Origin: Methylobacterium radiodurans
GTDB lineage: Bacteria > Pseudomonadota > Alphaproteobacteria > Rhizobiales > Beijerinckiaceae
Length of the DNA stretch: 64,000 bases
Direction: 5' to 3'
Assembly (NCBI RefSeq): GCF_003173735.1
Contig: NZ_CP029551.1
Span: forward strand, 3,434,001-3,498,000
A program made the translations under genes and the position numbers. The number at the start of each line of letters is the position of its first letter. Positions within the stretch are counted from its first letter, which is position 1. Positions 1-64,000 of this stretch are shown in pieces. The notes below the pieces were generated by a model. That model did no database searches. It worked only from the letters and a program-made list of their open reading frames with translations, and had not been told where the DNA came from.

Positions 1-3
1 CCG

Positions 4-1833
4 ATGCCCGCCTACCGCTCCCGCACCACCACCCACGGCCGCAACATGGCCGGCGCCCGCGGCCTCTGGCGCGCCACCGGCATGAAGGATTCCGATTTCG
101 GCAAGCCGATCATCGCGGTCGTGAACTCCTTCACGCAGTTCGTGCCGGGCCACGTCCACCTGAAGGACCTCGGCCAGCTCGTCGCCCGCGAGATCGAGCA
201 GGCGGGGGGCGTGGCCAAGGAGTTCAACACCATCGCGGTCGATGACGGCATCGCGATGGGCCACGACGGCATGCTCTACTCGCTGCCCTCGCGCGAGCTG
301 ATCGCCGACTCGGTCGAGTACATGGTCAACGCGCACTGCGCCGACGCGATGGTGTGCATCTCGAACTGCGACAAGATCACCCCCGGCATGCTGATGGCGG
401 CGCTCCGCCTCAACATCCCGTGCGTGTTCGTCTCCGGCGGCCCGATGGAGGCCGGCAAGGTCGTGATGAACGGCATCACCCGCAAGTTCGACCTCGTGGA
501 CGCCATGGTGGCGGCGGCCGACGACCGGGTCTCGGACGCGGACGTCGCGACGATCGAGCGCTCGGCCTGCCCGACCTGCGGCTCGTGCTCGGGCATGTTC
601 ACGGCCAATTCCATGAACTGCCTCACCGAGGCGCTGGGTCTGGCGCTACCCGGCAACGGCTCGGTTCTGGCGACGCATGCCGACCGCAAGCGCCTCTTCG
701 TCGAGGCCGGCCATCTCGTGGTGGATCTCGCCCGCCGCCACTACGAGCAGGACGACGCGAGCGTCCTGCCCCGATCCATCGCGAGCTTCGCGGCCTTCGA
801 GAACGCGATGACGCTCGACATCGCCATGGGCGGCTCGACAAACACGGTGCTGCACTTGCTCGCCGCCGCCCACGAGGGCGAGGTGCCCTTCACCATGGCC
901 GACATCGACCGGCTCTCGCGCCGCGTGCCGGTGCTGTGCAAGGTCGCCCCGGCGGTCGCCAACGTCCACATGGAGGACGTGCACCGGGCGGGCGGCATCA
1001 TGGGCATCCTGGGCGAGCTCGACCGGGCCGGGCTCCTCGACGCCCGCGCCGGCAACGTCGCGGCGGGCACGCTCGGTGAGGCCCTGGCGCGCTGGGACGT
1101 GCGGCAGAGCGCCAGCCCCGCGGTCCACGAGTTCTACCGGGCGGCGCCCGGCGGCGTGCCGACCCAGGTCGCCTTCAGCCAGGCGGCGCGCTGGGACGAG
1201 CTCGATCTCGACCGGACGGGCGGCGTGATCCGCGACGCGGAGCATGCCTACTCGCGGGACGGCGGCCTGGCCGTCCTGTTCGGCAACCTCGCGGAGGACG
1301 GCTGCATCGTGAAGACCGCGGGCGTCGATGCCTCGATCCTCTCGTTCACCGGCACCGCCCACGTCTTCGAGAGCCAGGACGCGGCGGTCGACGGCATCCT
1401 CAACGGCCGGGTCAAGGCCGGCGAGGTGGTGCTGATCCGCTACGAGGGCCCGCGCGGCGGCCCCGGCATGCAGGAGATGCTTTACCCGACGAGCTACCTG
1501 AAATCGAAGGGCCTCGGTAAAGCCTGCGCGCTCGTCACCGACGGGCGCTTCTCGGGCGGTTCCTCCGGCCTGTCGATCGGCCACGTCTCGCCCGAGGCCG
1601 CCGAGGGCGGCCTGATCGGCCTCGTCGAGCAGGGCGACCGGATCGAGATCGACATTCCGAACCGGCGCATCCATCTCGCGGTCGACCCGGCCGAGCTGGA
1701 GCGGCGGCGGCAGGCACAAGAGCAGCGGGGCTGGCACCCGGCAGCGCCCCGCAAGCGTAAGGTCAGCGCGGCGCTCCGGGCCTACGCGGCGCTGACCACC
1801 AGCGCCGCCAAGGGCGCCGTGCGGAAGATCTGA
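4..1833 (+). CDS. ilvD: Dihydroxy-acid dehydratase, 4Fe-4S type
   Basis: Dehydrates 2,3-dihydroxy-isovalerate and -methylvalerate to the 2-keto acids, the third step of valine/isoleucine synthesis, in the cytoplasm. The 609-aa protein follows the E. coli IlvD pattern over its whole length. Visible cluster motifs are SNCDKITPG (Cys122) and [15 protein letters not shown] (Cys189, 192, 195); [13 protein letters not shown] residues ([12 protein letters not shown]) lie near the C-terminus. The position that carries a Cys in 2Fe-2S homologues reads VPGH (residues 47-50), as in the oxygen-sensitive 4Fe-4S E. coli enzyme. The ATG at base 4 gives [17 protein letters not shown], a normal IlvD start; its ribosome site lies before the window. 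A second, different ilvD is at 41777. It sits just upstream of rpsM, an unusual neighbour. Confidence 0.96.
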
Positions 1834-1851
1834 GCGGATTGCAACGGGCGG

Positions 1852-1880
1852 TTGACAGGTGGACCGCCCCGCGCTAGCAG
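1852..1880 (+). promoter_or_regulatory. Probable sigma-70 promoter before rpsM
   Basis: TTGACA at 1852-1857 is followed 17 bases later by TAGCAG at 1875-1880. The -35 is a perfect match and the spacing is ideal; the -10 is poor, as often seen in high-GC alphaproteobacteria. It would give the alpha operon its own promoter, with a leader of about 150 bases, after ilvD. The call rests on sequence only. Confidence 0.5.
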
Positions 1881-2034
1881 GCCGGTCTTCGTCCATTCGG
1901 AACGTGGCTCGAGGTGCCCTGATCGGGCGGCCGCGGGCCGCGTCGTCGTTCGACGGACGCGCAAGGGCCGGACTCCACCGGACGCGCGGCAATCAGAAAG
2001 ACCGGACCGTTCGGTTCGGCGATGGAGTGATATC

Positions 2035-2403
2035 TTGGCCCGTATCGCAGGCGTCAACATCCCGACCGGCAAGCGCGTCGTCATCGCGCTGCAGTACATC
2101 CACGGCATCGGCCCCAAGAAGGCCGAGGAGATCACCGGCAAGGTCGGCATCCCGGCCGAGCGCCGCGTGAACCAGCTCACCGACGCCGAGGTGCTCCAGA
2201 TCCGCGAGACGATCGACCGCGACTACATCGTCGAGGGCGACCTGCGCCGCGAAGTCTCGATGAACATCAAGCGCCTGATGGACCTCGCCTGCTACCGTGG
2301 CCTCCGTCACCGCAAGCAGCTGCCCGTCCGCGGCCAGCGCACCCACACCAACGCCCGCACCCGCAAGGGCAAGGCGAAGCCGATCGCCGGCAAGAAGAAG
2401 TAA
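2035..2403 (+). CDS. rpsM: 30S ribosomal protein S13
   Basis: S13 sits in the head of the small subunit and contacts the P-site tRNA and the large subunit. The 122-aa product starts [15 protein letters not shown] and has the helix-two-turn-helix segment [11 protein letters not shown] and the basic tail [14 protein letters not shown]. The start is a TTG at 2035: GGAG at 2024-2027 lies seven bases upstream and the conserved N-terminus begins exactly there. The longer open frame from 1852 is not S13-like. It is the first gene of the alpha operon; secY and adk, its usual upstream neighbours, are absent and ilvD is there instead. The 172 bases to rpsK hold no gene. Confidence 0.97.
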
Positions 2404-2575
2404 TCTTTTCGGACTTGGGAGGCCGTGCTGCGCTCGGCCTTCTCTCCGTCGTGCGGGTGTCCCTCTGCGGCCCCGGACAGGCGCTCGCAGATCTCCGCAT
2501 CCGCGCCGCCGACATCCCAAAAGAATCCCGAGCGCCTGGCATTACGGGCGTGCCTGAAGGACTGACGAGCAGAAC

Positions 2576-2965
2576 ATGGCCAAGGAACCGCAACGCGTCC
2601 GCCGCCGCGAGCGCAAGAACATCGTCTCGGGCGTCGCGCACGTGAACGCCTCGTTCAACAACACGATGGTGACCATCACCGACGCGCAGGGCAACACGAT
2701 CTCGTGGTCCTCGTCGGGCGCGATGGGCTTCAAGGGCTCGCGCAAGTCGACCCCCTACGCCGCCCAGGTCGCCGCCGAGGACGCCGCCCGCAAGGCCGCC
2801 GAGCACGGCATGCGCACCCTCGAGGTCGAGGTCTCGGGCCCCGGTTCGGGCCGCGAGTCGGCTTTGCGCGCCCTCCAGGCCGCGGGCTTCACCGTCACCT
2901 CGATCCGCGACGTGACCTCGATCCCGCACAACGGCTGCCGTCCGCGCAAGCGCCGCCGCGTCTGA
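2576..2965 (+). CDS. rpsK: 30S ribosomal protein S11
   Basis: S11 forms part of the platform of the 30S subunit near the mRNA exit (Shine-Dalgarno helix) site. The 129-aa protein has the family core [30 protein letters not shown] and the C-terminal [18 protein letters not shown]. The length is normal and the ATG at 2576 gives a standard bacterial start. It follows rpsM by 172 bases, more than the few tens usual in this operon, and is followed by a perfect GC-rich hairpin and then by a non-ribosomal gene instead of rpoA. Confidence 0.98.
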
Positions 2966-2977
2966 TCGGGCGACCGA

Positions 2978-3000
2978 CACGGCCCCGTCGCGGGGCCGTG
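2978..3000 (+). terminator. GC-rich hairpin after rpsK (attenuator or processing site)
   Basis: The arms CACGGCCCC (2978-2986) and GGGGCCGTG (2992-3000) pair perfectly over 9 bases around a 5-base loop, 12 bases after the rpsK stop. No T tract follows, so complete termination is doubtful. Attenuation or RNA processing that sets the ratio of rpsK to rpoA message is as likely. Confidence 0.5.
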
Positions 3001-3065
3001 CGACAGGGCGGGCGGGGCCGTTCGCGCGGCGCCGCCCACAAGCGCACTCGAACGGGGAGATCTGC

Positions 3066-3941
3066 GTGACGGACAGCTCGAAGGCACTTCCAGGCGTCCT
3101 GCGTTGGCCGGTCGGCGACCTCACGGTCACGGTCCTCAACGACGGCTACCTGCAGGGCTCCCTCGATCTCGTCGCGGGCATCTCCAAGGACGAGGCCGGC
3201 CGGCTCCAGGCGGCCGGCTTCCGCGCCCAGGATCCCAGGATCACCCTCAACGCCTTCCTGATCACGGGCCCCGGCCGCAAGCCCGCCCTGATCGACACCG
3301 GCATGGGCAGCCTCGGCGGCGACACGCTCGGCCGCGTGCCGGCGGCGCTGGCGCTCACGGGCGTGAAGCCGGAGGAGATCGGCACGATCCTGATCTCGCA
3401 CCTGCATCCCGACCATGCCGGCGGCCTGATCGACGACCGGGGGCAGGGGCGCTACCCGAACGCCGAGATCGTGCTGCACACCGACGAGGCGGCACACTGG
3501 CTCGGCGAGGACGCGCTGGCCCGCGCGCCGGAGGGCGCCAAGGCCTATTTCGAGAACGCCCAGAAGGCGGTGGCGCCCTACGGCGGCCGCCTGCGCTACC
3601 ACCGGGGCGGCGAGGTTCTGCCCGGCATCGAGGCCGTGCACCTGCCCGGCCACACGCCGGGACACACGGGCTTCCGGATCGTTTCCGGGGACAAGAGCCT
3701 GTTCAGCTGGACCGACGTGGTGCATCTGCCCGCGATCCAGTTCAAGCAGCCGGAGGCCGGCATGGTCTTCGACGTCGACGTCGAGCAGGCGCGCGAGACC
3801 CGCAAGCGCGTGCTCGACATGGTGGCGAACGACCGGAGCTTCATCGCCGGCAACCACCTCGAATTCCCTGCGCTCGGCTACGTGGCGCGGGACGGGGCGG
3901 CCTACAGCTTCGTGCCGGAGCTCTGGGTCGCCGCCCAGTAG
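3066..3941 (+). CDS. Metallo-beta-lactamase-fold hydrolase inserted in the alpha operon
   Basis: A 291-aa MBL-fold enzyme. The metal motif SHLHPDHAGG lies near residues 110-120, followed by a second His in LPGHTPGHTG (about 195), an Asp in SWTDVVH (about 217) and a His in AGNHLEFPALG (about 263), so both metal sites look complete. There is no signal peptide, so it is probably cytoplasmic. The family includes lactonases and glyoxalase-like hydrolases; the substrate cannot be told from sequence. The GTG start at 3066 follows GGGGAGA at 3054-3060. It lies between rpsK and rpoA, which are neighbours in nearly all bacteria, in the same direction and with about 100 bases on either side. Confidence 0.9.
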   Translation: MTDSSKALPGVLRWPVGDLTVTVLNDGYLQGSLDLVAGISKDEAGRLQAAGFRAQDPRITLNAFLITGPGRKPALIDTGMGSLGGDTLGRVPAALALTGVKPEEIGTILISHLHPDHAGGLIDDRGQGRYPNAEIVLHTDEAAHWLGEDALARAPEGAKAYFENAQKAVAPYGGRLRYHRGGEVLPGIEAVHLPGHTPGHTGFRIVSGDKSLFSWTDVVHLPAIQFKQPEAGMVFDVDVEQARETRKRVLDMVANDRSFIAGNHLEFPALGYVARDGAAYSFVPELWVAAQ

Positions 3942-4043
3942 GTTTCATTCAGGGACCGGTTCCGCGGGCGGGGGCAGCCAGGCGGACCGGCCGAAACGCG
4001 AGGCGTCCCGGGGCGCGGCGCGTGAGAGGCGAGAGGTAGGACC

Positions 4044-5063
4044 GTGGTCATTCAGAAGAACTGGCAAGAGCTGATCAAGCCGAACAAGCTGCAGGTGACG
4101 ACCGGCGACGACCCGAAGCGCGTCGCGACCGTCGTGGCAGAGCCGCTGGAGCGCGGCTTCGGCACGACTCTCGGCAATAGCTTGCGCCGCGTGCTGCTCT
4201 CCTCGCTCCAGGGCGCGGCCGTCACCGCCGTGCAGATCGACGGTGTGCTGCACGAGTTCTCCTCGATCCCGGGCGTGCGCGAGGACGTCACTGACATCGT
4301 CCTCAACATCAAGACGATCGCGATCCGCTCGCAGTCGGACACCCCGAAGCGCATGACCCTGCGCAAGACGGGCCCGGGCCTCGTCACCGCCGGCGACATC
4401 GCGGTCACCGGCGACGTGCAGGTGCTGAATCCCGACCTCGTGATCTGCACGCTGGACGACGGCGCCGAGATCCGCATGGAGTTCACGGTCGCCACCGGCA
4501 AGGGCTACGTCCCGGCCGAGCGCAACCGCCCCGAGGACGCGCCGATCGGCCTGATCCCGGTCGACTCGCTGTTCTCCCCCGTCACCAAGGTCTCGTACCG
4601 CGTCGAGAACACCCGCGAGGGCCAGGATCTCGACAAGGACAAGCTGACCATGACGGTCGAGACCAACGGCGCGGTCTCGCCGGAGGATGCGCTGGCCTAC
4701 GCCGCGCGCATCATCCAGGACCAACTGCAGGTCTTCGTGAACTTCGAGGATCCGCGCAAGGAGGAGGCCGCCCCGCTCGCACCGCAGCTGCCCTTCAACC
4801 CAGCGCTGCTCAAGAAGGTGGACGAGCTGGAGCTCTCGGTCCGTTCGGCGAACTGCCTGAAGAACGACAACATCGTCTACATCGGCGACCTCATCCAGAA
4901 GTCCGAGGGCGAGATGCTGCGCACGCCGAACTTCGGCCGCAAGTCGCTCAACGAGATCAAGGAAGTGCTCGCCGGCATGGGTCTGCACCTCGGCATGGAC
5001 ATCCCCGGCTGGCCGCCGGAGAACATCGAGGACCTCGCCAAGCGCTTCGAGGAGCACTACTGA
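4044..5063 (+). CDS. rpoA: RNA polymerase alpha subunit
   Basis: The alpha subunit dimerises to assemble RNA polymerase, and its C-terminal domain contacts UP elements and activators. The 339-aa protein starts [18 protein letters not shown], typical for alphaproteobacteria. It has the N-terminal assembly domain ([18 protein letters not shown] near residue 40), a linker near 245, and the C-terminal HhH domain ([21 protein letters not shown], then [14 protein letters not shown]). The start is a GTG with GAGAGG about 10 bases upstream. The gene is intact; its novelty is context, being split from rpsK by a hydrolase gene and from rplQ by 185 bases holding a hairpin. Confidence 0.98.
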
Positions 5064-5113
5064 GGGGGCGAAGCCGCTCCGGGCTTGACCGGAGCGGCGC
5101 ATCGCACCGACGT

Positions 5114-5138
5114 GGCGCCCCAGCGAAGCCGGGGCGCC
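5114..5138 (+). terminator. Hairpin between rpoA and rplQ
   Basis: GGCGCCCC (5114-5121) pairs perfectly with GGGGCGCC (5131-5138) around a 9-base loop. CCAACCAAAAAA follows in place of a T tract. It is more likely an attenuator, an RNase processing site or a repeat unit than a full terminator, since rplQ is expected to be co-expressed. Confidence 0.45.
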
Positions 5139-5248
5139 CCAACCAAAAAATCCCGCCGCGGGGTCAAGCGGAGAACGAAGACGCCTCCTGAGGAGGCACC
5201 GGCCGTTCCTTGGCACGGCGGCCGGCAGCATACGGAAAGGCCAGCACC

Positions 5249-5662
5249 ATGCGTCACGGTTACCGCGGTCGCCGCTTCAACCGCACGGCCGAGCATCGCA
5301 AGGCGATGTTCGCCAACATGTCCGCCGCGCTGATCAAGCACGAGCAGATCATCACCACCCTGCCGAAGGCGAAGGACCTGCGCCCGGTCGTCGAGAAGCT
5401 GATCTCGCTCGGCCGCACCGACAGCGTCCACACCCGTCGTCTCGCGATGGCGCAGCTGCGCGACGCCGACATGGTCAAGAAGCTCTTCACCGTGCTGGGC
5501 CCGCGCTACCAGGGCCGCCCGGGCGGCTACTGCCGCATCATGAAGGCCGGCTTCCGCCACGGCGACAACGCCCCGATGGCCGTGATCGAGTTCGTCGACC
5601 GCGACGTCGACGCCCGCGGCAAGGATTCGGGCCCGAGCCAGCAGGTCGCCGACGCGGCCTGA
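5249..5662 (+). CDS. rplQ: 50S ribosomal protein L17
   Basis: L17 binds 23S rRNA near the exit tunnel. The 137-aa product begins [20 protein letters not shown] and carries [26 protein letters not shown], the conserved core (here [16 protein letters not shown]). The ATG at 5249 is chosen because GGAAAGG (5234-5240) lies eight bases upstream and the family N-terminus begins there; an in-frame ATG at 5210 adds unrelated residues. It closes the alpha operon and a hairpin terminator follows at 5691. Confidence 0.97.
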
Positions 5663-5690
5663 GCCGGTCCGGCACCAGCGGTCTCTTAAG

Positions 5691-5722
5691 GAAGGCGGTC
5701 CCTCGGGGCCGCCTTCTTCATT
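5691..5722 (+). terminator. Terminator of the rpsM-rplQ operon
   Basis: GAAGGCGG (5691-5698) pairs with CCGCCTTC (5709-5716), with CCC/GGG pairing possible inside, followed by TTCATTTC. It lies 28 bases after the rplQ stop. The 175 bases from here to the convergent kinase stop at 5898 show no gene. Confidence 0.75.
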
Positions 5723-5897
5723 TCGGGTGCCGGCCGGTGCAGGATGGCCTGAGACCACATCCCTGAAGGCGCTCATGCCGACAGGGTCTGACACGCATGC
5801 CGCCGATCTGATCTCCGAGGCCTTCCCTGTCGGCCGTCGCATCCTGCGCAAGGCGATCGCGTTGGCGGGTCGTCCTTGAGCAGGGCCTGCCCGAGCC

Positions 5898-7804
5898 TCA
5901 ATCCAGAAGCGCCGACACACGCCGTGCGAGTTCCGCCGACTGGAAGGGCTTGGCCAGAACCGGCAGGTCCTCGGGAATCTCGATCGCCTCGGCGTGGCCT
6001 GTGAGGATCAGGAGCGGCAGGTCAGGCCAGCGCGCGCGGACGAGGTTGGCGAGGTCCACGCCGCTCATGCCCGGCATGGCAAGGTCGGCCACCACGAGGT
6101 CGAAGGTCTCGCGCTCCAGGAGGGCCAGCGCCGCCGTGCCGCTCGCGGCCTCGGTCTCGCGGTAGCCGAAGCGGCGGATGAAGGAGGCGGTGACGTGGCG
6201 CACCTCCGGGTCGTCGTCCACGACGAGGACCCGGGCCGGCCGGCTCGCCAGGGGGGCGTCGGCCTCCTCGGCCGTCTCGGCCTGGGCCGCGCCCTCGGCG
6301 CAGGGCAGGGCGAGCTCGACCCGGGTGCCGCGCCCGACCGCGCTCTCGATGCTGAAGCGGCCCTTCGACTGCTGGGCCAGCCCGAACACCATGGCGAGCC
6401 CGAGCCCGGTGCCCTGGCCGACGGCCTTGGTGGTGAAGAAGGGCTCGCAGACCCGCTTCAGGATCTCGGGCGGGATGCCGCTCCCCTCGTCCGTCACGCT
6501 GACCCGCAGGTAGGTGCCGGGGGCGAGATCCGGATCGTCCGCGATGACGAGCCGGTCCGTTGCCACCACGATCGTGCCGCCGTCGGGCATCGCGTCGCGG
6601 GCGTTGATGCAGAGGTTCAGGACCGCGAGTTCGAGCTGATCGGGATCGACCTGGGCGGGCGGCAGGTCCGGGGCGAGGTCGGTCCGCACGGTGACCAGCC
6701 CGCCGAGGCTGCGCCCGAACAGGTCGCTCATGCCGGCGATCAGCGTGTTCACGTCGGTGGCGCGGGCGTGCAGGTCGTGGGTGCGGCTGAAGCTGAGGAG
6801 GCGCTTCGTCAGCGAGGCGCCGCGCTCGGCGGCGCCCCGGGCGTTCTCGATCAGGCGCTGGACGCGGGGCTGGCCCTCGACCTTCGGCACCGCGAGTTCC
6901 AGGCTGCCGAGGATGGCGGTGAGCAGGTTGTTGAAGTCGTGCGCGATGCCGCCGGCGAGCGTGCCGAGCGCCTGCATCTTGTCGGACTGGCGCAGCCGCG
7001 CCTCCAGGCTCTTCTGCTCGGTGACGTCGCGCTCGATCGTGGCGAGGTGGGCGACGGCGCCGGCGGCGTCTCGGATCGGCACGCGGACCACCTGGGTCCA
7101 GCGCTCGGCCCCGGCCGGCCCTTCCGAGACGAGCGTGTTGCCGACCTCGCCCGAGCGGACGGCCGCGAGATCCGCCGCCGCGCTCTCGGCGGCCACGGGC
7201 GCGAGATCCGCCTCGCGGCGGCCGAGGCTGTCGGCGACGGAGCGCCCGAGGAGCGCCGCCTTGCGGGCGTTGAGGCGCACGAAGCGGCCCTGCGCGTCCT
7301 TGAAGGAGATCGCCTCCTCGGCGTGGTCGAGGAGGCCGCGCAGCAGGGCGCGCTCGGTGGCCAGTTCCCGCCCGAGGCTGTGGCGCTCGAAGGCGGTGCG
7401 GACGGTGCCGCGCAGGAGGCCGGCGTCCCAGGGCTTGGTGACGTAGCCGATGATGCCGCCACGGTTGAGCGCCCCGATCACCGCGGTGATGTCGGCGTAG
7501 CCCGTGAGCAGGATGGCCTGGGCGTCGTGGAAAGTGCGGGCCTCGGCCAGCAGCGCGTCGCCGGTCATGCCCGGCATGCGCTGGTCCGAGATCACCACGG
7601 CGATATCCGGCTCGGCCCGCAGGATCTCCAGCGCCTCGGCGGGCTTCGGGCTGGTGAGGACCCGGTACTCGTCCTCGAACAGGTCCTCGAGGGCGATCAG
7701 GATGTCCGGCTCGTCGTCGACGGCCAGGATCGTGCCGCGATGCGCCGCCAAGCCCGTCCCGTCCTCCAGAAATCCGTCTCGAAACGCGTCTTGGGTACCG
7801 TGCG

Positions 7805-7808
<4 letters not shown>
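5898..7808 (-). CDS. Hybrid histidine kinase (REC-PAS-HisKA-HATPase-REC)
   Basis: A 636-aa soluble kinase without membrane segments. An N-terminal receiver has acidic DDEPD at 31-35, phospho-acceptor Asp75 in VISDQRMPG and Lys125. A PAS domain follows (about 155-265). The HisKA box GGIAHDFNNLLTAILG has the phospho-His at 290. Next come a HATPase domain (N box LNLCINARDAMPDGG, G box VTDEGSGIPPEI, ending GTGLGLAMV) and a C-terminal receiver (VLVVDDDPEV, ADLAMPGMSG, VLAKPF). Its ATG overlaps the stop of the upstream kinase as ATGA (7805-7808), so the two are translationally coupled. It is the last gene of the chemosensory operon and may be one of its output kinases. No DNA-binding or GGDEF output is present. 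Confidence 0.93.
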
Positions 7809-9516
<1,708 letters not shown>

Positions 9517-9520
<4 letters not shown>

Positions 9521-10617
9521 GGCACGGCCTCGGGATCGACGAGGCGCAGGATCTGGCCCGCCACCCGGTCGAGGGGCAGGACGCTGCGGGCGGCGCCGAG
9601 CCGGACGGCGGCGGCCGGCATGCCGTAGACGACAGCGGTGCTCTCGTGCTCGGCGATGGTCTGGGCTCCGGCCGCCTGCATGTCGAGGAGACCGAGCGCG
9701 CCGTCCTCGCCCATGCCGGTCAGGAGCGCGCCGATGCCGGAGGCGCCGCATTGCCGGGCCATCGAGCGGAACAGCACCGTCGCGGCCGGGCGCTGGCCGG
9801 AGACCGGGGCGGTGTCGAGGATGCGCAGGGTGCGGTTGGACCCGAGTTCGAGATGGCGGTCGCCGGGCGCCACGTAGACGCGGCCGGCCTTGGCCTGCTC
9901 GCCGTCGCGCGCGATCCCGACCGCCAGCGGCACCACCCCGTCGAGCCAGCCCGCGAACCCGTCCATGAAGGCAGCGCCCATGTGCTGGACGAGGAGGACG
10001 GGCAAGGGAAAATCCGCCGGCAGGGCGCCGAGCACCCGGGCGAGCGCCGGGGGGCCGCCGGTCGAGGCGGCGATGCCGAGGACGGTCGGCGCCTGGAGGC
10101 TTGCCGTGGGCGCGGCACCCGTCCGGATCGCGGGCGCGGCGGGGCCACGCCCGGCCCATTCGGTGCCGATCGGCCGGCGGCGGATCACCGGGACCTGGGC
10201 CATGATACGGAGCTGCGTGCAGATCTCGCCCGCGATGCCCTCGTAGCCGGCATGGGTCGTCGCCACCGGCTTCTCGACCACCGAGAGGGCGCCGGCCCGC
10301 AGCGCGTTCATGGAAATGCGCAGCGAGGAATCCTCGACCGCGTCCGCCACCACGACGATCGGCGTCGGGTGCTCGGTCATGATGCGGCGGGTGGTTTCCA
10401 GGCCGTCGATGCCGGGGAGCCGGATGTCCATCGAGATCACGTCGGGACGCACGACGTCGATCAGGGTCAGCGCCTCCTCTCCGGAGGCGACCGCCGCGAC
10501 GATCTCCAGGCGCGGGTCGCGGGAGACGATGTGGCGCAGGAGCTCGCGCACCACGAGGCTGTCCTCGACCAGCATCACCCGGACGCGGCCGCCGTGCGCC
10601 GTGCCGGCCCCGTTCAC
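9517..10617 (-). CDS. cheB: Chemosensory methylesterase CheB (WspF-like)
   Basis: Removes methyl groups from (and deamidates) the cluster's receptor to adapt signalling. The 366-aa protein has an N-terminal receiver (VEDSLVV, phospho-acceptor Asp64 in ISMDIRLPGIDG, Lys near VVEKPVA) and a C-terminal esterase domain whose triad is visible: Ser185 in GIAASTGGPP, His212 in LLVQHMG, Asp305 in TGMGEDGALG. The GTG start at 10617 overlaps the cheA stop (GTGA at 10614-10617), and its own stop overlaps the next kinase start. In Wsp systems WspF limits c-di-GMP output; here no cyclase is encoded. Confidence 0.93.
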
Positions 10618-12920
10618 AGCAGGCGCCCGATCGTCTCGAGAAGCCCGCTCTGGTCGAACTTCTGCTTGGTCAGGTAGGCGTCGGCGCCGAGTTCGAGGCC
10701 GCGAGCGACGTCCTCGGGGTCGCCCCGGGAGGTCATCAGCACGGTCGGCAGGCGGCGGAAGCGCTCGTCGGCCCGGAGCGCGCGCAGCAGGCCGAAGCCG
10801 TCCAGGCGCGGCATCTCGACATCGGCGAGGACGAGGTCCACCGGCTCGATCTCGGCGCGCAGCCGGTCGAGGGCGTCCTGTCCGTCCACGCAGACGACCA
10901 CGCGGTAGCCGGCCGCTTCCAAGATGCCTTTCTCCAGGGTGCGGGTGGTGATGGAATCGTCGACGACCAGAATCGTCGCGCGCACCATCGAACGTCGCGC
11001 CCGCGGCGCGGTTCCGGCGGCCTCGCCGTCGATGTCGGGCGGAGCCGCGGTCGAGGCGGCGGGCAGGGCCCCGTCGGCGCGGGCGGCCAGCCCCTCGGGA
11101 TCGAGCACCAGGACCGGCACGTCGCCGGCCAGGATCGCGGTGCCGGCGACGAGGTCTGGGTCGGCGCCCACGGGGGGCACCGGCAGGACGAGGAGCGTGC
11201 GCACGTCGTGCAGACGCTCGACCGCGAGGGCGAGGCGGCGCCCGCCCGCCCGCAGCAGCACGGCGGTGAGGTTCCGGCCGGGCGCCGCCGCCGGCAGGTT
11301 CAGGAGGTCGGAGAGCGCCGCGACCGGGAGACTCGCCTCGGCCTCACCCCCCCCTTGGCCCTCGGCTTCCGCCACGCGCAGCAGGGTCCGGCCCATGGCC
11401 TGCGGCAGACCGGCGCGCTCGACCCGCAGCAGGCGCGCCACGCCCGCGCCCGGCAGGGCGTAGGTGGCCCCACCCGCCTCGACCAGGAGCAGGCTGCGCC
11501 GGGAGGCGGCGAGCGGCAGGCTGAGGACGAGCTGGCTGCCGGCGGGCGCGCGGGGGCCGAGGCGCACGCTGCCCTGGAGGGCGCGGGCGGCATCCGCCAC
11601 CACCGACAGGCCGAAGCCGCGTCCCGCCAGGGTGTCGATGCTGGAAGCCGTCGAGAAGCCCGGTTCGAAGACCAGGGCGAGGAGCGCGTCGGGATCCGGC
11701 GTCTCGCCCTCGACGAGGAGGCCGCGGCGGCGGCCCTGCGCGGCGATCGCCGCGAGGTCGGGGCCCCTGCCGTCGTCCCAGACGGTGAGAACGAGCCGCC
11801 CGCCCCGCAGCGCGACCTCCAAGCCGATCTGCAGCGCCTCGGGCTTGCCCGCGGCGGCGCGGACCTCCGGCGGCTCCCAGCCGTGGCTGAGCGCGTTGCG
11901 CAGGGCGTGCAGGACAGGGTCCTTCAGGCTCTGCAGGATGGCCCGGTCCACCGGGACGTCGAGGCCGCGGGTGGCGACCGCGACGTCGCGGCCCTGCTCG
12001 CGCGCGGTCTCGCGCAGGGTGCGGGCGAGAAGGCCCAGCACGGTCTCGGCCGGGACGAGGGCGAGGCGCTCGGCCTCGGCGCGCACCCGGGCGGCGGCCC
12101 CGTCGAGCACCGCGGCGGCGGCGGCGTGGCGTCGGGCGAGGTCGCCGGCCTCGCGCGCGAGCGCCGCGAGCGCCCCGTCGAGGCCGCGCAGCTCCGCCCG
12201 GGCCGCCTCGCCGGCGGTGTCGTCGGCAGCCTGGCCAGCGCCTGCCAGCCCCCCGACCCGGCGGCGCAGGTCGGTGCAGGCGCGGGCGATGCGGGCGAGG
12301 CCCTCCGCTACCGGGGCGCCGCCGAGGGCGCTGGTGAGGTCGTGGCTCGCCCGGGACAGGGCCTCGACGGTCTCGGCCGGCACGCGCAGGATCGCCTGGG
12401 CGGGCTCCGGTGCCGGCTCGGCCGGGGCGGCGGGCCTCGGCAGGGGCGGTGTGGAGGGTTCGGCAGAGAGCTGGGACAGCGAGGCGGAGAAGGCGGGCGC
12501 GGCCGGCGCTTCGGCGGGCGGCGCGGAAGCCGGATCCTCCGACCGGTCCGGACCGAGGCAGCCGTCCAGCGCGGCCAGCGCGTCGCCCGGCATGGCGGCG
12601 TCCGGCGCCTCCTTGATGGCGGCGACGTAGGCCTCGATCCGGTCGAGGGCGAGCTGCGTGGCGCTCTCGGCCGCGCGGTCGAGGGCGGCGCCCGTGCTGA
12701 CCCGCTCGAACAGGGTCTCCAGCCGGTGGGCCAGCGCCTCGACGGGCGGCAGATCGACCGCGCGGGCGGCGCCCTTCAGGCTGTGGGCCCGGCGGAAGAT
12801 GTCGTTCCAATCGGGCGCGGCGCCCGCCCCCGCGGTGCCGAGCGCGGCGCGGATCGCCTCGATATGCTCGCGGTGCTCGACCTCGAAGGCGGCGAGCAGG
12901 AGCTGGCGGATGTCGGCCAA
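10614..12920 (-). CDS. cheA: CheA kinase fused to a receiver (WspE-like)
   Basis: The central kinase of the array. 768 aa: Hpt domain with phospho-His46 in RRAHSLKGAARAV; an Ala/Pro-rich linker (about 135-200); a dimerisation and HATPase region (LHALRNALSHGWEPPEV as N box, VWDDGRGPDLAAI as G box, GRGFGLSVV); a CheW-like domain; and a C-terminal receiver (ILVVDDSITTRTLEKG, LVLADVEMPRLDGFG, LTKQKF). This Hpt-HATPase-CheW-REC layout is that of WspE and other non-flagellar CheA proteins. The start is a TTG at 12920 (MADIRQLLLAAFEVEHREHI), 15 bases after the receptor stop, with only a weak ribosome site. Its stop overlaps cheB. Confidence 0.92.
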   Translation of the reverse strand: MADIRQLLLAAFEVEHREHIEAIRAALGTAGAGAAPDWNDIFRRAHSLKGAARAVDLPPVEALAHRLETLFERVSTGAALDRAAESATQLALDRIEAYVAAIKEAPDAAMPGDALAALDGCLGPDRSEDPASAPPAEAPAAPAFSASLSQLSAEPSTPPLPRPAAPAEPAPEPAQAILRVPAETVEALSRASHDLTSALGGAPVAEGLARIARACTDLRRRVGGLAGAGQAADDTAGEAARAELRGLDGALAALAREAGDLARRHAAAAAVLDGAAARVRAEAERLALVPAETVLGLLARTLRETAREQGRDVAVATRGLDVPVDRAILQSLKDPVLHALRNALSHGWEPPEVRAAAGKPEALQIGLEVALRGGRLVLTVWDDGRGPDLAAIAAQGRRRGLLVEGETPDPDALLALVFEPGFSTASSIDTLAGRGFGLSVVADAARALQGSVRLGPRAPAGSQLVLSLPLAASRRSLLLVEAGGATYALPGAGVARLLRVERAGLPQAMGRTLLRVAEAEGQGGGEAEASLPVAALSDLLNLPAAAPGRNLTAVLLRAGGRRLALAVERLHDVRTLLVLPVPPVGADPDLVAGTAILAGDVPVLVLDPEGLAARADGALPAASTAAPPDIDGEAAGTAPRARRSMVRATILVVDDSITTRTLEKGILEAAGYRVVVCVDGQDALDRLRAEIEPVDLVLADVEMPRLDGFGLLRALRADERFRRLPTVLMTSRGDPEDVARGLELGADAYLTKQKFDQSGLLETIGRLL

Positions 12921-12935
12921 GGCGGAAGCCCGGGC

Positions 12936-14615
12936 CTAGTGCCGGTAGCGCTCGGCGAGCGCCATCAGGGCCTGGGCCAGCTCCGTGAGGTTGGCGGACG
13001 CCGCCTCGACCTCGCGGGTGCCGGCAGCCGTCTGTTGGCTCGCCTGCCGGATGTTCTGGAGCGCGCCCATCACCTGCTCGATGCCGAGCTGCTGCTGGTT
13101 CGTCGAGGCGACGATCTGCTGGAAGGTCTGGACGTTCTCCTCGACGCGGGCCGAGATCTCCTCGATCGTGCGGTGCGTCGTGTCGGAGCGCGCCTTGCCG
13201 GTGGCGGCGCGCTTGACCGCCTCCTCGGTGAGCATGACCGAGGTGTTGATGCCCCGCTGGATCTCGCCGAGGATGCCGCGCACCTGCACGGTCGCGGCCT
13301 TGGCCTGGTCGGCGAGCTGCTTCATCTCGGCGGCCACCACCGCGAAGCTGCGCCCGCCCTCGCCCGCGGCGGCCGCCTCGATGGCGGCGTTCAGGGCCAG
13401 CAGGTGCGTGCGCTCCGAGATATCGTTGACCGTCTCGATGATGTCGCCGATCACCTGGGTCTTCTCGGAGAGCGCCACGATGTTGCCGGCCACCGCCTCC
13501 GCCTGCTCGCGGATCGCGTCCATGGCCTTGGCGGTGTCGGCGACCGCGCGCAGGCCCTGGCGCGAGGTCTGGGCGGTGGCCTGGGCGGTGGCGATGACCT
13601 CGCCGGCCCGCTTCGAGATCTGGGCGCCCGAATGGGTGATCTCGTCCACCGTCGCGGCGGTCTCCTGAACGGCGGCGAACTGCTCCTCGACGGAGGCCGC
13701 CTGCTCCTGCGCGGAGGCGCGGATCTCGGCGGCCGCGGCGTTGAGGTCGGCGGTCGCGGCGCGGTTGGTGCGGGCGAGCTCGGCGAGGCCGCCCACCATC
13801 TGGTTCAGCGTCCGGCTGAGGCGGGCGATCTCGTCGCCGCCCTGGGCGGGCAGCTCGCCCGAGAGGTCGCCCGAGCCGACGCGCTCCACGAAGCCCATCA
13901 CCCGTTCCAGCGGCCGGACCACGGCGCGGCTGATCAGGATGGTCACGAGGATGCTGAGCAGGGCGCAGGCGGCGAGCGTGCCCAGGATCGAGAGGCGGCT
14001 CGCCTCGTAGATGCCCTGGACGGTGCGCTGGCCCGTGGCGATGCCCTCGTCGAGAACGTTGCGGTTCTGCTCGATGCCGCGCAGCACGCTCTCCTGAATG
14101 CTGTTGATGTCGGGGTTGCGCGCCTCGATCGCGGCGGCGTCGCGCGCGGCGATCGCCGCGACCTGCGCCTCGCTGGCGGTGCGCAGCTGGCGGAACAGGC
14201 TGGCGGTGTCGGCGGCGCCGAGCGCGAGCCGCTTCCAGATCGCGGCCCGCCCGGGCGTGAAGGCCGATTCCGCGTAGCCGTTGGAGGCGCGGACCAGGGA
14301 GGCCAGCAGGGCGTCGGCCTCGCCCGCGGCGTTGCGCCAGTTGTCGAGCGACCGGTTGACCGCCTGCGCGTCGGTCTCGCGCGCGAGCACGGCGATCACC
14401 GCGTTGCGGCGGTACAGGCCCATGTCGCGCGCCTTGTTGGCGAGGTCGTCGAGCTGGCGCGCCACCGAGAGGTCGCGGGCGACGATCGCGTCGGTCGCCT
14501 CGCGCACCGCGCCGATCTGGCCGATGGCGTAGAAGCCCATGGCGACGATCACCACCGTGATGGCGACGAAGCCGAGGAGGATCCGTTTTCCGATCGAGAG
14601 CGACAGCGAGGTCAA
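12936..14615 (-). CDS. Methyl-accepting chemoreceptor (WspA-like)
   Basis: The input receptor of the cluster, 559 aa. A first membrane segment lies near residues 10-30 (ILLGFVAITVVIVAMGFYAI). A periplasmic four-helix-type sensor of about 160 residues follows, then a second membrane segment (SILGTLAACALLSILVTILI), HAMP, and a long signalling coiled coil whose hairpin tip reads ERTHLLALNAAIEAAAAGEGG. The start is taken as the TTG at 14615, because it puts a short cytoplasmic lead before the first membrane segment and GGAG lies nine bases upstream; the frame stays open 38 codons further upstream with an unlikely composition. It is transcribed between cheW and cheA. Confidence 0.9.
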   Translation of the reverse strand: MTSLSLSIGKRILLGFVAITVVIVAMGFYAIGQIGAVREATDAIVARDLSVARQLDDLANKARDMGLYRRNAVIAVLARETDAQAVNRSLDNWRNAAGEADALLASLVRASNGYAESAFTPGRAAIWKRLALGAADTASLFRQLRTASEAQVAAIAARDAAAIEARNPDINSIQESVLRGIEQNRNVLDEGIATGQRTVQGIYEASRLSILGTLAACALLSILVTILISRAVVRPLERVMGFVERVGSGDLSGELPAQGGDEIARLSRTLNQMVGGLAELARTNRAATADLNAAAAEIRASAQEQAASVEEQFAAVQETAATVDEITHSGAQISKRAGEVIATAQATAQTSRQGLRAVADTAKAMDAIREQAEAVAGNIVALSEKTQVIGDIIETVNDISERTHLLALNAAIEAAAAGEGGRSFAVVAAEMKQLADQAKAATVQVRGILGEIQRGINTSVMLTEEAVKRAATGKARSDTTHRTIEEISARVEENVQTFQQIVASTNQQQLGIEQVMGALQNIRQASQQTAAGTREVEAASANLTELAQALMALAERYRH

Positions 14616-14652
14616 GGCGGCGTGCTCCGGGGCCGGGAAACGGCCTCTGGCG

Positions 14653-15291
14653 TCAGGGGAGGGCGCGCCGCAGCAGGCGCGGCAGGTCGAGGACGACGAA
14701 GTCGCCGCCCTCGGATTTGGCGGGGGCATAGCCCGAAACGGCCGCGTCGCCCATCCCGCCGGAGGACGGATGCGCGGCCGCGGGCAGGTCGGGCTTGGCC
14801 GAGGTTTCCTCGTCCAGGTCTGGCGCGTCCAAGTCGATCTCGGCGACGCCGAGCACGCGGTCGACGGCGAGCGCCAGCGGCACGGGGGCGTTGCGCAGGG
14901 TGACGAGGTGGCCGCCGGGGCCGGCTCCGGGGGTGGGCCGCCCGAGGGCGCGGGCGAGGTCGAGCACGCTGACGATGCGGCCCGAGACGGCCGCGAGGCC
15001 GACGAGGGCCGGCACCGCGCCGGGCACCGGGGTGCAGGGGCGCATCGGCAGGACCCCCGCGGCCGCCTCGAGCGGCAGGCCGTAGCGCTCCGCGCCGCAG
15101 GCGCAGACCAGGTAGGCGCGCGTCCCGGCCAGGGCCGCGCGGTCGCGGCCGCGCCGGGCGAGCACCTCGGTCCGGGCCGCGCGGAGCGCCCTGGCCCGCT
15201 CGGCGGCCCTCTCGACGGCCGCGTCGGCGGCCCTGCCGATGACCGCCCCGGCGGTGCGGCCGATCGACCCGCTGCCCTTCCCGGCGCTCAC
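14653..15291 (-). CDS. cheW: CheW-type coupling protein (WspB position)
   Basis: Couples receptor and CheA. 212 aa from GTG 15291: a basic Ala/Arg-rich N-terminal helix (about 1-55), then a CheW domain (AYLVCACGAERYGLPLEAA, GLAAVSGRIVSVLDLARALG, LALAVDRVLGVAEIDL), then an acidic/Pro tail ending with a short helix (FVVLDLPRLLRRAL) that could be a docking peptide. The extended tail is unusual for a simple CheW. It lies 16 bases after cheR and 37 bases before the receptor gene. Confidence 0.85.
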   Translation of the reverse strand: MSAGKGSGSIGRTAGAVIGRAADAAVERAAERARALRAARTEVLARRGRDRAALAGTRAYLVCACGAERYGLPLEAAAGVLPMRPCTPVPGAVPALVGLAAVSGRIVSVLDLARALGRPTPGAGPGGHLVTLRNAPVPLALAVDRVLGVAEIDLDAPDLDEETSAKPDLPAAAHPSSGGMGDAAVSGYAPAKSEGGDFVVLDLPRLLRRALP

Positions 15292-15307
15292 GCCGCTCCC
15301 GCCCCGC

Positions 15308-16816
15308 TCATCGCCCGATCCCGTCCCGCGCCGCCCGGGCGCCCGCCGCGATCTCGGCGGCGGTCGCGCCGTCGCCCTCGCGGAGCACCATCTCCGGCGG
15401 CAGGGCTTGGCTCAGCCGCAGCGCGTTGTCGAGGGCCAGGCGCGCCGCCTCCGCCCGCCCGAGGCCCGCGAGCAGCAGGCCGAGATGGTGGTGGGCCATG
15501 ACGAAGCCCGGATCGAGATAGATCGCGCCCCGGAAGGCCCGCTCGGCCTCGGCCTCGCGCCCGAGGCTCGCCGCGATCAGCCCCTCGTAGAAGCGCAGCC
15601 GCGGGTCGGTCGGGCGCACGGCGAGCGCGGCGCCGAGCGCCCGCCAGGCCGCACCGCTCTCGCCCGCATCGGCGCGCGCGCGGATCTCCGCGAGGACGGT
15701 CTCAGGGTCCGTCTCGAGGTCAATCTCGGCATCCGTCCCGCTCCCGGGGGCGGCCGCACCGGCCGGCGGAGCGGATGGCGGCGGGACGGACTCCCGCGCA
15801 CGAAGCACCCCGTCCTCGGACGGCGACGGCGCGGGGGGGACGTCGGGGAGCGGGTCCGGTCGCGCGGGCGGCAGATCGGGCAGGGCCGTCGGCTGCCAGG
15901 GTTTCGTGGGTACCACCTCTGGGCGCGCCTCGCCCGGGCGGCGATAGGCGACGGTGCCGGGCAGGCTCACGGCGTCGAGCCAGCCGGCGAAGGCGGGGTT
16001 CGGCTCGGCATGGCCGATCAGCAGCCAGCCCTGGCCCCGCAGGCGGGCGCCGAAGGCGCGCATCAGCGCCGCCACGGTCTCGGCGTCGAAGTAGATCAGC
16101 ACGTTGCGGCAGAGGATCAGGTCGAAGCCGTCGAGATGCGGCGGGGCGCCGGCTCCGAGGAGTTCGAGCAGGTTGCGCCGCTCGAAGCGCACGAGGCGGC
16201 GGTAGGCCTCGCGCAGGGCGTAGCCGCTCTCGCGCGCCGCGCCCGGCTGGGGCGGCACGGCGCGGAAGTAGCGCATCCGCTCCTCGGGCGGCGAGGTGCG
16301 CAGGGCCCAGCGCCCGTACTCGGCCGCGCGCGCGGTCTCCAGCGCCGCCGCGCTTATGTCGGTGCCGAGGATCGTCACCTGCCAGTCGGGCAGGGCGGGC
16401 CCGAGCAGCTCGTGCACGAGGATCGCCAGCGAGTAGGGCTCGGCCCCCGTGGAGCAGCCCGCGCTCCAGATCCGCAAGGTCCGCTCGGCCGCGCGCGCCG
16501 CCAGGATGTCCGGCAGGATGGTCCCGCGCAACGCCGCGAACTGCTCGGCGTAGCGGAAGAAGAAGGTCTCGCCGATGGTGATCTCGGCCTCGAGCGCCGT
16601 CCACTCCTCGGGCGCCCGCTCCAGGAGTGCGGCGTAGGCGGCGGCGTCAGCCACGCCCAGGGCCCGGAAGCGGCGGCGCAGGCGGTCGGAGAGCAGGTCG
16701 TCCTTGTCGGCGTAGTAGTGGTGGCCGGTGCGCGCGATGATCCGCGCCTTGAGGGCGCCGTAGCCGGGATCGGCCGCGAGGCTGATCCGGGAATCCCTGG
16801 AGCCGGGCTCCCGCAT
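15308..16816 (-). CDS. cheR: CheR methyltransferase with C-terminal TPR (WspC-like)
   Basis: Methylates glutamates of the receptor with S-adenosylmethionine. 502 aa. The N-terminal all-alpha CheR domain (to about 80) is followed by ITIGETFFFRYAEQF and the SAM-binding core (LRIWSAGCSTGAEPYSLAI, ILGTDISAAALETAR, FDLILCRNVLIYFD). A Pro-rich linker (about 300-370) follows, then a TPR region (WRALGAALAVRPTDPRLRFY, AERAFRGAIYLDPGFVMAHH). The CheR-TPR fusion is characteristic of Wsp and other alternative-function arrays. The ATG at 16816 lies 13 bases after the upstream cheW. Confidence 0.92.
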   Translation of the reverse strand: MREPGSRDSRISLAADPGYGALKARIIARTGHHYYADKDDLLSDRLRRRFRALGVADAAAYAALLERAPEEWTALEAEITIGETFFFRYAEQFAALRGTILPDILAARAAERTLRIWSAGCSTGAEPYSLAILVHELLGPALPDWQVTILGTDISAAALETARAAEYGRWALRTSPPEERMRYFRAVPPQPGAARESGYALREAYRRLVRFERRNLLELLGAGAPPHLDGFDLILCRNVLIYFDAETVAALMRAFGARLRGQGWLLIGHAEPNPAFAGWLDAVSLPGTVAYRRPGEARPEVVPTKPWQPTALPDLPPARPDPLPDVPPAPSPSEDGVLRARESVPPPSAPPAGAAAPGSGTDAEIDLETDPETVLAEIRARADAGESGAAWRALGAALAVRPTDPRLRFYEGLIAASLGREAEAERAFRGAIYLDPGFVMAHHHLGLLLAGLGRAEAARLALDNALRLSQALPPEMVLREGDGATAAEIAAGARAARDGIGR

Positions 16817-16829
16817 GCGGCCCCGGGCC

Positions 16830-17333
16830 TCAGGCCGCGGGCAGGGCGGCGAGGCGCTCGGCCGCCGCGCGGGCGGCCGCCTCGACGCGCATCCGCTCCT
16901 CGGCGCTGAGCAGTCGGGCCGGGTCGAGGACGTGGACGAGACGGCCGCCGCGCTCGATCGCGGCGGCGACGCATCCGTTCAGGCTCCGGTCCGGGTCGAC
17001 CGGCCGGAACGCCTCCGCGGCCACGCCGACGAGGTCGGTCACACGGTCCACGAGGTAGGCGAGGTCCCGGTCACGGCCGAGCACGATGTGGGCGTGCAGG
17101 CCCGGCTCAGGCGTCGCGCCGCGCAGGCCGAGGAGCTGGGCGAGGTCCACCACCGGCACCGCCTCGCCGCCGAGATTGAGGAAGCCCGCGAGCCAGGCCC
17201 CGCTGGCCGGCGGCCGGAACAGGTCGGGGAGCGGCAGGATCTCCCCCGCGGCCGCGCGCGGCAGGGCGCAGGGCGTGCCGGCCACGTCGATGAGGAGGTA
17301 GGCGCCGCTGGCATCGGGTGAGGGGAGGGTCAA
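16830..17333 (-). CDS. cheW: CheW-type coupling protein (WspD position)
   Basis: First gene of the chemosensory operon. A CheW domain occupies most of the 167 aa (GAYLLIDVAGTPCALPRAAA, LAGFLNLGGEAVPVVDLAQL, AYLVDRVTDLVGV). A C-terminal Glu/Ala/Arg helix follows (SAEERMRVEAAARAAAERL). The start chosen is TTG 17333 (MTLPSPDASGAYLLID), with GGAG five bases before it. The frame runs open to 17681, but that stretch has Arg/Pro-rich shadow composition. The 182 bases to the divergent small gene at 17516 should hold the operon promoter. I see no clear -35/-10 pair. Confidence 0.82.
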   Translation of the reverse strand: MTLPSPDASGAYLLIDVAGTPCALPRAAAGEILPLPDLFRPPASGAWLAGFLNLGGEAVPVVDLAQLLGLRGATPEPGLHAHIVLGRDRDLAYLVDRVTDLVGVAAEAFRPVDPDRSLNGCVAAAIERGGRLVHVLDPARLLSAEERMRVEAAARAAAERLAALPAA

Positions 17334-17515
17334 CGGGGCTCCGGCGCGGGAGAGGTCGGCAAGGTCAGACGGGCGAGATAGGTCGCGCCGCCGGGCTGCG
17401 CAATTCGACGACCGGCCCCGGGCGGAACTTGCCCGAGAGGATAGGGTTCCTCCGAGGGGCCGGCCGCGACGGTCGCCCCAGGATGTGCCACGCCCCGCAC
17501 CCGGAGTCCGTTCCG

Positions 17516-17761
17516 ATGACCAAGACGACGCTGCTGCTCGCCGCCTCGCTGAGCCTGCTGGCGGGCTCCGCCCTCGCGCAGGGCGGCTCGCCCTACAATG
17601 CCTCGGGCTCCCAGGCCGGCGGTCCGCTCGGCGGAATGGAGCGCCGCTCGGGCGCCCCGGGCGGCACGCCCGCGATGGCACCGGGGGCCGCGGACCCCTC
17701 CATGGCGCCCGCGCCGCGCAAGCGGACGGTGAAGACGCGCCGGAGCCACCGGCACCGGTAG
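17516..17761 (+). CDS. Small secreted Gly/Pro-rich protein
   Basis: 81 aa starting MTKTTLLLAASLSLLAGSAL, a clear Sec signal peptide with cleavage expected after ALA near residue 21. The mature part is about 60 residues, rich in Gly, Pro, Ser and Ala, ending in a strongly basic RKRTVKTRRSHRHR. It is probably periplasmic or exported. I do not recognise a family; short secreted proteins of this composition are common in Methylobacterium. It is transcribed away from the chemosensory operon and a strong hairpin follows. Confidence 0.7.
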   Translation: MTKTTLLLAASLSLLAGSALAQGGSPYNASGSQAGGPLGGMERRSGAPGGTPAMAPGAADPSMAPAPRKRTVKTRRSHRHR

Positions 17762-17770
17762 GCCGCGACC

Positions 17771-17799
17771 CGCCTCGCGCCGCAGCGCGGCGCGAGGCG
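17771..17799 (+). terminator. Perfect 13-bp hairpin after the secreted protein
   Basis: CGCCTCGCGCCGC (17771-17783) and GCGGCGCGAGGCG (17787-17799) pair without mismatch around a 3-base loop, 10 bases after the stop at 17761. CTGTTGCTG follows. It is likely the transcription terminator of the small secreted gene. Confidence 0.7.
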
Positions 17800-17877
17800 C
17801 CTGTTGCTGCAGCGCGATGGCCGTTAAGGATCCGCTAACCATGCGCGCGACAGACCGGCCCTGCAACGGGGACGGGC

Positions 17878-18177
17878 ATGACACCGGGTATGGCACCGGG
17901 TTACGAGATCGCGCTCTGGCTCGAAGGGCTGGGCCTTGCCGGCCTCGCGGTCGGGATCTGGCGCTTGCGCGTCGAGGAAGCTGCGCGGGTTCGCGCCCTG
18001 AGAAGCGTCCTGCGTTCTGGACCGGACCCGCGCATCGTGCCGAGCCCTCGTCCACGGGCCGACCGGACCCGGATGGTCCTTCGCACCGTCGAACCGTCCT
18101 GCCCTGGCGGGCGCGTCGAAACCGTTCCGAGTGCGGCGGCCCACGCCCTGGCGCGCGCCTTCATGCGCGAGGCCTAA
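17878..18177 (+). CDS. Hypothetical protein with one N-terminal membrane segment
   Basis: 99 aa, start ATG 17878 with GGGGACGGG just upstream (an alternative ATG is at 17890). A hydrophobic stretch near residues 9-27 (YEIALWLEGLGLAGLAVGIW) looks like a single membrane helix. The remainder is basic and Arg/Pro-rich, ending ALARAFMREA. No family recognised. Composition is close to background, so it could be a chance frame; the membrane helix and the ribosome site are the arguments for it. Confidence 0.45.
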   Translation: MTPGMAPGYEIALWLEGLGLAGLAVGIWRLRVEEAARVRALRSVLRSGPDPRIVPSPRPRADRTRMVLRTVEPSCPGGRVETVPSAAAHALARAFMREA

Positions 18178-18187
18178 AACGCCCCGA

Positions 18188-18274
18188 TCAGCGCAGCATC
18201 GCGTCGAGGCCGCTGCCGCAGAGCACCACGAGAGTCAGTGTCACGAGGAACTTCAGGTCTTCGATTCTGCTCAT
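18188..18274 (-). CDS. Very small membrane peptide (28 aa)
   Basis: MSRIEDLKFLVTLTLVVLCG is followed by eight residues ending AMLR. A short charged N-terminus and one membrane helix are the shape of a bacterial small membrane protein. No strong ribosome site is visible (AGAGCC about 8 bases upstream). It converges on the gene ending at 18177. This is a tentative call. Confidence 0.3.
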   Translation of the reverse strand: MSRIEDLKFLVTLTLVVLCGSGLDAMLR

Positions 18275-18545
18275 GACCGGCTCTGGCGTCTCGAATTGGG
18301 CCGCGTTCTCTCGGCGACGTTTAACGATCGCGCATTGCGGGGCTTTTGCGCGAGTCCTTTCATCGTCCGTTAAGATCTGCGGCGCGGTTTCCACATTTCG
18401 CCGTTAACGAAACGTGAATGCGTTATGATCCACCCGACGCAATATTAACCGTGCGCGGCCGCACGCCGGGATGCCGGCGGGAGCCCTTCGGGCATCGCCG
18501 CGTTGTGGGAGCGCCGCCCGCGGGCGGCTTCAGGGAGACCGCCCG
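18275..18545. other. Intergenic region, relatively AT-rich
   Basis: About 270 bases with no convincing gene. It is richer in A/T than its surroundings, with repeated GTTAA motifs and GCAATATTAACC near 18440. It probably carries divergent promoters for the small genes on either side. No repeat or RNA gene is seen. Confidence 0.4.
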
Positions 18546-18728
18546 ATGCGCAACCTGCTGCTTCTCGTCATCCTCGTGGGCGCGGGCTTCGTGCTCGTGG
18601 GCATGTACGTCGCACCGAACCAGCCCGAGTTGCGGACGTGGTACCGCGACAACGCCTGCCAGCACCTCGACAAGATCAGCCCCGAGATCTGCGCGCCGAT
18701 CCGCCGGGCGGACGGCGCCCGTCTCTGA
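18546..18728 (+). CDS. Small membrane-anchored hypothetical protein
   Basis: 60 aa: MRNLLLLVILVGAGFVLVGM forms one membrane helix or uncleaved signal anchor. A polar domain of about 35 residues follows with two cysteines (DNACQHLDKISPEICAPIRR), probably in the periplasm, where they could form a disulfide. No family recognised. It stops two bases before the next gene, so the two form a pair. Confidence 0.65.
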   Translation: MRNLLLLVILVGAGFVLVGMYVAPNQPELRTWYRDNACQHLDKISPEICAPIRRADGARL

Positions 18729-18730
18729 CA

Positions 18731-19030
18731 GTGCCCGCGCTCCGCCAGGCGCTCGACTGGACCTTCCGCAGCCGCGTCGACGGGCGGATCACGGTCGGAC
18801 AATGGCCGAACCTGCCGCTCTGGCTGTTCATCGGCCTCACGGCGGTCGGGTTCGCGCTCGATCCGGCCGGTACGCTCGGCCGCGCGGCGCGAGCGGGCGC
18901 CCTGCTCTGCCTCGCTTGGTGGGCGCTCGACGAGGTGGTGCGCGGGGTCAACCCGTGGCGGCGCTTCCTCGGGGCCGCCGTGCTCGTGGGCATGGCGGTG
19001 TCGTGGGGGCTGCGAGGGTTCGCGGTCTGA
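18731..19030 (+). CDS. Small multi-helix membrane protein, hypothetical
   Basis: 99 aa from GTG 18731. An N-terminal amphipathic part (LRQALDWTFRSRVDGRITVG) is followed by three likely membrane helices (LPLWLFIGLTAVGFAL, AGALLCLAWWALDEVV, LGAAVLVGMAVSWGL). It begins two bases after the preceding stop, indicating coupling. No function can be assigned. It ends 30 bases before the convergent ABC ATPase gene. Confidence 0.65.
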   Translation: MPALRQALDWTFRSRVDGRITVGQWPNLPLWLFIGLTAVGFALDPAGTLGRAARAGALLCLAWWALDEVVRGVNPWRRFLGAAVLVGMAVSWGLRGFAV

Positions 19031-19060
19031 GGCGGCCGGCGCGCCCGCAGCCCGCCTCCC

Positions 19061-19819
19061 TCACAGATCCGCCGAGCGCCGGGACAGCTCAGCCCGCAAT
19101 TGCCGGGCGATGTCCTGGAGCGCGGCGTCGCGGCGGATGCGGGGACGCGGCAGGCCGATCCGGACCTCCGCGGCGATGCGGCCCGGGGGACCGGCGATCA
19201 CCACGACGCGGTCGGCGATGGTCACCGCCTCGTCGATGTCGTGGGTGACGAACAGCACCGTCTTGGCCGTCTCCTGGGTGATGCGCTGCAACTCGTCCTG
19301 CAGCCCCTCGCGGGTGAAGCTGTCGAGCGCCGAGAAGGGCTCGTCCATCAGCAGCACGTCGGGCTCGACCGCGAGCGCCCGCGCGATCGCGACGCGCTGG
19401 CGCTGGCCGCCGGAGAGCTGGTGCGGCCAGCGATCCCCGAAATCGGCGAGGCCGACCAGCGCCAGCATCGCGTGTGCCCGCGCCCGGCGCTGCGCCCGCG
19501 ACAGGCCCGAGCCTTCGAGGCCGAAGGCGACGTTGTCGATCACCCGGCGCCAGGGCAGCAGGCGCGCGTCCTGGAACACCATCGCCATCGGCGTGCGGCA
19601 ATCGGGCCGGGCGTGGATCTCCACCGTGCCGCCGCTCGGGCGGCTCAGATCCATCAGCACCCGCAAGAGGGTCGACTTGCCGACGCCGGACTCGCCCACG
19701 ATGACCAGAACCTCGCCGCGCACCACGCCGAGGTCGAGGGCATCGAGGACGACGTTGCGGCGCTCGCCCGTGCCGTAGACGAGGCTGAGGCCCCGGATGT
19801 CGATGATGGTGTCCGGCAT
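19061..19819 (-). CDS. ABC importer ATPase, nitrate/sulfonate/taurine family
   Basis: Powers the importer formed with the next two genes. 252 aa. Walker A GESGVGKSTLLRVL, Q loop VFQDARLLPW, signature LSGGQRQRVAIARAL, Walker B VLLMDEPFSALD and switch His in FVTHDIDEA are all intact. SsuB/TauB/NrtD-like by length and sequence. The ATG at 19819 lies one base after the permease stop, so this is the third gene of an SBP-permease-ATPase operon. Which substrate is carried is unknown. Confidence 0.93.
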   Translation of the reverse strand: MPDTIIDIRGLSLVYGTGERRNVVLDALDLGVVRGEVLVIVGESGVGKSTLLRVLMDLSRPSGGTVEIHARPDCRTPMAMVFQDARLLPWRRVIDNVAFGLEGSGLSRAQRRARAHAMLALVGLADFGDRWPHQLSGGQRQRVAIARALAVEPDVLLMDEPFSALDSFTREGLQDELQRITQETAKTVLFVTHDIDEAVTIADRVVVIAGPPGRIAAEVRIGLPRPRIRRDAALQDIARQLRAELSRRSADL

Positions 19820-19820
19820 C

Positions 19821-20573
19821 TCAGGCCCGCCAGCGCAGGAGCCAGCCCTGGAGGGCGACGAAGGCGGAATCGAACAGGCCGTAGAGCCCGGCCATGGTCA
19901 GCATGTAGACCACCACGATGTCCGTGGAGAGGAGCGAGGAGGCCTGCATCATGCGCTGGCCGACGCCCGGCACGCCGAAGATCTCGGCGGCCACCACCGC
20001 CATCCAGGCCTGGCCGAGCGCGGTGCGCAGGCCGACCAGGATGCCGGGGGTCGCGGCGGGCAGCAGGATCTTGACGAGGCGCTGGAGAGGGCCGCGGAAG
20101 CCGAAGGCCTGTGCCACCTCGACGAGGTCGCGGTCGACGCCCCGCACCGCGCCCTGGGTTGCGAAGAACACGATCCAGAACACGCCCACCGCGATGATGA
20201 ACACCGCAGCCGACGGCTCGACGCCGAACCAGATGATCGCGAAGGGCACCCAGGCCAGCCCCGGGATCGGGCGGAGCAGCCGCACCACCCAGGCGGTCGC
20301 CGCCTCGAAGCCGCGCGACATGCCGGCCACCAGCCCGAGACCGATCCCGGCGCCCGCGCCGCAGGCCAGCCCCGCCACGTAGTGGCTGAGGCTCGACAGC
20401 ACCGCCGCCGTCCAGACGCCGAGTGCGATCTCGCGCCCGAAGGCGGCGGGGATCGTGCTCGGCGGCGGCAGGAAGGCCGGATTGATCAGGCCGAGCCGGG
20501 GCGCGGCCTCCCAGATGCCGAGGAAGACCGCCAGCCCCGCCGCGGCGAGCAGCGTCGCGCGGAAGCGTGTCAT
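19821..20573 (-). CDS. ABC importer permease, nitrate/sulfonate/taurine family
   Basis: Inner-membrane channel subunit, 250 aa with about six helices. The first is at LLAAAGLAVFLGIWEAAP. The family EAA-like coupling loop reads EVAQAFGFRGPLQRLVKILLP (here VEVAQAFGFRGPLQRLVKIL), and GLRTALGQAWMAVVAAEIFG follows, as in SsuC/TauC. The start at ATG 20573 overlaps the binding-protein stop (ATGA 20570-20573); upstream open frame is shadow. Confidence 0.92.
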   Translation of the reverse strand: MTRFRATLLAAAGLAVFLGIWEAAPRLGLINPAFLPPPSTIPAAFGREIALGVWTAAVLSSLSHYVAGLACGAGAGIGLGLVAGMSRGFEAATAWVVRLLRPIPGLAWVPFAIIWFGVEPSAAVFIIAVGVFWIVFFATQGAVRGVDRDLVEVAQAFGFRGPLQRLVKILLPAATPGILVGLRTALGQAWMAVVAAEIFGVPGVGQRMMQASSLLSTDIVVVYMLTMAGLYGLFDSAFVALQGWLLRWRA

Positions 20574-21604
20574 CGTGCCGGCTGCGCCGCCTTCTCGTAG
20601 TAGGAGGGGACGAACAGGCCGTCGACCGGAACCGCCTTGTCGAGGGTGCCGATGCTGACCTGATAATCCTGCATCGCCTTCGTGGCCTCCACGATCACCC
20701 GCGGGTCGGCGGTGAACTTGGCGGCCGGCGAGGTGATGGCCCGGCGGATGGTGGCGACGTCGGTGATGCCCTTGCCGAGCGCCTGCTCGACGGCCGGCGC
20801 CGCGCGGTCGGGATCGGTCTTGAGGGTCTGGGTCGCCTTGACCAGCGCGTCCACGAGGCCCTGCACCGCGGCCGGGTTCTTGTCCGCGAAGGCGCCCGAG
20901 ACGGCCACCACCGTGCCCGGCTGGTCGGGGAACATCTCGGCGCCCGTGGCGATCAGCTTGATCGCCGGGTTGCGCTCCTGGACGATGGTCAGCGCCGGCT
21001 CGCGGATCGAGGCGCCGTCGACCGCGCCGGCGAGCAGGGCCTGCTGGGTCGCGTCGATGCCCATGGCGACGACCTGCACGTCCGCCTTGTCGGCCTTGGC
21101 GGCCTGCCAGAGCCAGTGCTGGAGCGTGGTGTTGGGCACCGAGCCCGGCGGCTGGGTGGCGAGCCGGGCCGGGCGGTTCTCCTTGGCCTTGAACTGGCGC
21201 AGCGCCTCGGCCTTGTCGGGGGCGGCGGCGAAGTAGGGGGCGAGCTTGGGGCCGGCCACGAACACCATCTCCTCGATCGCCGTGGCGGCGACCACCCGCA
21301 CGTCGATGCCCTTCGAGCGGGCGACCGCGAGCGGCGCGATGCCCGCGACGTAGACGTCGATGGTGCCCGACGCCAGCGCCTGGATCATGTTCGGCCCGGA
21401 CTCGAAGGTGGTGAAGGCGGGGGTCAGCCCCGCCTGCTTCAGCCCGCCCTCGCGGTCGGCGACGAAGACCGGCGCGGCGCCGATCACCGGGATCACGCCG
21501 ATGCGGACCGGGACGGCGCTCTGCGCGAGCGCTTGGGTGCCGAATTGGGCGGAGAGGAGGGCGGCCGCGGCGAGCGTGGCCAGGGCGGTGAGCGCCGAGC
21601 GCAT
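20570..21604 (-). CDS. ABC importer periplasmic binding protein (SsuA/TauA-like)
   Basis: 344 aa with a Sec signal peptide (MRSALTALATLAAAALLSAQ, cleavage near ALAQ at 25-28). The mature part is an NMT1/SsuA-type fold: VRIGVIPVIGAAPVFVADRE, FTTFESGPNMIQALASGTID and DGASIREPALTIVQERNP (the hinge and pocket regions). Sulfonates, taurine, nitrate, pyrimidine precursors or other small anions and amines are possible ligands; the pocket cannot be read from sequence. It is the first gene of the operon. No regulator lies next to it. Confidence 0.9.
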   Translation of the reverse strand: MRSALTALATLAAAALLSAQFGTQALAQSAVPVRIGVIPVIGAAPVFVADREGGLKQAGLTPAFTTFESGPNMIQALASGTIDVYVAGIAPLAVARSKGIDVRVVAATAIEEMVFVAGPKLAPYFAAAPDKAEALRQFKAKENRPARLATQPPGSVPNTTLQHWLWQAAKADKADVQVVAMGIDATQQALLAGAVDGASIREPALTIVQERNPAIKLIATGAEMFPDQPGTVVAVSGAFADKNPAAVQGLVDALVKATQTLKTDPDRAAPAVEQALGKGITDVATIRRAITSPAAKFTADPRVIVEATKAMQDYQVSIGTLDKAVPVDGLFVPSYYEKAAQPAR

Positions 21605-21814
21605 GGGCGGGGTCCGTTCGTGAGGTTTGCGCGCGCCATGCCACAGGCGGGGCCGGCTGCAAACCGCAGAGGCCCGAAAACAGGGCGGCGATCAACCGGC
21701 CCGATCAACAAATCGGGATTTCACAACAAAATCCGCCCCCGCGCACGGGGATCACTATCGATACGGAGAGCCTTCTTCTACGTGGTCGGTCCAAATCAGA
21801 TCTCTCTTCCCGGC

Positions 21815-21976
21815 ATGCTCACCATGATCAGTCTCGCCTGCATCGCTGGCGGCGTGGGTCTCGCCGCCTTGTCGCTGCGCCGCCCGGACCGCGCCGCCAG
21901 CCTGGAGCGCTGGAGCGGCATCTGTCTGCTGACCGGGCTCGGCCTGCTCGGCTTCGCCCTGCACGCCAGCCGCTGA
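21815..21976 (+). CDS. Small two-helix membrane protein, hypothetical
   Basis: 53 aa (MLTMISLACIAGGVGLAALS, then a polar loop with RRPDRAAS, then a second helix GICLLTGLGLLGFALHASR). A second ATG at 21824 is possible. No ribosome site is obvious. Composition differs clearly from shadow frames, which favours a real gene. Function unknown. The 210 bases upstream, to the divergent binding-protein gene, show AT-rich promoter-like sequence near 21715-21770. Confidence 0.5.
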   Translation: MLTMISLACIAGGVGLAALSLRRPDRAASLERWSGICLLTGLGLLGFALHASR

Positions 21977-22096
21977 GCCCGGAAGAGGGGGGACGCCCCA
22001 CGCGTGGGAACGCCCTGGGGTGCGACCCGTTGTCAGGCGGCTGCGGGATTCCGGTCCCGCGACGAACCCGGCCCCGGAGCGAAAAGGAGTTCCGCC

Positions 22097-22510
22097 ATGA
22101 GCCTTCTCGGAAGCATCGTCAGCAAGATCCTGCACCCGTTCGGCGGCGGCAGCGCGGAGGCCGCCCCCTCGGAGTCGAGCAACCCGACCTCGACCGCGAC
22201 CACGGGCAGCACCGGTTCGGGCGGCGCCGCGGCCCCGGCCGGCGGGGGCGGAAAGGTCGATGTCGAGCAGGTGCTCAACGACATGGCCGCCAAGAACCCG
22301 CAGCAGCTGAACTGGCGCACCTCGATCGTGGACCTGATGAAGCTCCTCGACCTCGATTCGAGCCTCACCGCCCGCAAGCAGCTCGCCGACGAGCTGCACT
22401 ACACCGGCGACAAGGACGACTCGGCCACGATGAACGTCTGGCTGCACAAGCAGGTGATCAAGAAGCTCGAGGAGAACGGCGGCAAGGTGCCGGCCGACCT
22501 GAAGGATTGA
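22097..22510 (+). CDS. DUF3597 family protein
   Basis: 137 aa from ATG 22097, with AAAAGGAG eight bases upstream. The N-terminal MSLLGSIVSKILHPFGGG is amphipathic. A Ser/Thr/Gly/Ala linker (about 20-50) leads to the DUF3597 core (VDVEQVLNDMAAKNPQQLNW, then SIVDLMKLLDLDSSLTARK, then LHKQVIKKLEENGGKVPADL). The family is cytoplasmic and of unknown function, common in alphaproteobacteria, with a resemblance to LysM-associated small stress proteins that I would not press. Expressed alone; hairpins follow. Confidence 0.9.
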   Translation: MSLLGSIVSKILHPFGGGSAEAAPSESSNPTSTATTGSTGSGGAAAPAGGGGKVDVEQVLNDMAAKNPQQLNWRTSIVDLMKLLDLDSSLTARKQLADELHYTGDKDDSATMNVWLHKQVIKKLEENGGKVPADLKD

Positions 22511-22530
22511 TCCTTCTTGGACAGTCACCG

Positions 22531-22577
22531 CCCGCGCCGATGAGGGCGCGGGTCCCCTCTCCCGCGCGGGAGAGGGG
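22531..22577. repeat. Tandem palindromes between convergent genes
   Basis: Two palindromes: CCCGCGCC/GGCGCGGG (22531-22538 with 22545-22552, 6-base loop) and the uninterrupted 24-bp palindrome CCCCTCTCCCGC/GCGGGAGAGGGG (22554-22577). The second belongs to the ccctctcc/ggagaggg family found several more times in the window. They lie between the DUF3597 stop and the convergent ABC ATPase stop, so they may act as a two-way terminator. Confidence 0.8.
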
Positions 22578-22630
22578 GCGCGCTTCAGGCCCGGCTCTCC
22601 GCTGAGGTCGGCGCCAGGACCGCCCGATGT

Positions 22631-23431
22631 TTACGCCGCCAGCGCCGGCTTCGCGTGGCGGGCGTAGAGGAACTCCAGCACCTCCGCCCGGCAATGGACG
22701 TAGGTCTGGTCCTCGACGAGCTCCAGCCGGCGCCGCGGCCGGGCGAGCGGCACGGGCAGGATCTCGCCGATCGTGGCCGAGGGCCCGTTCGTCATCATCA
22801 CGATGCGGTCCGAGAGCAGCACCGCCTCGTCCACGTCGTGGGTGATCATGATGACGGTGTTCCTGAGCCGCACCTGGATCTCCATGAGCTGATCCTGGAG
22901 ATGCGCCCGGGTCAGCGCGTCGAGCGCGCCGAAGGGCTCGTCCATCAGCAGCACGGTCGGCTCCATGGCGAGCGCCCGGGCGATGCCGACGCGCTGCTTC
23001 ATGCCGCCCGAGATCTCGTTCGGGCGCTTCTCGGCCGCGTGCATCATGTTGACCAGCGCGAGATTGTGCTCGACCCAGGCCGCCCGCTCCGCGCGCGACT
23101 TCTTCCTGGCCAGCACCTTGTCGACGGCGAGCGCCACGTTCTCGCGCACGGTGAGCCAGGGCAGGAGCGAGTGGTTCTGGAACACCACCGCCCGCTCGGG
23201 GCCCGGGCTCGACACCTCCTTGCCGTCGAGCAGCACGCAGCCGGTCGAGGCCTTGAGCAGGCCCGCCACGATGTTGAGCACCGTGGACTTGCCGCAGCCC
23301 GAATGCCCGATGATCGAAACGAACTCGCCCTTGTCGAGCTTGAGGTTCACGTCGCGCAGAACCTCGGTCGTCTTGCCGCCCCGGGTGAAGCTGATGCCGA
23401 CCTGCGAGAGGTCGAGATGTGCGGTTGCCAT
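22631..23431 (-). CDS. Nitrate-type ABC importer ATPase (NrtD-like)
   Basis: 266 aa. Walker A GHSGCGKSTVLNIV, Q loop VVFQNHSLLPW, signature EISGGMKQRVGIARAL, Walker B VLLMDEPFGALD and switch MITHDVDEAVLLSDRIV are intact. The sequence from LLPWLTVRENVALAVD on resembles NrtC/NrtD, with no fused binding domain (which separates it from NrtC). It is the last gene of the nrtA-nrtB-nrtD order, 13 bases after the permease. Confidence 0.92.
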   Translation of the reverse strand: MATAHLDLSQVGISFTRGGKTTEVLRDVNLKLDKGEFVSIIGHSGCGKSTVLNIVAGLLKASTGCVLLDGKEVSSPGPERAVVFQNHSLLPWLTVRENVALAVDKVLARKKSRAERAAWVEHNLALVNMMHAAEKRPNEISGGMKQRVGIARALAMEPTVLLMDEPFGALDALTRAHLQDQLMEIQVRLRNTVIMITHDVDEAVLLSDRIVMMTNGPSATIGEILPVPLARPRRRLELVEDQTYVHCRAEVLEFLYARHAKPALAA

Positions 23432-23444
23432 GTCTGGCCCTCCC

Positions 23445-24314
23445 TCAGGCCGCGCTGGTGCCGCGGGTGACGAGGCTGCCTGCCGCCGCCACCAGCCGGT
23501 CGAGGATGAAGCCGATCACGCCGACATAGACGAGCGCGACGATGATCTCGGAGATGTGCGACGAGTTCCAGGCGTCCCAGATGAAGAAGCCGATGCCGAC
23601 GCCGCCGATCAGCATCTCGGCCGCCACGATCGCGAGCCAGGACAGGCCGACGCCGATGCGGAGCCCCGTGAAGATGTAGGGGGCCGCGGACGGCAGCATC
23701 ACCTTGAGGAAGAACTCGGCCGGGTTCAGCCGGATGACGGCGGCGACGTTGCGGTAATCCTGCGGGATGTTGCGGATGCCGACCGCGGTGTTGATGATGA
23801 TCGGCCAGATCGAGGTGATGAAGATCACGAAGATCGCCGAGGGCTGGCCGTCCCGGAATGCGGCGAGCGAGAGCGGCAGCCAGGCGAGCGGCGGGATCGT
23901 GCGCAGCACCTGGAAGATCGGGTCGAGGCCGCGCATCGCCCACTCGGACTGTCCGACGAGCGTACCCAGCATCACGCCCGCGACGACCGCGAGGCAGAAG
24001 CCGAGCGCGACGCGCTGGAGGCTGGCGGTGATGTGCCAGAACAGCCCCTTGTCGGTGCCGCCGTTGTCGAAGAACGGGTCCGAGATGATGGGCCAGGCCT
24101 CCGAGAGCACCCGCGAGGGCGGGGGCAGGCCGGCGGTCGGGCGTGAGCAGGCGACCTCCCAGAACAGCAGGAAGGCGGCCAGCACCACGAGCGGCGGAAT
24201 CACCCGGGCGCCGAGCGCCCGGAGATCCTTGCCCGTGATCCGGGGCAGGCGGCGGGACTTGACCGCGGCACTGTCGCGCGCGGCCGTGCCCAGGGTGGCG
24301 GAGGTGGCGGCCAT
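23445..24314 (-). CDS. nrtB: Nitrate-type ABC importer permease (NrtB-like)
   Basis: 289 aa with a 35-residue polar N-terminus and about six membrane helices beginning at VIPPLVVLAAFLLFWEVACS. Family features are LRTIPPLAWLPLSLAAFRDG, NVAAVIRLNPAEFFLKVMLP (coupling loop) and LRIGVGLSWLAIVAAEML. The ATG at 24314 overlaps the binding-protein stop (TGATG). The lead-in open frame up to 26036 is shadow of nrtA. It carries nitrate, nitrite or cyanate across the inner membrane, by homology. Confidence 0.91.
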   Translation of the reverse strand: MAATSATLGTAARDSAAVKSRRLPRITGKDLRALGARVIPPLVVLAAFLLFWEVACSRPTAGLPPPSRVLSEAWPIISDPFFDNGGTDKGLFWHITASLQRVALGFCLAVVAGVMLGTLVGQSEWAMRGLDPIFQVLRTIPPLAWLPLSLAAFRDGQPSAIFVIFITSIWPIIINTAVGIRNIPQDYRNVAAVIRLNPAEFFLKVMLPSAAPYIFTGLRIGVGLSWLAIVAAEMLIGGVGIGFFIWDAWNSSHISEIIVALVYVGVIGFILDRLVAAAGSLVTRGTSAA

Positions 24315-25603
24315 CAGGCGATCCTCTTGATGCCGAGCCCGGCGAGGTAGGCGGCGGGGTCCGCGGGGTCGAAGACCTTGCCGTCGAAGAAGGTCTCCTT
24401 GCCGCGGGAGGTCGAGGTCGGGATGTCGGTGACGCCGAGCGCCTTGGCGGCCTCGCGCCAGATGTCCTCGCGGTTCACCTTGGCGATGAGCGCCTTGGTG
24501 TCGGTGGTCGCCTCGAACTTGCCCCAGCGGATGTCCTCGGTGAGGAACCAGAGGTCGTGGGACTGGAACGGGTAGGAGGCGTGGTCGCGCCAGAACTTCA
24601 TCACGAAGGGGCTGTTCTCGACCACGCGCCCGTCGCCGTAATCGATCGTGCCCTTGATGCGGCCGGCCACGTCCGCCACCGGGACGTTCATCCACTGGCG
24701 CTTGGCGGCGATCTGCGCGACCTCGTCCTTGTTCTCGGGCCGGTCGCACCAGGCTTGCGCCTCCAGCACCGCCATGGTCAGGGCCTTCGTGGCGTTCGGG
24801 TACTTCTCGACGAAGGCGGCGCGGAGCGCGAAGGCCTTCTCGGGATGGTCCTTCCAGAGCTCGCCGGTGGTGAGCGCGGTGTAGCCCAGCCCCTGCTGCA
24901 CGAGCTGCGCGTTCCAGGGCTCGCCGACGCAGAAGGCGTCCATCGTGCCGACCTTCATGTTCGCCACCATCTGGGGCGGGGGCACCACGATGGTCTCGAT
25001 GTCCTTGTCGGGGTCGATGCCGCCGGCCGCGAGCCAGTAGCGGATCCAGAGGTCGTGGGTGCCGCCCGGGAAGGTCATGGCGGCCTTCACGGACTTGCCG
25101 GCGGCCTTCTTCTTCTCGGTGGCGGCGCGGAAGACCTTGGAGTCGAGCGCGACCTTGGCGTCGAGATACTCCTTGGCGACCGAGATGCACTGGCCGTTGG
25201 TGTTGAGCCGCGCCAGGATGTGCATCGGCACCGGCACGTTGTTCTGCGTCACCTTGCCGGCCGAGATCAGGTAGGGCATCGGCGTGAGGATATGGGCGCC
25301 GTCGATGCCGTTGCCCTCGGAGCCGAGCACGAGGTTGTCGCGGGTCGTGCCCCAGGAGGCCTGCTTCAGCACCTCGACGTCGGGCATGCCGTGCTTGGCG
25401 AAGAACCCCTTCTCCTTGGCGACGAAGAGCGGGCTCGCGTCGGTGAGCGCGATGAAGCCGAGCTTGGCCCCCTTCACCTCCGGCCCCGCGCCCTGCGCGA
25501 AGGCGCCGCCGGGGAGCGCCAGCCGCGCGGCGGCCGTCAGCGACAGGGCGGCGGCCACGCCCTTGAGGATGCTGCGCCGGGTCTTCGACTCGCCGTTCTG
25601 CAT
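24314..25603 (-). CDS. nrtA: Nitrate-type ABC substrate-binding protein (NrtA-like)
   Basis: 429 aa, the normal NrtA/CmpA length. It begins MQNGESKTRRSILKGVAAAL, with a twin-arginine-type signal ending near GGAFAQG. The mature part has VKGAKLGFIALTDASPLFVA, FFAKHGMPDVEVLKQASWG, ILTPMPYLISAGK, TFPGGTHDLWIRYWLAAGG and DAFCVGEPWNAQLV, all NrtA landmarks. The start is ATG 25603; the open frame extends to 25801 without a likely start. The TAT-like signal suggests export of the folded protein, seen also in other NrtA proteins. No nitrate reductase gene is adjacent. Confidence 0.9.
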   Translation of the reverse strand: MQNGESKTRRSILKGVAAALSLTAAARLALPGGAFAQGAGPEVKGAKLGFIALTDASPLFVAKEKGFFAKHGMPDVEVLKQASWGTTRDNLVLGSEGNGIDGAHILTPMPYLISAGKVTQNNVPVPMHILARLNTNGQCISVAKEYLDAKVALDSKVFRAATEKKKAAGKSVKAAMTFPGGTHDLWIRYWLAAGGIDPDKDIETIVVPPPQMVANMKVGTMDAFCVGEPWNAQLVQQGLGYTALTTGELWKDHPEKAFALRAAFVEKYPNATKALTMAVLEAQAWCDRPENKDEVAQIAAKRQWMNVPVADVAGRIKGTIDYGDGRVVENSPFVMKFWRDHASYPFQSHDLWFLTEDIRWGKFEATTDTKALIAKVNREDIWREAAKALGVTDIPTSTSRGKETFFDGKVFDPADPAAYLAGLGIKRIA

Positions 25604-26087
25604 GTATCTGCCTCGAGAAACAGGAATTGCCGGCCGCCGACCCGCGCAGCGATGCACACCGCCGGCCGCGGCCCTGAGGCGCGGGACGGGAGGGATCGCG
25701 ACAGCGGCGTTGCTGGCGGAGGGCGGTGCCGTCGCCTTTGACGGACACGGGGTCGTGAGCAGGTTCCGTGCCAACCGAGGTTTGCGTCCCGCCTCGCGCA
25801 CGCGCGCGGACGGCCGGCCGAGCCGCCCGCAACCGGATTGTGCGCGCCTGAAAAAGCGGCACTTCGCGTCGCGAACGGCCCCCTTCCGGCGCCGCGCGCC
25901 CGGCGCATGGGCAGATCCGGTGCGGACACACGGTGGGGGAGGTCCGATGCGGCGGACTCGGCGCGCCCTGCGACGTCGCCCGCGGCGGTCGTCCCGACTC
26001 CATCGCGCCGCGAAATAGTGCCGGACCGCTGGGCAAACGGGGGCGGCTGCACTAGGGCGGGCGCGTCCTCAGTTCAGGCCGCGTCCC
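25604..26087. other. Long divergent intergenic region before nrtA and the MHS transporter
   Basis: 484 bases without a convincing gene; frames crossing it are Arg/Pro-rich shadows. It must hold the promoters of both divergent units. I looked for a sigma-54 site (TGGCAC-N5-TTGCA) for nitrogen control and found no clear match; the nearest sequence is around 25858-25866. The length leaves room for a leader RNA in front of nrtA. Confidence 0.4.
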
Positions 26088-27371
26088 ATGCTCCAGACCG
26101 CACCCGTCCCGCCGACCTCGGCCCGCCGCATCCTCACGGCGAGCTTCGTCGGCACGGCGATCGAGTTCTACGACTTCTACATCTACGCCACCGCCGCCGC
26201 CCTGGTGATCGGGCCGGTCTTCTTCCCGCCGGGCGAGCCCGGCGTGCAGCTGCTCGCAGCGTTCGCCACCTTCGCGATCGCCTTCCTGGCGCGCCCGATC
26301 GGCGCGGCGCTCTTCGGGCATTTCGGCGACCGCATCGGCCGCAAGGCGACGCTCGTCGCCTCGCTGATGATCATGGGCCTCTCGACGGTGCTGATCGGCT
26401 GCCTGCCGACCTACGCCACCGCGGGCTGGCTCGCGCCCGCAGCGCTGTGCATCCTGCGCTTCGGCCAGGGGCTCGGCTTCGGCGGCGAGTGGGGCGGGGC
26501 GGCGCTCCTGGCGGTGGAGAACGCGCCGCCGGGCAAACGGGCCTGGTACGGCATCTTCCCGCAGCTCGGCGCACCGGTCGGCTTCATCCTGGCCAATACC
26601 TGCTTCCTGGCGCTGAGCTTCGGGCTGAGCCCCGAGGCCTTCCAGAGCTGGGGCTGGCGCCTGCCGTTCCTGGCCTCGGCGGTGCTCGTCGGCGTCGGCC
26701 TCTACGTGCGCCTCGCGCTCACCGAGACGCCCGCCTTCAAGGCGGCGCTCGCCCGGGCCGAGCCCGAGAAGGTGCCGCTCGCCACCGTGGTCACGCAGCA
26801 CACGCGGGCGATCCTGCTCGGCACCTTTGCGATGGTGGCCTGCTACGCGGTGTTCTACCTCTCGACCGTGTTCGCACTGGGCTACGGCACGGGAACCCTC
26901 GGCTACACGCGGCCAACCTTCCTGCTCTTCGAGTGCATCGCCGTCTGCTTCATGGGCCTCGGCATTCCGCTCTCGGGCTGGGCGGCAGACCGGTTCGGGC
27001 GGCGCCCCGTGGTGATGTCGGGCACCCTCTTCACGATGTTCCTCGGCCTCCTGCTCGGGCCGATGCTGGGCTCGGGCTCGTGGCCGCTGGTGCTCGGCTT
27101 CCTCTGCCTCGGCCTCTTCGCGATGGGCTGGATCTTCGGGCCGATGGGGGCGCTGCTGCCGGAGCTGTTCCCGACCCGGGTGCGCTACACGGGCGCCTCG
27201 GTGACCTACAACCTCGCGGGCATCATCGGCGCCTCGGCGGCGCCCTACTTGGCGCAGAGCCTCGTGGCGATGGGCGGCATCGCCTGGGTGGGTGCCTATC
27301 TGGGAATCGCCGCCGCGATGAGCTTCGTCGCGGTGCTGCTGATGCCCGAGACCGCGCGGCAGGCGGTGTAG
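26088..27371 (+). CDS. MFS transporter, metabolite:H+ symporter family
   Basis: 427 aa, 12 predicted helices. It begins with the MHS signature TASFVGTAIEFYDFYIYATA and has the MFS loop motif GHFGDRIGRKATL between helices 2 and 3, GFGGEWGGAALLAVENAP near helix 5, and the second-half loop AADRFGRRPVVMSG. Known MHS members carry citrate, ketoglutarate, shikimate, proline/betaine or other carboxylates with protons; the substrate here is not decided. The ATG at 26088 fits the family N-terminus. A large inverted repeat lies directly after it. Confidence 0.9.
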   Translation: MLQTAPVPPTSARRILTASFVGTAIEFYDFYIYATAAALVIGPVFFPPGEPGVQLLAAFATFAIAFLARPIGAALFGHFGDRIGRKATLVASLMIMGLSTVLIGCLPTYATAGWLAPAALCILRFGQGLGFGGEWGGAALLAVENAPPGKRAWYGIFPQLGAPVGFILANTCFLALSFGLSPEAFQSWGWRLPFLASAVLVGVGLYVRLALTETPAFKAALARAEPEKVPLATVVTQHTRAILLGTFAMVACYAVFYLSTVFALGYGTGTLGYTRPTFLLFECIAVCFMGLGIPLSGWAADRFGRRPVVMSGTLFTMFLGLLLGPMLGSGSWPLVLGFLCLGLFAMGWIFGPMGALLPELFPTRVRYTGASVTYNLAGIIGASAAPYLAQSLVAMGGIAWVGAYLGIAAAMSFVAVLLMPETARQAV

Positions 27372-27380
27372 CGCCGACAT

Positions 27381-27563
27381 TTTCCCTCCCCCCTCTGCGG
27401 GGGAGGGTGGGCCGGCCGTCAGGCCGGGTCGGGAGAGGGGAACCCGGCTTCAAGAAGAGGGTGCAACCTTCATGCAGGCTAAAGCTCCATCCTGAAGCGT
27501 TCACCCCTCTCCCGACCCTCGCTCACACGAGGGCCACCCTCCCCCGCAGAGGGGGGAGGGAAA
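27381..27563. repeat. 183-bp inverted-repeat element
   Basis: A perfect 30-base inverted repeat (27381-27410 with 27534-27563) surrounds a second perfect 15-base pair, GGGTCGGGAGAGGGG (27426-27440) with CCCCTCTCCCGACCC (27504-27518), and a central loop of about 60 bases. Each arm is a ccctccccc/ggagaggg-type unit of the family seen elsewhere in the window, placed head to head. It lies between the convergent transporter and the small gene at 27575. It resembles paired REP/BIME elements and could form one long hairpin in RNA. Confidence 0.85.
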
Positions 27564-27574
27564 TTACGAGAGGC

Positions 27575-27670
27575 TCAGTACGGGCGGGTGCGGTGGCTCG
27601 GCGAGCCGTAGCGGCGGCGCAGCCAGGAGACGACGCGGGGGAGCAGGAAGGCGAGCAGGAGCTTGCGCAT
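27575..27670 (-). CDS. Small basic peptide (31 aa)
   Basis: MRKLLLAFLLPRVVSWLRRR is followed by YGSPSHRTRPY: a hydrophobic/amphipathic helix with a basic tail. GAGG lies five bases before the ATG at 27670. It is downstream of xthA on the same strand (60 bases). No family recognised; the length makes the call tentative. Confidence 0.4.
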   Translation of the reverse strand: MRKLLLAFLLPRVVSWLRRRYGSPSHRTRPY

Positions 27671-27730
27671 GAGGGCCTCATCAACGGTTCGTGATGCCCG
27701 GCAATGCGCGAGGCGGGGCCTGCGTTCCCC

Positions 27731-28540
27731 TCAGAGTTCGAGCGCCAGCGTCACGGGCACGTGGTCGGAGGGACGCTCCCAGCCGCGGGTCTCGCGCGAG
27801 ACGGTGACGGCGCGGACCGTGCCGGCCAGATCCGGCGAGACCCAGGCGTGGTCGAGGCGGCGCCCCTTGTTGGCGAGCTCCCAGTTCGGCGAGCGGTAGC
27901 TCCACCACGTGTAGATCTTCTCGGGCTCGGGCGTGAGGTGGCGCGCCGCGTCGATCCACCCGGCCTCGCCCCGCAGAATCTCCAGCGCCTCGGTCTCGAC
28001 GGGGGTGTGGCTCACCACGTCGAGGAGCTGCTTGTGCGACCAGACGTCGTGCTCCAGCGGCGCCACGTTGAGGTCGCCGACGAGGATCGCCGGGCCGGCG
28101 ACGCGCCGTCCGCCCCAGGCGCGGAGTTCCGCCAGGAAGTCGAGCTTGTGCGCGAATTTCGGGTTGAGGGCGCGGTCCGGCACGTCGCCGCCGGCCGGCA
28201 CGTAGAAGTCGTGCAGCACGATTCCCGCCGCCGGTCCCGCCTCGCGCCCCAGCACCGCCGAGATGTGGCGCGCGTCGGGCCGCTCGCAGAAGCCCATCAT
28301 CTCAGGGGTCAGGAGCGGGAAGCGCGAGAGGATCGCGACGCCGTTGTAGCCCTTCTGGCCCGAGAACACGACGTGCTCGTAGCCGGTGCCGGCGAAGGCT
28401 TTCAGCGGGAACAGCTCGTTCGGACACTTCGTCTCCTGCAGGCAGAGCACGTCGGGCCGGTTCTCGCTGAGGAAGCGCAGCACGGAATCGATGCGCAGGC
28501 GCACCGAGTTGATGTTCCAGGTGGTGACGGTGAGGCGCAC
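27731..28540 (-). CDS. xthA: Exodeoxyribonuclease III / AP endonuclease
   Basis: Cleaves abasic sites and removes 3'-blocking groups in base-excision repair. 269 aa with the EEP-fold motifs: TWNINSVRLR (about 8-17), LCLQETKCP with the metal Glu36, GDLNVAPLEHDVW and the catalytic SDHVPVTL near the C-terminus. The start is GTG 28540 (MRLTVTTWNINSV), with GGAAAG about 8 bases upstream; the frame open to 29458 is antisense to plsC. Divergent from plsC with 120 bases between. Confidence 0.93.
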   Translation of the reverse strand: MRLTVTTWNINSVRLRIDSVLRFLSENRPDVLCLQETKCPNELFPLKAFAGTGYEHVVFSGQKGYNGVAILSRFPLLTPEMMGFCERPDARHISAVLGREAGPAAGIVLHDFYVPAGGDVPDRALNPKFAHKLDFLAELRAWGGRRVAGPAILVGDLNVAPLEHDVWSHKQLLDVVSHTPVETEALEILRGEAGWIDAARHLTPEPEKIYTWWSYRSPNWELANKGRRLDHAWVSPDLAGTVRAVTVSRETRGWERPSDHVPVTLALEL

Positions 28541-28660
28541 GGGCGGGGCTTTCCGAGCCGGTCGGGCGGGGCCACACTCGATAGCTGATCCGGCGCGCGC
28601 CGACAGTGCATCCGGGTCGCAGGCGCGCGAATTGCCGTGCACCGGGGCGGGGAAGGCGGT

Positions 28661-29431
28661 ATGGGCGCGCTCCGCCGTCTCCGGACGGCCGTCCTCGAGC
28701 CCGACACGCCCTTGCCCTCGCTTCGCTCCGCCTGCTTCAACGCCTACTGGGCCGCCTGGACCGCCCTGTTCCTCGTGCCCCTCGTGGCCTTCGCCGCGAG
28801 CGGCGCGCCGGCCCGGCCGATCCGCGCGGCGACCCGGCTCTGGGCGCGCGGCATCCTGTTCGGGCTGCGCGGCATCGTCGGGCTGCGCCATGTCGAGGAG
28901 GGCCGCGAGCGCATCCCGGACGGGCCCTGCCTGATCGTGGCCAACCACCAGTCCGCCTGGGAAACCCTGGCCTTCCTGATCCTGGTGCCGGACGTGGCGA
29001 TCATCGCCAAGCGCGAACTCGTCGCGATCCCCGTGGTCGGCTGGTTCCTGCGCCGCTCGCCGATGATCATCATCGATCGCGCCAACGGCACACAGGCGCT
29101 GCGCACCATGATCGAGGAGAGCCGCGCGGCGGTGGCGGCAGGCCGCTCGGTGCTGATCTTCCCCGAGGGCACCCGCAGCGCCTTCGGGGCGCCGGTGCAG
29201 TTCAAGCGCGGGGCGGAGCTGCTCTACGGCAAGCTCGGCCTGCCGGTGCTGCCGGTCGCGGTCAATTCCGGGCTGTACTGGCCGAGCGGGTCGGTGAGCC
29301 GGCCTGGGACCGTGGTGGTGAGCTACCTCGCGCCGCTCGCCGCCGGCCTCTCGGCGGCCGCCTTCATGGAGGGGACGGAGCGGGCGATCGACCGGGAGCT
29401 CGACCGCTGGCGGCCGGTGGCCGCGGCCTGA
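28661..29431 (+). CDS. plsC: 1-acyl-sn-glycerol-3-phosphate acyltransferase
   Basis: Makes phosphatidic acid by adding the second acyl chain, at the inner membrane. 256 aa. One or two N-terminal hydrophobic segments (AYWAAWTALFLVPLVAFAAS) precede the acyltransferase motifs: VANHQSAWETLAFL (NHX4E in place of the common NHX4D), RRSPMIIIDRANG, and IFPEGTRSAFG. ATG 28661 is preferred because GGAAGG lies just upstream; a GTG at 28637 adds eight residues. The Glu in block I is found in a minority of PlsC proteins and should still be active. Confidence 0.9.
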   Translation: MGALRRLRTAVLEPDTPLPSLRSACFNAYWAAWTALFLVPLVAFAASGAPARPIRAATRLWARGILFGLRGIVGLRHVEEGRERIPDGPCLIVANHQSAWETLAFLILVPDVAIIAKRELVAIPVVGWFLRRSPMIIIDRANGTQALRTMIEESRAAVAAGRSVLIFPEGTRSAFGAPVQFKRGAELLYGKLGLPVLPVAVNSGLYWPSGSVSRPGTVVVSYLAPLAAGLSAAAFMEGTERAIDRELDRWRPVAAA

Positions 29432-29573
29432 GGCGGGGCAGAAGAACCCGTTTCCCACCGACCTCCGGCGGCCTGACAGACTAGGCGCCGCCCCTTTCCC
29501 GGACGCCTGGAACGCAGTGGAAGGTGATCCGGGAAAAGGGCAGCGCGATCCGAAGCGCCGCTGCCAGCCACCC

Positions 29574-30521
29574 TCAGGGGTTCTGCGACTGCTTGATGCG
29601 CTCGGCCATCGCCTTGTCCTCGGCGCGACCGTAATTGATGAAGAACAGCGCCCCGTCGACCGCCTTGCCCCGCTGCAGGTTCGAGAGCTGCACCGTGGTG
29701 AGGTAGCCCTGCGGGTCGGTGATCCGCCACTGCGACAGGGTCTTCATCTCGGCGTCGAAGTAGAGCTGGATCTTCGAGGTGCCGCCGAGCGTGGCGCGAT
29801 CCTCCAGCGCGATGCGGATGCCGCCCGGCTCATTGACGACCTCGGTCACCGTGAGGTCGCGGGCGAGGTCGATCTTCTCCCGCAGCAGGAATTTCAGCGG
29901 CGTCTGGGCGATGAAGTAGAGGTCCTGCGTGCCGAGCTTGCGATCGCGCACCGCCACCGACTGGCCGTCGGCCACCACCTCCAGCGGCGAGGGCTGGTCG
30001 TAGTCGAAGCGCAGGCGCCCGGGCTTCACGAGGCTGAGCTTGCCGCCGATCCGGCGCCCGTCCGCGGAGATCTGCACGAAGCTGCCCGTCAGCGTGTTCA
30101 GCCCGTTGAAATAGGCGTTGGCCTGGGCGAGCACGGTGGCGGGATCCGCCTGCTCCAGCGCGGCCGGGATCGCCGCGGGCGCGCCCACGGCCGCGACCTT
30201 TTCGGACTGGGCCGGCGCCCTCGCCTCGGTGGGCCGGCCCTTGATGCTGCCGGTCTTCTCGTTGGCAGCTTTCGCCTCCTTCACCCCGTCCTTGTGCTCC
30301 TTGGCGTCCTTGCCCGCCTGGGGCTTGGGCGCCGCCTTCTTGGGCGCGGGCGCCGGAGCGGGCGGGGCCACCTCGGGCTGCGGCTCGGGGGCGGGCTGCT
30401 CCTTGCGGCCGAACAGGCTGTCGAGGAAGTTGCCGACCTGCGCCTCGGCCGGCGCGGCGGCGCCGAGCCAGGCCGCGAGGACGAGAAGCGACGCGGCGGG
30501 GCTGGTGCGGCGGCCGATCAT
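29574..30521 (-). CDS. lolA: Outer-membrane lipoprotein carrier protein LolA family
   Basis: 315 aa, longer than the usual ~200 because of an inserted N-terminal region. A signal peptide (cleavage near PAEAQ, residue 27) is followed by a low-complexity Pro/Ala/Lys stretch (about 40-115: PEPQPEVAPPAPAPAPKKAA, then GKDAKEHKDGVKEAKAANEK), then the LolA fold (VLAQANAYFNGLNTLTGSFV, RFDYDQPSPLEVVADGQSV, ITDPQGYLTTVQLSNL). It carries lipoproteins across the periplasm, by family. The Pro/Ala/Lys linker may span peptidoglycan, an inference. It lies just downstream of ftsK (132 bases), as in many alphaproteobacteria. Confidence 0.88.
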   Translation of the reverse strand: MIGRRTSPAASLLVLAAWLGAAAPAEAQVGNFLDSLFGRKEQPAPEPQPEVAPPAPAPAPKKAAPKPQAGKDAKEHKDGVKEAKAANEKTGSIKGRPTEARAPAQSEKVAAVGAPAAIPAALEQADPATVLAQANAYFNGLNTLTGSFVQISADGRRIGGKLSLVKPGRLRFDYDQPSPLEVVADGQSVAVRDRKLGTQDLYFIAQTPLKFLLREKIDLARDLTVTEVVNEPGGIRIALEDRATLGGTSKIQLYFDAEMKTLSQWRITDPQGYLTTVQLSNLQRGKAVDGALFFINYGRAEDKAMAERIKQSQNP

Positions 30522-30653
30522 CGTGGGGCTGTCTCCTCGTGGCGCGGGCGCCGGTGCGGGTCGTGCGGGGGCGGGCCCGCTTAGAGCCCGCCCCTGTGGC
30601 GAAGATGCGACGCGCGTCGCGGAACCGCCCGGCCGGGGTCGGGCGGAGAAGGG

Positions 30654-33600
30654 TCAGTCCTCGTCGTCCATCGCGGCGGCGCCGAGCGGGTGCGCCATCG
30701 CGTTGCCGATGGCGGAGCCCGCGAAATGGCTGGCATCGACCAGGATCTCGCGTTTTCCCGCGTGGTTGGCGGGGCCGACGATGCCCTCGATCTCCATCCG
30801 CTCCATCAGGGAAGCGGCGCGGTTGTAACCGATCTGCAGGCGGCGCTGGATGTAGCTGGTCGACGCCTTCTGGTCGCGCAGCACCACCTGGATCGCCTGC
30901 TCGTAGAGCTCGCCGGCCTCGCCGCCCACCGCAGCCGCGAAGGCGCCGACGTCGAAGACCGGGGCCTCCTCCTCGCGCTCCTCCGCGGCCGGGGCCGCCT
31001 TGGCGCCGCGGGAGCCCTTGGCGGGCGCCTCGTCGGGCGCATCGTCCGCCGTGACGGCGTCGAGATAGGCGGGCCGGCCCTGGCGCTTGAGGTGGGCGAC
31101 CACGCTCTCGACCTCGGCATCCGAGCAGAAGGGCCCGTGCACGCGGGTGGTGCGCCCGCCGCCGGCCATGAACAGCATGTCGCCCTGGCCGAGAAGCTGC
31201 TCGGCGCCCATCTCGCCCAGGATCGTGCGCGAGTCGATCTTGCTCGTCACCTGGAAGGAGATCCGGGTCGGGAAGTTCGCCTTGATGGTGCCGGTGATCA
31301 CGTCCACCGAGGGGCGCTGGGTGGCCATGATCAGGTGGATGCCCGCCGCCCGCGCCATCTGGGCGAGGCGCTGGATCGCCCCCTCGATGTCCTTGCCGGC
31401 CACCATCATCAGGTCGGCCATCTCGTCCACCACGATCACGATGTAGGGCAGCGGGCTGAGGTCCATCGCCTCCTCCTCGAACACCGCCTCGCCGGTGTGG
31501 CGGTCGAAGCCCGTCTGCACCGTGCGGGTGATGGTCTCGCCGCGCTCGCGGGCCTCCTTCATCCGGGCGTTGTAGCCGTCGATGTTGCGGACCGCGATCT
31601 TGGACATCTTCTTGTAGCGCTCCTCCATCTCGCGCACGGCCCATTTGAGGGCGATCACCGCCTTCTTGGGGTCGATGACGACGGGGGAGAGCAGGTGCGG
31701 GATGCCGTCGTAGACGGAGAGTTCCAGCATCTTCGGATCGACCATGATCAGGCGGCACTCCTCCGGCTTCATCCGGTAGAGGAGCGACAGGATCATGGTG
31801 TTGATGGCCACCGACTTGCCGGAGCCGGTGGTGCCGGCAACGAGCAGGTGCGGCATGCGGGCCAGATCCGCGATGATCGGCTCGCCGCCGATGTTCTTGC
31901 CGAGGCACAGAGCGAGCTTGTGCTTCGTCTCCACGAAGTCCGGCGCGCAGAGGAGCTCGCGCAGGTAGACCGTCTCGCGGGTCTCGTTCGGCAGCTCGAT
32001 GCCGATGACGTTGCGGCCGGGCACGACCGCGACGCGGGCCGAGACCGCCGACATCGAGCGCGCGATGTCGTCCGACAGGCCGATGACGCGGGAGGACTTG
32101 GTGCCGGGGGCCGGCTCCAGCTCGTAGAGGGTGACGACCGGGCCGGGGCGCACCGCCAGGATGTCGCCGCGCACGCCGAAATCCTGGACCGTCTGCTGCA
32201 GGTTGAGGGCGTTCTGCTCCAGCACGTCGGCATCGACCTCCTCGCTGCCGCCGGGGGCCGGCAGGGCGAGGAGTTCGAGCGCGGGCAATTCGTAATCGGC
32301 GTTCGCGAAGGCCGCGACCTCGAGGTGGCGCCCGGCCGGGATCAGGTGCGGGCGCACCACGGCCGGCACGTTGACGGGGGCGGCTTGGAGCGGGCCTTGG
32401 ACCAGGCCTTGGACCGGAGCGGGGAGGGGGGCCGGCTCGGCGGCCACGGCCTGCCCGGACTCCGCCGGAGAGGGGAGGGGGGCCTCCACGGCCTCGGACG
32501 CCTCGACGATCTCCTCGGCCGGCTCGGGAGCCGGGGCGGCACGGCCGCGCAGCAGGACCGGGCGCGCCGGGATCGGCACCGCGACGGGCGCGGAGCCCTC
32601 GGCCGCGACGGGCATCTGGAACGGCACCTGCACCGCGGCGGACTCGAAGGCGGGGGCCTCGGCGGGCGCCGGCTCCGGCGCGCCCGGCTGGCGAGCCGGG
32701 CGGATGGCGGCGCGGGCGGCCATCGCCGACAGGGCCGGCCGGAGGGGGCGCGGCACGGGGGCGGGCTCGATCGCGGCCGGCACGGCGGCGTCGCTCGGGC
32801 CGGCCGGGGCCGGCGTCTCCGGCCCGAAGACCAGCGTCAGGGCAGGACGCGGCGGCAGGAAGGCGGCGGCCGCGGCCTCGGCGGCGCGGGCGCTGGCATT
32901 GTCCTGCAGGTCGGCCGGGCGCGGGGGCATGTCGAAGCGCACCAGCCGGTCGAGCACGTAGACGGGCTTCGGCGGCAGCGAGCGCAGGTGCGAGATGTCG
33001 ACCGGCACCGCGACGTAGGGCGCGGCCTCGTCGGCCGCAGGCTCGTTGACGGCAGGCTCGGGGGCGGCTTCGGGAGCGATCTCCGCAGCCGCCTCGGGAG
33101 CCGCCTCGGGCCGGGCGTCGAGCGCGGCCCAGGCCTCGGCGGCCGAGAAGCCGTCGTCGCTGCCGAACCAGGGCTGCACGCCCGACCAGTCGGGCAGGTC
33201 CGAGAAGTCGGCGCAGGCGGGCGTCGCGCCGGCTTCCGGCATCGCCGCGACCTCGGAGGAGGTCTCGGGCGCGAGTTCGGGGGCGAGGGCGGCCTCGGGT
33301 CCGCTCATCGCCGCGACCGGCCCGTACACCGCCTGCGGGGCCTGCGCCTCCGCCGACAGCTCGACGCTCGGGCGGGCCGGGCGCCGGTCGGGGGTGCGGA
33401 AGTAGCGCACGCCCTCCGACGCCACGAAGGGCTGGCGCCAGAGCGGCACAGGCGGGCCGGCATCGACCCGGGCCGCCGCGGCGGCGGCCTCGGCGGTGCG
33501 CTCGGCTTCCAGGCGGGCTGCCTCCTCGGCGGCGGCGCGGCGCTCGGCCTCGGCGCGCTCGATCGCGGCCTGCGCGTCCGCGCGGGCCTGCAGCGCGGCC

Positions 33601-34298
33601 TGGGCCTCGGCGCGGGCGCGCTCCAGCGCGGCGCGCTCGGCCTCCAGCGCCCGCTGGCGGCGCTCCTGGAGGACCGTATCGGGCGTGCGGGTAAAGCGGA
33701 CGGCGGAAGGCTGGGACGCGGCGGATGCGGGTGCTGCGGCGGGTGCGCTCGTGTAGGCGTCGGCCGGCACGCCCTCGGGGGCGATCGCGGCCGGGCGGCG
33801 GGGCTGGCGCACCAGGACGCCCGGCGTCGAGGCGGCGTGGTCGATGCGGCTCTCGTGGCGCGGCGGCAGGGGCTCGAAGCCGGCGCGGTCGTCGAAGACG
33901 TGGTCGGGCCAGCCCTGCGGCTCGGCGCGGGCCGCCTCGGGCATGCCGAAGCCGCCCGCGTCGTGAGCGCCGAAACGCGGCTCCGACGCGCCGAACCGCG
34001 GCTCCGACGCGCCGAACGGTGCCATCTCGCGCGGCAGGACGCGCGGCATCGGCACCTGCGGCTCGCGGGCGAGCATGGCGTTCGGCGGGGTGGCCCAACT
34101 CTGGGCGGCAGCCTGGCCCTGACGCGGCAGGTTGTAGCCCGGATGGCGCGGGGCCCCGCCGAGGCGACGCGTCAGGCTCTGGCGCAGCGACATCAGCCGG
34201 TGCGCGAGCGCCCCGAGCGAGAGGCCCGGGCGGTCGACGCCGCGGCCGGGGCGGGAGGGATCGCGGTGTGAGTAGGGGGGCCGTCCCGATGCGCGCAT
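30654..34298 (-). CDS. ftsK: FtsK/SpoIIIE-type DNA translocase without membrane segments
   Basis: 1214 aa. The C-terminal half is a complete motor: Walker [17 protein letters not shown] near residue 822, Walker [20 protein letters not shown] near 957, [20 protein letters not shown], and a winged-helix gamma domain for KOPS recognition at about 1135-1200 ([20 protein letters not shown]). The N-terminal half has no hydrophobic helices. It is basic at first, then Pro/Ala-rich, with the short repeat [16 protein letters not shown] (about 95-110) and an Ala/Glu/Arg coiled coil (about 205-280). Canonical FtsK has four N-terminal membrane helices, so this is a soluble paralogue or depends on another anchor. 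The role is chromosome segregation at division, by family. Confidence 0.9.
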
Positions 34299-34520
34299 GA
34301 GAGCTTCTGTTACTCGAAACAGGGCTTCCGCCCGGGGGAGGGCGGCTCGTCCCCGAGTTAGGCGCGTCGTCGTTAACAGAGGCTTGAGCCGGGACGCCGG
34401 TCCTTACCGGCCGTTGACGCGCCCCTGCCCCGCTTGAGCCAGACCCCTGCCCCGCTGGAGAGCGGGGGCGCCGTGCCTTAGATCCCCGGAAAGGTTACCC
34501 GCACGCGAGGCCAGCCCGCC
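34299..34520. promoter_or_regulatory. Divergent promoter region of ftsK and nadE with direct repeats
   Basis: A 222-base divergent region. It holds two copies of CCCCTGCCCCGCT (34422-34434 and 34444-34456), starts 22 bases apart (two helical turns), just after a GCCGGT/ACCGGC palindrome (34396-34401 with 34406-34411) and TTGACG at 34414-34419. The helical phasing suggests a protein-binding site, possibly for nadE control. No gene is seen. Confidence 0.4.
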
Positions 34521-36587
<2,067 letters not shown>

Positions 36588-36725
36588 ACCCGACCGATTG
36601 TGCCATTATGAGCACGGTCAAGCTGATTCTCCGCACCGCACAACGGGGCGGGGCATCGGCTGCGATGCGGAGCATCAGCTGCGATACACGCATCGCCAGT
36701 GGGGCGGCCAAGCGGAGGACTTCCG

Positions 36726-36956
36726 ATGCGAAGCTACAACCTGTTCCGCCTGAGGAGCGTCGAGGGGCTGTGCTGCGCGGTGCCGGAATCCTGCGCGGTT
36801 CCGGCCTTCCTCGGCGGCGGGCGCTGGACCTTCGAGGGCAAGCTCGGGACGGGGGGCGGGGCGCCGCTCGACTTCGACGGGCGGGCAGCCGACACGGCCG
36901 TGCGCTTCAACGGCTTCTACCTCTTCCAGACGGTGGACCGGCGCTACACCGCCTGA
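36726..36956 (+). CDS. Conserved hypothetical protein
   Basis: 76 aa from ATG 36726, with GGAGG at 36714-36718 (seven bases away). It starts MRSYNLFRLRSVEGLCCAVP and contains FLGGGRWTFEGKL and a C-terminal RFNGFYLFQTVDRRYTA. I recall similar short proteins in Methylobacterium but no named family. It is soluble, probably one small beta-rich domain. Function unknown. It precedes the PilZ gene by 88 bases on the same strand. Confidence 0.65.
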   Translation: MRSYNLFRLRSVEGLCCAVPESCAVPAFLGGGRWTFEGKLGTGGGAPLDFDGRAADTAVRFNGFYLFQTVDRRYTA

Positions 36957-37044
36957 ACCGCGCCCGGGTGCGGTATTGCGGGAAAGGTTTCTTAAGAGCC
37001 GCGGTGCCAGGATCGGGACCGAAACCGATCCGGAGGCGGGTGAG

Positions 37045-37452
37045 ATGTCGGCGGAGCATCGCAACGAGGTGCGCCAGCGCGTATTCCTGAAGGGGCGCAT
37101 CAGCTTCAACAACGGCGCGTCCTCGATGGACTGCATGGTCCGGGACTTCTCGGCCTCGGGCGCCCGGCTGGCGCTCAGCGAGACCGCGACGCTGCCCGCG
37201 ACCTTCGACCTCTACATCCCGCAGAAGGACCGTACCTTCCGGGCCACCCTGCGCTGGCGCCGTGCGGACGGCATCGGCGTGACCTTCGCGGAGGAGGCCG
37301 CGGCCCCCGCCCCGGCTGCGCCGGCTGCGGAGACCGCCGACGCGCCCCTGACGGTGCTGCTGCGCCGGATCGCCGAACTGGAGGCCGAGAACGCGGCGCT
37401 TCGGCGGGTCCTCGCCGGCATGGCCCAGGCAGGCGGAACCGCGGCGGCCTGA
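37045..37452 (+). CDS. PilZ domain protein (c-di-GMP receptor)
   Basis: 135 aa. PilZ motifs are visible: RNEVRQR (RxxxR type, residues 6-12) and DFSASGARL (D/NxSxxG), followed by the beta barrel FDLYIPQKDRTFRATLRWRR. A Pro/Ala linker (about 85-105) leads to a C-terminal leucine-rich coiled coil (LLRRIAELEAENAALRRVLA) that could dimerise the protein. ATG 37045 has GGAGG eight bases upstream. It should bind c-di-GMP and signal through partner binding, by family. It is the only obvious c-di-GMP component in the window. Confidence 0.88.
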   Translation: MSAEHRNEVRQRVFLKGRISFNNGASSMDCMVRDFSASGARLALSETATLPATFDLYIPQKDRTFRATLRWRRADGIGVTFAEEAAAPAPAAPAAETADAPLTVLLRRIAELEAENAALRRVLAGMAQAGGTAAA

Positions 37453-37470
37453 GCGATACAACCTCCCTGT

Positions 37471-37490
37471 CCCCGTCTGCGGGGAGAGGG
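37471..37490. repeat. Short palindrome of the ccctctcc/ggagaggg family
   Basis: CCCCG-TCTG-CGGGG followed by AGAGGGG, between the convergent PilZ and HIT genes. It is a partial copy of the repeat unit seen at 22554, 27381, 49461, 55851 and 62018 and may serve as a terminator. Confidence 0.55.
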
Positions 37491-37570
37491 GTCCACGCAC
37501 GCCCGAACCGAGCGTGCGGCAACCGGTTCCCGCCGCTCGCGCTTCGACGCCGAGCCGGCCTTCGCCGGCC

Positions 37571-38020
37571 CTACCCCTTCAGGGCCGCCCGGATCCGCTC
37601 CGCGTGCTCGGCCAGCAGGGCGTTGTCGGCCATGCCGCCCTCGTGGCGCTTCAGCGGCACGCCCTCCCGGCGCGGGATGATGTGGACGTGCAGGTGGAAC
37701 ACCGTCTGCCCGCCCGCCGGCTCGTTGTACTGGAAAACCGTCAGCCCGTCCGCCGCGAAGGCCGCCTTCACGGCGCGCGCCACCCGCTGCACGCTCGCGA
37801 TCAGGGCGGCGAGCGCCTCCGGCTCCGCGTCGAGCAGGCCGCGCGAGGGCGCCTTCGGGATCACCAGGGTGTGGCCCTCGCCCTGGGGCATCACGTCCAT
37901 GAAGGCCAGGGTGTGGTCGTCCTCGTAGACCCGGTGGGCCGGGATCTCGCCGCGCAGGATCTTGGCGAAGACGTTCTGGGGATCGTAGGCGGGCGTGGTC
38001 GCGGACATCGTTGCGGACAT
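37571..38020 (-). CDS. HIT family hydrolase
   Basis: 149 aa histidine-triad protein: FAKILRGEIPAHRVYEDDHT, the VIPKAPSRGLLD segment and the triad in FHLHVHIIPRREG, whose middle His is the nucleophile. HIT/HINT proteins hydrolyse nucleoside phosphoramidates or adenylates; the physiological substrate is unknown. The ATG at 38020 and a second ATG at 38008 (MSATTPAYDP) are both possible starts. It is alone on its strand, divergent from the cation transporter. Confidence 0.9.
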   Translation of the reverse strand: MSATMSATTPAYDPQNVFAKILRGEIPAHRVYEDDHTLAFMDVMPQGEGHTLVIPKAPSRGLLDAEPEALAALIASVQRVARAVKAAFAADGLTVFQYNEPAGGQTVFHLHVHIIPRREGVPLKRHEGGMADNALLAEHAERIRAALKG

Positions 38021-38185
38021 GGCGGCTCCGGTCGTCTCCTCGGTCGCCGCACGATGCCGAACGGCCCCTCATCCGTCCACCGCCCGCGGACGGCGCGGCG
38101 TTGGAACCTTGGCCTCTGCCGGCTCATTGCAGGCTCACCCGTATCCCGGCCGGTCCGCGTGCCGGCCCAGCCAGGACAGACCCGC

Positions 38186-39148
38186 ATGGCCGAGAGCACC
38201 GGCGCCATCTACACCGCCGCGGGCGCCAACCTCGCCATCGCGGCGGCGAAGTTCGTGGGCGCCTTCCTCACCGGCTCGACCGCGATGCTGGCCGAGGGCG
38301 CGCACTCGTTGGTCGACACAGCGAACCAGATCCTGCTGCTGGTGGGCTTGAAGCGGGCCAAGCGCCCGGCGGACGCGCGCCACCCCTTCGGCTACGGGCG
38401 CGAGATCTACTTCTACGCCTTCGTGGTCGCGCTGATGATCTTCCTCGGCGGCGGCATCTTCGCGATCTACGAGGGTGCGGAGAAGATCATGCATCCCGAG
38501 CCGGCGGCCGACGCCACGATCCTGGGCTACCGCCTCCCGGGCTTCTGGGTGAACGTGGCGATCCTCGGCTTCGCCATCGCGGCGGAGGGCTATTCCTGCC
38601 TCGTCGCCGTGCGGGCCTTCTGGGCCGAGAAGGGGGCGCGCCCGCCGATCACCGCGATCCGCCGCAGCAAGGACCCGTCGCTGTTCACGATCCTGGTCGA
38701 GGACGTGGCGGCGCTCATCGGCCTCGTGATCGCCTTCACGGGCGTGGTGGCGGCCCATCTCCTCGACATGCCGGCCCTCGACGGCTGGGCCTCGGTGGGC
38801 ATCGGCCTCGTGCTCGTCGGCATGGCGATCTTCCTGATGATCGAGACGCACGGCCTGCTGATCGGCGAGGCGGCCGACCCGGAGGTGGTGGCGCAGATCC
38901 GCGAGATCGTGCGCTCCGAGCCCGGCGTGCGCCACGTCAACGAGGTGCTGACCCAGCATCTCGGTCCCGACGACATCCTGGTGAACGTCAGCCTGGACAT
39001 GGCGGACGACCTCTCGGGCGCCGAGATCGAGAGCGCGGTGACGCGCCTCGACCGGACGCTGCGGGCGCGCAACAGCGAAGTGACGCGGGTCTTCATCGAG
39101 ATCCAGGACCGTCGGGCCTCGGGCCGGGGCCTGGAAGCGGCGGCCTGA
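38186..39148 (+). CDS. Cation diffusion facilitator transporter
   Basis: 320 aa from ATG 38186. CDF-type efflux pump for a divalent metal, with proton antiport. Helix 2 carries the metal motif AEGAHSLVDTANQ (HxxxD) and helix 5 has LVEDVAALIG. Basic/aromatic GLKRAKRPADARHPFGYGRE joins helices 2 and 3, as in the family. A cytoplasmic C-terminal domain (about 230-320) has VRHVNEVLTQHLGPDDILVN. The helix-5 site (E-D-x-x-A) lacks the His/Asp of zinc-type CDFs, so the metal could be Mn, Fe or other; not decidable here. Confidence 0.88.
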   Translation: MAESTGAIYTAAGANLAIAAAKFVGAFLTGSTAMLAEGAHSLVDTANQILLLVGLKRAKRPADARHPFGYGREIYFYAFVVALMIFLGGGIFAIYEGAEKIMHPEPAADATILGYRLPGFWVNVAILGFAIAAEGYSCLVAVRAFWAEKGARPPITAIRRSKDPSLFTILVEDVAALIGLVIAFTGVVAAHLLDMPALDGWASVGIGLVLVGMAIFLMIETHGLLIGEAADPEVVAQIREIVRSEPGVRHVNEVLTQHLGPDDILVNVSLDMADDLSGAEIESAVTRLDRTLRARNSEVTRVFIEIQDRRASGRGLEAAA

Positions 39149-39331
39149 GTCGCGAAGCCGCCGCTTCGGCGGGCAGGGCCGTCGCACGGGCGCCGCAGCG
39201 GGACGACGCGTCCGCGGGCGTGGTTCTTGCTGACAGGATGGGTGCGAGGGGCCTGACGGACGCGCGGGGCATCGCCATGCGCGCCCGGTCTGATACGCTG
39301 AGCCGACGTCACGAGCCCGAGAGGTGCCCCG

Positions 39332-40711
39332 ATGGCCTACCGCCACGTCGTCGGCCCGCGAAGCTTCGCCTTCGCCGACCTCGCCACCCTGATGGCGAAG
39401 GCGACGCCGCCCCGCTCGGGCGACCGGCTCGCCGGGATCGCGGCCGAATCCGCGGAGGAGAGCTGGGCCGCGCGCTGGTGCCTCGCCGAGGTGCCCCTGC
39501 GGGAGATCCTGGCCCGGCCGCTGATCCCCTACGAGGACGACGCCGTCACCCGCCTGATCCTCGACGGGCACGACGAAGCCGCCTTCCGGGAGATCGGCCA
39601 CCTCACGGTCGGCGATTTCCGCGAGTTCCTGCTCACCGCCTGCTCCGAGACGCTCGCCCGCATCGCCCCGGCGGTCACGCCCGAGATCGCCGCGGCCGTG
39701 TCGAAGATCATGCGCAACCAGGACCTGATCCTGGTCGCCCGCAAGGCCCGCGTGGTGACCCGGTTCCGCAACACGATCGGCCTGCCCGGAACGCTGGCGG
39801 TGCGGCTCCAGCCGAACCACCCGACCGACGATCCGGCCGGCATCACCGCGGCGATCCTCGACGGGCTCTCCTACGGCTGCGGCGACGCGGTGATCGGCAT
39901 CAACCCGGCCTCCGACTCCGTGCAGGCATTGGGCGACCTCCTGCACCTCCTCGACGAGCTGATCCAGCGCCACGCCATCCCGACGCAATCCTGCGTGCTC
40001 ACCCACGTCACCACCACGCTGGAGGCGATGGAGCGGGGCCTGCCGGTCGATCTCGTCTTCCAGTCGATCGCCGGCACGGAGGCGGCGAACGCGAGCTTCG
40101 GCGTGACGCTCGACCTGTTGAGGGAGGCCCACGACGCGATGCTCGGGCTCAAGCGCGGCAGCGTCGGCGACAACGGGATGTATTTCGAGACCGGCCAGGG
40201 CTCCTGCCTCTCGGCCGACGCCCATCACGGCATCGACCAGCAGACGCTGGAGGCCCGCGCCTACGCGGTGGCGCGTTCCTTCCGGCCGCTCCTCGTCAAC
40301 ACGGTGGTGGGCTTCATCGGTCCCGAATACCTCTACGACGGCAAGGAGATCATCCGGGCGGGGCTGGAGGACCATTTCTGCGGCAAGCTGATGGGCGTGC
40401 CGCTGGGGGTCGACGTCTGCTACACCAACCACGCCGAGGCCGATCAGGACGACATGGACACGCTCCTGACGCTGCTGGGGGCTGCGGGCTGCACCTACAT
40501 CATGGGCGTGCCGGGCGCCGACGACGTGATGCTGAACTACCAGTCCACCGCCTTCCACGACTCGCTCTACCTGCGCGAGGTGCTGGGCCTGAGGCGCGCG
40601 CCCGAGTTCGAGGCCTGGCTCCACGCGATCGGCCTGACGGACGGGGCAGGGGCCCTCGTCGCGGGCGCGCAGAACCGCCTGCTCGCCGACGCGGCCGGGC
40701 TCGCCGCGTGA
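39332..40711 (+). CDS. eutB: Ethanolamine ammonia-lyase large subunit
   Basis: Catalytic subunit of the adenosylcobalamin enzyme that splits ethanolamine into acetaldehyde and ammonia. 459 aa, normal length, starting MAYRHVVGPRSFAFADL with GAGGTG just upstream. Landmarks are MRNQDLILVARKARVVTRFR (here from IMRNQDL), LPGTLAVRLQPNHPTDDPAG, and GLPVDLVFQSIAGTEAANAS. The eutC start overlaps its stop. No Eut microcompartment, EutA reactivase or aldehyde dehydrogenase is nearby, so it probably serves nitrogen supply. I saw no cobalamin riboswitch in the 180 bases upstream. Confidence 0.95.
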   Translation: MAYRHVVGPRSFAFADLATLMAKATPPRSGDRLAGIAAESAEESWAARWCLAEVPLREILARPLIPYEDDAVTRLILDGHDEAAFREIGHLTVGDFREFLLTACSETLARIAPAVTPEIAAAVSKIMRNQDLILVARKARVVTRFRNTIGLPGTLAVRLQPNHPTDDPAGITAAILDGLSYGCGDAVIGINPASDSVQALGDLLHLLDELIQRHAIPTQSCVLTHVTTTLEAMERGLPVDLVFQSIAGTEAANASFGVTLDLLREAHDAMLGLKRGSVGDNGMYFETGQGSCLSADAHHGIDQQTLEARAYAVARSFRPLLVNTVVGFIGPEYLYDGKEIIRAGLEDHFCGKLMGVPLGVDVCYTNHAEADQDDMDTLLTLLGAAGCTYIMGVPGADDVMLNYQSTAFHDSLYLREVLGLRRAPEFEAWLHAIGLTDGAGALVAGAQNRLLADAAGLAA

Positions 40712-41484
40712 GCGAGGCGGAGATCTGGGCCCGGCTCGCCCGGCTCACCCCCGCCCGCATCGGCCTGGGCCGGGCCGGCAGCGGCCAGACCACCCGCAGC
40801 GTGCTCGCCTTCGGCCTCGCCCACGCCCAGGCGCGCGACGCGGTCCACACGCCGCTGGACGCGGAGGCGGTCCGGGCCGGCGTCGAGGCGCTGGGCCTGC
40901 CCACGCTCGGTGCCGCCTCGCGGGCGGAGGACCGCGCCACCTACCTGCGCCGGCCCGATCTCGGCCGCAGCCTCGCTCCGGAGAGCCGCGAGGCGCTGGC
41001 CGCCGCCGCGGGCGAGGCTTGCGACCTCGCCCTCGTGGTCGCGGACGGGCTCTCGGCCCGGGCGATCCACGAGAACGCCGTGCCGGTCCTCGAAGCCTTC
41101 CGGCCCCGCGCCGCGGAGGCCGACTGGCGCCTCGCGCCGGTGGTCGTCGCGGGCCAAGCCCGCGTCGCGCTGGGCGACAGCATCGGCGAGGCCCTGCGGG
41201 CACGCGCCGTCGCGGTGCTGATCGGCGAGCGGCCGGGCCTGTCCTCGCCCGACAGCCTCGGGATCTACCTGACCTACGGGCCCCGCCCCGGCCGCTCGGA
41301 CGCCGAGCGCAACTGCATCTCGAACGTGCGCGCGGCCGGCCTCAGCCCCAACAAGGCGGCCTTCCGGCTCGCCTGGCTCCTCGGGCAGGCGCTCAGTCGC
41401 GGCCTCACCGGCGTGCAGCTGAAGGACGAGAGCGACCGGATGCTCGAGGCGCCGGACCGGACGGCGGCACTCCCCCAAGCTTAG
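40708..41484 (+). CDS. eutC: Ethanolamine ammonia-lyase small subunit
   Basis: 258 aa from GTG 40708, overlapping the eutB stop as GTGA. It helps bind adenosylcobalamin and completes the (alpha-beta)6 enzyme. Motifs are TPARIGLGRAGSGQTTRSVL, LALVVADGLSARAIHENAVP, RVALGDSIGEAL, LIGERPGLSSPDSLGIYLTY and RNCISNVRAAGLSPNKAAF, all characteristic. Intact. The 292 bases to the next gene hold a GCAAC/GTTGC hairpin near 41642-41664 and no gene. Confidence 0.95.
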   Translation: MSEAEIWARLARLTPARIGLGRAGSGQTTRSVLAFGLAHAQARDAVHTPLDAEAVRAGVEALGLPTLGAASRAEDRATYLRRPDLGRSLAPESREALAAAAGEACDLALVVADGLSARAIHENAVPVLEAFRPRAAEADWRLAPVVVAGQARVALGDSIGEALRARAVAVLIGERPGLSSPDSLGIYLTYGPRPGRSDAERNCISNVRAAGLSPNKAAFRLAWLLGQALSRGLTGVQLKDESDRMLEAPDRTAALPQA

Positions 41485-41776
41485 CCCGGATCCTCATCGG
41501 TATTCGGAGGCCCAAGCGTGGCTGTGGCGGGGTCGCAACACCGCGAAAGCATCCCGGGTTTGCCCCGAGTGCTGCCCCGAACCGCCCCGTTCCCGCCATA
41601 AACCGGGACCACCTCAGCATCGGCGGTAAACGGCAGATTCTGCAACGCTTTACCGCGCTGTTGCGAGGGATTCCGGACAGCGTTTCAGCCCTTCGCGCAT
41701 CGCCGCAAGGCGATGTGGAACGGCCGCGCGCACCCCATATCCGGGATCGTCGCCGAGTACGGACAGGGCCCGGGTC

Positions 41777-43507
41777 ATGGACGCGCGCGTGAACGACAAG
41801 TCGAAGCTGCCGAGCCGGCACGTGACCGAGGGTCCCGACCGCGCGCCGCACCGCTCGTACCTCTACGCCATGGGCCTGACCCGCGAGCAGATCCACCAGC
41901 CGCTCGTCGGTGTCGCCTCGTGCTGGAACGAGGCCGCCCCCTGCAACATCTCGCTGATGCGCCAGGCCCAGGCCGTGAAGAAGGGCGTCGCCGCCGCCCA
42001 CGGCACCCCGCGCGAGTTCTGCACCATCACGGTCACCGACGGCATCGCCATGGGCCATGCCGGCATGCGCGCCTCGCTGCCCTCGCGCGAGGTCATCGCC
42101 GACTCCGTCGAGCTGACCATGCGCGGCCACGCCTACGACGCGCTCGTGGGCTTGGCCGGCTGCGACAAGTCGCTGCCCGGCATGATGATGGCGATGGTGC
42201 GCCTCAACGTGCCGTCGATCTTCATCTACGGCGGCTCGATCCTGCCCGGCTCCTTCCGGGGCCGGCCGGTCACCGTGCAGGACCTGTTCGAGGCGGTCGG
42301 CAAGGTCGCGGTCGGCGACATGAGCCTGGAGGATCTGGACGAGCTGGAGCAGGTCGCCTGCCCGTCGGCCGGCGCCTGCGGCGCGCAGTTCACGGCCAAC
42401 ACCATGGCGACCGTCTCCGAGGCGATCGGCCTCGCGCTGCCCTACTCGGCCGGCGCCCCGGCGCCCTACGAGATCCGCGACAAGTTCTGCGCGGCGGCCG
42501 GCGAGAAGGTCATGGAGCTCATCGCCAAGAACATCCGCCCGCGCGACATCGTCACCCGCAAGGCGCTGGAGAACGCCGCCGCCACCGTCGCGGCGTCCGG
42601 CGGCTCGACCAACGCGGCGCTCCACCTGCCGGCGATCGCCCACGAGTGCGGCATCGAATTCACCCTGTTCGACGTGGCCGAGATCTTCCGGCGCACGCCC
42701 TACATCGCCGACCTCAAGCCCGGTGGGCGCTACGTCGCCAAGGACATGTTCGAGGTCGGCGGCATCCCACTCCTGATGAAGACGCTCCTCGACCACGGCT
42801 ACCTCCACGGCGACTGCCTGACGGTGACCGGCCGCACCATCGCGGAGAACCTCGAGAAGGTGGCCTGGAACCCGGACCAGGACGTGGTCCGCCCGGCCAA
42901 CGCCCCGATCACCCCGACCGGCGGCGTCGTCGGCCTGCGGGGCAACCTCGCCCCCGAGGGCGCGATCGTGAAGGTCGCGGGCATGCCGGCGGAAAAACAG
43001 GTCTTCACCGGCCCCGCCCGCGTGTTCGATGGCGAGGAGGCCTGCTTCCAGGCGGTGCAGAACCGGACCTACAAGGAGGGCGAGGTTCTGGTGATCCGCT
43101 ACGAGGGCCCCCGCGGCGGCCCCGGCATGCGCGAGATGCTCTCCACCACGGCCGCCCTCTACGGCCAGGGCATGGGCGACAAGGTCGCGCTGATCACGGA
43201 CGGGCGCTTCTCGGGCGCAACCCGTGGCTTCTGCGTCGGCCATGTCGGGCCCGAGGCCGCAGTCGGCGGCCCGATCGGCCTGATCCGTGATGGCGACCTG
43301 ATCACGCTGGACGCGATCAAGGGTACGCTCGACGTCGCACTGTCAGACGACGAGCTGGCCGAGCGCCGCAAGGCCTGGGCGCCGCGCCCGAACACTGCGA
43401 CCTCCGGCTACCTCTGGAAATACGCGCAGGGCGTCGGCCCGGCGGTGACCGGCGCCGTGACCCATCCGGGCGGCGCCAAGGAGACGCAGACCTATGCGGA
43501 CGTCTAG
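41777..43507 (+). CDS. ilvD: Dihydroxy-acid dehydratase, 2Fe-2S type
   Basis: A second IlvD/EDD-family protein, 576 aa, clearly different from the one at base 4. It starts MDARVNDKSKLPSRHVTEGP, as in rhizobial IlvD. Three likely cluster ligands are present: Cys56 in EAAPCNISL, Cys129 in LAGCDKSLPG and Cys201 in CPSAGACGAQFTANTM. The Cys at 56 is the mark of the oxygen-stable 2Fe-2S dehydratases. ITDGRFSGATRGFCVGHVGP is present near residue 473. It may be the main branched-chain amino-acid enzyme, or a sugar-acid dehydratase; the rhizobial-type start favours the former. A GTG-free ATG start at 41777 fits the family. Confidence 0.92.
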   Translation: MDARVNDKSKLPSRHVTEGPDRAPHRSYLYAMGLTREQIHQPLVGVASCWNEAAPCNISLMRQAQAVKKGVAAAHGTPREFCTITVTDGIAMGHAGMRASLPSREVIADSVELTMRGHAYDALVGLAGCDKSLPGMMMAMVRLNVPSIFIYGGSILPGSFRGRPVTVQDLFEAVGKVAVGDMSLEDLDELEQVACPSAGACGAQFTANTMATVSEAIGLALPYSAGAPAPYEIRDKFCAAAGEKVMELIAKNIRPRDIVTRKALENAAATVAASGGSTNAALHLPAIAHECGIEFTLFDVAEIFRRTPYIADLKPGGRYVAKDMFEVGGIPLLMKTLLDHGYLHGDCLTVTGRTIAENLEKVAWNPDQDVVRPANAPITPTGGVVGLRGNLAPEGAIVKVAGMPAEKQVFTGPARVFDGEEACFQAVQNRTYKEGEVLVIRYEGPRGGPGMREMLSTTAALYGQGMGDKVALITDGRFSGATRGFCVGHVGPEAAVGGPIGLIRDGDLITLDAIKGTLDVALSDDELAERRKAWAPRPNTATSGYLWKYAQGVGPAVTGAVTHPGGAKETQTYADV

Positions 43508-43571
43508 GTCCGACCTCAGCCGGACTGCGTGGCCGGTCGAGGCCGATCCGTGTCGGCCTCGGGCACTTGAG

Positions 43572-44393
43572 ATGCTGCGCATGCTCGGTTTCGCGGGGCT
43601 CGCGGCAGCGATGACGCTCGCCTCCGTTCCGGCCCCGCGCGCGCTCGACGCGGCAGCGCGCACCCCCGTGGCGGAGAAGACCTACCGCTCGGCCAAGGAC
43701 GCGCTGCGCGCGGGCGTGCGCGAGTACAACGCGGGCGACAAGGAGGGCGCCGCGCGCGCCCTCGAATACGCCGCCGGCCAGGGCCACGCGCTGGCCCTGT
43801 GGAAGCTCGGCCGCATGTACGCGGACGGGGACGGCGTGCCCCACGACGACCTCAAGGCCTTCGAGTACTTCTCGCGCATCGCGGATGCCGGCACCGACGA
43901 CGCGCCGGACGCGCAGATCGCCGGCGTGACCGCGAGCGCCTTCAACGCGCTCGGCGCCTACTTCCTCGACGGGATCAAGGGCACCTACGTGCGCCCGAAC
44001 CCGACGCGGGCCTACGACATGTTCAACTACGCGGCGTCCTATTTCGGCGACCCGAACGCGCAGTACAACCTCGCCCGGCTCTACCTCGACGGGACCGGCG
44101 TCGATGCCGATGCCCGCCAGGCGGCGCGCTGGTTCAACCTCGCGGCCGAGAAGGGACACCACCCGGCCCAGGCACTCTTGGGCGACATCCTGGTCAACGG
44201 GATGGGCGGCGTGCCGGTGCAACGGGTGCGCGGCCTGATGTGGCTGGCGCTCGCCCGCGAGGGCGCGCAGGGGCGCAAGGACGAGTGGATCGTCACGCTC
44301 TACGAGAAGAACTGGGCGGCCGCGAGCGAGGACGACCGCGCCGACGCGCAGGCCCAGATGCAGACCGTGGGCTCGATCAAGCGGAGGCGGTGA
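43572..44393 (+). CDS. exoR: ExoR-like Sel1-repeat regulator
   Basis: 273 aa from ATG 43572: a signal peptide (MLRMLGFAGLAAAMTLASVP, cleavage near ALDA) and Sel1-like repeats (YNAGDKEGAARALEYAAGQG, ALWKLGRMYADGDGVPHDDL, FNYAASYFGDPNAQYNLARL, RWFNLAAEKGHHPAQALLGD). In rhizobia ExoR sits in the periplasm, represses the ExoS-ChvI two-component system, and is degraded in the host to release exopolysaccharide synthesis. Length and repeats match. The frame is open to 43494, overlapping ilvD, but the signal peptide sets the start. No ChvI/ExoS gene is adjacent. Confidence 0.85.
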   Translation: MLRMLGFAGLAAAMTLASVPAPRALDAAARTPVAEKTYRSAKDALRAGVREYNAGDKEGAARALEYAAGQGHALALWKLGRMYADGDGVPHDDLKAFEYFSRIADAGTDDAPDAQIAGVTASAFNALGAYFLDGIKGTYVRPNPTRAYDMFNYAASYFGDPNAQYNLARLYLDGTGVDADARQAARWFNLAAEKGHHPAQALLGDILVNGMGGVPVQRVRGLMWLALAREGAQGRKDEWIVTLYEKNWAAASEDDRADAQAQMQTVGSIKRRR

Positions 44394-44421
44394 AGACCGC
44401 CTTCCGCATCGAGGGGCCGGA

Positions 44422-45174
44422 TCAGGCGTAGTCCACGCCCGAGAAGGTCAGCCCGCAGGCCGGGGCCAGCGGGCCGCAGCGGTGCTTGGCCTTCGTGGCC
44501 AGGATCTCGGCGACGTCGTCGCCCGTGAGGCGGCGCGAGCCCGCCAGCATCAGCGTGCCGACCATCGCCCGCACCTGATGGTGCAGGAAGGAGCGCGCGG
44601 CCGTCGCCACCACGATCTCGTCGAACAGGCCGAAGCGCACCCGCGCCACGTCGAGCTGCTCCAGCGTGCGCACGGGGCTGTTGGCCTGGCACTCCGCCGC
44701 GCGGAAGGCCGAGAAGTCGTGCCGGCCCAGAAGCCGCTGGGCGGCCGCGTGCATCAGCTCCGCGTCGAGCGCCCAGGGCACCTGCCAGACATGGGCGCGG
44801 GTCAGCGCCGCGGGGCTGCGCCGGTTGAGGATGCGGTAGCGGTAGTGCCGCCGGATGGCCGAGTGCCGCGCGTCGAACGTCTCCGGCACGATCTCGGCCG
44901 AGAGCACCGCCACGGGCTGCGGACGGAGGTGGGCGTTCAGCGCGTCCCGCACGGTGTCGGTGCGCCACTCCTTGGCGAGGTCGAGATGCGCCACCTGCCC
45001 GATCGCGTGCACCCCCGCATCGGTGCGCCCGGCGCAGGTGAGCCGCACGGCCTCGCCCGAGAAGCGCAGCACCGCCGCCTCAACGGCCGCCTGCACGGTC
45101 GGGTCCTCCGCCTGCCGCTGCCAGCCGCAGAAGGGCGCGCCGTCGTACTCGATGACGAGCTTGTAGCGGGGCAT
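44422..45174 (-). CDS. truA: tRNA pseudouridine(38-40) synthase
   Basis: Converts uridines 38-40 of tRNA anticodon arms to pseudouridine. 250 aa: [19 protein letters not shown], catalytic Asp52 in [34 protein letters not shown] and [17 protein letters not shown]. It is the third gene after def and fmt, one base after the fmt stop. The def-fmt-truA order is common in alphaproteobacteria. Confidence 0.95.
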
Positions 45175-45175
45175 G

Positions 45176-46108
45176 TCAGCCCGCGAACCGCGCGCCGGGC
45201 TCCAGCCGCGCCCCGCGCAGAAACTCGGCGCCGCTGGCGACCCCGCCCTTGCCGGCGCGACGCAGTTCGAGCAGGCGCACCGCGCCCGTGCCGCAGGCCA
45301 CGGTGCAGTCGCCGTCGAGGAGCGTCCCGGGCGCGCCGGAGCCGGCCTCGGGGAGCGCCCTCAGCACCTTCACGCGCTCCGGTCCCTTACCGAGATCCGC
45401 CTCGAAGAAGGCGCCGGGAAAGGGCGACAGGCCGTTGACCTGCCGGGCGACCGCTTCCGCCGCCTGCGACCAGTCGATCCGCGCCTCATCGTTCGTGATC
45501 TTGTGGGCGTAGACGACGCCCTCCTCCGGCTGGGGCACGAAGGCGAGGTCGCCCGCCTCCAGTTGCCGGAGTGCCCGCGCCATCAGGTCGGCGCCCAAGG
45601 GCATCAGGGCATCGTGCAGCTCGCCCGCGGTGAGGCCCGGGGTGATCGGCACCCGCGCCTCCAGCGCCACCGGTCCGGTATCGAGCCCGGCCTCCATGCG
45701 CATCACGCCGACGCCGCTCTCGGGGTCGCCCGCCATCACGGCGCGCTGGATCGGGGCGGCGCCGCGCCAGCGCGGCAGCAGCGAGCCGTGCAGGTTGAGG
45801 CAGCCGTGGCGGGGCAGGGCGAGGATCGCGGGCGGCAGGAGCATGCCGTAGGCGACGACGACCGCCACGTCCGCGCCGTGGGCCGCGAAGGTCTCGGCGG
45901 CCTCAGGCCCCTTCAGGCTCGCGGGGGTCAGCACCGGCACGCCGAGCCGGTCGGCGAGCGCGTGGACGGGGGAGGGGCGCAAGCTCATGCCGCGACCCGC
46001 CTTGGCGGGCGCGCGGGTGTAGACGGCGGCGACCGCGTGGCCGTCCTCGGCGATCCGCGCCAGCGTCGGCACCGCGAAGTCCGGGGTGCCCATGAAGACG
46101 ACGCGCAT
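45176..46108 (-). CDS. fmt: Methionyl-tRNA formyltransferase
   Basis: Formylates initiator Met-tRNA. 310 aa: [20 protein letters not shown], the formyl-transfer site [20 protein letters not shown] (Asn and His) and [14 protein letters not shown] (Asp), then a C-terminal OB-like domain (FAGTLL-type part: [19 protein letters not shown]). Start ATG 46108, ten bases after the def stop. Intact. Confidence 0.95.
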
Positions 46109-46118
46109 CCCGGTGGCC

Positions 46119-46634
46119 TCAGGCGGCGTCGCGCTTGGCCGCCTTGGCGAACTTCTTCATCACCCGGTCGCGCTTCAGCTTCGAGATGTGGTCGATGAAC
46201 AGCACGCCGTTGAGGTGATCGATCTCGTGCTGCAGGCAGGTGGCGAGCAGGCCGTCGGCCTCGATCTCCTGCTCCTTGCCGTCGAGATCGCGGAAGCGCA
46301 CGCGCACGCGGTCGGGCCGGGTCACCTCGGCGTAGTAGTCAGGGATCGACAGGCAGCCCTCGTCGTAGACGCGCGTCTCCTCCGATTCCCAGGTGATCAC
46401 CGGATCGAGGAAGACCTGCGGGCGGCGGACATTCTCCTCCTTCGAGGTGTCGATGGTGACGATGCGCTTCTGGACGCCGATCTGGATCCCGGCGAGCCCG
46501 ACGCCGGGCGCGTCGTACATCGTCTCCAGCATGTCGTCGGCGAGCTTTCGGATCTCGCTGGTGACGGGGCCGACCGGCTCGGAGACGAGGCGCAGGCGCG
46601 AATCCGGCAGGATGACGAGGGGAAGGATGGCCAT
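46119..46634 (-). CDS. def: Peptide deformylase
   Basis: Removes the formyl group from new proteins. 171 aa with all three motifs: [20 protein letters not shown] (metal Cys) and [14 protein letters not shown] (two metal His, catalytic Glu). The ATG at 46634 gives [20 protein letters not shown], standard for alphaproteobacteria. First gene of def-fmt-truA. Confidence 0.96.
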
Positions 46635-46726
46635 GGCTCGATCGGGGCGGGGCGCGCGGGCGTCTGAGGAAGCGTTTCGAATAGGGTGGGGCGCAGTGCC
46701 GGTCAAATGACGGGCACAGAACGCCC

Positions 46727-47332
46727 TCAGAACGCCGTGCGGCTGCGGATCGCCGCCATGAGGGTGCCCTCGTCCAGGTAGTCGAGCTCGCCGCCCACCG
46801 GCACGCCGTGGGCGAGGCGGGTGACCTTCAGGTCGAGGCGCCGGATCGACTCGGTGACGTAGTGGGCGGTGGTCTGGCCGTCGACCGTGGCGTTCAAGGC
46901 CAAGATGATCTCCTTGACCGCCGGGTCGCTCGCCCGCTCGACGAGGCTCGCGATGTTGAGGTGTTCCGGCCGCACGCCGTCGAGCGCCGAGAGCACGCCG
47001 CCGAGCACGTGGTAGCGCGCCTGGACCGCGCCCGAGCGCTCCAGCGCCCAGAGGTCGGAGACGTCCTCCACCACCACGAGCGTCGAGGGATCGCGGGCGG
47101 CATCGCGGCAGATCGTGCAGGGGTCGCTGGTATCGACGTTGCCGCAGGCGTGGCAGACCACGATGCGCTCGGCCGCAACCCGCATGGCGTCGGCGAGGGG
47201 GCCGAGCAGCGTGTCGCGCTTCTTGATGAGCTGCAGCGCGGCGCGGCGTGCAGAGCGGGGCCCGAGCCCCGGCATCCGGGCGAGAAGCTGGATCAGGCGC
47301 TCGATCTCCGGACCGGCGACGGCTTGCGGCAT
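46727..47332 (-). CDS. recR: Recombination mediator RecR
   Basis: Helps load RecA at gaps with RecO/RecF. 201 aa: N-terminal helix-hairpin-helix ([20 protein letters not shown]), zinc finger [18 protein letters not shown], Toprim region ([17 protein letters not shown]) and C-terminal [20 protein letters not shown]. Normal length. dnaX and the YbaB-type gene, its usual neighbours, are not downstream; upstream is the long gap before pckA. Confidence 0.95.
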
Positions 47333-47734
47333 CGGGGACTCTCGTGTCGGGGCAGGCCGATTCCGGCGGGCGGCGCGCCCGCCATAGCGGGGCGGGGGGC
47401 CGGCCGAAAGGGTGGTCTGCTGGGTTACAATATAGGGGTTCCGTCGCCCCCGCGCCCGCCCGTGCGACCATCGTTCAGGATACAGACAGGCGGTCGGCTC
47501 CAGTCACGCGCGGCGGCCCGGCTCTGCCGGCCGCGCTCCGAACTCTGGGGCCGTGGGGCGGACCTACGCCCAAAGTTCGGATTGACCGGGCGGCTCGTGC
47601 CGCCCGACCAAGGCAGGGTCGGGAGCGGAGAACCAGCGTGCGGCGGTCCTGAACGACCGCACGGACGCTCCCCAAGGCCACGGGCAAGCCGGGGCCGGAA
47701 CCAAAGCGCGAACAGGGGCTCGGGAGTGACGATC
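47333..47734. other. Divergent intergenic region before pckA
   Basis: 402 bases between recR and pckA without a convincing gene. A short AT-rich island, GGTTACAATATAGGGG at about 47423-47438, stands out from the GC-rich surroundings and could be a -10 region (TACAAT). The roughly 300 bases from there to the start codon would be a long leader. CCAGCGTGCGG-type short repeats are not evident. Confidence 0.4.
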
Positions 47735-49354
<1,620 letters not shown>

Positions 49355-49397
49355 TGTGAATGAAGGGGCCGCCTCGGGCGCCCCCCGTGTGAGACGG

Positions 49398-49429
49398 GCC
49401 CTCCTCGCCGCCGGCGGGGAGGGCTTTTT
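49398..49429 (+). terminator. Rho-independent terminator of pckA
   Basis: GCCCTCC (49398-49404) pairs with GGAGGGC (49418-49424), with CGCC/GGCG stacking inside, and TTTTT follows at 49425-49429. It lies 44 bases after the pckA stop and is the best textbook terminator in the window. Confidence 0.88.
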
Positions 49430-49460
49430 CGTGATCTGCCCCCCACCCGCTCGGAGGCTA

Positions 49461-49494
49461 GGATCCCCTCTCCGCGCGCGGGGAGAGGGGATCC
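49461..49494. repeat. Palindrome of the ccctctcc/ggagaggg family
   Basis: GGATCCCCTCTCC (49461-49473) and GGAGAGGGGATCC (49482-49494), perfect 13-base arms with an 8-base GC loop, between pckA and the convergent PBP gene. Likely also ends the PBP transcript. Confidence 0.8.
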
Positions 49495-49519
49495 GCGCCC
49501 TGCTCGGCGAGCGGCGCCC

Positions 49520-52021
49520 TCAGCGCTCGCGGCCCCACAGCCCCACGCGCTCGGAGCGGGCCTGCTCCTCGGCGGCCAGCAGGTCCTGCGGCGCGTCCTC
49601 GCTCGCCCGCGCGCCGCCGGCCGCCAGGATCAGGGCGGCGAGGTCGTCGCCGTCGATGCGGCAGCGCATACCGTCGCTCTCGGGCGCGCAGCTGACCTCG
49701 CGGCGGCGCAGATACCGGGCGAGCTGGCGGGCGAGCGCGCCGCCCTGGCCCTCGACGCCAGCGAGCCGCACCACACGGCCCCGGAACGACAGGGTGCCGG
49801 TATCGATCACCTCCGGCACGCCGCGCGCCTCGGCGCCCGCGGGAATCGCGGCGGGCGGGACCGGGGCCGACGGATTCGGGGCAGGCGCCGGAGCCGGGGC
49901 GGGCGCCGGCTCGGCGCGGGCGGCGGAGGGGCGCTTGCGGCCCTTGGCGAGCTGGGCCGAGGCCCGCTGCACGAAGTCCCGGAACATCGCGGCCGGCAGG
50001 TCGCCGCCGCCGACCCGGTTCATCGAGCTGTTGTCGTCGTTGCCGACCCATATGCCGACCACCATGTCGGGCGTCACGCCGATGAACCACGCGTCCCGGT
50101 AATCCTGGGTCGTGCCGGTCTTGCCGCCGACCGCCAGCCCGGGGACCTTGGCGGCCTTGCCGGTGCCGGAATCGACCACCGCCTGGAGCGAGTCGAGCAT
50201 CATGGTGCGGCTGTCGCCGGGGAGCCCCCGGGTCGCGGCCGGATCCGGGCGCAGGTAGAGCGGCTGGGGCCCGCCGCCCCGGATCGCGTGGACCGCGTAG
50301 GTCTCGAGCGGCGTGCGGTTGGCGAGCACGCCCGCATAGGCGCGGGTCATCTCCAGCAGCGTCACCTCGGCTGAGCCGAGCGCGAGACTCGGCACATTCG
50401 GCAGTTCCGACGTGACGCCCAGGGACTTGGCGGTGGCGATCACCGCCGGAATGCCAAGCTCGTCGCCGAGCTGGGCCGCGATGGTGTTGACCGAGAGCGC
50501 GAAGGCGCTGCGCAAGGGGAGCGCGCCGCGGAAGCGGTTGTTCGAATTCTGCGGCTCCCAGTCGCCGATCTGGACCGGGCGGTCGACCAGAACCGAGTCG
50601 GGGGAGAGCCCCTGCTCGTAGGCGGTGAGGTAGACGAAGAGCTTGAAGAGCGAGCCGGCCTGGCGCTTGGCCTGGACCGCGCGGTTGAACTGGCTGTCCT
50701 CGTAATCGCGCCCGCCGACCATCGCCAGGATCGCGCCCTGGGGCGAGAGGGCCACGAGGGCGGCCTGGGAGACCTTCTTCTTCGTCCCCTCCGCGTCGAG
50801 GCGGCGGGCGATGACGCCCTCGGCCAAGCTCTGCAGGTCGAGATTCAAGGTCGAGCGCACCGTGAGGTCGCCGCCCGTGTCGGTGAGGCGCTTGGCGTCC
50901 GCCTGCACCGTGTCGAGGAAGTAGTTGGTGCCGGGCGGCGTCTCGGGCGGCGTGCGCAGCGTCACGGTCTTGGCGCGGGCCGCGTCCGCCTCCTTGGTGG
51001 AGATGGCACCAGTCTCGACCATCGCCTGGAGCACCACGTCGGCCCGCTCCTTGGCGCCGCCGAAATTGCGGGTGGGGGCGAGCTGCGAGGGGGCGCGCAC
51101 GAGGCCCGCCAGCATCGCGGCCTCCGGCAGGGTCAGCTGCTTGGCGGGCTTGCCGAAATAGCGTCGCGCCGCCGCGTCCGCCCCGTAGGCGCCCGCGCCG
51201 AAATAGGCGGTGTTGAGATAGCCCAGCAGGATGTCGCTCTTCGACATCTCGCTCTCGGCCCGAAGCGCCAGGAAGGCCTCCTGGATCTTGCGCCGGAGCG
51301 TCTTCTCCTGGGAGAGCGAGGTGAGGCGGACATATTGCTGGGTGATGGTCGAGCCGCCCTCGCGCACGCCCCCGCCGAGCGCGTTGCGGTAGGCGGCGCG
51401 CAGGAGTCCGCGCAGGTCCACGCCCCAGTGGCCGTAGAAGCGCCGGTCCTCGATGGCGACGATGGCCTGTGCCAGCGTCGGCGGCAGGTCGGCGGCGGTC
51501 AGCCGCTCGCCCCGGAAGGCGCCGCGGGTGGCGAAGACGCGCCCGTCATCGGCCTCGACGGTGAGCGCGCGGCTGCCCGGATCGTTCGAGACGGAGCCCA
51601 GCGGCGGCAGGGTCAGGAAGGCGGCTAGCACATAGAGCAGCAGGGCGCCCAGCGGCAGGACGAGGACCAGCGCCAGGATCGCGAGGGTGCGGCGCTGGGG
51701 CCGGAAGGCCCGGCGCGGCGCGGCGGCGGCTCGCTCGGGTGCAGCTTGCTCGGCGGGGGCGGCCCCCGGGGATGCGCCGGCCGCGGCGGGGCGCCGGGCC
51801 CTGAGCCGCTCGGCAGCACTACCGAGGCCCGCGGCGCCGCGGGCACCGAGCCGGCTCCCGCCGCGGAGAGCCGCGCGGGCGGCGCCGGCGCCGAGGATGC
51901 CGAGCTGGCGCGCGAGGGCGCGGGCGGCCGAGGCCGCCTCGCGGGCGGCCGCGCGGGTATCGGGGTCGGGCCGCGGCTCCGGCGCGCCGGGGCCCGGGCG
52001 TTCCGGATCGGGAGGGCTCAT
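49520..52021 (-). CDS. Class A penicillin-binding protein with extra C-terminal domain
   Basis: Bifunctional peptidoglycan synthase, 833 aa. An Ala/Arg/Pro-rich cytoplasmic N-terminus (1-110) precedes one membrane helix (LAILALVLVLPLGALLLYVL). The GT51 glycosyltransferase follows, with catalytic Glu in QAIVAIEDRRFYGHWGVD and GGSTITQQYVR. The transpeptidase has SxxK in RQAGSLFKLF, SVN in ALSVNTIAAQ and KTGT in VGGKTGTTQDYRDAWFIG. After a Pro/Ala linker (PAPAPAPAPAPNPSAPVPPA, about 710-735), some 100 residues (GTLSFRGRVVRLAGVEGQGG to SERVGLWGRER) look like a staphylococcal-nuclease/OB-type fold, an unusual fusion. Intact active sites. Confidence 0.92.
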   Translation of the reverse strand: MSPPDPERPGPGAPEPRPDPDTRAAAREAASAARALARQLGILGAGAARAALRGGSRLGARGAAGLGSAAERLRARRPAAAGASPGAAPAEQAAPERAAAAPRRAFRPQRRTLAILALVLVLPLGALLLYVLAAFLTLPPLGSVSNDPGSRALTVEADDGRVFATRGAFRGERLTAADLPPTLAQAIVAIEDRRFYGHWGVDLRGLLRAAYRNALGGGVREGGSTITQQYVRLTSLSQEKTLRRKIQEAFLALRAESEMSKSDILLGYLNTAYFGAGAYGADAAARRYFGKPAKQLTLPEAAMLAGLVRAPSQLAPTRNFGGAKERADVVLQAMVETGAISTKEADAARAKTVTLRTPPETPPGTNYFLDTVQADAKRLTDTGGDLTVRSTLNLDLQSLAEGVIARRLDAEGTKKKVSQAALVALSPQGAILAMVGGRDYEDSQFNRAVQAKRQAGSLFKLFVYLTAYEQGLSPDSVLVDRPVQIGDWEPQNSNNRFRGALPLRSAFALSVNTIAAQLGDELGIPAVIATAKSLGVTSELPNVPSLALGSAEVTLLEMTRAYAGVLANRTPLETYAVHAIRGGGPQPLYLRPDPAATRGLPGDSRTMMLDSLQAVVDSGTGKAAKVPGLAVGGKTGTTQDYRDAWFIGVTPDMVVGIWVGNDDNSSMNRVGGGDLPAAMFRDFVQRASAQLAKGRKRPSAARAEPAPAPAPAPAPNPSAPVPPAAIPAGAEARGVPEVIDTGTLSFRGRVVRLAGVEGQGGALARQLARYLRRREVSCAPESDGMRCRIDGDDLAALILAAGGARASEDAPQDLLAAEEQARSERVGLWGRER

Positions 52022-52125
52022 CGCATCCGCCGCCAGCGGCCGGGCCGCCTGTCACGCTTGTCCACGGCCGTTCTTAGACGAATCCCGCCCGAGCCCGCTA
52101 CGACCCGAAAGCCTCACGTTCCGGT

Positions 52126-52791
52126 TCAGGGCTGCGCCAGCGGCCCCGGCCGCCCCGCCGCCTCGTGGCGCCCGCGCAGGCGGAAGGCCAGGATCAGCAG
52201 CAGCACCCCGAAGGCCACGGCGTAGCCGCCGAGCCACCACGTCAGCACCAGCGCCGACATGCCGGGATTGATCAGGAGCGCGATGCCGAACAGCACAGAG
52301 ACGGCCCCGCCGAGCCCGAGCCACCAGCGCCCGTAATGCAGGTGCAGCCGGAAGGCCGCCGCGATCATCAGGCCGCCCGAGAGGAGGGCCCAGGCCGCCA
52401 CCAGCAGCACGAAGGCCCAGACCGCCGCGGCCGGCACCAGGAAGGCCGCCGCGCCGACCGTGATGTCGACGAGCCCCTCGAAGAGCAGGAAGCCCCAGCG
52501 CTCGTGCCGCTGCGCCGCCCGCACCGCCGCGACGATGCCGAAGATCCCGTCGACGACCATATAGGCCGAGAAGAACAGCACCAGGGAGAGCACGAAGGCG
52601 GCCGGCGCCACGAGGGCGGCGATTCCGAACAGGATGGCGAACACGCCCCGCAGGGCGACGAGCCACCAGTTGCGGGCGAGCACCGTGCTCATCGCGTCGA
52701 GCCGGGCCGGCCCGGTGAGGGGAACGCCGGAGGGGCTCAGGCCTCCGCCGGAGGAAGGAGCTCCTCCGGACGCGTCGGACGTTCCTGCCAT
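52126..52791 (-). CDS. HdeD family membrane protein
   Basis: 221 aa from ATG 52791, with GGAGG eight bases upstream. A Gly/Ser-rich head (about 1-30) precedes six membrane helices in three pairs (WLVALRGVFAILFGIAALVA, LVLFFSAYMVVDGIFGIVAA, GFLLFEGLVDITVGAAAFLV and so on), the DUF308/HdeD pattern with repeated G-x-F-G/D turns. HdeD helps acid resistance in E. coli at high density; the function here is not known. It diverges from the emrAB genes, with 190 bases between. Confidence 0.88.
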   Translation of the reverse strand: MAGTSDASGGAPSSGGGLSPSGVPLTGPARLDAMSTVLARNWWLVALRGVFAILFGIAALVAPAAFVLSLVLFFSAYMVVDGIFGIVAAVRAAQRHERWGFLLFEGLVDITVGAAAFLVPAAAVWAFVLLVAAWALLSGGLMIAAAFRLHLHYGRWWLGLGGAVSVLFGIALLINPGMSALVLTWWLGGYAVAFGVLLLILAFRLRGRHEAAGRPGPLAQP

Positions 52792-52981
52792 GCCAAGTCC
52801 TCCGGCGGCGTGACGGCGCGTGCCACCCGCGATTCTGCCGCAACGCAGCGTGGCGGGCGCCGTTCCGTGCGACGCGAGAGCCCGGGATGGAACTTTGGTG
52901 GCATCCGTACCTTTTGGGTTTCGAGGCGGGTTCATCCGAGGCGCAGCCCCCAGGGGGCGCCTCCTTCGGCAATCAGCATCC

Positions 52982-54250
52982 ATGCTCGACGATCAGCGGC
53001 AGGCCGCGCCCGCCGACGCGTTCCCGCGCCGGTCCGAGGCGGACGTGGCGCGCGACCAAGACGGCGCGCGCGACATCCTCGACCTTCAGCCCGCCGCGCG
53101 CCGGCCCGGCGACCGGGAGGACGCGCGAGAGGACGCGCCGGAGGGCAAGGAGGCCCGCAAGGAGGCCGGGACGCGGGATCCCGACCAGGATGGCGGGGAC
53201 GAGACGGACGAGGCCGAGCGCCCGGGCGTGCTGCGGCGCCATCCTTGGTGGTTCGTGCTCGGCGGCCTCGTTCTCGTGGCGCTCGGCGTGGCCACGTTCC
53301 TCTACTGGCAGGTCTACGTTCATCCCTACGAGACCACCGACGACGCCTTCGTGGACGCGCGCAGCTTCACGATCGCCCCGAAGGTCGGCGGCTACGTCGT
53401 GGCCGTGCCGGTCACCGACAACCAGCACGTGAAGCCCGGCGACACGCTCTTCCAGATCGACCCGCGCGACTACCGCGTCGCGCTGGAGCAGGCCGAGGCG
53501 CAGGTGCAGGCGGCCGAGGCGGCGATCGAGAACGTCGACGCGCAGATCGCGGCGCAGCGGGCGCAGATCGAGGTGGCGCAGGCCCAGGTCGACACCGCGC
53601 AGGCGGCGCTGAAATTCGCCCAGGAGGATGCCGACCGCTACCAGAAGCTCGCCGAGCGCGGCGCCGGCACCATCCAGCAATCGCAATCCTCGACCTCTAC
53701 CCTGCAGCAGCGCCAGGCCGCGCTGACGAGCGCCAACGCGAACGTAGTGGCGGCCGAGCGGCAGGTCGGCTCACTCAAAGCCCAGCGCGCCAGCGCCGAG
53801 GCGCAGCTTGCCCAGGCCAAGGCCCAGCGTGACCAGGCCCGGCTCAACCTCGGCTACACGACCGTGACGGCGGCGCAAGGAGGCCGCGTCGTGCGTCTCA
53901 CCGGCGGCGTCGGGGAATACGCCCAGGCGGGCCAGAGCCTGTCGATGTTCGTGCCCGACGCGATCTGGATCACCGCGAACTACAAGGAGACCCAGGTCAC
54001 CGACATGCGCCCGGGCCAGAACGTCGACGTCACGATCGACGCCTATCCGGACCGCAAGATCACCGGCCGGATCGACTCGGTGCAGCCGGGCTCCGGCACC
54101 GCCTTCAGCCTGCTGCCCGCGCAGAACGCCACCGGCAACTACGTGAAGGTGACGCAGCGCATTCCCGTGAAGATCGTGGTCGACGCCTGGCCCACCGATG
54201 TCTCGATCGGTCCGGGCATGTCGGTGGTGCCGAAAGCCCACGTGCGGTGA
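52982..54250 (+). CDS. emrA: EmrA-type membrane fusion protein
   Basis: Periplasmic adaptor of a tripartite pump. 422 aa from ATG 52982. An unusually long, strongly charged cytoplasmic head of about 85 residues (such as GDREDAREDAPEGKEARKEA) precedes the membrane anchor (WWFVLGGLVLVALGVATFLY). A lipoyl/barrel region (YETTDDAFVDARSFTIAPKV, LFQIDPRDYRVAL) brackets a long Gln/Ala coiled coil (about 165-290). The beta-barrel follows (ITANYKETQVTDMRPGQNVD). The charged head is absent from E. coli EmrA. Overlaps emrB by GTGA. Confidence 0.92.
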   Translation: MLDDQRQAAPADAFPRRSEADVARDQDGARDILDLQPAARRPGDREDAREDAPEGKEARKEAGTRDPDQDGGDETDEAERPGVLRRHPWWFVLGGLVLVALGVATFLYWQVYVHPYETTDDAFVDARSFTIAPKVGGYVVAVPVTDNQHVKPGDTLFQIDPRDYRVALEQAEAQVQAAEAAIENVDAQIAAQRAQIEVAQAQVDTAQAALKFAQEDADRYQKLAERGAGTIQQSQSSTSTLQQRQAALTSANANVVAAERQVGSLKAQRASAEAQLAQAKAQRDQARLNLGYTTVTAAQGGRVVRLTGGVGEYAQAGQSLSMFVPDAIWITANYKETQVTDMRPGQNVDVTIDAYPDRKITGRIDSVQPGSGTAFSLLPAQNATGNYVKVTQRIPVKIVVDAWPTDVSIGPGMSVVPKAHVR

Positions 54251-55836
54251 GCGCCGCCTCCTCCGAAGCGCCCGGGGGCCACAACCCCTGGGCGGTCGCC
54301 CTCGTGGTGGCGCTCGCCACCTTCATGGAGGTGCTCGACACCACGATCGCCAACGTCGCGCTCCGCTACATCTCGGGCGGCCTCGCGGTCGGGCCCGACG
54401 AGGCGGCATGGGTGGTGACGAGCTACCTCGTGGCCAACGCCATCACGCTGATCGCGTCGAGCTTCCTAGCCAAGCGCTACGGGCGCAAAGCCTTCTTCAT
54501 GTGGAGCGTGGCGCTCTTCACGCTCGCCTCGATCCTGTGCGGCTTCGCCTGGAGCCTGGAATCGCTGCTGCTGTTCCGGGTGCTCCAGGGGCTCGGCGGC
54601 GGCGGCATGGCGCCGCTGGCCCAGTCGATCCTGGCGGATTCCTTCCCGCCCGCGAAGCGGGGCCAAGCCTTCGCCCTCTACGGCGTCGCCATCGTGGTGG
54701 CGCCGGTGATCGGCCCGACGCTCGGCGGCTGGCTCTCCGACAACGCCTCCTGGCACTGGTGCTTCCTGATCAACGGGCCGATCGGCGTGATCGCGCTCGG
54801 CCTGATGTACTGGCTGATCGAGGACAGCGAGGCGGCCAAGCGCAAGCGCCGGGACTTGCGGCGGAAGGGGGTGCGCTTCGACCTTGTCGGCTTCCTGCTG
54901 GTGGCGCTCTTCCTCGGCTCGCTTGAGGTCGTCCTCGACGAGGGCCAGCGCAAGGACTGGTTCGGCACCTCGACCCTGATGAACGTCTTCGGCGTGCTCA
55001 CCGTGGTCGCGTTCTGCGCCATGATCCCGTGGCTGCTGACCCGGAAGAACCCGGTCATCGACCTGCGCCTGCTGAACAGCCGCCAGTTCGGCGCCTGCTT
55101 CGTGGTGATGCTGTTCACCGGTGCGGTCCTGATCGCCACCACGCAGTTCATCCCGCAGATCACGCAGGAGTACTACGGCTACACCGCCACCCTGTCGGGG
55201 CTGGTGCTCGGCCCCGGCGGCCTCGTCACGGTGGCGATGATGGCGCTGGTCGGGCGGCTCTCGTCCTTCGTGCAGCCCAAATGGCTGATCGCGACGGGCG
55301 GGGCGATCGTGGCCGCCGGGATGTACGACCTCACCCGGATCTACGGCGACACCACGTTCTGGTTCTTCGCGTGGTCGCGGATCTATATCGGCATCGGCCT
55401 GCCGATGATCTTCCTCTCGGTGACCTCGGCCTCCTACGAGGGGCTGCGGAAGGAGCAGACCGACCAAGCCTCGGCGCTCATCAACGTGGCGCGCAACGTC
55501 GGCGGCTCGATGGGCGTGTCGCTCGCCCAGAACATCCTGGCCTATCGCAGCCAGTTCCATCAGAGCCGGCTGGTGGAATCGGTCGATCCGTCGAGCCCGG
55601 CCTACCAGGAGACCCTGGCGCAGGCGACGCGCTACTTCCAGCAGCACGGGCTGGCGGGGCCGGACGCGCAGAATCAGGCCATCGCCTGGATCGGCAGCCA
55701 GCTCTCCACCCAGGTGGCCTACTGGGCCTATATCGACGTGTTCTGGGTGCTCGGCGCGATGACCGCCTGCCTCGTGCCGCTGGCGCTCATCCTCAAGAAC
55801 GTGAAGCTCGGCGGAGGTGCGCAGGCGGCGCATTGA
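54247..55836 (+). CDS. emrB: EmrB-type MFS drug exporter (DHA2, 14 helices)
   Basis: 529 aa from GTG 54247, coupled to emrA. The first helix carries the DHA2 motif ATFMEVLDTTIANVALRYIS; the loop 2-3 motif reads FLAKRYGRKAFFMWSVALFT; motif C reads YGVAIVVAPVIGPTLGGWLS. Fourteen helices fit the length. Exports drugs or other hydrophobic compounds by proton antiport, with EmrA and an outer-membrane channel encoded elsewhere. The substrate is unknown, and there is no local regulator of MarR/TetR type. Confidence 0.93.
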   Translation: MSAASSEAPGGHNPWAVALVVALATFMEVLDTTIANVALRYISGGLAVGPDEAAWVVTSYLVANAITLIASSFLAKRYGRKAFFMWSVALFTLASILCGFAWSLESLLLFRVLQGLGGGGMAPLAQSILADSFPPAKRGQAFALYGVAIVVAPVIGPTLGGWLSDNASWHWCFLINGPIGVIALGLMYWLIEDSEAAKRKRRDLRRKGVRFDLVGFLLVALFLGSLEVVLDEGQRKDWFGTSTLMNVFGVLTVVAFCAMIPWLLTRKNPVIDLRLLNSRQFGACFVVMLFTGAVLIATTQFIPQITQEYYGYTATLSGLVLGPGGLVTVAMMALVGRLSSFVQPKWLIATGGAIVAAGMYDLTRIYGDTTFWFFAWSRIYIGIGLPMIFLSVTSASYEGLRKEQTDQASALINVARNVGGSMGVSLAQNILAYRSQFHQSRLVESVDPSSPAYQETLAQATRYFQQHGLAGPDAQNQAIAWIGSQLSTQVAYWAYIDVFWVLGAMTACLVPLALILKNVKLGGGAQAAH

Positions 55837-55850
55837 GGCATGCGCGATCG

Positions 55851-55874
55851 CCCTCCCCCGCAGAAGGGGGAGGG
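55851..55874. repeat. Palindrome between emrB and the lytic transglycosylase
   Basis: CCCTCCCCC (55851-55859) and GGGGGAGGG (55866-55874), 9-base perfect arms, 6-base loop. It is the same family as the arms at 27381 and 27534. It probably ends both convergent transcripts. Confidence 0.75.
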
Positions 55875-55890
55875 AGAGTTGCGCTGGCCG

Positions 55891-57108
55891 TTACAGCCCC
55901 GCGGGCAACGCCTCGGTGACCTGCACGCGGCCGGTCTCGGCGGGCTCGGCGACGCGCACCGGGGTCTCGTCGCTCTCCGGCTCGGGCTGGCGGGCGAGCG
56001 CGGCGACGCCCTCGTAGCGGCTCAGCCGCTTGTCCATCATGCCGTCGATGCGCTCGTAGACCTCGGCGACCGTGAGCCCGCGGCGGCCCTTGCCGCTCTT
56101 CTGCGTGAACAGGCTGCGGTTCGCCCGCGCGGCGGAGCGGAACGCCTTCTGGGCCGAGGCCTCGGGCTTGTCGCTCGACAGGCTGAGGAAGCGGCCCGCG
56201 CTCGCGGTGCCGAGGAAGTGGGCGAAGTACAGCTCGGTCGTGCTCAGCTCGCGCCCGACCCGCGCCTCGATCCGGCCGCGGTCGCGCTTCACCAGCTCGG
56301 CCGCCATCAGGCAGGCGACATAGGGGTCGTTGCGGAGCGACAGCACCCGCTGGCGCATCCCGTCCGCGACCGAGATCGCGCCGCCGCGGCCCTTCACGGC
56401 CGCCGCCTCCGCGGCGAGCCCGTAGCGGGCGCCGTAATCGCGGATCATCTCCAGCCAGGTCGCGGTCACGAACTGGAACAGGCCCTGCGCCGAGGAGGTC
56501 GCGGCCTTCACGTCCGTGTCGAAGCTCGATTCCTTGTCGGCGAGCGCCATCATGTAGACCGGATTGACGCCGGCCTCCTCCGAGGCCCGCAGGATCGTGT
56601 CCACCACCCGGCGCGGCACGCTCATCGGGCCGAACTTGATCTTCTCCTCGGCGGCGTCCCGCACCGGCTGGGGCAGGGCGGCGAGGTCGCCCTCGATCAG
56701 CGCGGTCGTCGCAGGCTCCTGCTCGGGGACCGGCACGCCGGTCCACACGGCATCGGAACCAACCTCGTCCCGGGGCGTTTCGATCTCGGACGCGGCAGCC
56801 CCCACGGCCTCTGCCGCGGCCTGCGCCTCCAGGGCCTGCGCGGCGCGTGGGCTCAGGTCGATGCGGTCATGGGCCGAGGCGACCGGCGCGAATGCGGTCT
56901 GCGGCAGGGCGAGACCGGCCAGGAGTGCGGCCACCAGCGTGGCGCCGCGGCGGGTCTTCGCACGACGGGTCTTGGCAAAGCTCCGGCGCTCTTGTCCGCG
57001 CACGGCCCGCGGCAGCCACGCCACGGTCTGATCCTCGCAAAAGGTCTCGCAAGGCACGAGACGGCTCACGTCGTCGGCGCAGCGCGCCGGCTCCGGGACA
57101 ACCCCCAT
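55891..57108 (-). CDS. Lytic transglycosylase (SLT domain)
   Basis: Cleaves peptidoglycan glycan strands in the periplasm. 405 aa. A basic N-terminus is followed by a hydrophobic export segment (ATLVAALLAGLALPQTAFAP, about 55-75). The SLT domain lies at about 170-290: catalytic Glu in MALADKESSFDTD, SSAQGLFQFVTATWLEMI, and the C-terminal part YFAHFLGTASAGRFL. A tail of about 110 residues (KSGKGRRGLTVAEVYERIDG) has no known domain. The ATG at 57108 leaves a long lead before the export segment; a later start is possible but no better ATG is visible. Confidence 0.87.
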   Translation of the reverse strand: MGVVPEPARCADDVSRLVPCETFCEDQTVAWLPRAVRGQERRSFAKTRRAKTRRGATLVAALLAGLALPQTAFAPVASAHDRIDLSPRAAQALEAQAAAEAVGAAASEIETPRDEVGSDAVWTGVPVPEQEPATTALIEGDLAALPQPVRDAAEEKIKFGPMSVPRRVVDTILRASEEAGVNPVYMMALADKESSFDTDVKAATSSAQGLFQFVTATWLEMIRDYGARYGLAAEAAAVKGRGGAISVADGMRQRVLSLRNDPYVACLMAAELVKRDRGRIEARVGRELSTTELYFAHFLGTASAGRFLSLSSDKPEASAQKAFRSAARANRSLFTQKSGKGRRGLTVAEVYERIDGMMDKRLSRYEGVAALARQPEPESDETPVRVAEPAETGRVQVTEALPAGL

Positions 57109-57201
57109 GTCTGGTCCTTCTTGTGCCGCGGCGTTCGTTGGCCGGGCTTTCGTTCAGCGCCGGCTCTATCCACAGCCGACGTGACCAGAATGGGACGCTG
57201 C

Positions 57202-57227
57202 CGTGATCCTCGCGTGATCCTCGCGTG
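57202..57227. promoter_or_regulatory. 11-bp direct repeats upstream of ino1
   Basis: CGTGATCCTCG occurs twice in tandem (57202-57212, 57213-57223), followed by a partial third copy CGTG. The 11-base period equals one helical turn, the spacing used by OmpR/PhoB-type response regulators. It lies in the 325-base gap between the divergent lytic transglycosylase and ino1 and could control either. No gene is seen in this gap. Confidence 0.4.
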
Positions 57228-57433
57228 GCAGGACGGATGCGGCGTTACGTCCTCGGAATTCTGCCGATTCGCCGCCGTGTTCAGGCTCGGCTCATCCAAA
57301 CCGCGCCACATCTGTGTTCGTGCCGGGCTTGGAACGAGGCCCGTACGCTCCAGTTACAGGGCCCCGCGGCGGCAGCCCGACAGTGACCACGACAAGAGCC
57401 GCCGCGCCACGCAGTTGAGGAAGTACCCGTCCG

Positions 57434-58624
57434 ATGAGCATGCAGACCGGTCGCCGTGTCGGCGTTGCCTTCGTTGGTATGGGTGGGGCCGTCGCCACCA
57501 CCGCCATCGCCGGCATCGAGATGATCAAGTCCGGATCGAACCGACTCGACGGGCTGCCGCTCGCCGGCGTCTCCGTCGCCGGCATGGCCGACTACAAGGA
57601 CCTCGTCTTCGGGGGCTGGGACCTCAACGGCGACGATCTCGCCGCCGCGGCCGCGGGCCACGGCGTCCTGACGAAGCAGGATATCGAGAACGGCGCCCAG
57701 GTGCTCAAGGGCATCACGCCCTGGCCGGCGGTCGGCAGCGCGAAGTTCTGCAAGAACATCGACGGCCAGAACCGCATCGTCGCCAAGGACCACCGCGAGG
57801 CGGTCTCGGTCATCGCCAACGACCTGCGCCGCTTCCAGAAGGAGAGCAACCTCGACGAGGTGGTGGTGGTCAACCTCGCCTCGACCGAGCGCTGGCCCGA
57901 CCTCAGCGACCCGACCCTGAACTCGGCCGAGGCCTTCGAGCGGGGCCTGGATTCAAGCGACGAGTCGATCTCGCCCGCGATGCTCTATGCCTACGCGGCG
58001 ATCAAGAGCGGCGTCCCCTACGCCAACTTCACGCCTTCCGTCGCCGCCGACGTGCCGGCGCTGCTGGAGCTCGCCAAGGAACTGAACGTCCCGGTCGCCG
58101 GCAAGGACGGCAAGACCGGCCAGACCATGATGAAGACGGTGCTGGCCCCGGCCTTCAAGGCCCGCGCACTGCACGTCGACGGCTGGTTCTCGACCAACAT
58201 CCTGGGCAACCGCGACGGCCTGGCGCTGAACGACCCGAACTCGCTGCAGTCGAAGCTCAACACCAAGGGCACGGTGCTCGACTCGATCCTCGGCTATCCG
58301 GTCGAGGACCACTTGGTCCACATCCACTATTACCGCCCGCGCGGCGACGACAAGGAAGCCTGGGACAACATCGACGTCACCGGCTTCATGGGCCAGCGCA
58401 TGCAGATCAAGGTGAACTTCCTCTGCAAGGACTCGATCCTGGCAGCCCCCCTGGTGATCGAGATCGCCCGCGTGCTGGATCTGGCCAAGAAGCGCGGCGA
58501 CGGCGGCGTGCAGGAGCAGCTCTCGACCTTCTTCAAGGCTCCGATGGTCAAGAACGGCCACGGGCCCGAGCACGCCTTCGGCAAGCAGGAGAAGATGCTG
58601 CGCGACTGGCTCGGCGTGAACTGA
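57434..58624 (+). CDS. ino1: Inositol-3-phosphate synthase
   Basis: Converts glucose 6-phosphate to 1L-myo-inositol 1(3)-phosphate with internal NAD redox. 396 aa, the short bacterial/archaeal form: NAD motif VGVAFVGMGGAVATTAIAGI, AGKDGKTGQTMMKTVLAPAF (lid/active-site loop), GWFSTNILGNRDGLALNDPN, and VEDHLVHIHYYRPRGDDKEA (catalytic Lys region). ATG 57434 gives MSMQTGRRVGVAFVG. It opens a run of metabolic genes on the plus strand, and its stop overlaps the next start (TGATG at 58622-58626). In Alphaproteobacteria this gene is not universal, so the setting suggests a special inositol product. Confidence 0.94.
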   Translation: MSMQTGRRVGVAFVGMGGAVATTAIAGIEMIKSGSNRLDGLPLAGVSVAGMADYKDLVFGGWDLNGDDLAAAAAGHGVLTKQDIENGAQVLKGITPWPAVGSAKFCKNIDGQNRIVAKDHREAVSVIANDLRRFQKESNLDEVVVVNLASTERWPDLSDPTLNSAEAFERGLDSSDESISPAMLYAYAAIKSGVPYANFTPSVAADVPALLELAKELNVPVAGKDGKTGQTMMKTVLAPAFKARALHVDGWFSTNILGNRDGLALNDPNSLQSKLNTKGTVLDSILGYPVEDHLVHIHYYRPRGDDKEAWDNIDVTGFMGQRMQIKVNFLCKDSILAAPLVIEIARVLDLAKKRGDGGVQEQLSTFFKAPMVKNGHGPEHAFGKQEKMLRDWLGVN

Positions 58625-59556
58625 TGGCCGCGGCCGATCAGGGTGGGGCCCCCTCGGGCCCCGCCGCACCGCTCGAGCTCCGGGACCTCCTGGTCGAGCT
58701 GAACGACCTGAAGCGCGTCCGCTCGGCGGGCCGCACCGGCTCCATCGCCGAGCGCCTGTTCGCGCAAGGGTGGGGGATGCTGACCGGCGGCGCGAGCCCG
58801 GAGGAGGTCGCCCTCGACATCACCGCCACCGCGCTCGCCGCCACCCGCCTCTGCGACCTCGACGCGGCCTTCCTGGCCTCGGCCGGGCTCTCGGACGCGG
58901 CGGTCGCCGAGGTGCTGGTCTCGGGCTTCGACGCGGTGACGGACGCGCTCGATCCGGCGCTGCGCGAGCGGCTGCGCGAGCGCCTCCAGATCCGCACCGA
59001 GGTGGTGCCGGGCCCGCTGCCGGGCTTCGTCGCGGCGCTCGCCCAGCAGCCGCGGGCGGGCGTGACCTGCCCGGGCCGCGCCCGGATCCTCCTCGAGCCG
59101 CCCGAGAACCACGCCGAGCACTGCCTGATGGTGGCGGTCTACGGCGTGGCGCTCAGCCCGTTCTACCGGGCCGATCCCGCGACCGTGTTCCTCGCCGCGA
59201 TGGCGCACCACTTCCACAACGCCGCGATGCCGGATGCCGGCTTCACCGGCGAGATGCTGCTCGGTGACCATCTCGGGCCGATCATGGAGACCACCGCGCG
59301 CTGGGCGCTCGACGCGCTCGATCCTGCTCTGCGCGACCAGGTCGTGCGCGCCCGCGCGGTGCTGCCCGACGACGCGACCGCCGAGGGCCGCGCCTTCCAC
59401 GCCGCCGACTGCATCGACCGCGTGCTCCAGATCGCCCAGCACCTAAACGCCGCCTCGCTGACGATGCAGACGGTGCTGGATGACATGGAACTCGTGCATG
59501 CCGGCCCGGTGAAGGGTTTCCACGACCGCGTTCTGGCCGATATGCGGATTCCGTGA
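58624..59556 (+). CDS. HD-superfamily-like protein with altered HD pair
   Basis: 310 aa, coupled to ino1 by TGATG. The N-terminal half (about 1-150) is helical and unassigned (LELRDLLVELNDLKRVRSAG, RLFAQGWGMLTGGASPEEVA). The C-terminal half has the HD-domain series: PENHAEHCLMVAVYGVAL (first His), AAMAHHFHNAAMP where the HD pair is HH, GDHLGPIMETTARW, and HAADCIDRVLQI (last Asp). HD proteins are phosphohydrolases or, less often, diiron oxygenases acting on inositol (MIOX) or phosphonates. A phosphatase or oxygenase acting after inositol phosphate synthase would fit the position; that is inference. No membrane segment. A hairpin and a dispersed repeat follow. Confidence 0.7.
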   Translation: MAAADQGGAPSGPAAPLELRDLLVELNDLKRVRSAGRTGSIAERLFAQGWGMLTGGASPEEVALDITATALAATRLCDLDAAFLASAGLSDAAVAEVLVSGFDAVTDALDPALRERLRERLQIRTEVVPGPLPGFVAALAQQPRAGVTCPGRARILLEPPENHAEHCLMVAVYGVALSPFYRADPATVFLAAMAHHFHNAAMPDAGFTGEMLLGDHLGPIMETTARWALDALDPALRDQVVRARAVLPDDATAEGRAFHAADCIDRVLQIAQHLNAASLTMQTVLDDMELVHAGPVKGFHDRVLADMRIP

Positions 59557-59632
59557 TCGGGAGGAACCCGCGAGACCGTTCCGGGGCAGGGGACTGCTCC
59601 GGGCCCGGCGTCGCGGGTCTCCCGTTCGGGCC

Positions 59633-59737
59633 TAGAGCCGCGCCCGATCGCGTTGCAATCGGGCGCGGCTCTAAGCTCTTGTTTTGACGTGCTCTCTTGC
59701 GCCGAACCGGCGTCCACTTCGGCGGAGAGCGCTCTAG
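59633..59737. repeat. Dispersed Rhizobiales-type mosaic repeat
   Basis: A 16-base perfect hairpin (59633-59648 with 59658-59673, loop with GCGTTGCA) is followed by CTCTTGTTTTGACGTGCTCT, then a second imperfect palindrome enclosing CCGAACCGG and ending GAGAGCGCTCTAG at 59737. The GTTGCAATCGG ... TTGTTTTGACG ... GAACCGG...CCACTTCG pattern matches what I recall of a non-coding repeat scattered through Methylobacterium and related genomes. It lies 10 bases before the methyltransferase start and may separate it from the upstream pair. A CCCGCG(A)GAC/GTCGCGGG hairpin precedes it (about 59568-59620), probably the terminator of the HD gene. Confidence 0.75.
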
Positions 59738-59746
59738 ATTGAGTCC

Positions 59747-60931
59747 ATGATTCCCTTCGCCCTGCGCTCGCCCGAGACCGGCAACCCGCTCCGCGCCGAC
59801 CGCCCGCACTCGCTCGCGGACGAGGAGACCGGCGCGCGCTGGCCGGTCATCGACGGCATCCCCTATCTGCGCATCAACCGCGCCCAGCTGATCGAGCGCG
59901 TGATCGCCCATCTCGACGCGGGCGAGCCCGACGAGGCGCTCTGCGCGCTGCTCGCCGACCAGGACGATTGGTGGACCGGGCCGCCGGCCGACGCGGGCGA
60001 GATCCGACAGCTCGTCAAGAGCCGCGCCACCGCCACCCTGCGCGACGCGGTGCGGCTCCTCGGCTGGGGCCGGGTCGGCGACTACTTCCTGCACCGTTGG
60101 AGCGACCCGACCTATCTGGCGGGCCTCGCGCTCTTGGAAGCGCACTGGAACGAGCCGACCTGCGTCTTCGAGTTCGCCTGCGGCATCGGCCACTACCTGC
60201 GCGAGCTGAAGCGGCGCGGCCACAAGGTGGCGGGCGCCGACGTGGTCTTCGCCAAGCTCTGGGTCGCCCGGCACTGGGTGGTCGGGGACAAGGCGCAGCT
60301 CGTCTGCTTCGACGCGGCCTCGGAGCACTGGCCGATCCCAGGCGCACCGGTCGACCTCGTGCTCTGCAACGACGCCTTCTACTTCCTCGACGACAAGCCG
60401 CGCCTGCTCGAATCCCTGCGCCAGACGGCCGGCGACGACGGCTGGCTCGCGATCAGCCACATCCACAACGCCGAGAGCCCCGGCTTCTCGGCGGGCCGCG
60501 CGGTGACCGCAGAGGACATCGCCGAGCTGTTCCCGGACGCCCTCGTCTACGACGACGCCGAGCTGACGCGGGCGCTCGTCGAGGCCCGCGCGCCGGGCCC
60601 CCGCGAGCCCGGGGAGCTGCGCGCCTGCGAGGCCTTCTCGGTGGTGGCCGGGCCCGGCATGCGGCCCGCCCCGCGCGCGGTGATCGACGGCCTCACCCTG
60701 CCGCCGGCCGGCACGGAACTCCACCTCAACCCGCTCTACCAGCCGGACGCGGGTGGCGGCTTCACCATCCGCTGGCCCTCGGAGCGCTACGAGGCCGAGT
60801 ACGCCCGCCTCGTCACCTACCCGCTGCACTCGGAAGGGCCGGAGCGCCTGCGCTTCACCGGGGTGCCGGAGGCGGCGGAATCCGACCGGGTGCGGCGGCG
60901 CGAGTTCGTCGACCTGCCGGAGCGCTGGTGA
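59747..60931 (+). CDS. SAM-dependent methyltransferase
   Basis: 394 aa. The N-terminus resembles the Trm112-type fold fused to methyltransferases (MIPFALRSPETGNPLRADRP to WPVIDGIPYLRINR) but lacks its zinc cysteines. The Rossmann methyltransferase has motif I in VFEFACGIGHYLREL (about 139-153), motif II acidic VAGADVVF, and post-I LVLCNDAFYFLDDKPRLLES. A C-terminal domain of about 120 residues (from about 275) is unassigned, ending REFVDLPERW. The substrate is unknown; a sugar or cyclitol O- or N-methylation would fit the context. Its stop overlaps the oxidoreductase start (TGATG). Confidence 0.85.
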   Translation: MIPFALRSPETGNPLRADRPHSLADEETGARWPVIDGIPYLRINRAQLIERVIAHLDAGEPDEALCALLADQDDWWTGPPADAGEIRQLVKSRATATLRDAVRLLGWGRVGDYFLHRWSDPTYLAGLALLEAHWNEPTCVFEFACGIGHYLRELKRRGHKVAGADVVFAKLWVARHWVVGDKAQLVCFDAASEHWPIPGAPVDLVLCNDAFYFLDDKPRLLESLRQTAGDDGWLAISHIHNAESPGFSAGRAVTAEDIAELFPDALVYDDAELTRALVEARAPGPREPGELRACEAFSVVAGPGMRPAPRAVIDGLTLPPAGTELHLNPLYQPDAGGGFTIRWPSERYEAEYARLVTYPLHSEGPERLRFTGVPEAAESDRVRRREFVDLPERW

Positions 60932-61956
60932 TGGAGCCCGTCCGCTGGGGCATCGTCGGCTACGGCTGGGTCGCCCGCGACTACATGGCGCCCGGCATCC
61001 GCGAGGCCGGGCACCGGCTGGTCGCGGTCTGCGATCCCGGCGAGGCGGCCCGCGCGGCCGCCGAGGCCGAGGGAGCGCGGGCCTACGCGAACCTCGCCGG
61101 CCTGATCGCCGATCCCGAGGTGGAAGCGGTCTACGTCGCGACGCCGAACCATCTCCACCGCGAGGCCGTGGAGGCGCTGGCCGCCGCGGGCAAGGCCGTG
61201 CTCTGCGAGAAGCCGATGGCGGCCTCGCTCAGCGACGCCGAGGCGATGGCGGCGGCCGTCCAGGCCCACGGCATCTTCTACGGCACCGCCTTCGACCAGC
61301 GCCACCACCCGGCCCACCGCCTGATGCGGGACGCGGTCCGGACCGGACGCCTCGGCACCGTGACGGCTTTGCGCATCGTCTACGCCTGCTGGCTGCACCG
61401 GGACTGGGCGCCGCAGGCAGGCCACGACAACTGGCGCATCGATCCGGCCCGGGCCGGGGGCGGCGCGCTGATCGACCTCGCGCCGCACGGGCTCGACCTC
61501 GTGGATTTCCTGCTGGACGAGTCGATCCGCGAGATCGCCGCCCTCACGCAGGCGCGCGCGCAGGATTACAGCGTGGACGACGGCGCCCTGCTGATCGGCC
61601 GCACGGAGAGCGGCGTGCTGGCGAGTCTCAACGTCGCCTACAATTGCCCGGACGCGCTGCCGCGCCGCCGCCTGGAGGTGGTCGGCACGCGCGGCCAGAT
61701 GGTCGCCGAGAACACGATGGGGCAGGTGGCCGGCGGCCGCCTCACGTTCATCGACGGTGCATCGGGCGCGGCCCAGGATGTCGCCTTCGACAGGGACGCC
61801 TCGCCCTTCACCGAGCAGGTGCGCGCCTTCGGCTCGGCGCTGCGCCGCCCGGCGGAGCGCGAGGCCTACGCGGCGGCGCGGGATCTCCACACGATGCGGC
61901 TCGTCGTGGGCGCCTACGCGAGCGACCGGGGTGGGGGCGGGAGGTTCGAACCGTGA
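60931..61956 (+). CDS. Gfo/Idh/MocA family oxidoreductase
   Basis: 341 aa NAD(P)-dependent dehydrogenase of the family that holds inositol 2-dehydrogenase and glucose-fructose oxidoreductase. N-terminal Rossmann motif GIVGYGWVARDYMAPGI; AVYVATPNHLHREAV; EKP motif CEKPMAASLSDAEAM (about 90-105); GTAFDQRHHPAHRLMRDAV; and catalytic-type IDLAPHGLDLVDFLLDES (Asp and His about 185-190). No signal peptide, so cytoplasmic. Adjacent ino1 and the methyltransferase suggest a sugar or inositol-derived substrate. Coupled to the methyltransferase. Confidence 0.88.
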   Translation: MEPVRWGIVGYGWVARDYMAPGIREAGHRLVAVCDPGEAARAAAEAEGARAYANLAGLIADPEVEAVYVATPNHLHREAVEALAAAGKAVLCEKPMAASLSDAEAMAAAVQAHGIFYGTAFDQRHHPAHRLMRDAVRTGRLGTVTALRIVYACWLHRDWAPQAGHDNWRIDPARAGGGALIDLAPHGLDLVDFLLDESIREIAALTQARAQDYSVDDGALLIGRTESGVLASLNVAYNCPDALPRRRLEVVGTRGQMVAENTMGQVAGGRLTFIDGASGAAQDVAFDRDASPFTEQVRAFGSALRRPAEREAYAAARDLHTMRLVVGAYASDRGGGGRFEP

Positions 61957-62017
61957 TGCACGCCGACCTTCACCTCAGCGCCGTGCTTCCGGATCATCAC
62001 CTTGAAGATCGCGGCCT

Positions 62018-62235
62018 CCCCTCTCCCCGTGCGCGGGGAGAGGGCTCCGGCGACCTGGTCGTCGCCGGAGCGAGCCGGCGCATCGATCCTGAAGGGATCG
62101 ACGCGGGGGTGAGGGGGCTTCGACGGAAGAGGCTTATCCGGACAAGCCCCCTCACCGCCGCTGCGGCTTCGCCTCCGCTTCCTGTCTGCACGACGGGGTG
62201 CAGACAGGCCTCTTCCCGCGCGGGGAGAGGGGGGA
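62018..62235. repeat. Cluster of palindromes before the YcaO gene
   Basis: The 326-base gap between the oxidoreductase and YcaO genes holds a run of palindromes: CCCTCTCCCC/GGGGAGAGGG (62019-62028, 62035-62044); CTCCGGCGAC/GTCGCCGGAG (62045-62054, 62061-62070); CGATCC/GGATCG (62084-62089, 62095-62100); GTGAGGGGGCTT/AAGCCCCCTCAC (62109-62120, 62144-62155); CCTGTCTGCAC/GTGCAGACAGG (62181-62191, 62198-62208); and an imperfect CCTCTTCCCGCG...GGGGAGAGG unit to 62230. They look like nested insertion of small repeat elements. They may end transcription here, or be spliced-in spacers. No gene is seen. Confidence 0.8.
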
Positions 62236-62282
62236 GCCGCGCCAGCCGCCCTGATCAACCGCGTTTGTCCTGAGGTGCATCC

Positions 62283-63881
62283 ATGACGACCCCCAGCCAA
62301 CAGGACCAGGACGCCCGCGCCCGCCACGCCCGCATCAAGGCGCCGCGGCCCTACAGCTACGGCGCCCCGCGCCGGATCGAGGGCCTGCCCGAGCGCCTGC
62401 CCGACCCCGTGCGGGCCTATCTCGACGTGCTGCCCCCGGGCCGCGTCGTCGGCTTCAACCTCGCGCCCCTCGACCGCACCGGCGTGCCGGTCTGGTTCGT
62501 CTCGCTCTTCCTCGACGATCCCTTCTTCGTCGGCGCGATGCCGTCCGGCATCGGCTACGGCGCCACCGACGACGAGGCGCTGATCGGCGCGGTCGCCGAG
62601 ATCGCCGAGAACCTGATGCCGTCGCTCGCCGTCATGCCGCGCAAGAAGGAGCGCGGCTCCTACAACGACCTCGTCCGGGTGTTCGGCCCGAAATCCGTCG
62701 CCGACCCGCTGACGCTCTGCCTGCCGGCGGGCTCGCCCGTGGGGCGCGACACGGTGCTCGAATGGACCCCGGCCACCCGCCGCGGCACGGGCGAGACCGT
62801 GCTGATGCCCCTCGACGTCGCGGCGACCGACTATTTCGAATTGTCGGAGGGCTACACGCCCTTCACCAACCTGATCACCAACGGCCTCGGCGCCGGCCCG
62901 GACGTGGACTTCGCCCTCGGGCACGGCGTGCTGGAACTGCTGCAGCGCGACGGCAACGGCCTCTTGTTCCGCGCCCTCGACCAGGGCGTGATGCTCGATT
63001 TCGAAGGTGGCATCTCGGACGAGAACGCCGCCATGCTGGCGCGGCTGGAGAGCCTCGGCATCCGGGCACTGCCGAAATTCGCCACCGACCAGTTCGGCCT
63101 GACCAACCTCTACGTGGTCGGCTACGACAGCAATCTCGCCGACGCCCCGACCCCGATCGCGCTCTCGGCCTGCGGCGAGGCCTGCGACCCGGACCGCGAC
63201 CGGGCCCTGCGCAAGGCGCTGCTCGAATTCCAGGCCGCGCGGGTGCGCAAGAGCTTCGGCCACGGGCCCCTCGACTTCGCGCGGCGCATCACGCCTCCGG
63301 GCTACGTCGATGCCTTCATCCAGAAGGCCCTGCCGAGCCTCGACCTGGAGGAGAGCCGGGCGCTCAAGGCCATGCTCGACTGGATCGTGCTGCCGCCGGA
63401 GGGCCTGCACGGCGTGCTCGCCGGCACGGTCTATTCCGAGCGCTCCACCAAGCGCTTCTCGGAACTGCCGACCCAGGAGGCCGCCGACGGCCACGCCCGC
63501 GGCAGGATCGCCTGCGACCGGCTGGAGCAGGCCGGCTTCGACGTGCTCTACGTCGATTGCTCGCCGCCCGGCGGAGGCGTGGGCGTCGCCAAGGCGATCG
63601 TGCCCGGTCTCGAGGTCGAGACCATGAGCTACTACCGGATCGGCGAGCGCAACACCCGCAAGCTCCTCGAGCGCGAGCACCCGCTGATCCGCTTCGGCGA
63701 GGCCAGCGAGACCCTGCGGCCGGTGCGGCTGACCCCGGAGGCGATCGAGCGCTTCGGCGGCCAGCCGCTCTTCGACACCGCGCTCGCCGAGGAGATCGTC
63801 GGCAGCCACTACCCGCTCTACCGCGAGCCGGAATCGCACCACGCGCCCTTCCGGCTGGAGCAGCGGGGGCGCGCCGCATGA
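62283..63881 (+). CDS. YcaO-like ATP-dependent cyclodehydratase-type enzyme
   Basis: 532 aa. The YcaO ATP-binding series is present: SGIGYGATDDEALIGAVAEI (about 90-110), TNGLGAGPDVDFALGHGVLE with LLQRDG (about 199-224, the E-x-x-x-R-D helix) and KALLEFQAARVRKSF (about 311-325, the E-x-x-Q-x-R element). YcaO enzymes use ATP to activate amide carbonyls, giving azolines, thioamides, amidines or macroamidines in peptides. Here the C-terminus (ESHHAPFRLEQRGRAA) lacks the Pro-rich tail of azoline-forming YcaOs. No E1-like partner, TfuA or short precursor gene is visible. Context points to sugar or inositol chemistry. Its stop overlaps the next start (ATGA 63878-63881). Confidence 0.85.
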   Translation: MTTPSQQDQDARARHARIKAPRPYSYGAPRRIEGLPERLPDPVRAYLDVLPPGRVVGFNLAPLDRTGVPVWFVSLFLDDPFFVGAMPSGIGYGATDDEALIGAVAEIAENLMPSLAVMPRKKERGSYNDLVRVFGPKSVADPLTLCLPAGSPVGRDTVLEWTPATRRGTGETVLMPLDVAATDYFELSEGYTPFTNLITNGLGAGPDVDFALGHGVLELLQRDGNGLLFRALDQGVMLDFEGGISDENAAMLARLESLGIRALPKFATDQFGLTNLYVVGYDSNLADAPTPIALSACGEACDPDRDRALRKALLEFQAARVRKSFGHGPLDFARRITPPGYVDAFIQKALPSLDLEESRALKAMLDWIVLPPEGLHGVLAGTVYSERSTKRFSELPTQEAADGHARGRIACDRLEQAGFDVLYVDCSPPGGGVGVAKAIVPGLEVETMSYYRIGERNTRKLLEREHPLIRFGEASETLRPVRLTPEAIERFGGQPLFDTALAEEIVGSHYPLYREPESHHAPFRLEQRGRAA

Positions 63882-64000
63882 GCCTGCGCTTCGCCTACAA
63901 CACCAATGGCGCCGCCAACCACCGGCTCGACGACGCCCTGCGCCTCATCAAGGCGGCGGGCTACGACGGCGTGGCGCTGACGCTCGACATCCACCACCTC
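63878..64000 (+). CDS. Sugar-phosphate isomerase/epimerase-type TIM barrel (partial)
   Basis: Cut by the window end after 41 codons. It starts MSLRFAYNTNGAANHRLDDA and continues LRLIKAAGYDGVALTLDIHH, the first strand-helix-strand of the xylose-isomerase-like (AP_endonuc_2) barrel that includes inosose isomerases/dehydratases and hexulose epimerases. ATG 63878 overlaps the YcaO stop, so the two are coupled. The family call rests on a short stretch and is moderately safe; a reaction cannot be assigned. Confidence 0.65.
   Translation, partial: MSLRFAYNTNGAANHRLDDALRLIKAAGYDGVALTLDIHHL

Follow-up and report, generated by a model that had tools for sequence, protein, structure and literature searches.

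Gene content of the cassette

The window, that is, the whole stretch of 64,000 nucleotides analysed here (G000:C1:3434001-3498000), comes from a source genome of 5.54 Mb contained in a single contig. From 57434 to the end of the window, ORF calls and Pfam/NCBIfam domains delineate six co-directional genes on the + strand. A gene for an Ino1-type inositol-1-phosphate synthase (57434..58624; PF07994 3e-65, PF01658 6.3e-35) is followed by genes for an HD-superfamily protein (58624..59556; PF13023 at 15.7 bits, below the cut-off of 22.5), a SAM-dependent methyltransferase (59747..60931; PF13489 2.3e-11, PF08241 2.7e-10), a Gfo/Idh/MocA oxidoreductase (60928 or 60931..61956; PF01408 9.8e-29, PF22725), a stand-alone YcaO (62283..63881; PF02624 2.9e-42) and a xylose-isomerase-like TIM barrel (63878..64741; PF01261 1.3e-34). 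The Gfo/Idh gene starts either with GTG at 60928 or with ATG at 60931, and overlaps the methyltransferase stop. Just 40 codons of the barrel gene lie inside the window (63878..64000), its family being evident from the sequence past the window end.

The original prediction had announced three stop/start overlaps among these six genes, and all three are present: TGATG at 58622-58626 (ino1 and HD), TGATG at 60929-60933 (methyltransferase and Gfo/Idh), and ATGA at 63878-63881 (ycaO and barrel). Of the 74 complete named loci described below, 70 show the last overlap at a length of exactly 4 bases, and we therefore conclude that the overlaps are not due to chance. The expectation that the pathway continues past the window was also borne out: the extended sequence holds the end of the barrel gene, then, in continued window numbering, a GT4 glycosyltransferase (64738-65976; PF00534 2.2e-35) and a PIG-L deacetylase (65998-66783; PF02585 1.7e-17). 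A UDG-like gene (66783-67427) comes directly after PIG-L, and 3' of it lie genes for a YbhN/MprF-type membrane protein (the second gene after PIG-L) and a PAS histidine kinase, purD, and a SpoU-type gene on the opposite strand. The GT4 and PIG-L steps, as well as the unlinked ninth gene and the ultraviolet (UV) link treated below, go beyond what had been predicted.

The cassette Ino1 has a median identity of 93% in 74 of the 76 loci L004-L079, and an Ino1 paralogue elsewhere in the genome is 32% identical over part of the length. No NCBIfam equivalog cut-off is attained by the methyltransferase, and the nearest solved relative of the Gfo/Idh protein is 1,5-anhydro-D-fructose reductase (1.5e-44). 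The HD protein has the YfbR/HDDC2 HD phosphohydrolase fold and is devoid of the H...HD...D metal motif, the doublet being H195-H196 in 28 of 28 aligned sequences (an equivalence read by eye and not by superposition). A role as a diiron oxygenase of the MIOX/PhnZ kind was set aside as less likely: HDDC2/YfbR-type proteins lead the comparison, PhnZ comes at Foldseek rank 26 (E 1.6), and it is absent from the 50 VIA-align rows.

The YcaO protein falls below the cut-off of every NCBIfam YcaO model matched, among them the azoline-forming SagD type (TIGR03604, 75.3 against 219.25 bits) and the McrA thioamidation YcaO (TIGR03266, 49 against 365 bits). Seven residues, E109, N200, E218, R222, E299, E315 and R320, are invariant across 25 homologues; these are ATP-site positions, and together with the PF02624 domain they place the protein in the YcaO superfamily. 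Its nearest solved relative is MJ1094. A 25-member profile searched against the PDB at E 0.001 matched MJ1094, 6ci7, TruD, LynD and MusD, and did not match E. coli YcaO.

That neither a precursor peptide nor an E1 or TfuA protein is visible beside YcaO, as noted in the original prediction, holds in the extended sequence, and for the peptide also across relatives. In none of the six window genes or the seven that follow them, from GT4 to the SpoU-type gene, did Pfam detect an E1/ThiF, RRE or TfuA domain. A comparison of 51 ATG-started + strand ORFs of at least 20 amino acids, covering 74 loci and the four of seven inter-cassette gaps longer than 60 bases, yielded no conserved precursor peptide, the most recurrent gap ORF being matched in just 3 other loci. 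The 326-base gap 5' of ycaO was considered as a place for such a peptide and discarded: short ORFs are present there in the window, none of them widely conserved. The 6-thioguanine enzyme YcfA, considered as a precedent for a YcaO acting outside peptides, was dropped because it is a different ATP-dependent sulfurtransferase.

Conservation, spread and the ninth gene

Contigs were scanned with YcaO as query, and the best 80 of 147 loci were kept as named loci. All eight genes from ino1 to PIG-L occur in the same order and on the same strand in 74 of these 80. Neither of the two outcomes that the original prediction had named as refuting, a precursor peptide or E1 protein just downstream and genes never together in related genomes, was thus obtained. 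Five of the six exceptions (L009, L036, L045, L080 and L082) are interrupted by contig ends; the sixth, L081 of Microvirga arabica, is the sole named locus with YcaO and without other cassette genes on the stretch seen. That the genes form one pathway unit is well supported.

Among 298 family genomes sampled (E 1e-40), YcaO was found in 38, of which 25 belong to the same genus and 13 to other genera; no same-genus genome is among the non-carriers listed. Outside the genus, the full eight-gene order is seen in G395, G416, G420 and G435, the Ino1 and HD frames of G416 being shortened. The cassette of G467 has no ino1 nearby, that of G492 has no PIG-L match within the stretch examined, and those of G483, G485, G508, G530, G541 and G567 end at contig ends. 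In G670, YcaO stands alone on a 20 kb stretch (L171), and the HD gene was not detected in the genome.

The idea of an inositol- or sugar-derived pathway with a stand-alone YcaO thus stands in part. The conserved unit supports it, and no description of the cassette or pathway was found in open-access literature on YcaO together with Methylobacterium, inositol, sunscreen or low-molecular-weight thiol. The natural-product part does not hold in its usual sense: all 25 same-genus genomes listed bear the cassette, so that it does not count as a natural-product cluster of sporadic occurrence. Leaves commonly harbour Methylobacterium, and a cassette carried by all these genomes would mean that a major habitat has its product as a core metabolite.

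At the level of the class, YcaO was present in 3 of 385 genomes (E 1e-60), namely two Methylobacterium, the window's own included, and G348, an Azospirillaceae genome that looks like Skermanella from its best protein match (92%). Within the family of G348, 6 of 59 genomes have it (E 1e-60). Roseomonas haemaphysalidis and Hymenobacter volaticus each carry the cassette on a plasmid, and it therefore crosses phyla. Myxobacteria and planctomycetes hold YcaO proteins that are 52-57% identical to that of G348. No methyltransferase match was obtained on the Hymenobacter plasmid cassette by tblastn down to E 10, an absence that counts against the pathway; the Gfo/Idh gene there is annotated as two pieces.

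A ninth gene, encoding a rubredoxin-like/metallo-beta-lactamase-fold (MBL) protein, lies at G000:C1:1537917-1538780, 1.95 Mb from the cassette. In three other lineages, Azospirillaceae, Roseomonas and Hymenobacter, it is part of the operon itself. All nine genes, with the MBL gene placed between Gfo/Idh and YcaO, are found in 5 Azospirillaceae loci (20 kb stretches, 6 genomes matched) and on the Roseomonas plasmid; the Hymenobacter plasmid has the same arrangement minus the methyltransferase. Across the 298 family genomes, the MBL gene accompanies YcaO in 37 of the 38 carriers and was found in none of the 260 genomes without YcaO (Fisher 1.5e-46), G670 being a carrier in which it was not detected. 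From this co-occurrence and its position in other lineages, the MBL gene is the ninth member of the pathway. The protein has the metallo-beta-lactamase fold; its HxHxDH metal motif is replaced by HxHx(Y/F)G in 21 of 21 sequences, while H181, D200 and H220 are retained.

Genes further downstream were set aside as members. The UDG gene lies 3' of PIG-L in 69 of the 76 named loci having PIG-L, and upstream of ino1 on the opposite strand in 4 of 5 Azospirillaceae loci; L083, L114 and L160, the last of these from Roseomonas, gave no match to it. The YbhN/MprF-like membrane protein, unmatched in L083, L114, L125 and L167-L170, is outside the conserved nine, and the histidine kinase was not kept either.

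Association with ultraviolet-repair genes

The cassette of the Roseomonas plasmid has uvsE on one side and two genes of the spore-photoproduct-lyase (SPL) family on the other: DHH/uvsE is 8.6 kb upstream, with nine other annotated genes intervening, and the SPL genes are 1.5 kb downstream, with mdoH between them and PIG-L. In Microvirga arabica (L081), YcaO comes immediately after DHH, UvsE and SPL genes. SPL and UvsE were chosen for a wider comparison after these two loci had been seen, the Microvirga one being apparently of the lineage of G670. The Roseomonas proteins were used as queries (E 1e-60) on 80 family genomes, consisting of 22 YcaO carriers (all 13 from other genera and 9 of the 25 from the same genus) and 58 non-carriers, approximately every fifth genome.

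SPL was found in 13 of 22 carriers against 0 of 58 non-carriers, and UvsE in 10 of 22 against 3 of 58. For the presence of either gene, the proportions were 19/22 and 3/58 (P = 1.8e-12), and with carriers restricted to those outside Methylobacterium 10/13 and 3/58 (P = 1.5e-7), or 9/12 and 3/58 when G670 is left out (P = 6.5e-7); the genomes being related, the P values overstate the significance. In Methylobacterium, SPL was present in 9 of 9 genomes and UvsE in 0 of 9, whereas among the 13 carriers outside this genus UvsE was found in 10 and SPL in 4. As the distributions of the two genes differ between lineages, two repair routes track the same cassette. Three of the 22 carriers (G416, G420 and G467) have neither gene, and three of the 58 non-carriers (G392, G402 and G432) have UvsE.

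Some genera contain both carriers and non-carriers, and two such contrasts, small in number, agree with the association. All 4 carriers of genus g314 have UvsE, and its one sampled non-carrier has neither gene; the sole carrier of g305 has both SPL and UvsE, and its two non-carriers have neither. UvsE also varies where no carriers were sampled, being present in 2 of 3 non-carriers of g284 and 1 of 2 of g294. In the source genome, SPL is located at C1:1597873, not beside the cassette, and UvsE was not found.

In a set of 72,556 plasmid records, 4 carry the HD gene (E 1e-5), 14 carry SPL and 5 carry UvsE (E 1e-30). Three records have both HD and SPL; two of these are Methylobacterium megaplasmids, on which hundreds of kb separate the two genes. 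Two control loci, one on an Aureimonas and one on a Pelagibacterium plasmid, have SPL or UvsE but no cassette alongside. Overall, the cassette tends strongly to be associated with UV-repair genes, and UV exposure is the best clue to its role. Microvirga arabica and G670, showing YcaO without the rest of the cassette on the stretches seen, count against a UV pathway.

Possible product and competing explanations

None of the known pathways tested for membership fits the cassette. It looks like an undescribed pathway, whose product we infer from gene content. We tentatively favour a nine-gene pathway that would convert inositol and an amino sugar into a small, very polar molecule for life under UV, the likeliest product being the UVA-absorbing compound of Methylobacterium. 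This compound is proposed because the pathway is UV-linked and genus-wide, and because inositol plus an amino sugar would give a polar molecule. UVA-absorbing compounds have been reported from leaf Methylobacterium (Yoshida et al. 2017, doi 10.1016/j.jphotobiol.2016.12.019), and a review likens them to avobenzone (PMC12573535). The compound is said to be polar. A point on the other side is that, of 200 leaf isolates, 17 reportedly showed UVA absorption in the study of Yoshida et al., each of them a Methylobacterium, so that the trait may not extend to every species.

A possible sequence of reactions can be drawn from the enzyme families. Ino1 would provide inositol phosphate, from which the HD protein, with its altered active-site doublet, may strip the phosphate; GT4 would attach a HexNAc, and PIG-L would then free the amine. 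Gfo/Idh would oxidise a ring hydroxyl, the isomerase-like barrel would enolise or dehydrate the oxidised ring, and the methyltransferase would cap the enol to give a gadusol-like enone. YcaO with ATP may activate the C-O of the vinylogous acid (or amide), N or S replacing O, and this replacement would shift absorption into the UVA. The outcome would be a sunscreen of a new kind, in which a carbocycle made by an inositol synthase is joined to an amino sugar and YcaO, working on a non-peptide carbonyl, creates the UVA chromophore, thus explaining the Methylobacterium compound; in this detailed form, we regard the proposal as rather doubtful. In mycosporine synthesis, the carbonyl-activation job proposed here for YcaO is done by an ATP-grasp ligase, MysC being an ATP-grasp enzyme. 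The likeness to the mycosporine-like amino acid/gadusol route is one of logic only: both would combine cyclisation of a sugar phosphate, O-methylation and ATP-dependent activation (PMC7828830 for part of the known route). Here Ino1 replaces the sedoheptulose-phosphate cyclase and YcaO the ATP-grasp enzyme, neither of these two domains being present among the cassette genes, and a glycosyltransferase, a deacetylase and an oxidoreductase are found in addition.

The main rival is an antioxidant thiol or thione of low molecular weight, related to mycothiol and bacillithiol, whose glucosaminyl-inositol core would be built by Ino1, MshA-like GT4 and MshB-like PIG-L, with YcaO adding sulfur (as a thioamide) or an acyl group. 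We consider it unlikely. The inositol phosphate synthase, GT4 and PIG-L-type deacetylase shared with the mycothiol pathway (Ino1, MshA, MshB, MshC, MshD) are the three reaction types that open mycothiol synthesis, GT4 reaching 91.5 bits with MshA and 80.8 with BshA, and an antioxidant would fit UV-exposed life and the UV-gene association equally well. Moreover, MJ1094 is an archaeal protein of a group tied to methyl-coenzyme M reductase thioamidation (PMC5589413). All equivalog scores are, however, far under their cut-offs: 46.9 against 638 bits for Ino1 (TIGR03450, mycothiol INO1), 462.5 and 273.7 being required of GT4 for MshA (TIGR03449) and BshA, and 26.9 against 182.5 for PIG-L (BshB1). 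Neither the cassette genes nor the five that follow PIG-L contain a domain of the MshC, MshD or BshC type, and no cysteine ligase or acetyltransferase domain is in the set. Six additional gene types including YcaO are present, and a thiol product would leave three of them, Gfo/Idh, barrel and methyltransferase, unexplained. YcaO might instead modify a protein or an unlinked peptide and merely be located among sugar genes, which seems to us improbable. The characterised YcaO enzymes described in PMC13063428 and PMC5589413 act on peptides or proteins, E. coli YcaO thioamidating ribosomal protein uL16 (PMC13063428). YcaO stands alone on the stretches seen in Microvirga arabica and in G670, and no HD gene was detected in the latter. 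Against this are the recurrent 4-base overlap with the barrel gene, the same gene set in two phyla, the match between YcaO and the MBL gene in 37 of 38 carriers, and the failure of the YcaO profile to retrieve E. coli YcaO. The YcaO domain and its conserved acidic and arginine positions are shared with RiPP clusters and archaeal McrA thioamidation (MJ1094), but here sugar/cyclitol enzymes surround YcaO, with no precursor peptide, E1/RRE or TfuA found beside it.

Two further explanations were considered. GT4, PIG-L and Ino1 are also found in inositol-lipid pathways, and the membrane protein near PIG-L (204 bits to MprF, cut-off 600) could serve as flippase for a glycosylated inositol head group or an envelope glycolipid. 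We judge this about as improbable, as the cassette has no recognisable lipid-linking enzyme and the membrane protein is unmatched in the seven loci cited above. An operon that breaks down or salvages inositol glycosides is still less credible, to the point of being nearly negligible. Inositol breakdown commonly involves Gfo/Idh and AP_endonuc_2 proteins, and there is weak similarity to IolG (121.4 bits, cut-off 355) and IolE (24.5 bits, cut-off 290), but these scores do not reach the equivalogs of iol inositol catabolism, Ino1 and GT4 are of biosynthetic types, and neither a transporter nor a regulator is conserved along with the cassette.

Returning to the UVA-absorbing compound, the sunscreen identity of the product would, if correct, account for that compound. 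The UV-gene link makes the identity and synthesis of the Methylobacterium UVA absorber a question of single-gene deletion in a standard laboratory strain. YcaO itself may act on a non-peptide substrate; if so, it would be, to our knowledge, the first with a small-molecule substrate, and a YcaO held over long evolutionary times within sugar/cyclitol metabolism would reveal a new class of reaction. Kasugamycin-type antibiotics also combine inositol and an amino sugar, with an amidine group.

A UDG-family gene adjoining the cassette

The cassette is adjoined by a putative DNA repair gene, of the UDG family, in two lineages. Past the window's end, this gene lies directly 3' of PIG-L (L002:10784-11428, that is, 66783-67427 in window numbering), and PIG-L is directly followed by it at 69 of the 76 loci having PIG-L among those named (the best 80 of 147 from the contig scan). 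At four of the five Azospirillaceae loci, a UDG-family gene (53 to 56% identity; L125:3270-3935 at one of them) is found just upstream of ino1, on the opposite strand.

Other neighbours of the cassette

In the plasmid-borne Roseomonas cassette, PIG-L overlaps at its end with a glucosyltransferase gene of the mdoH type (L160:21042-22604), which may contribute a further sugar step. Beside PIG-L, two Azospirillaceae loci carry, on the opposite strand, small membrane proteins alike in sequence (L167:8952-9320 and L125:13736-14158), possibly a transporter or anchor.

In the window, ino1 is preceded by a lytic-transglycosylase-like gene (55891-57108, minus strand), which was matched at 72 of the 76 loci L004 to L079. 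Upstream of it, a pair of HlyD/EmrA-type and EmrB/MFS-type genes (52820-55836) was recognized by reading. Elsewhere in this genome, a second Ino1-type match (L199, G000:C1:3204364-3204942) shows 32% identity with the cassette Ino1, covering residues 184-370 of the latter.

Incomplete copies

Microvirga arabica and its close relative G670 have an open cassette-type YcaO frame (L081:9995-11497 and L171:585-2087, respectively), the other cassette genes being absent nearby. In M. arabica, DHH, UvsE and SPL (spore photoproduct lyase) genes are directly followed by YcaO. These lone YcaOs would be either relics or proteins of altered role. The Hymenobacter plasmid locus L159 lacks the methyltransferase gene, and its Gfo/Idh gene (L159:14987-16035) is annotated as two adjoining pieces.
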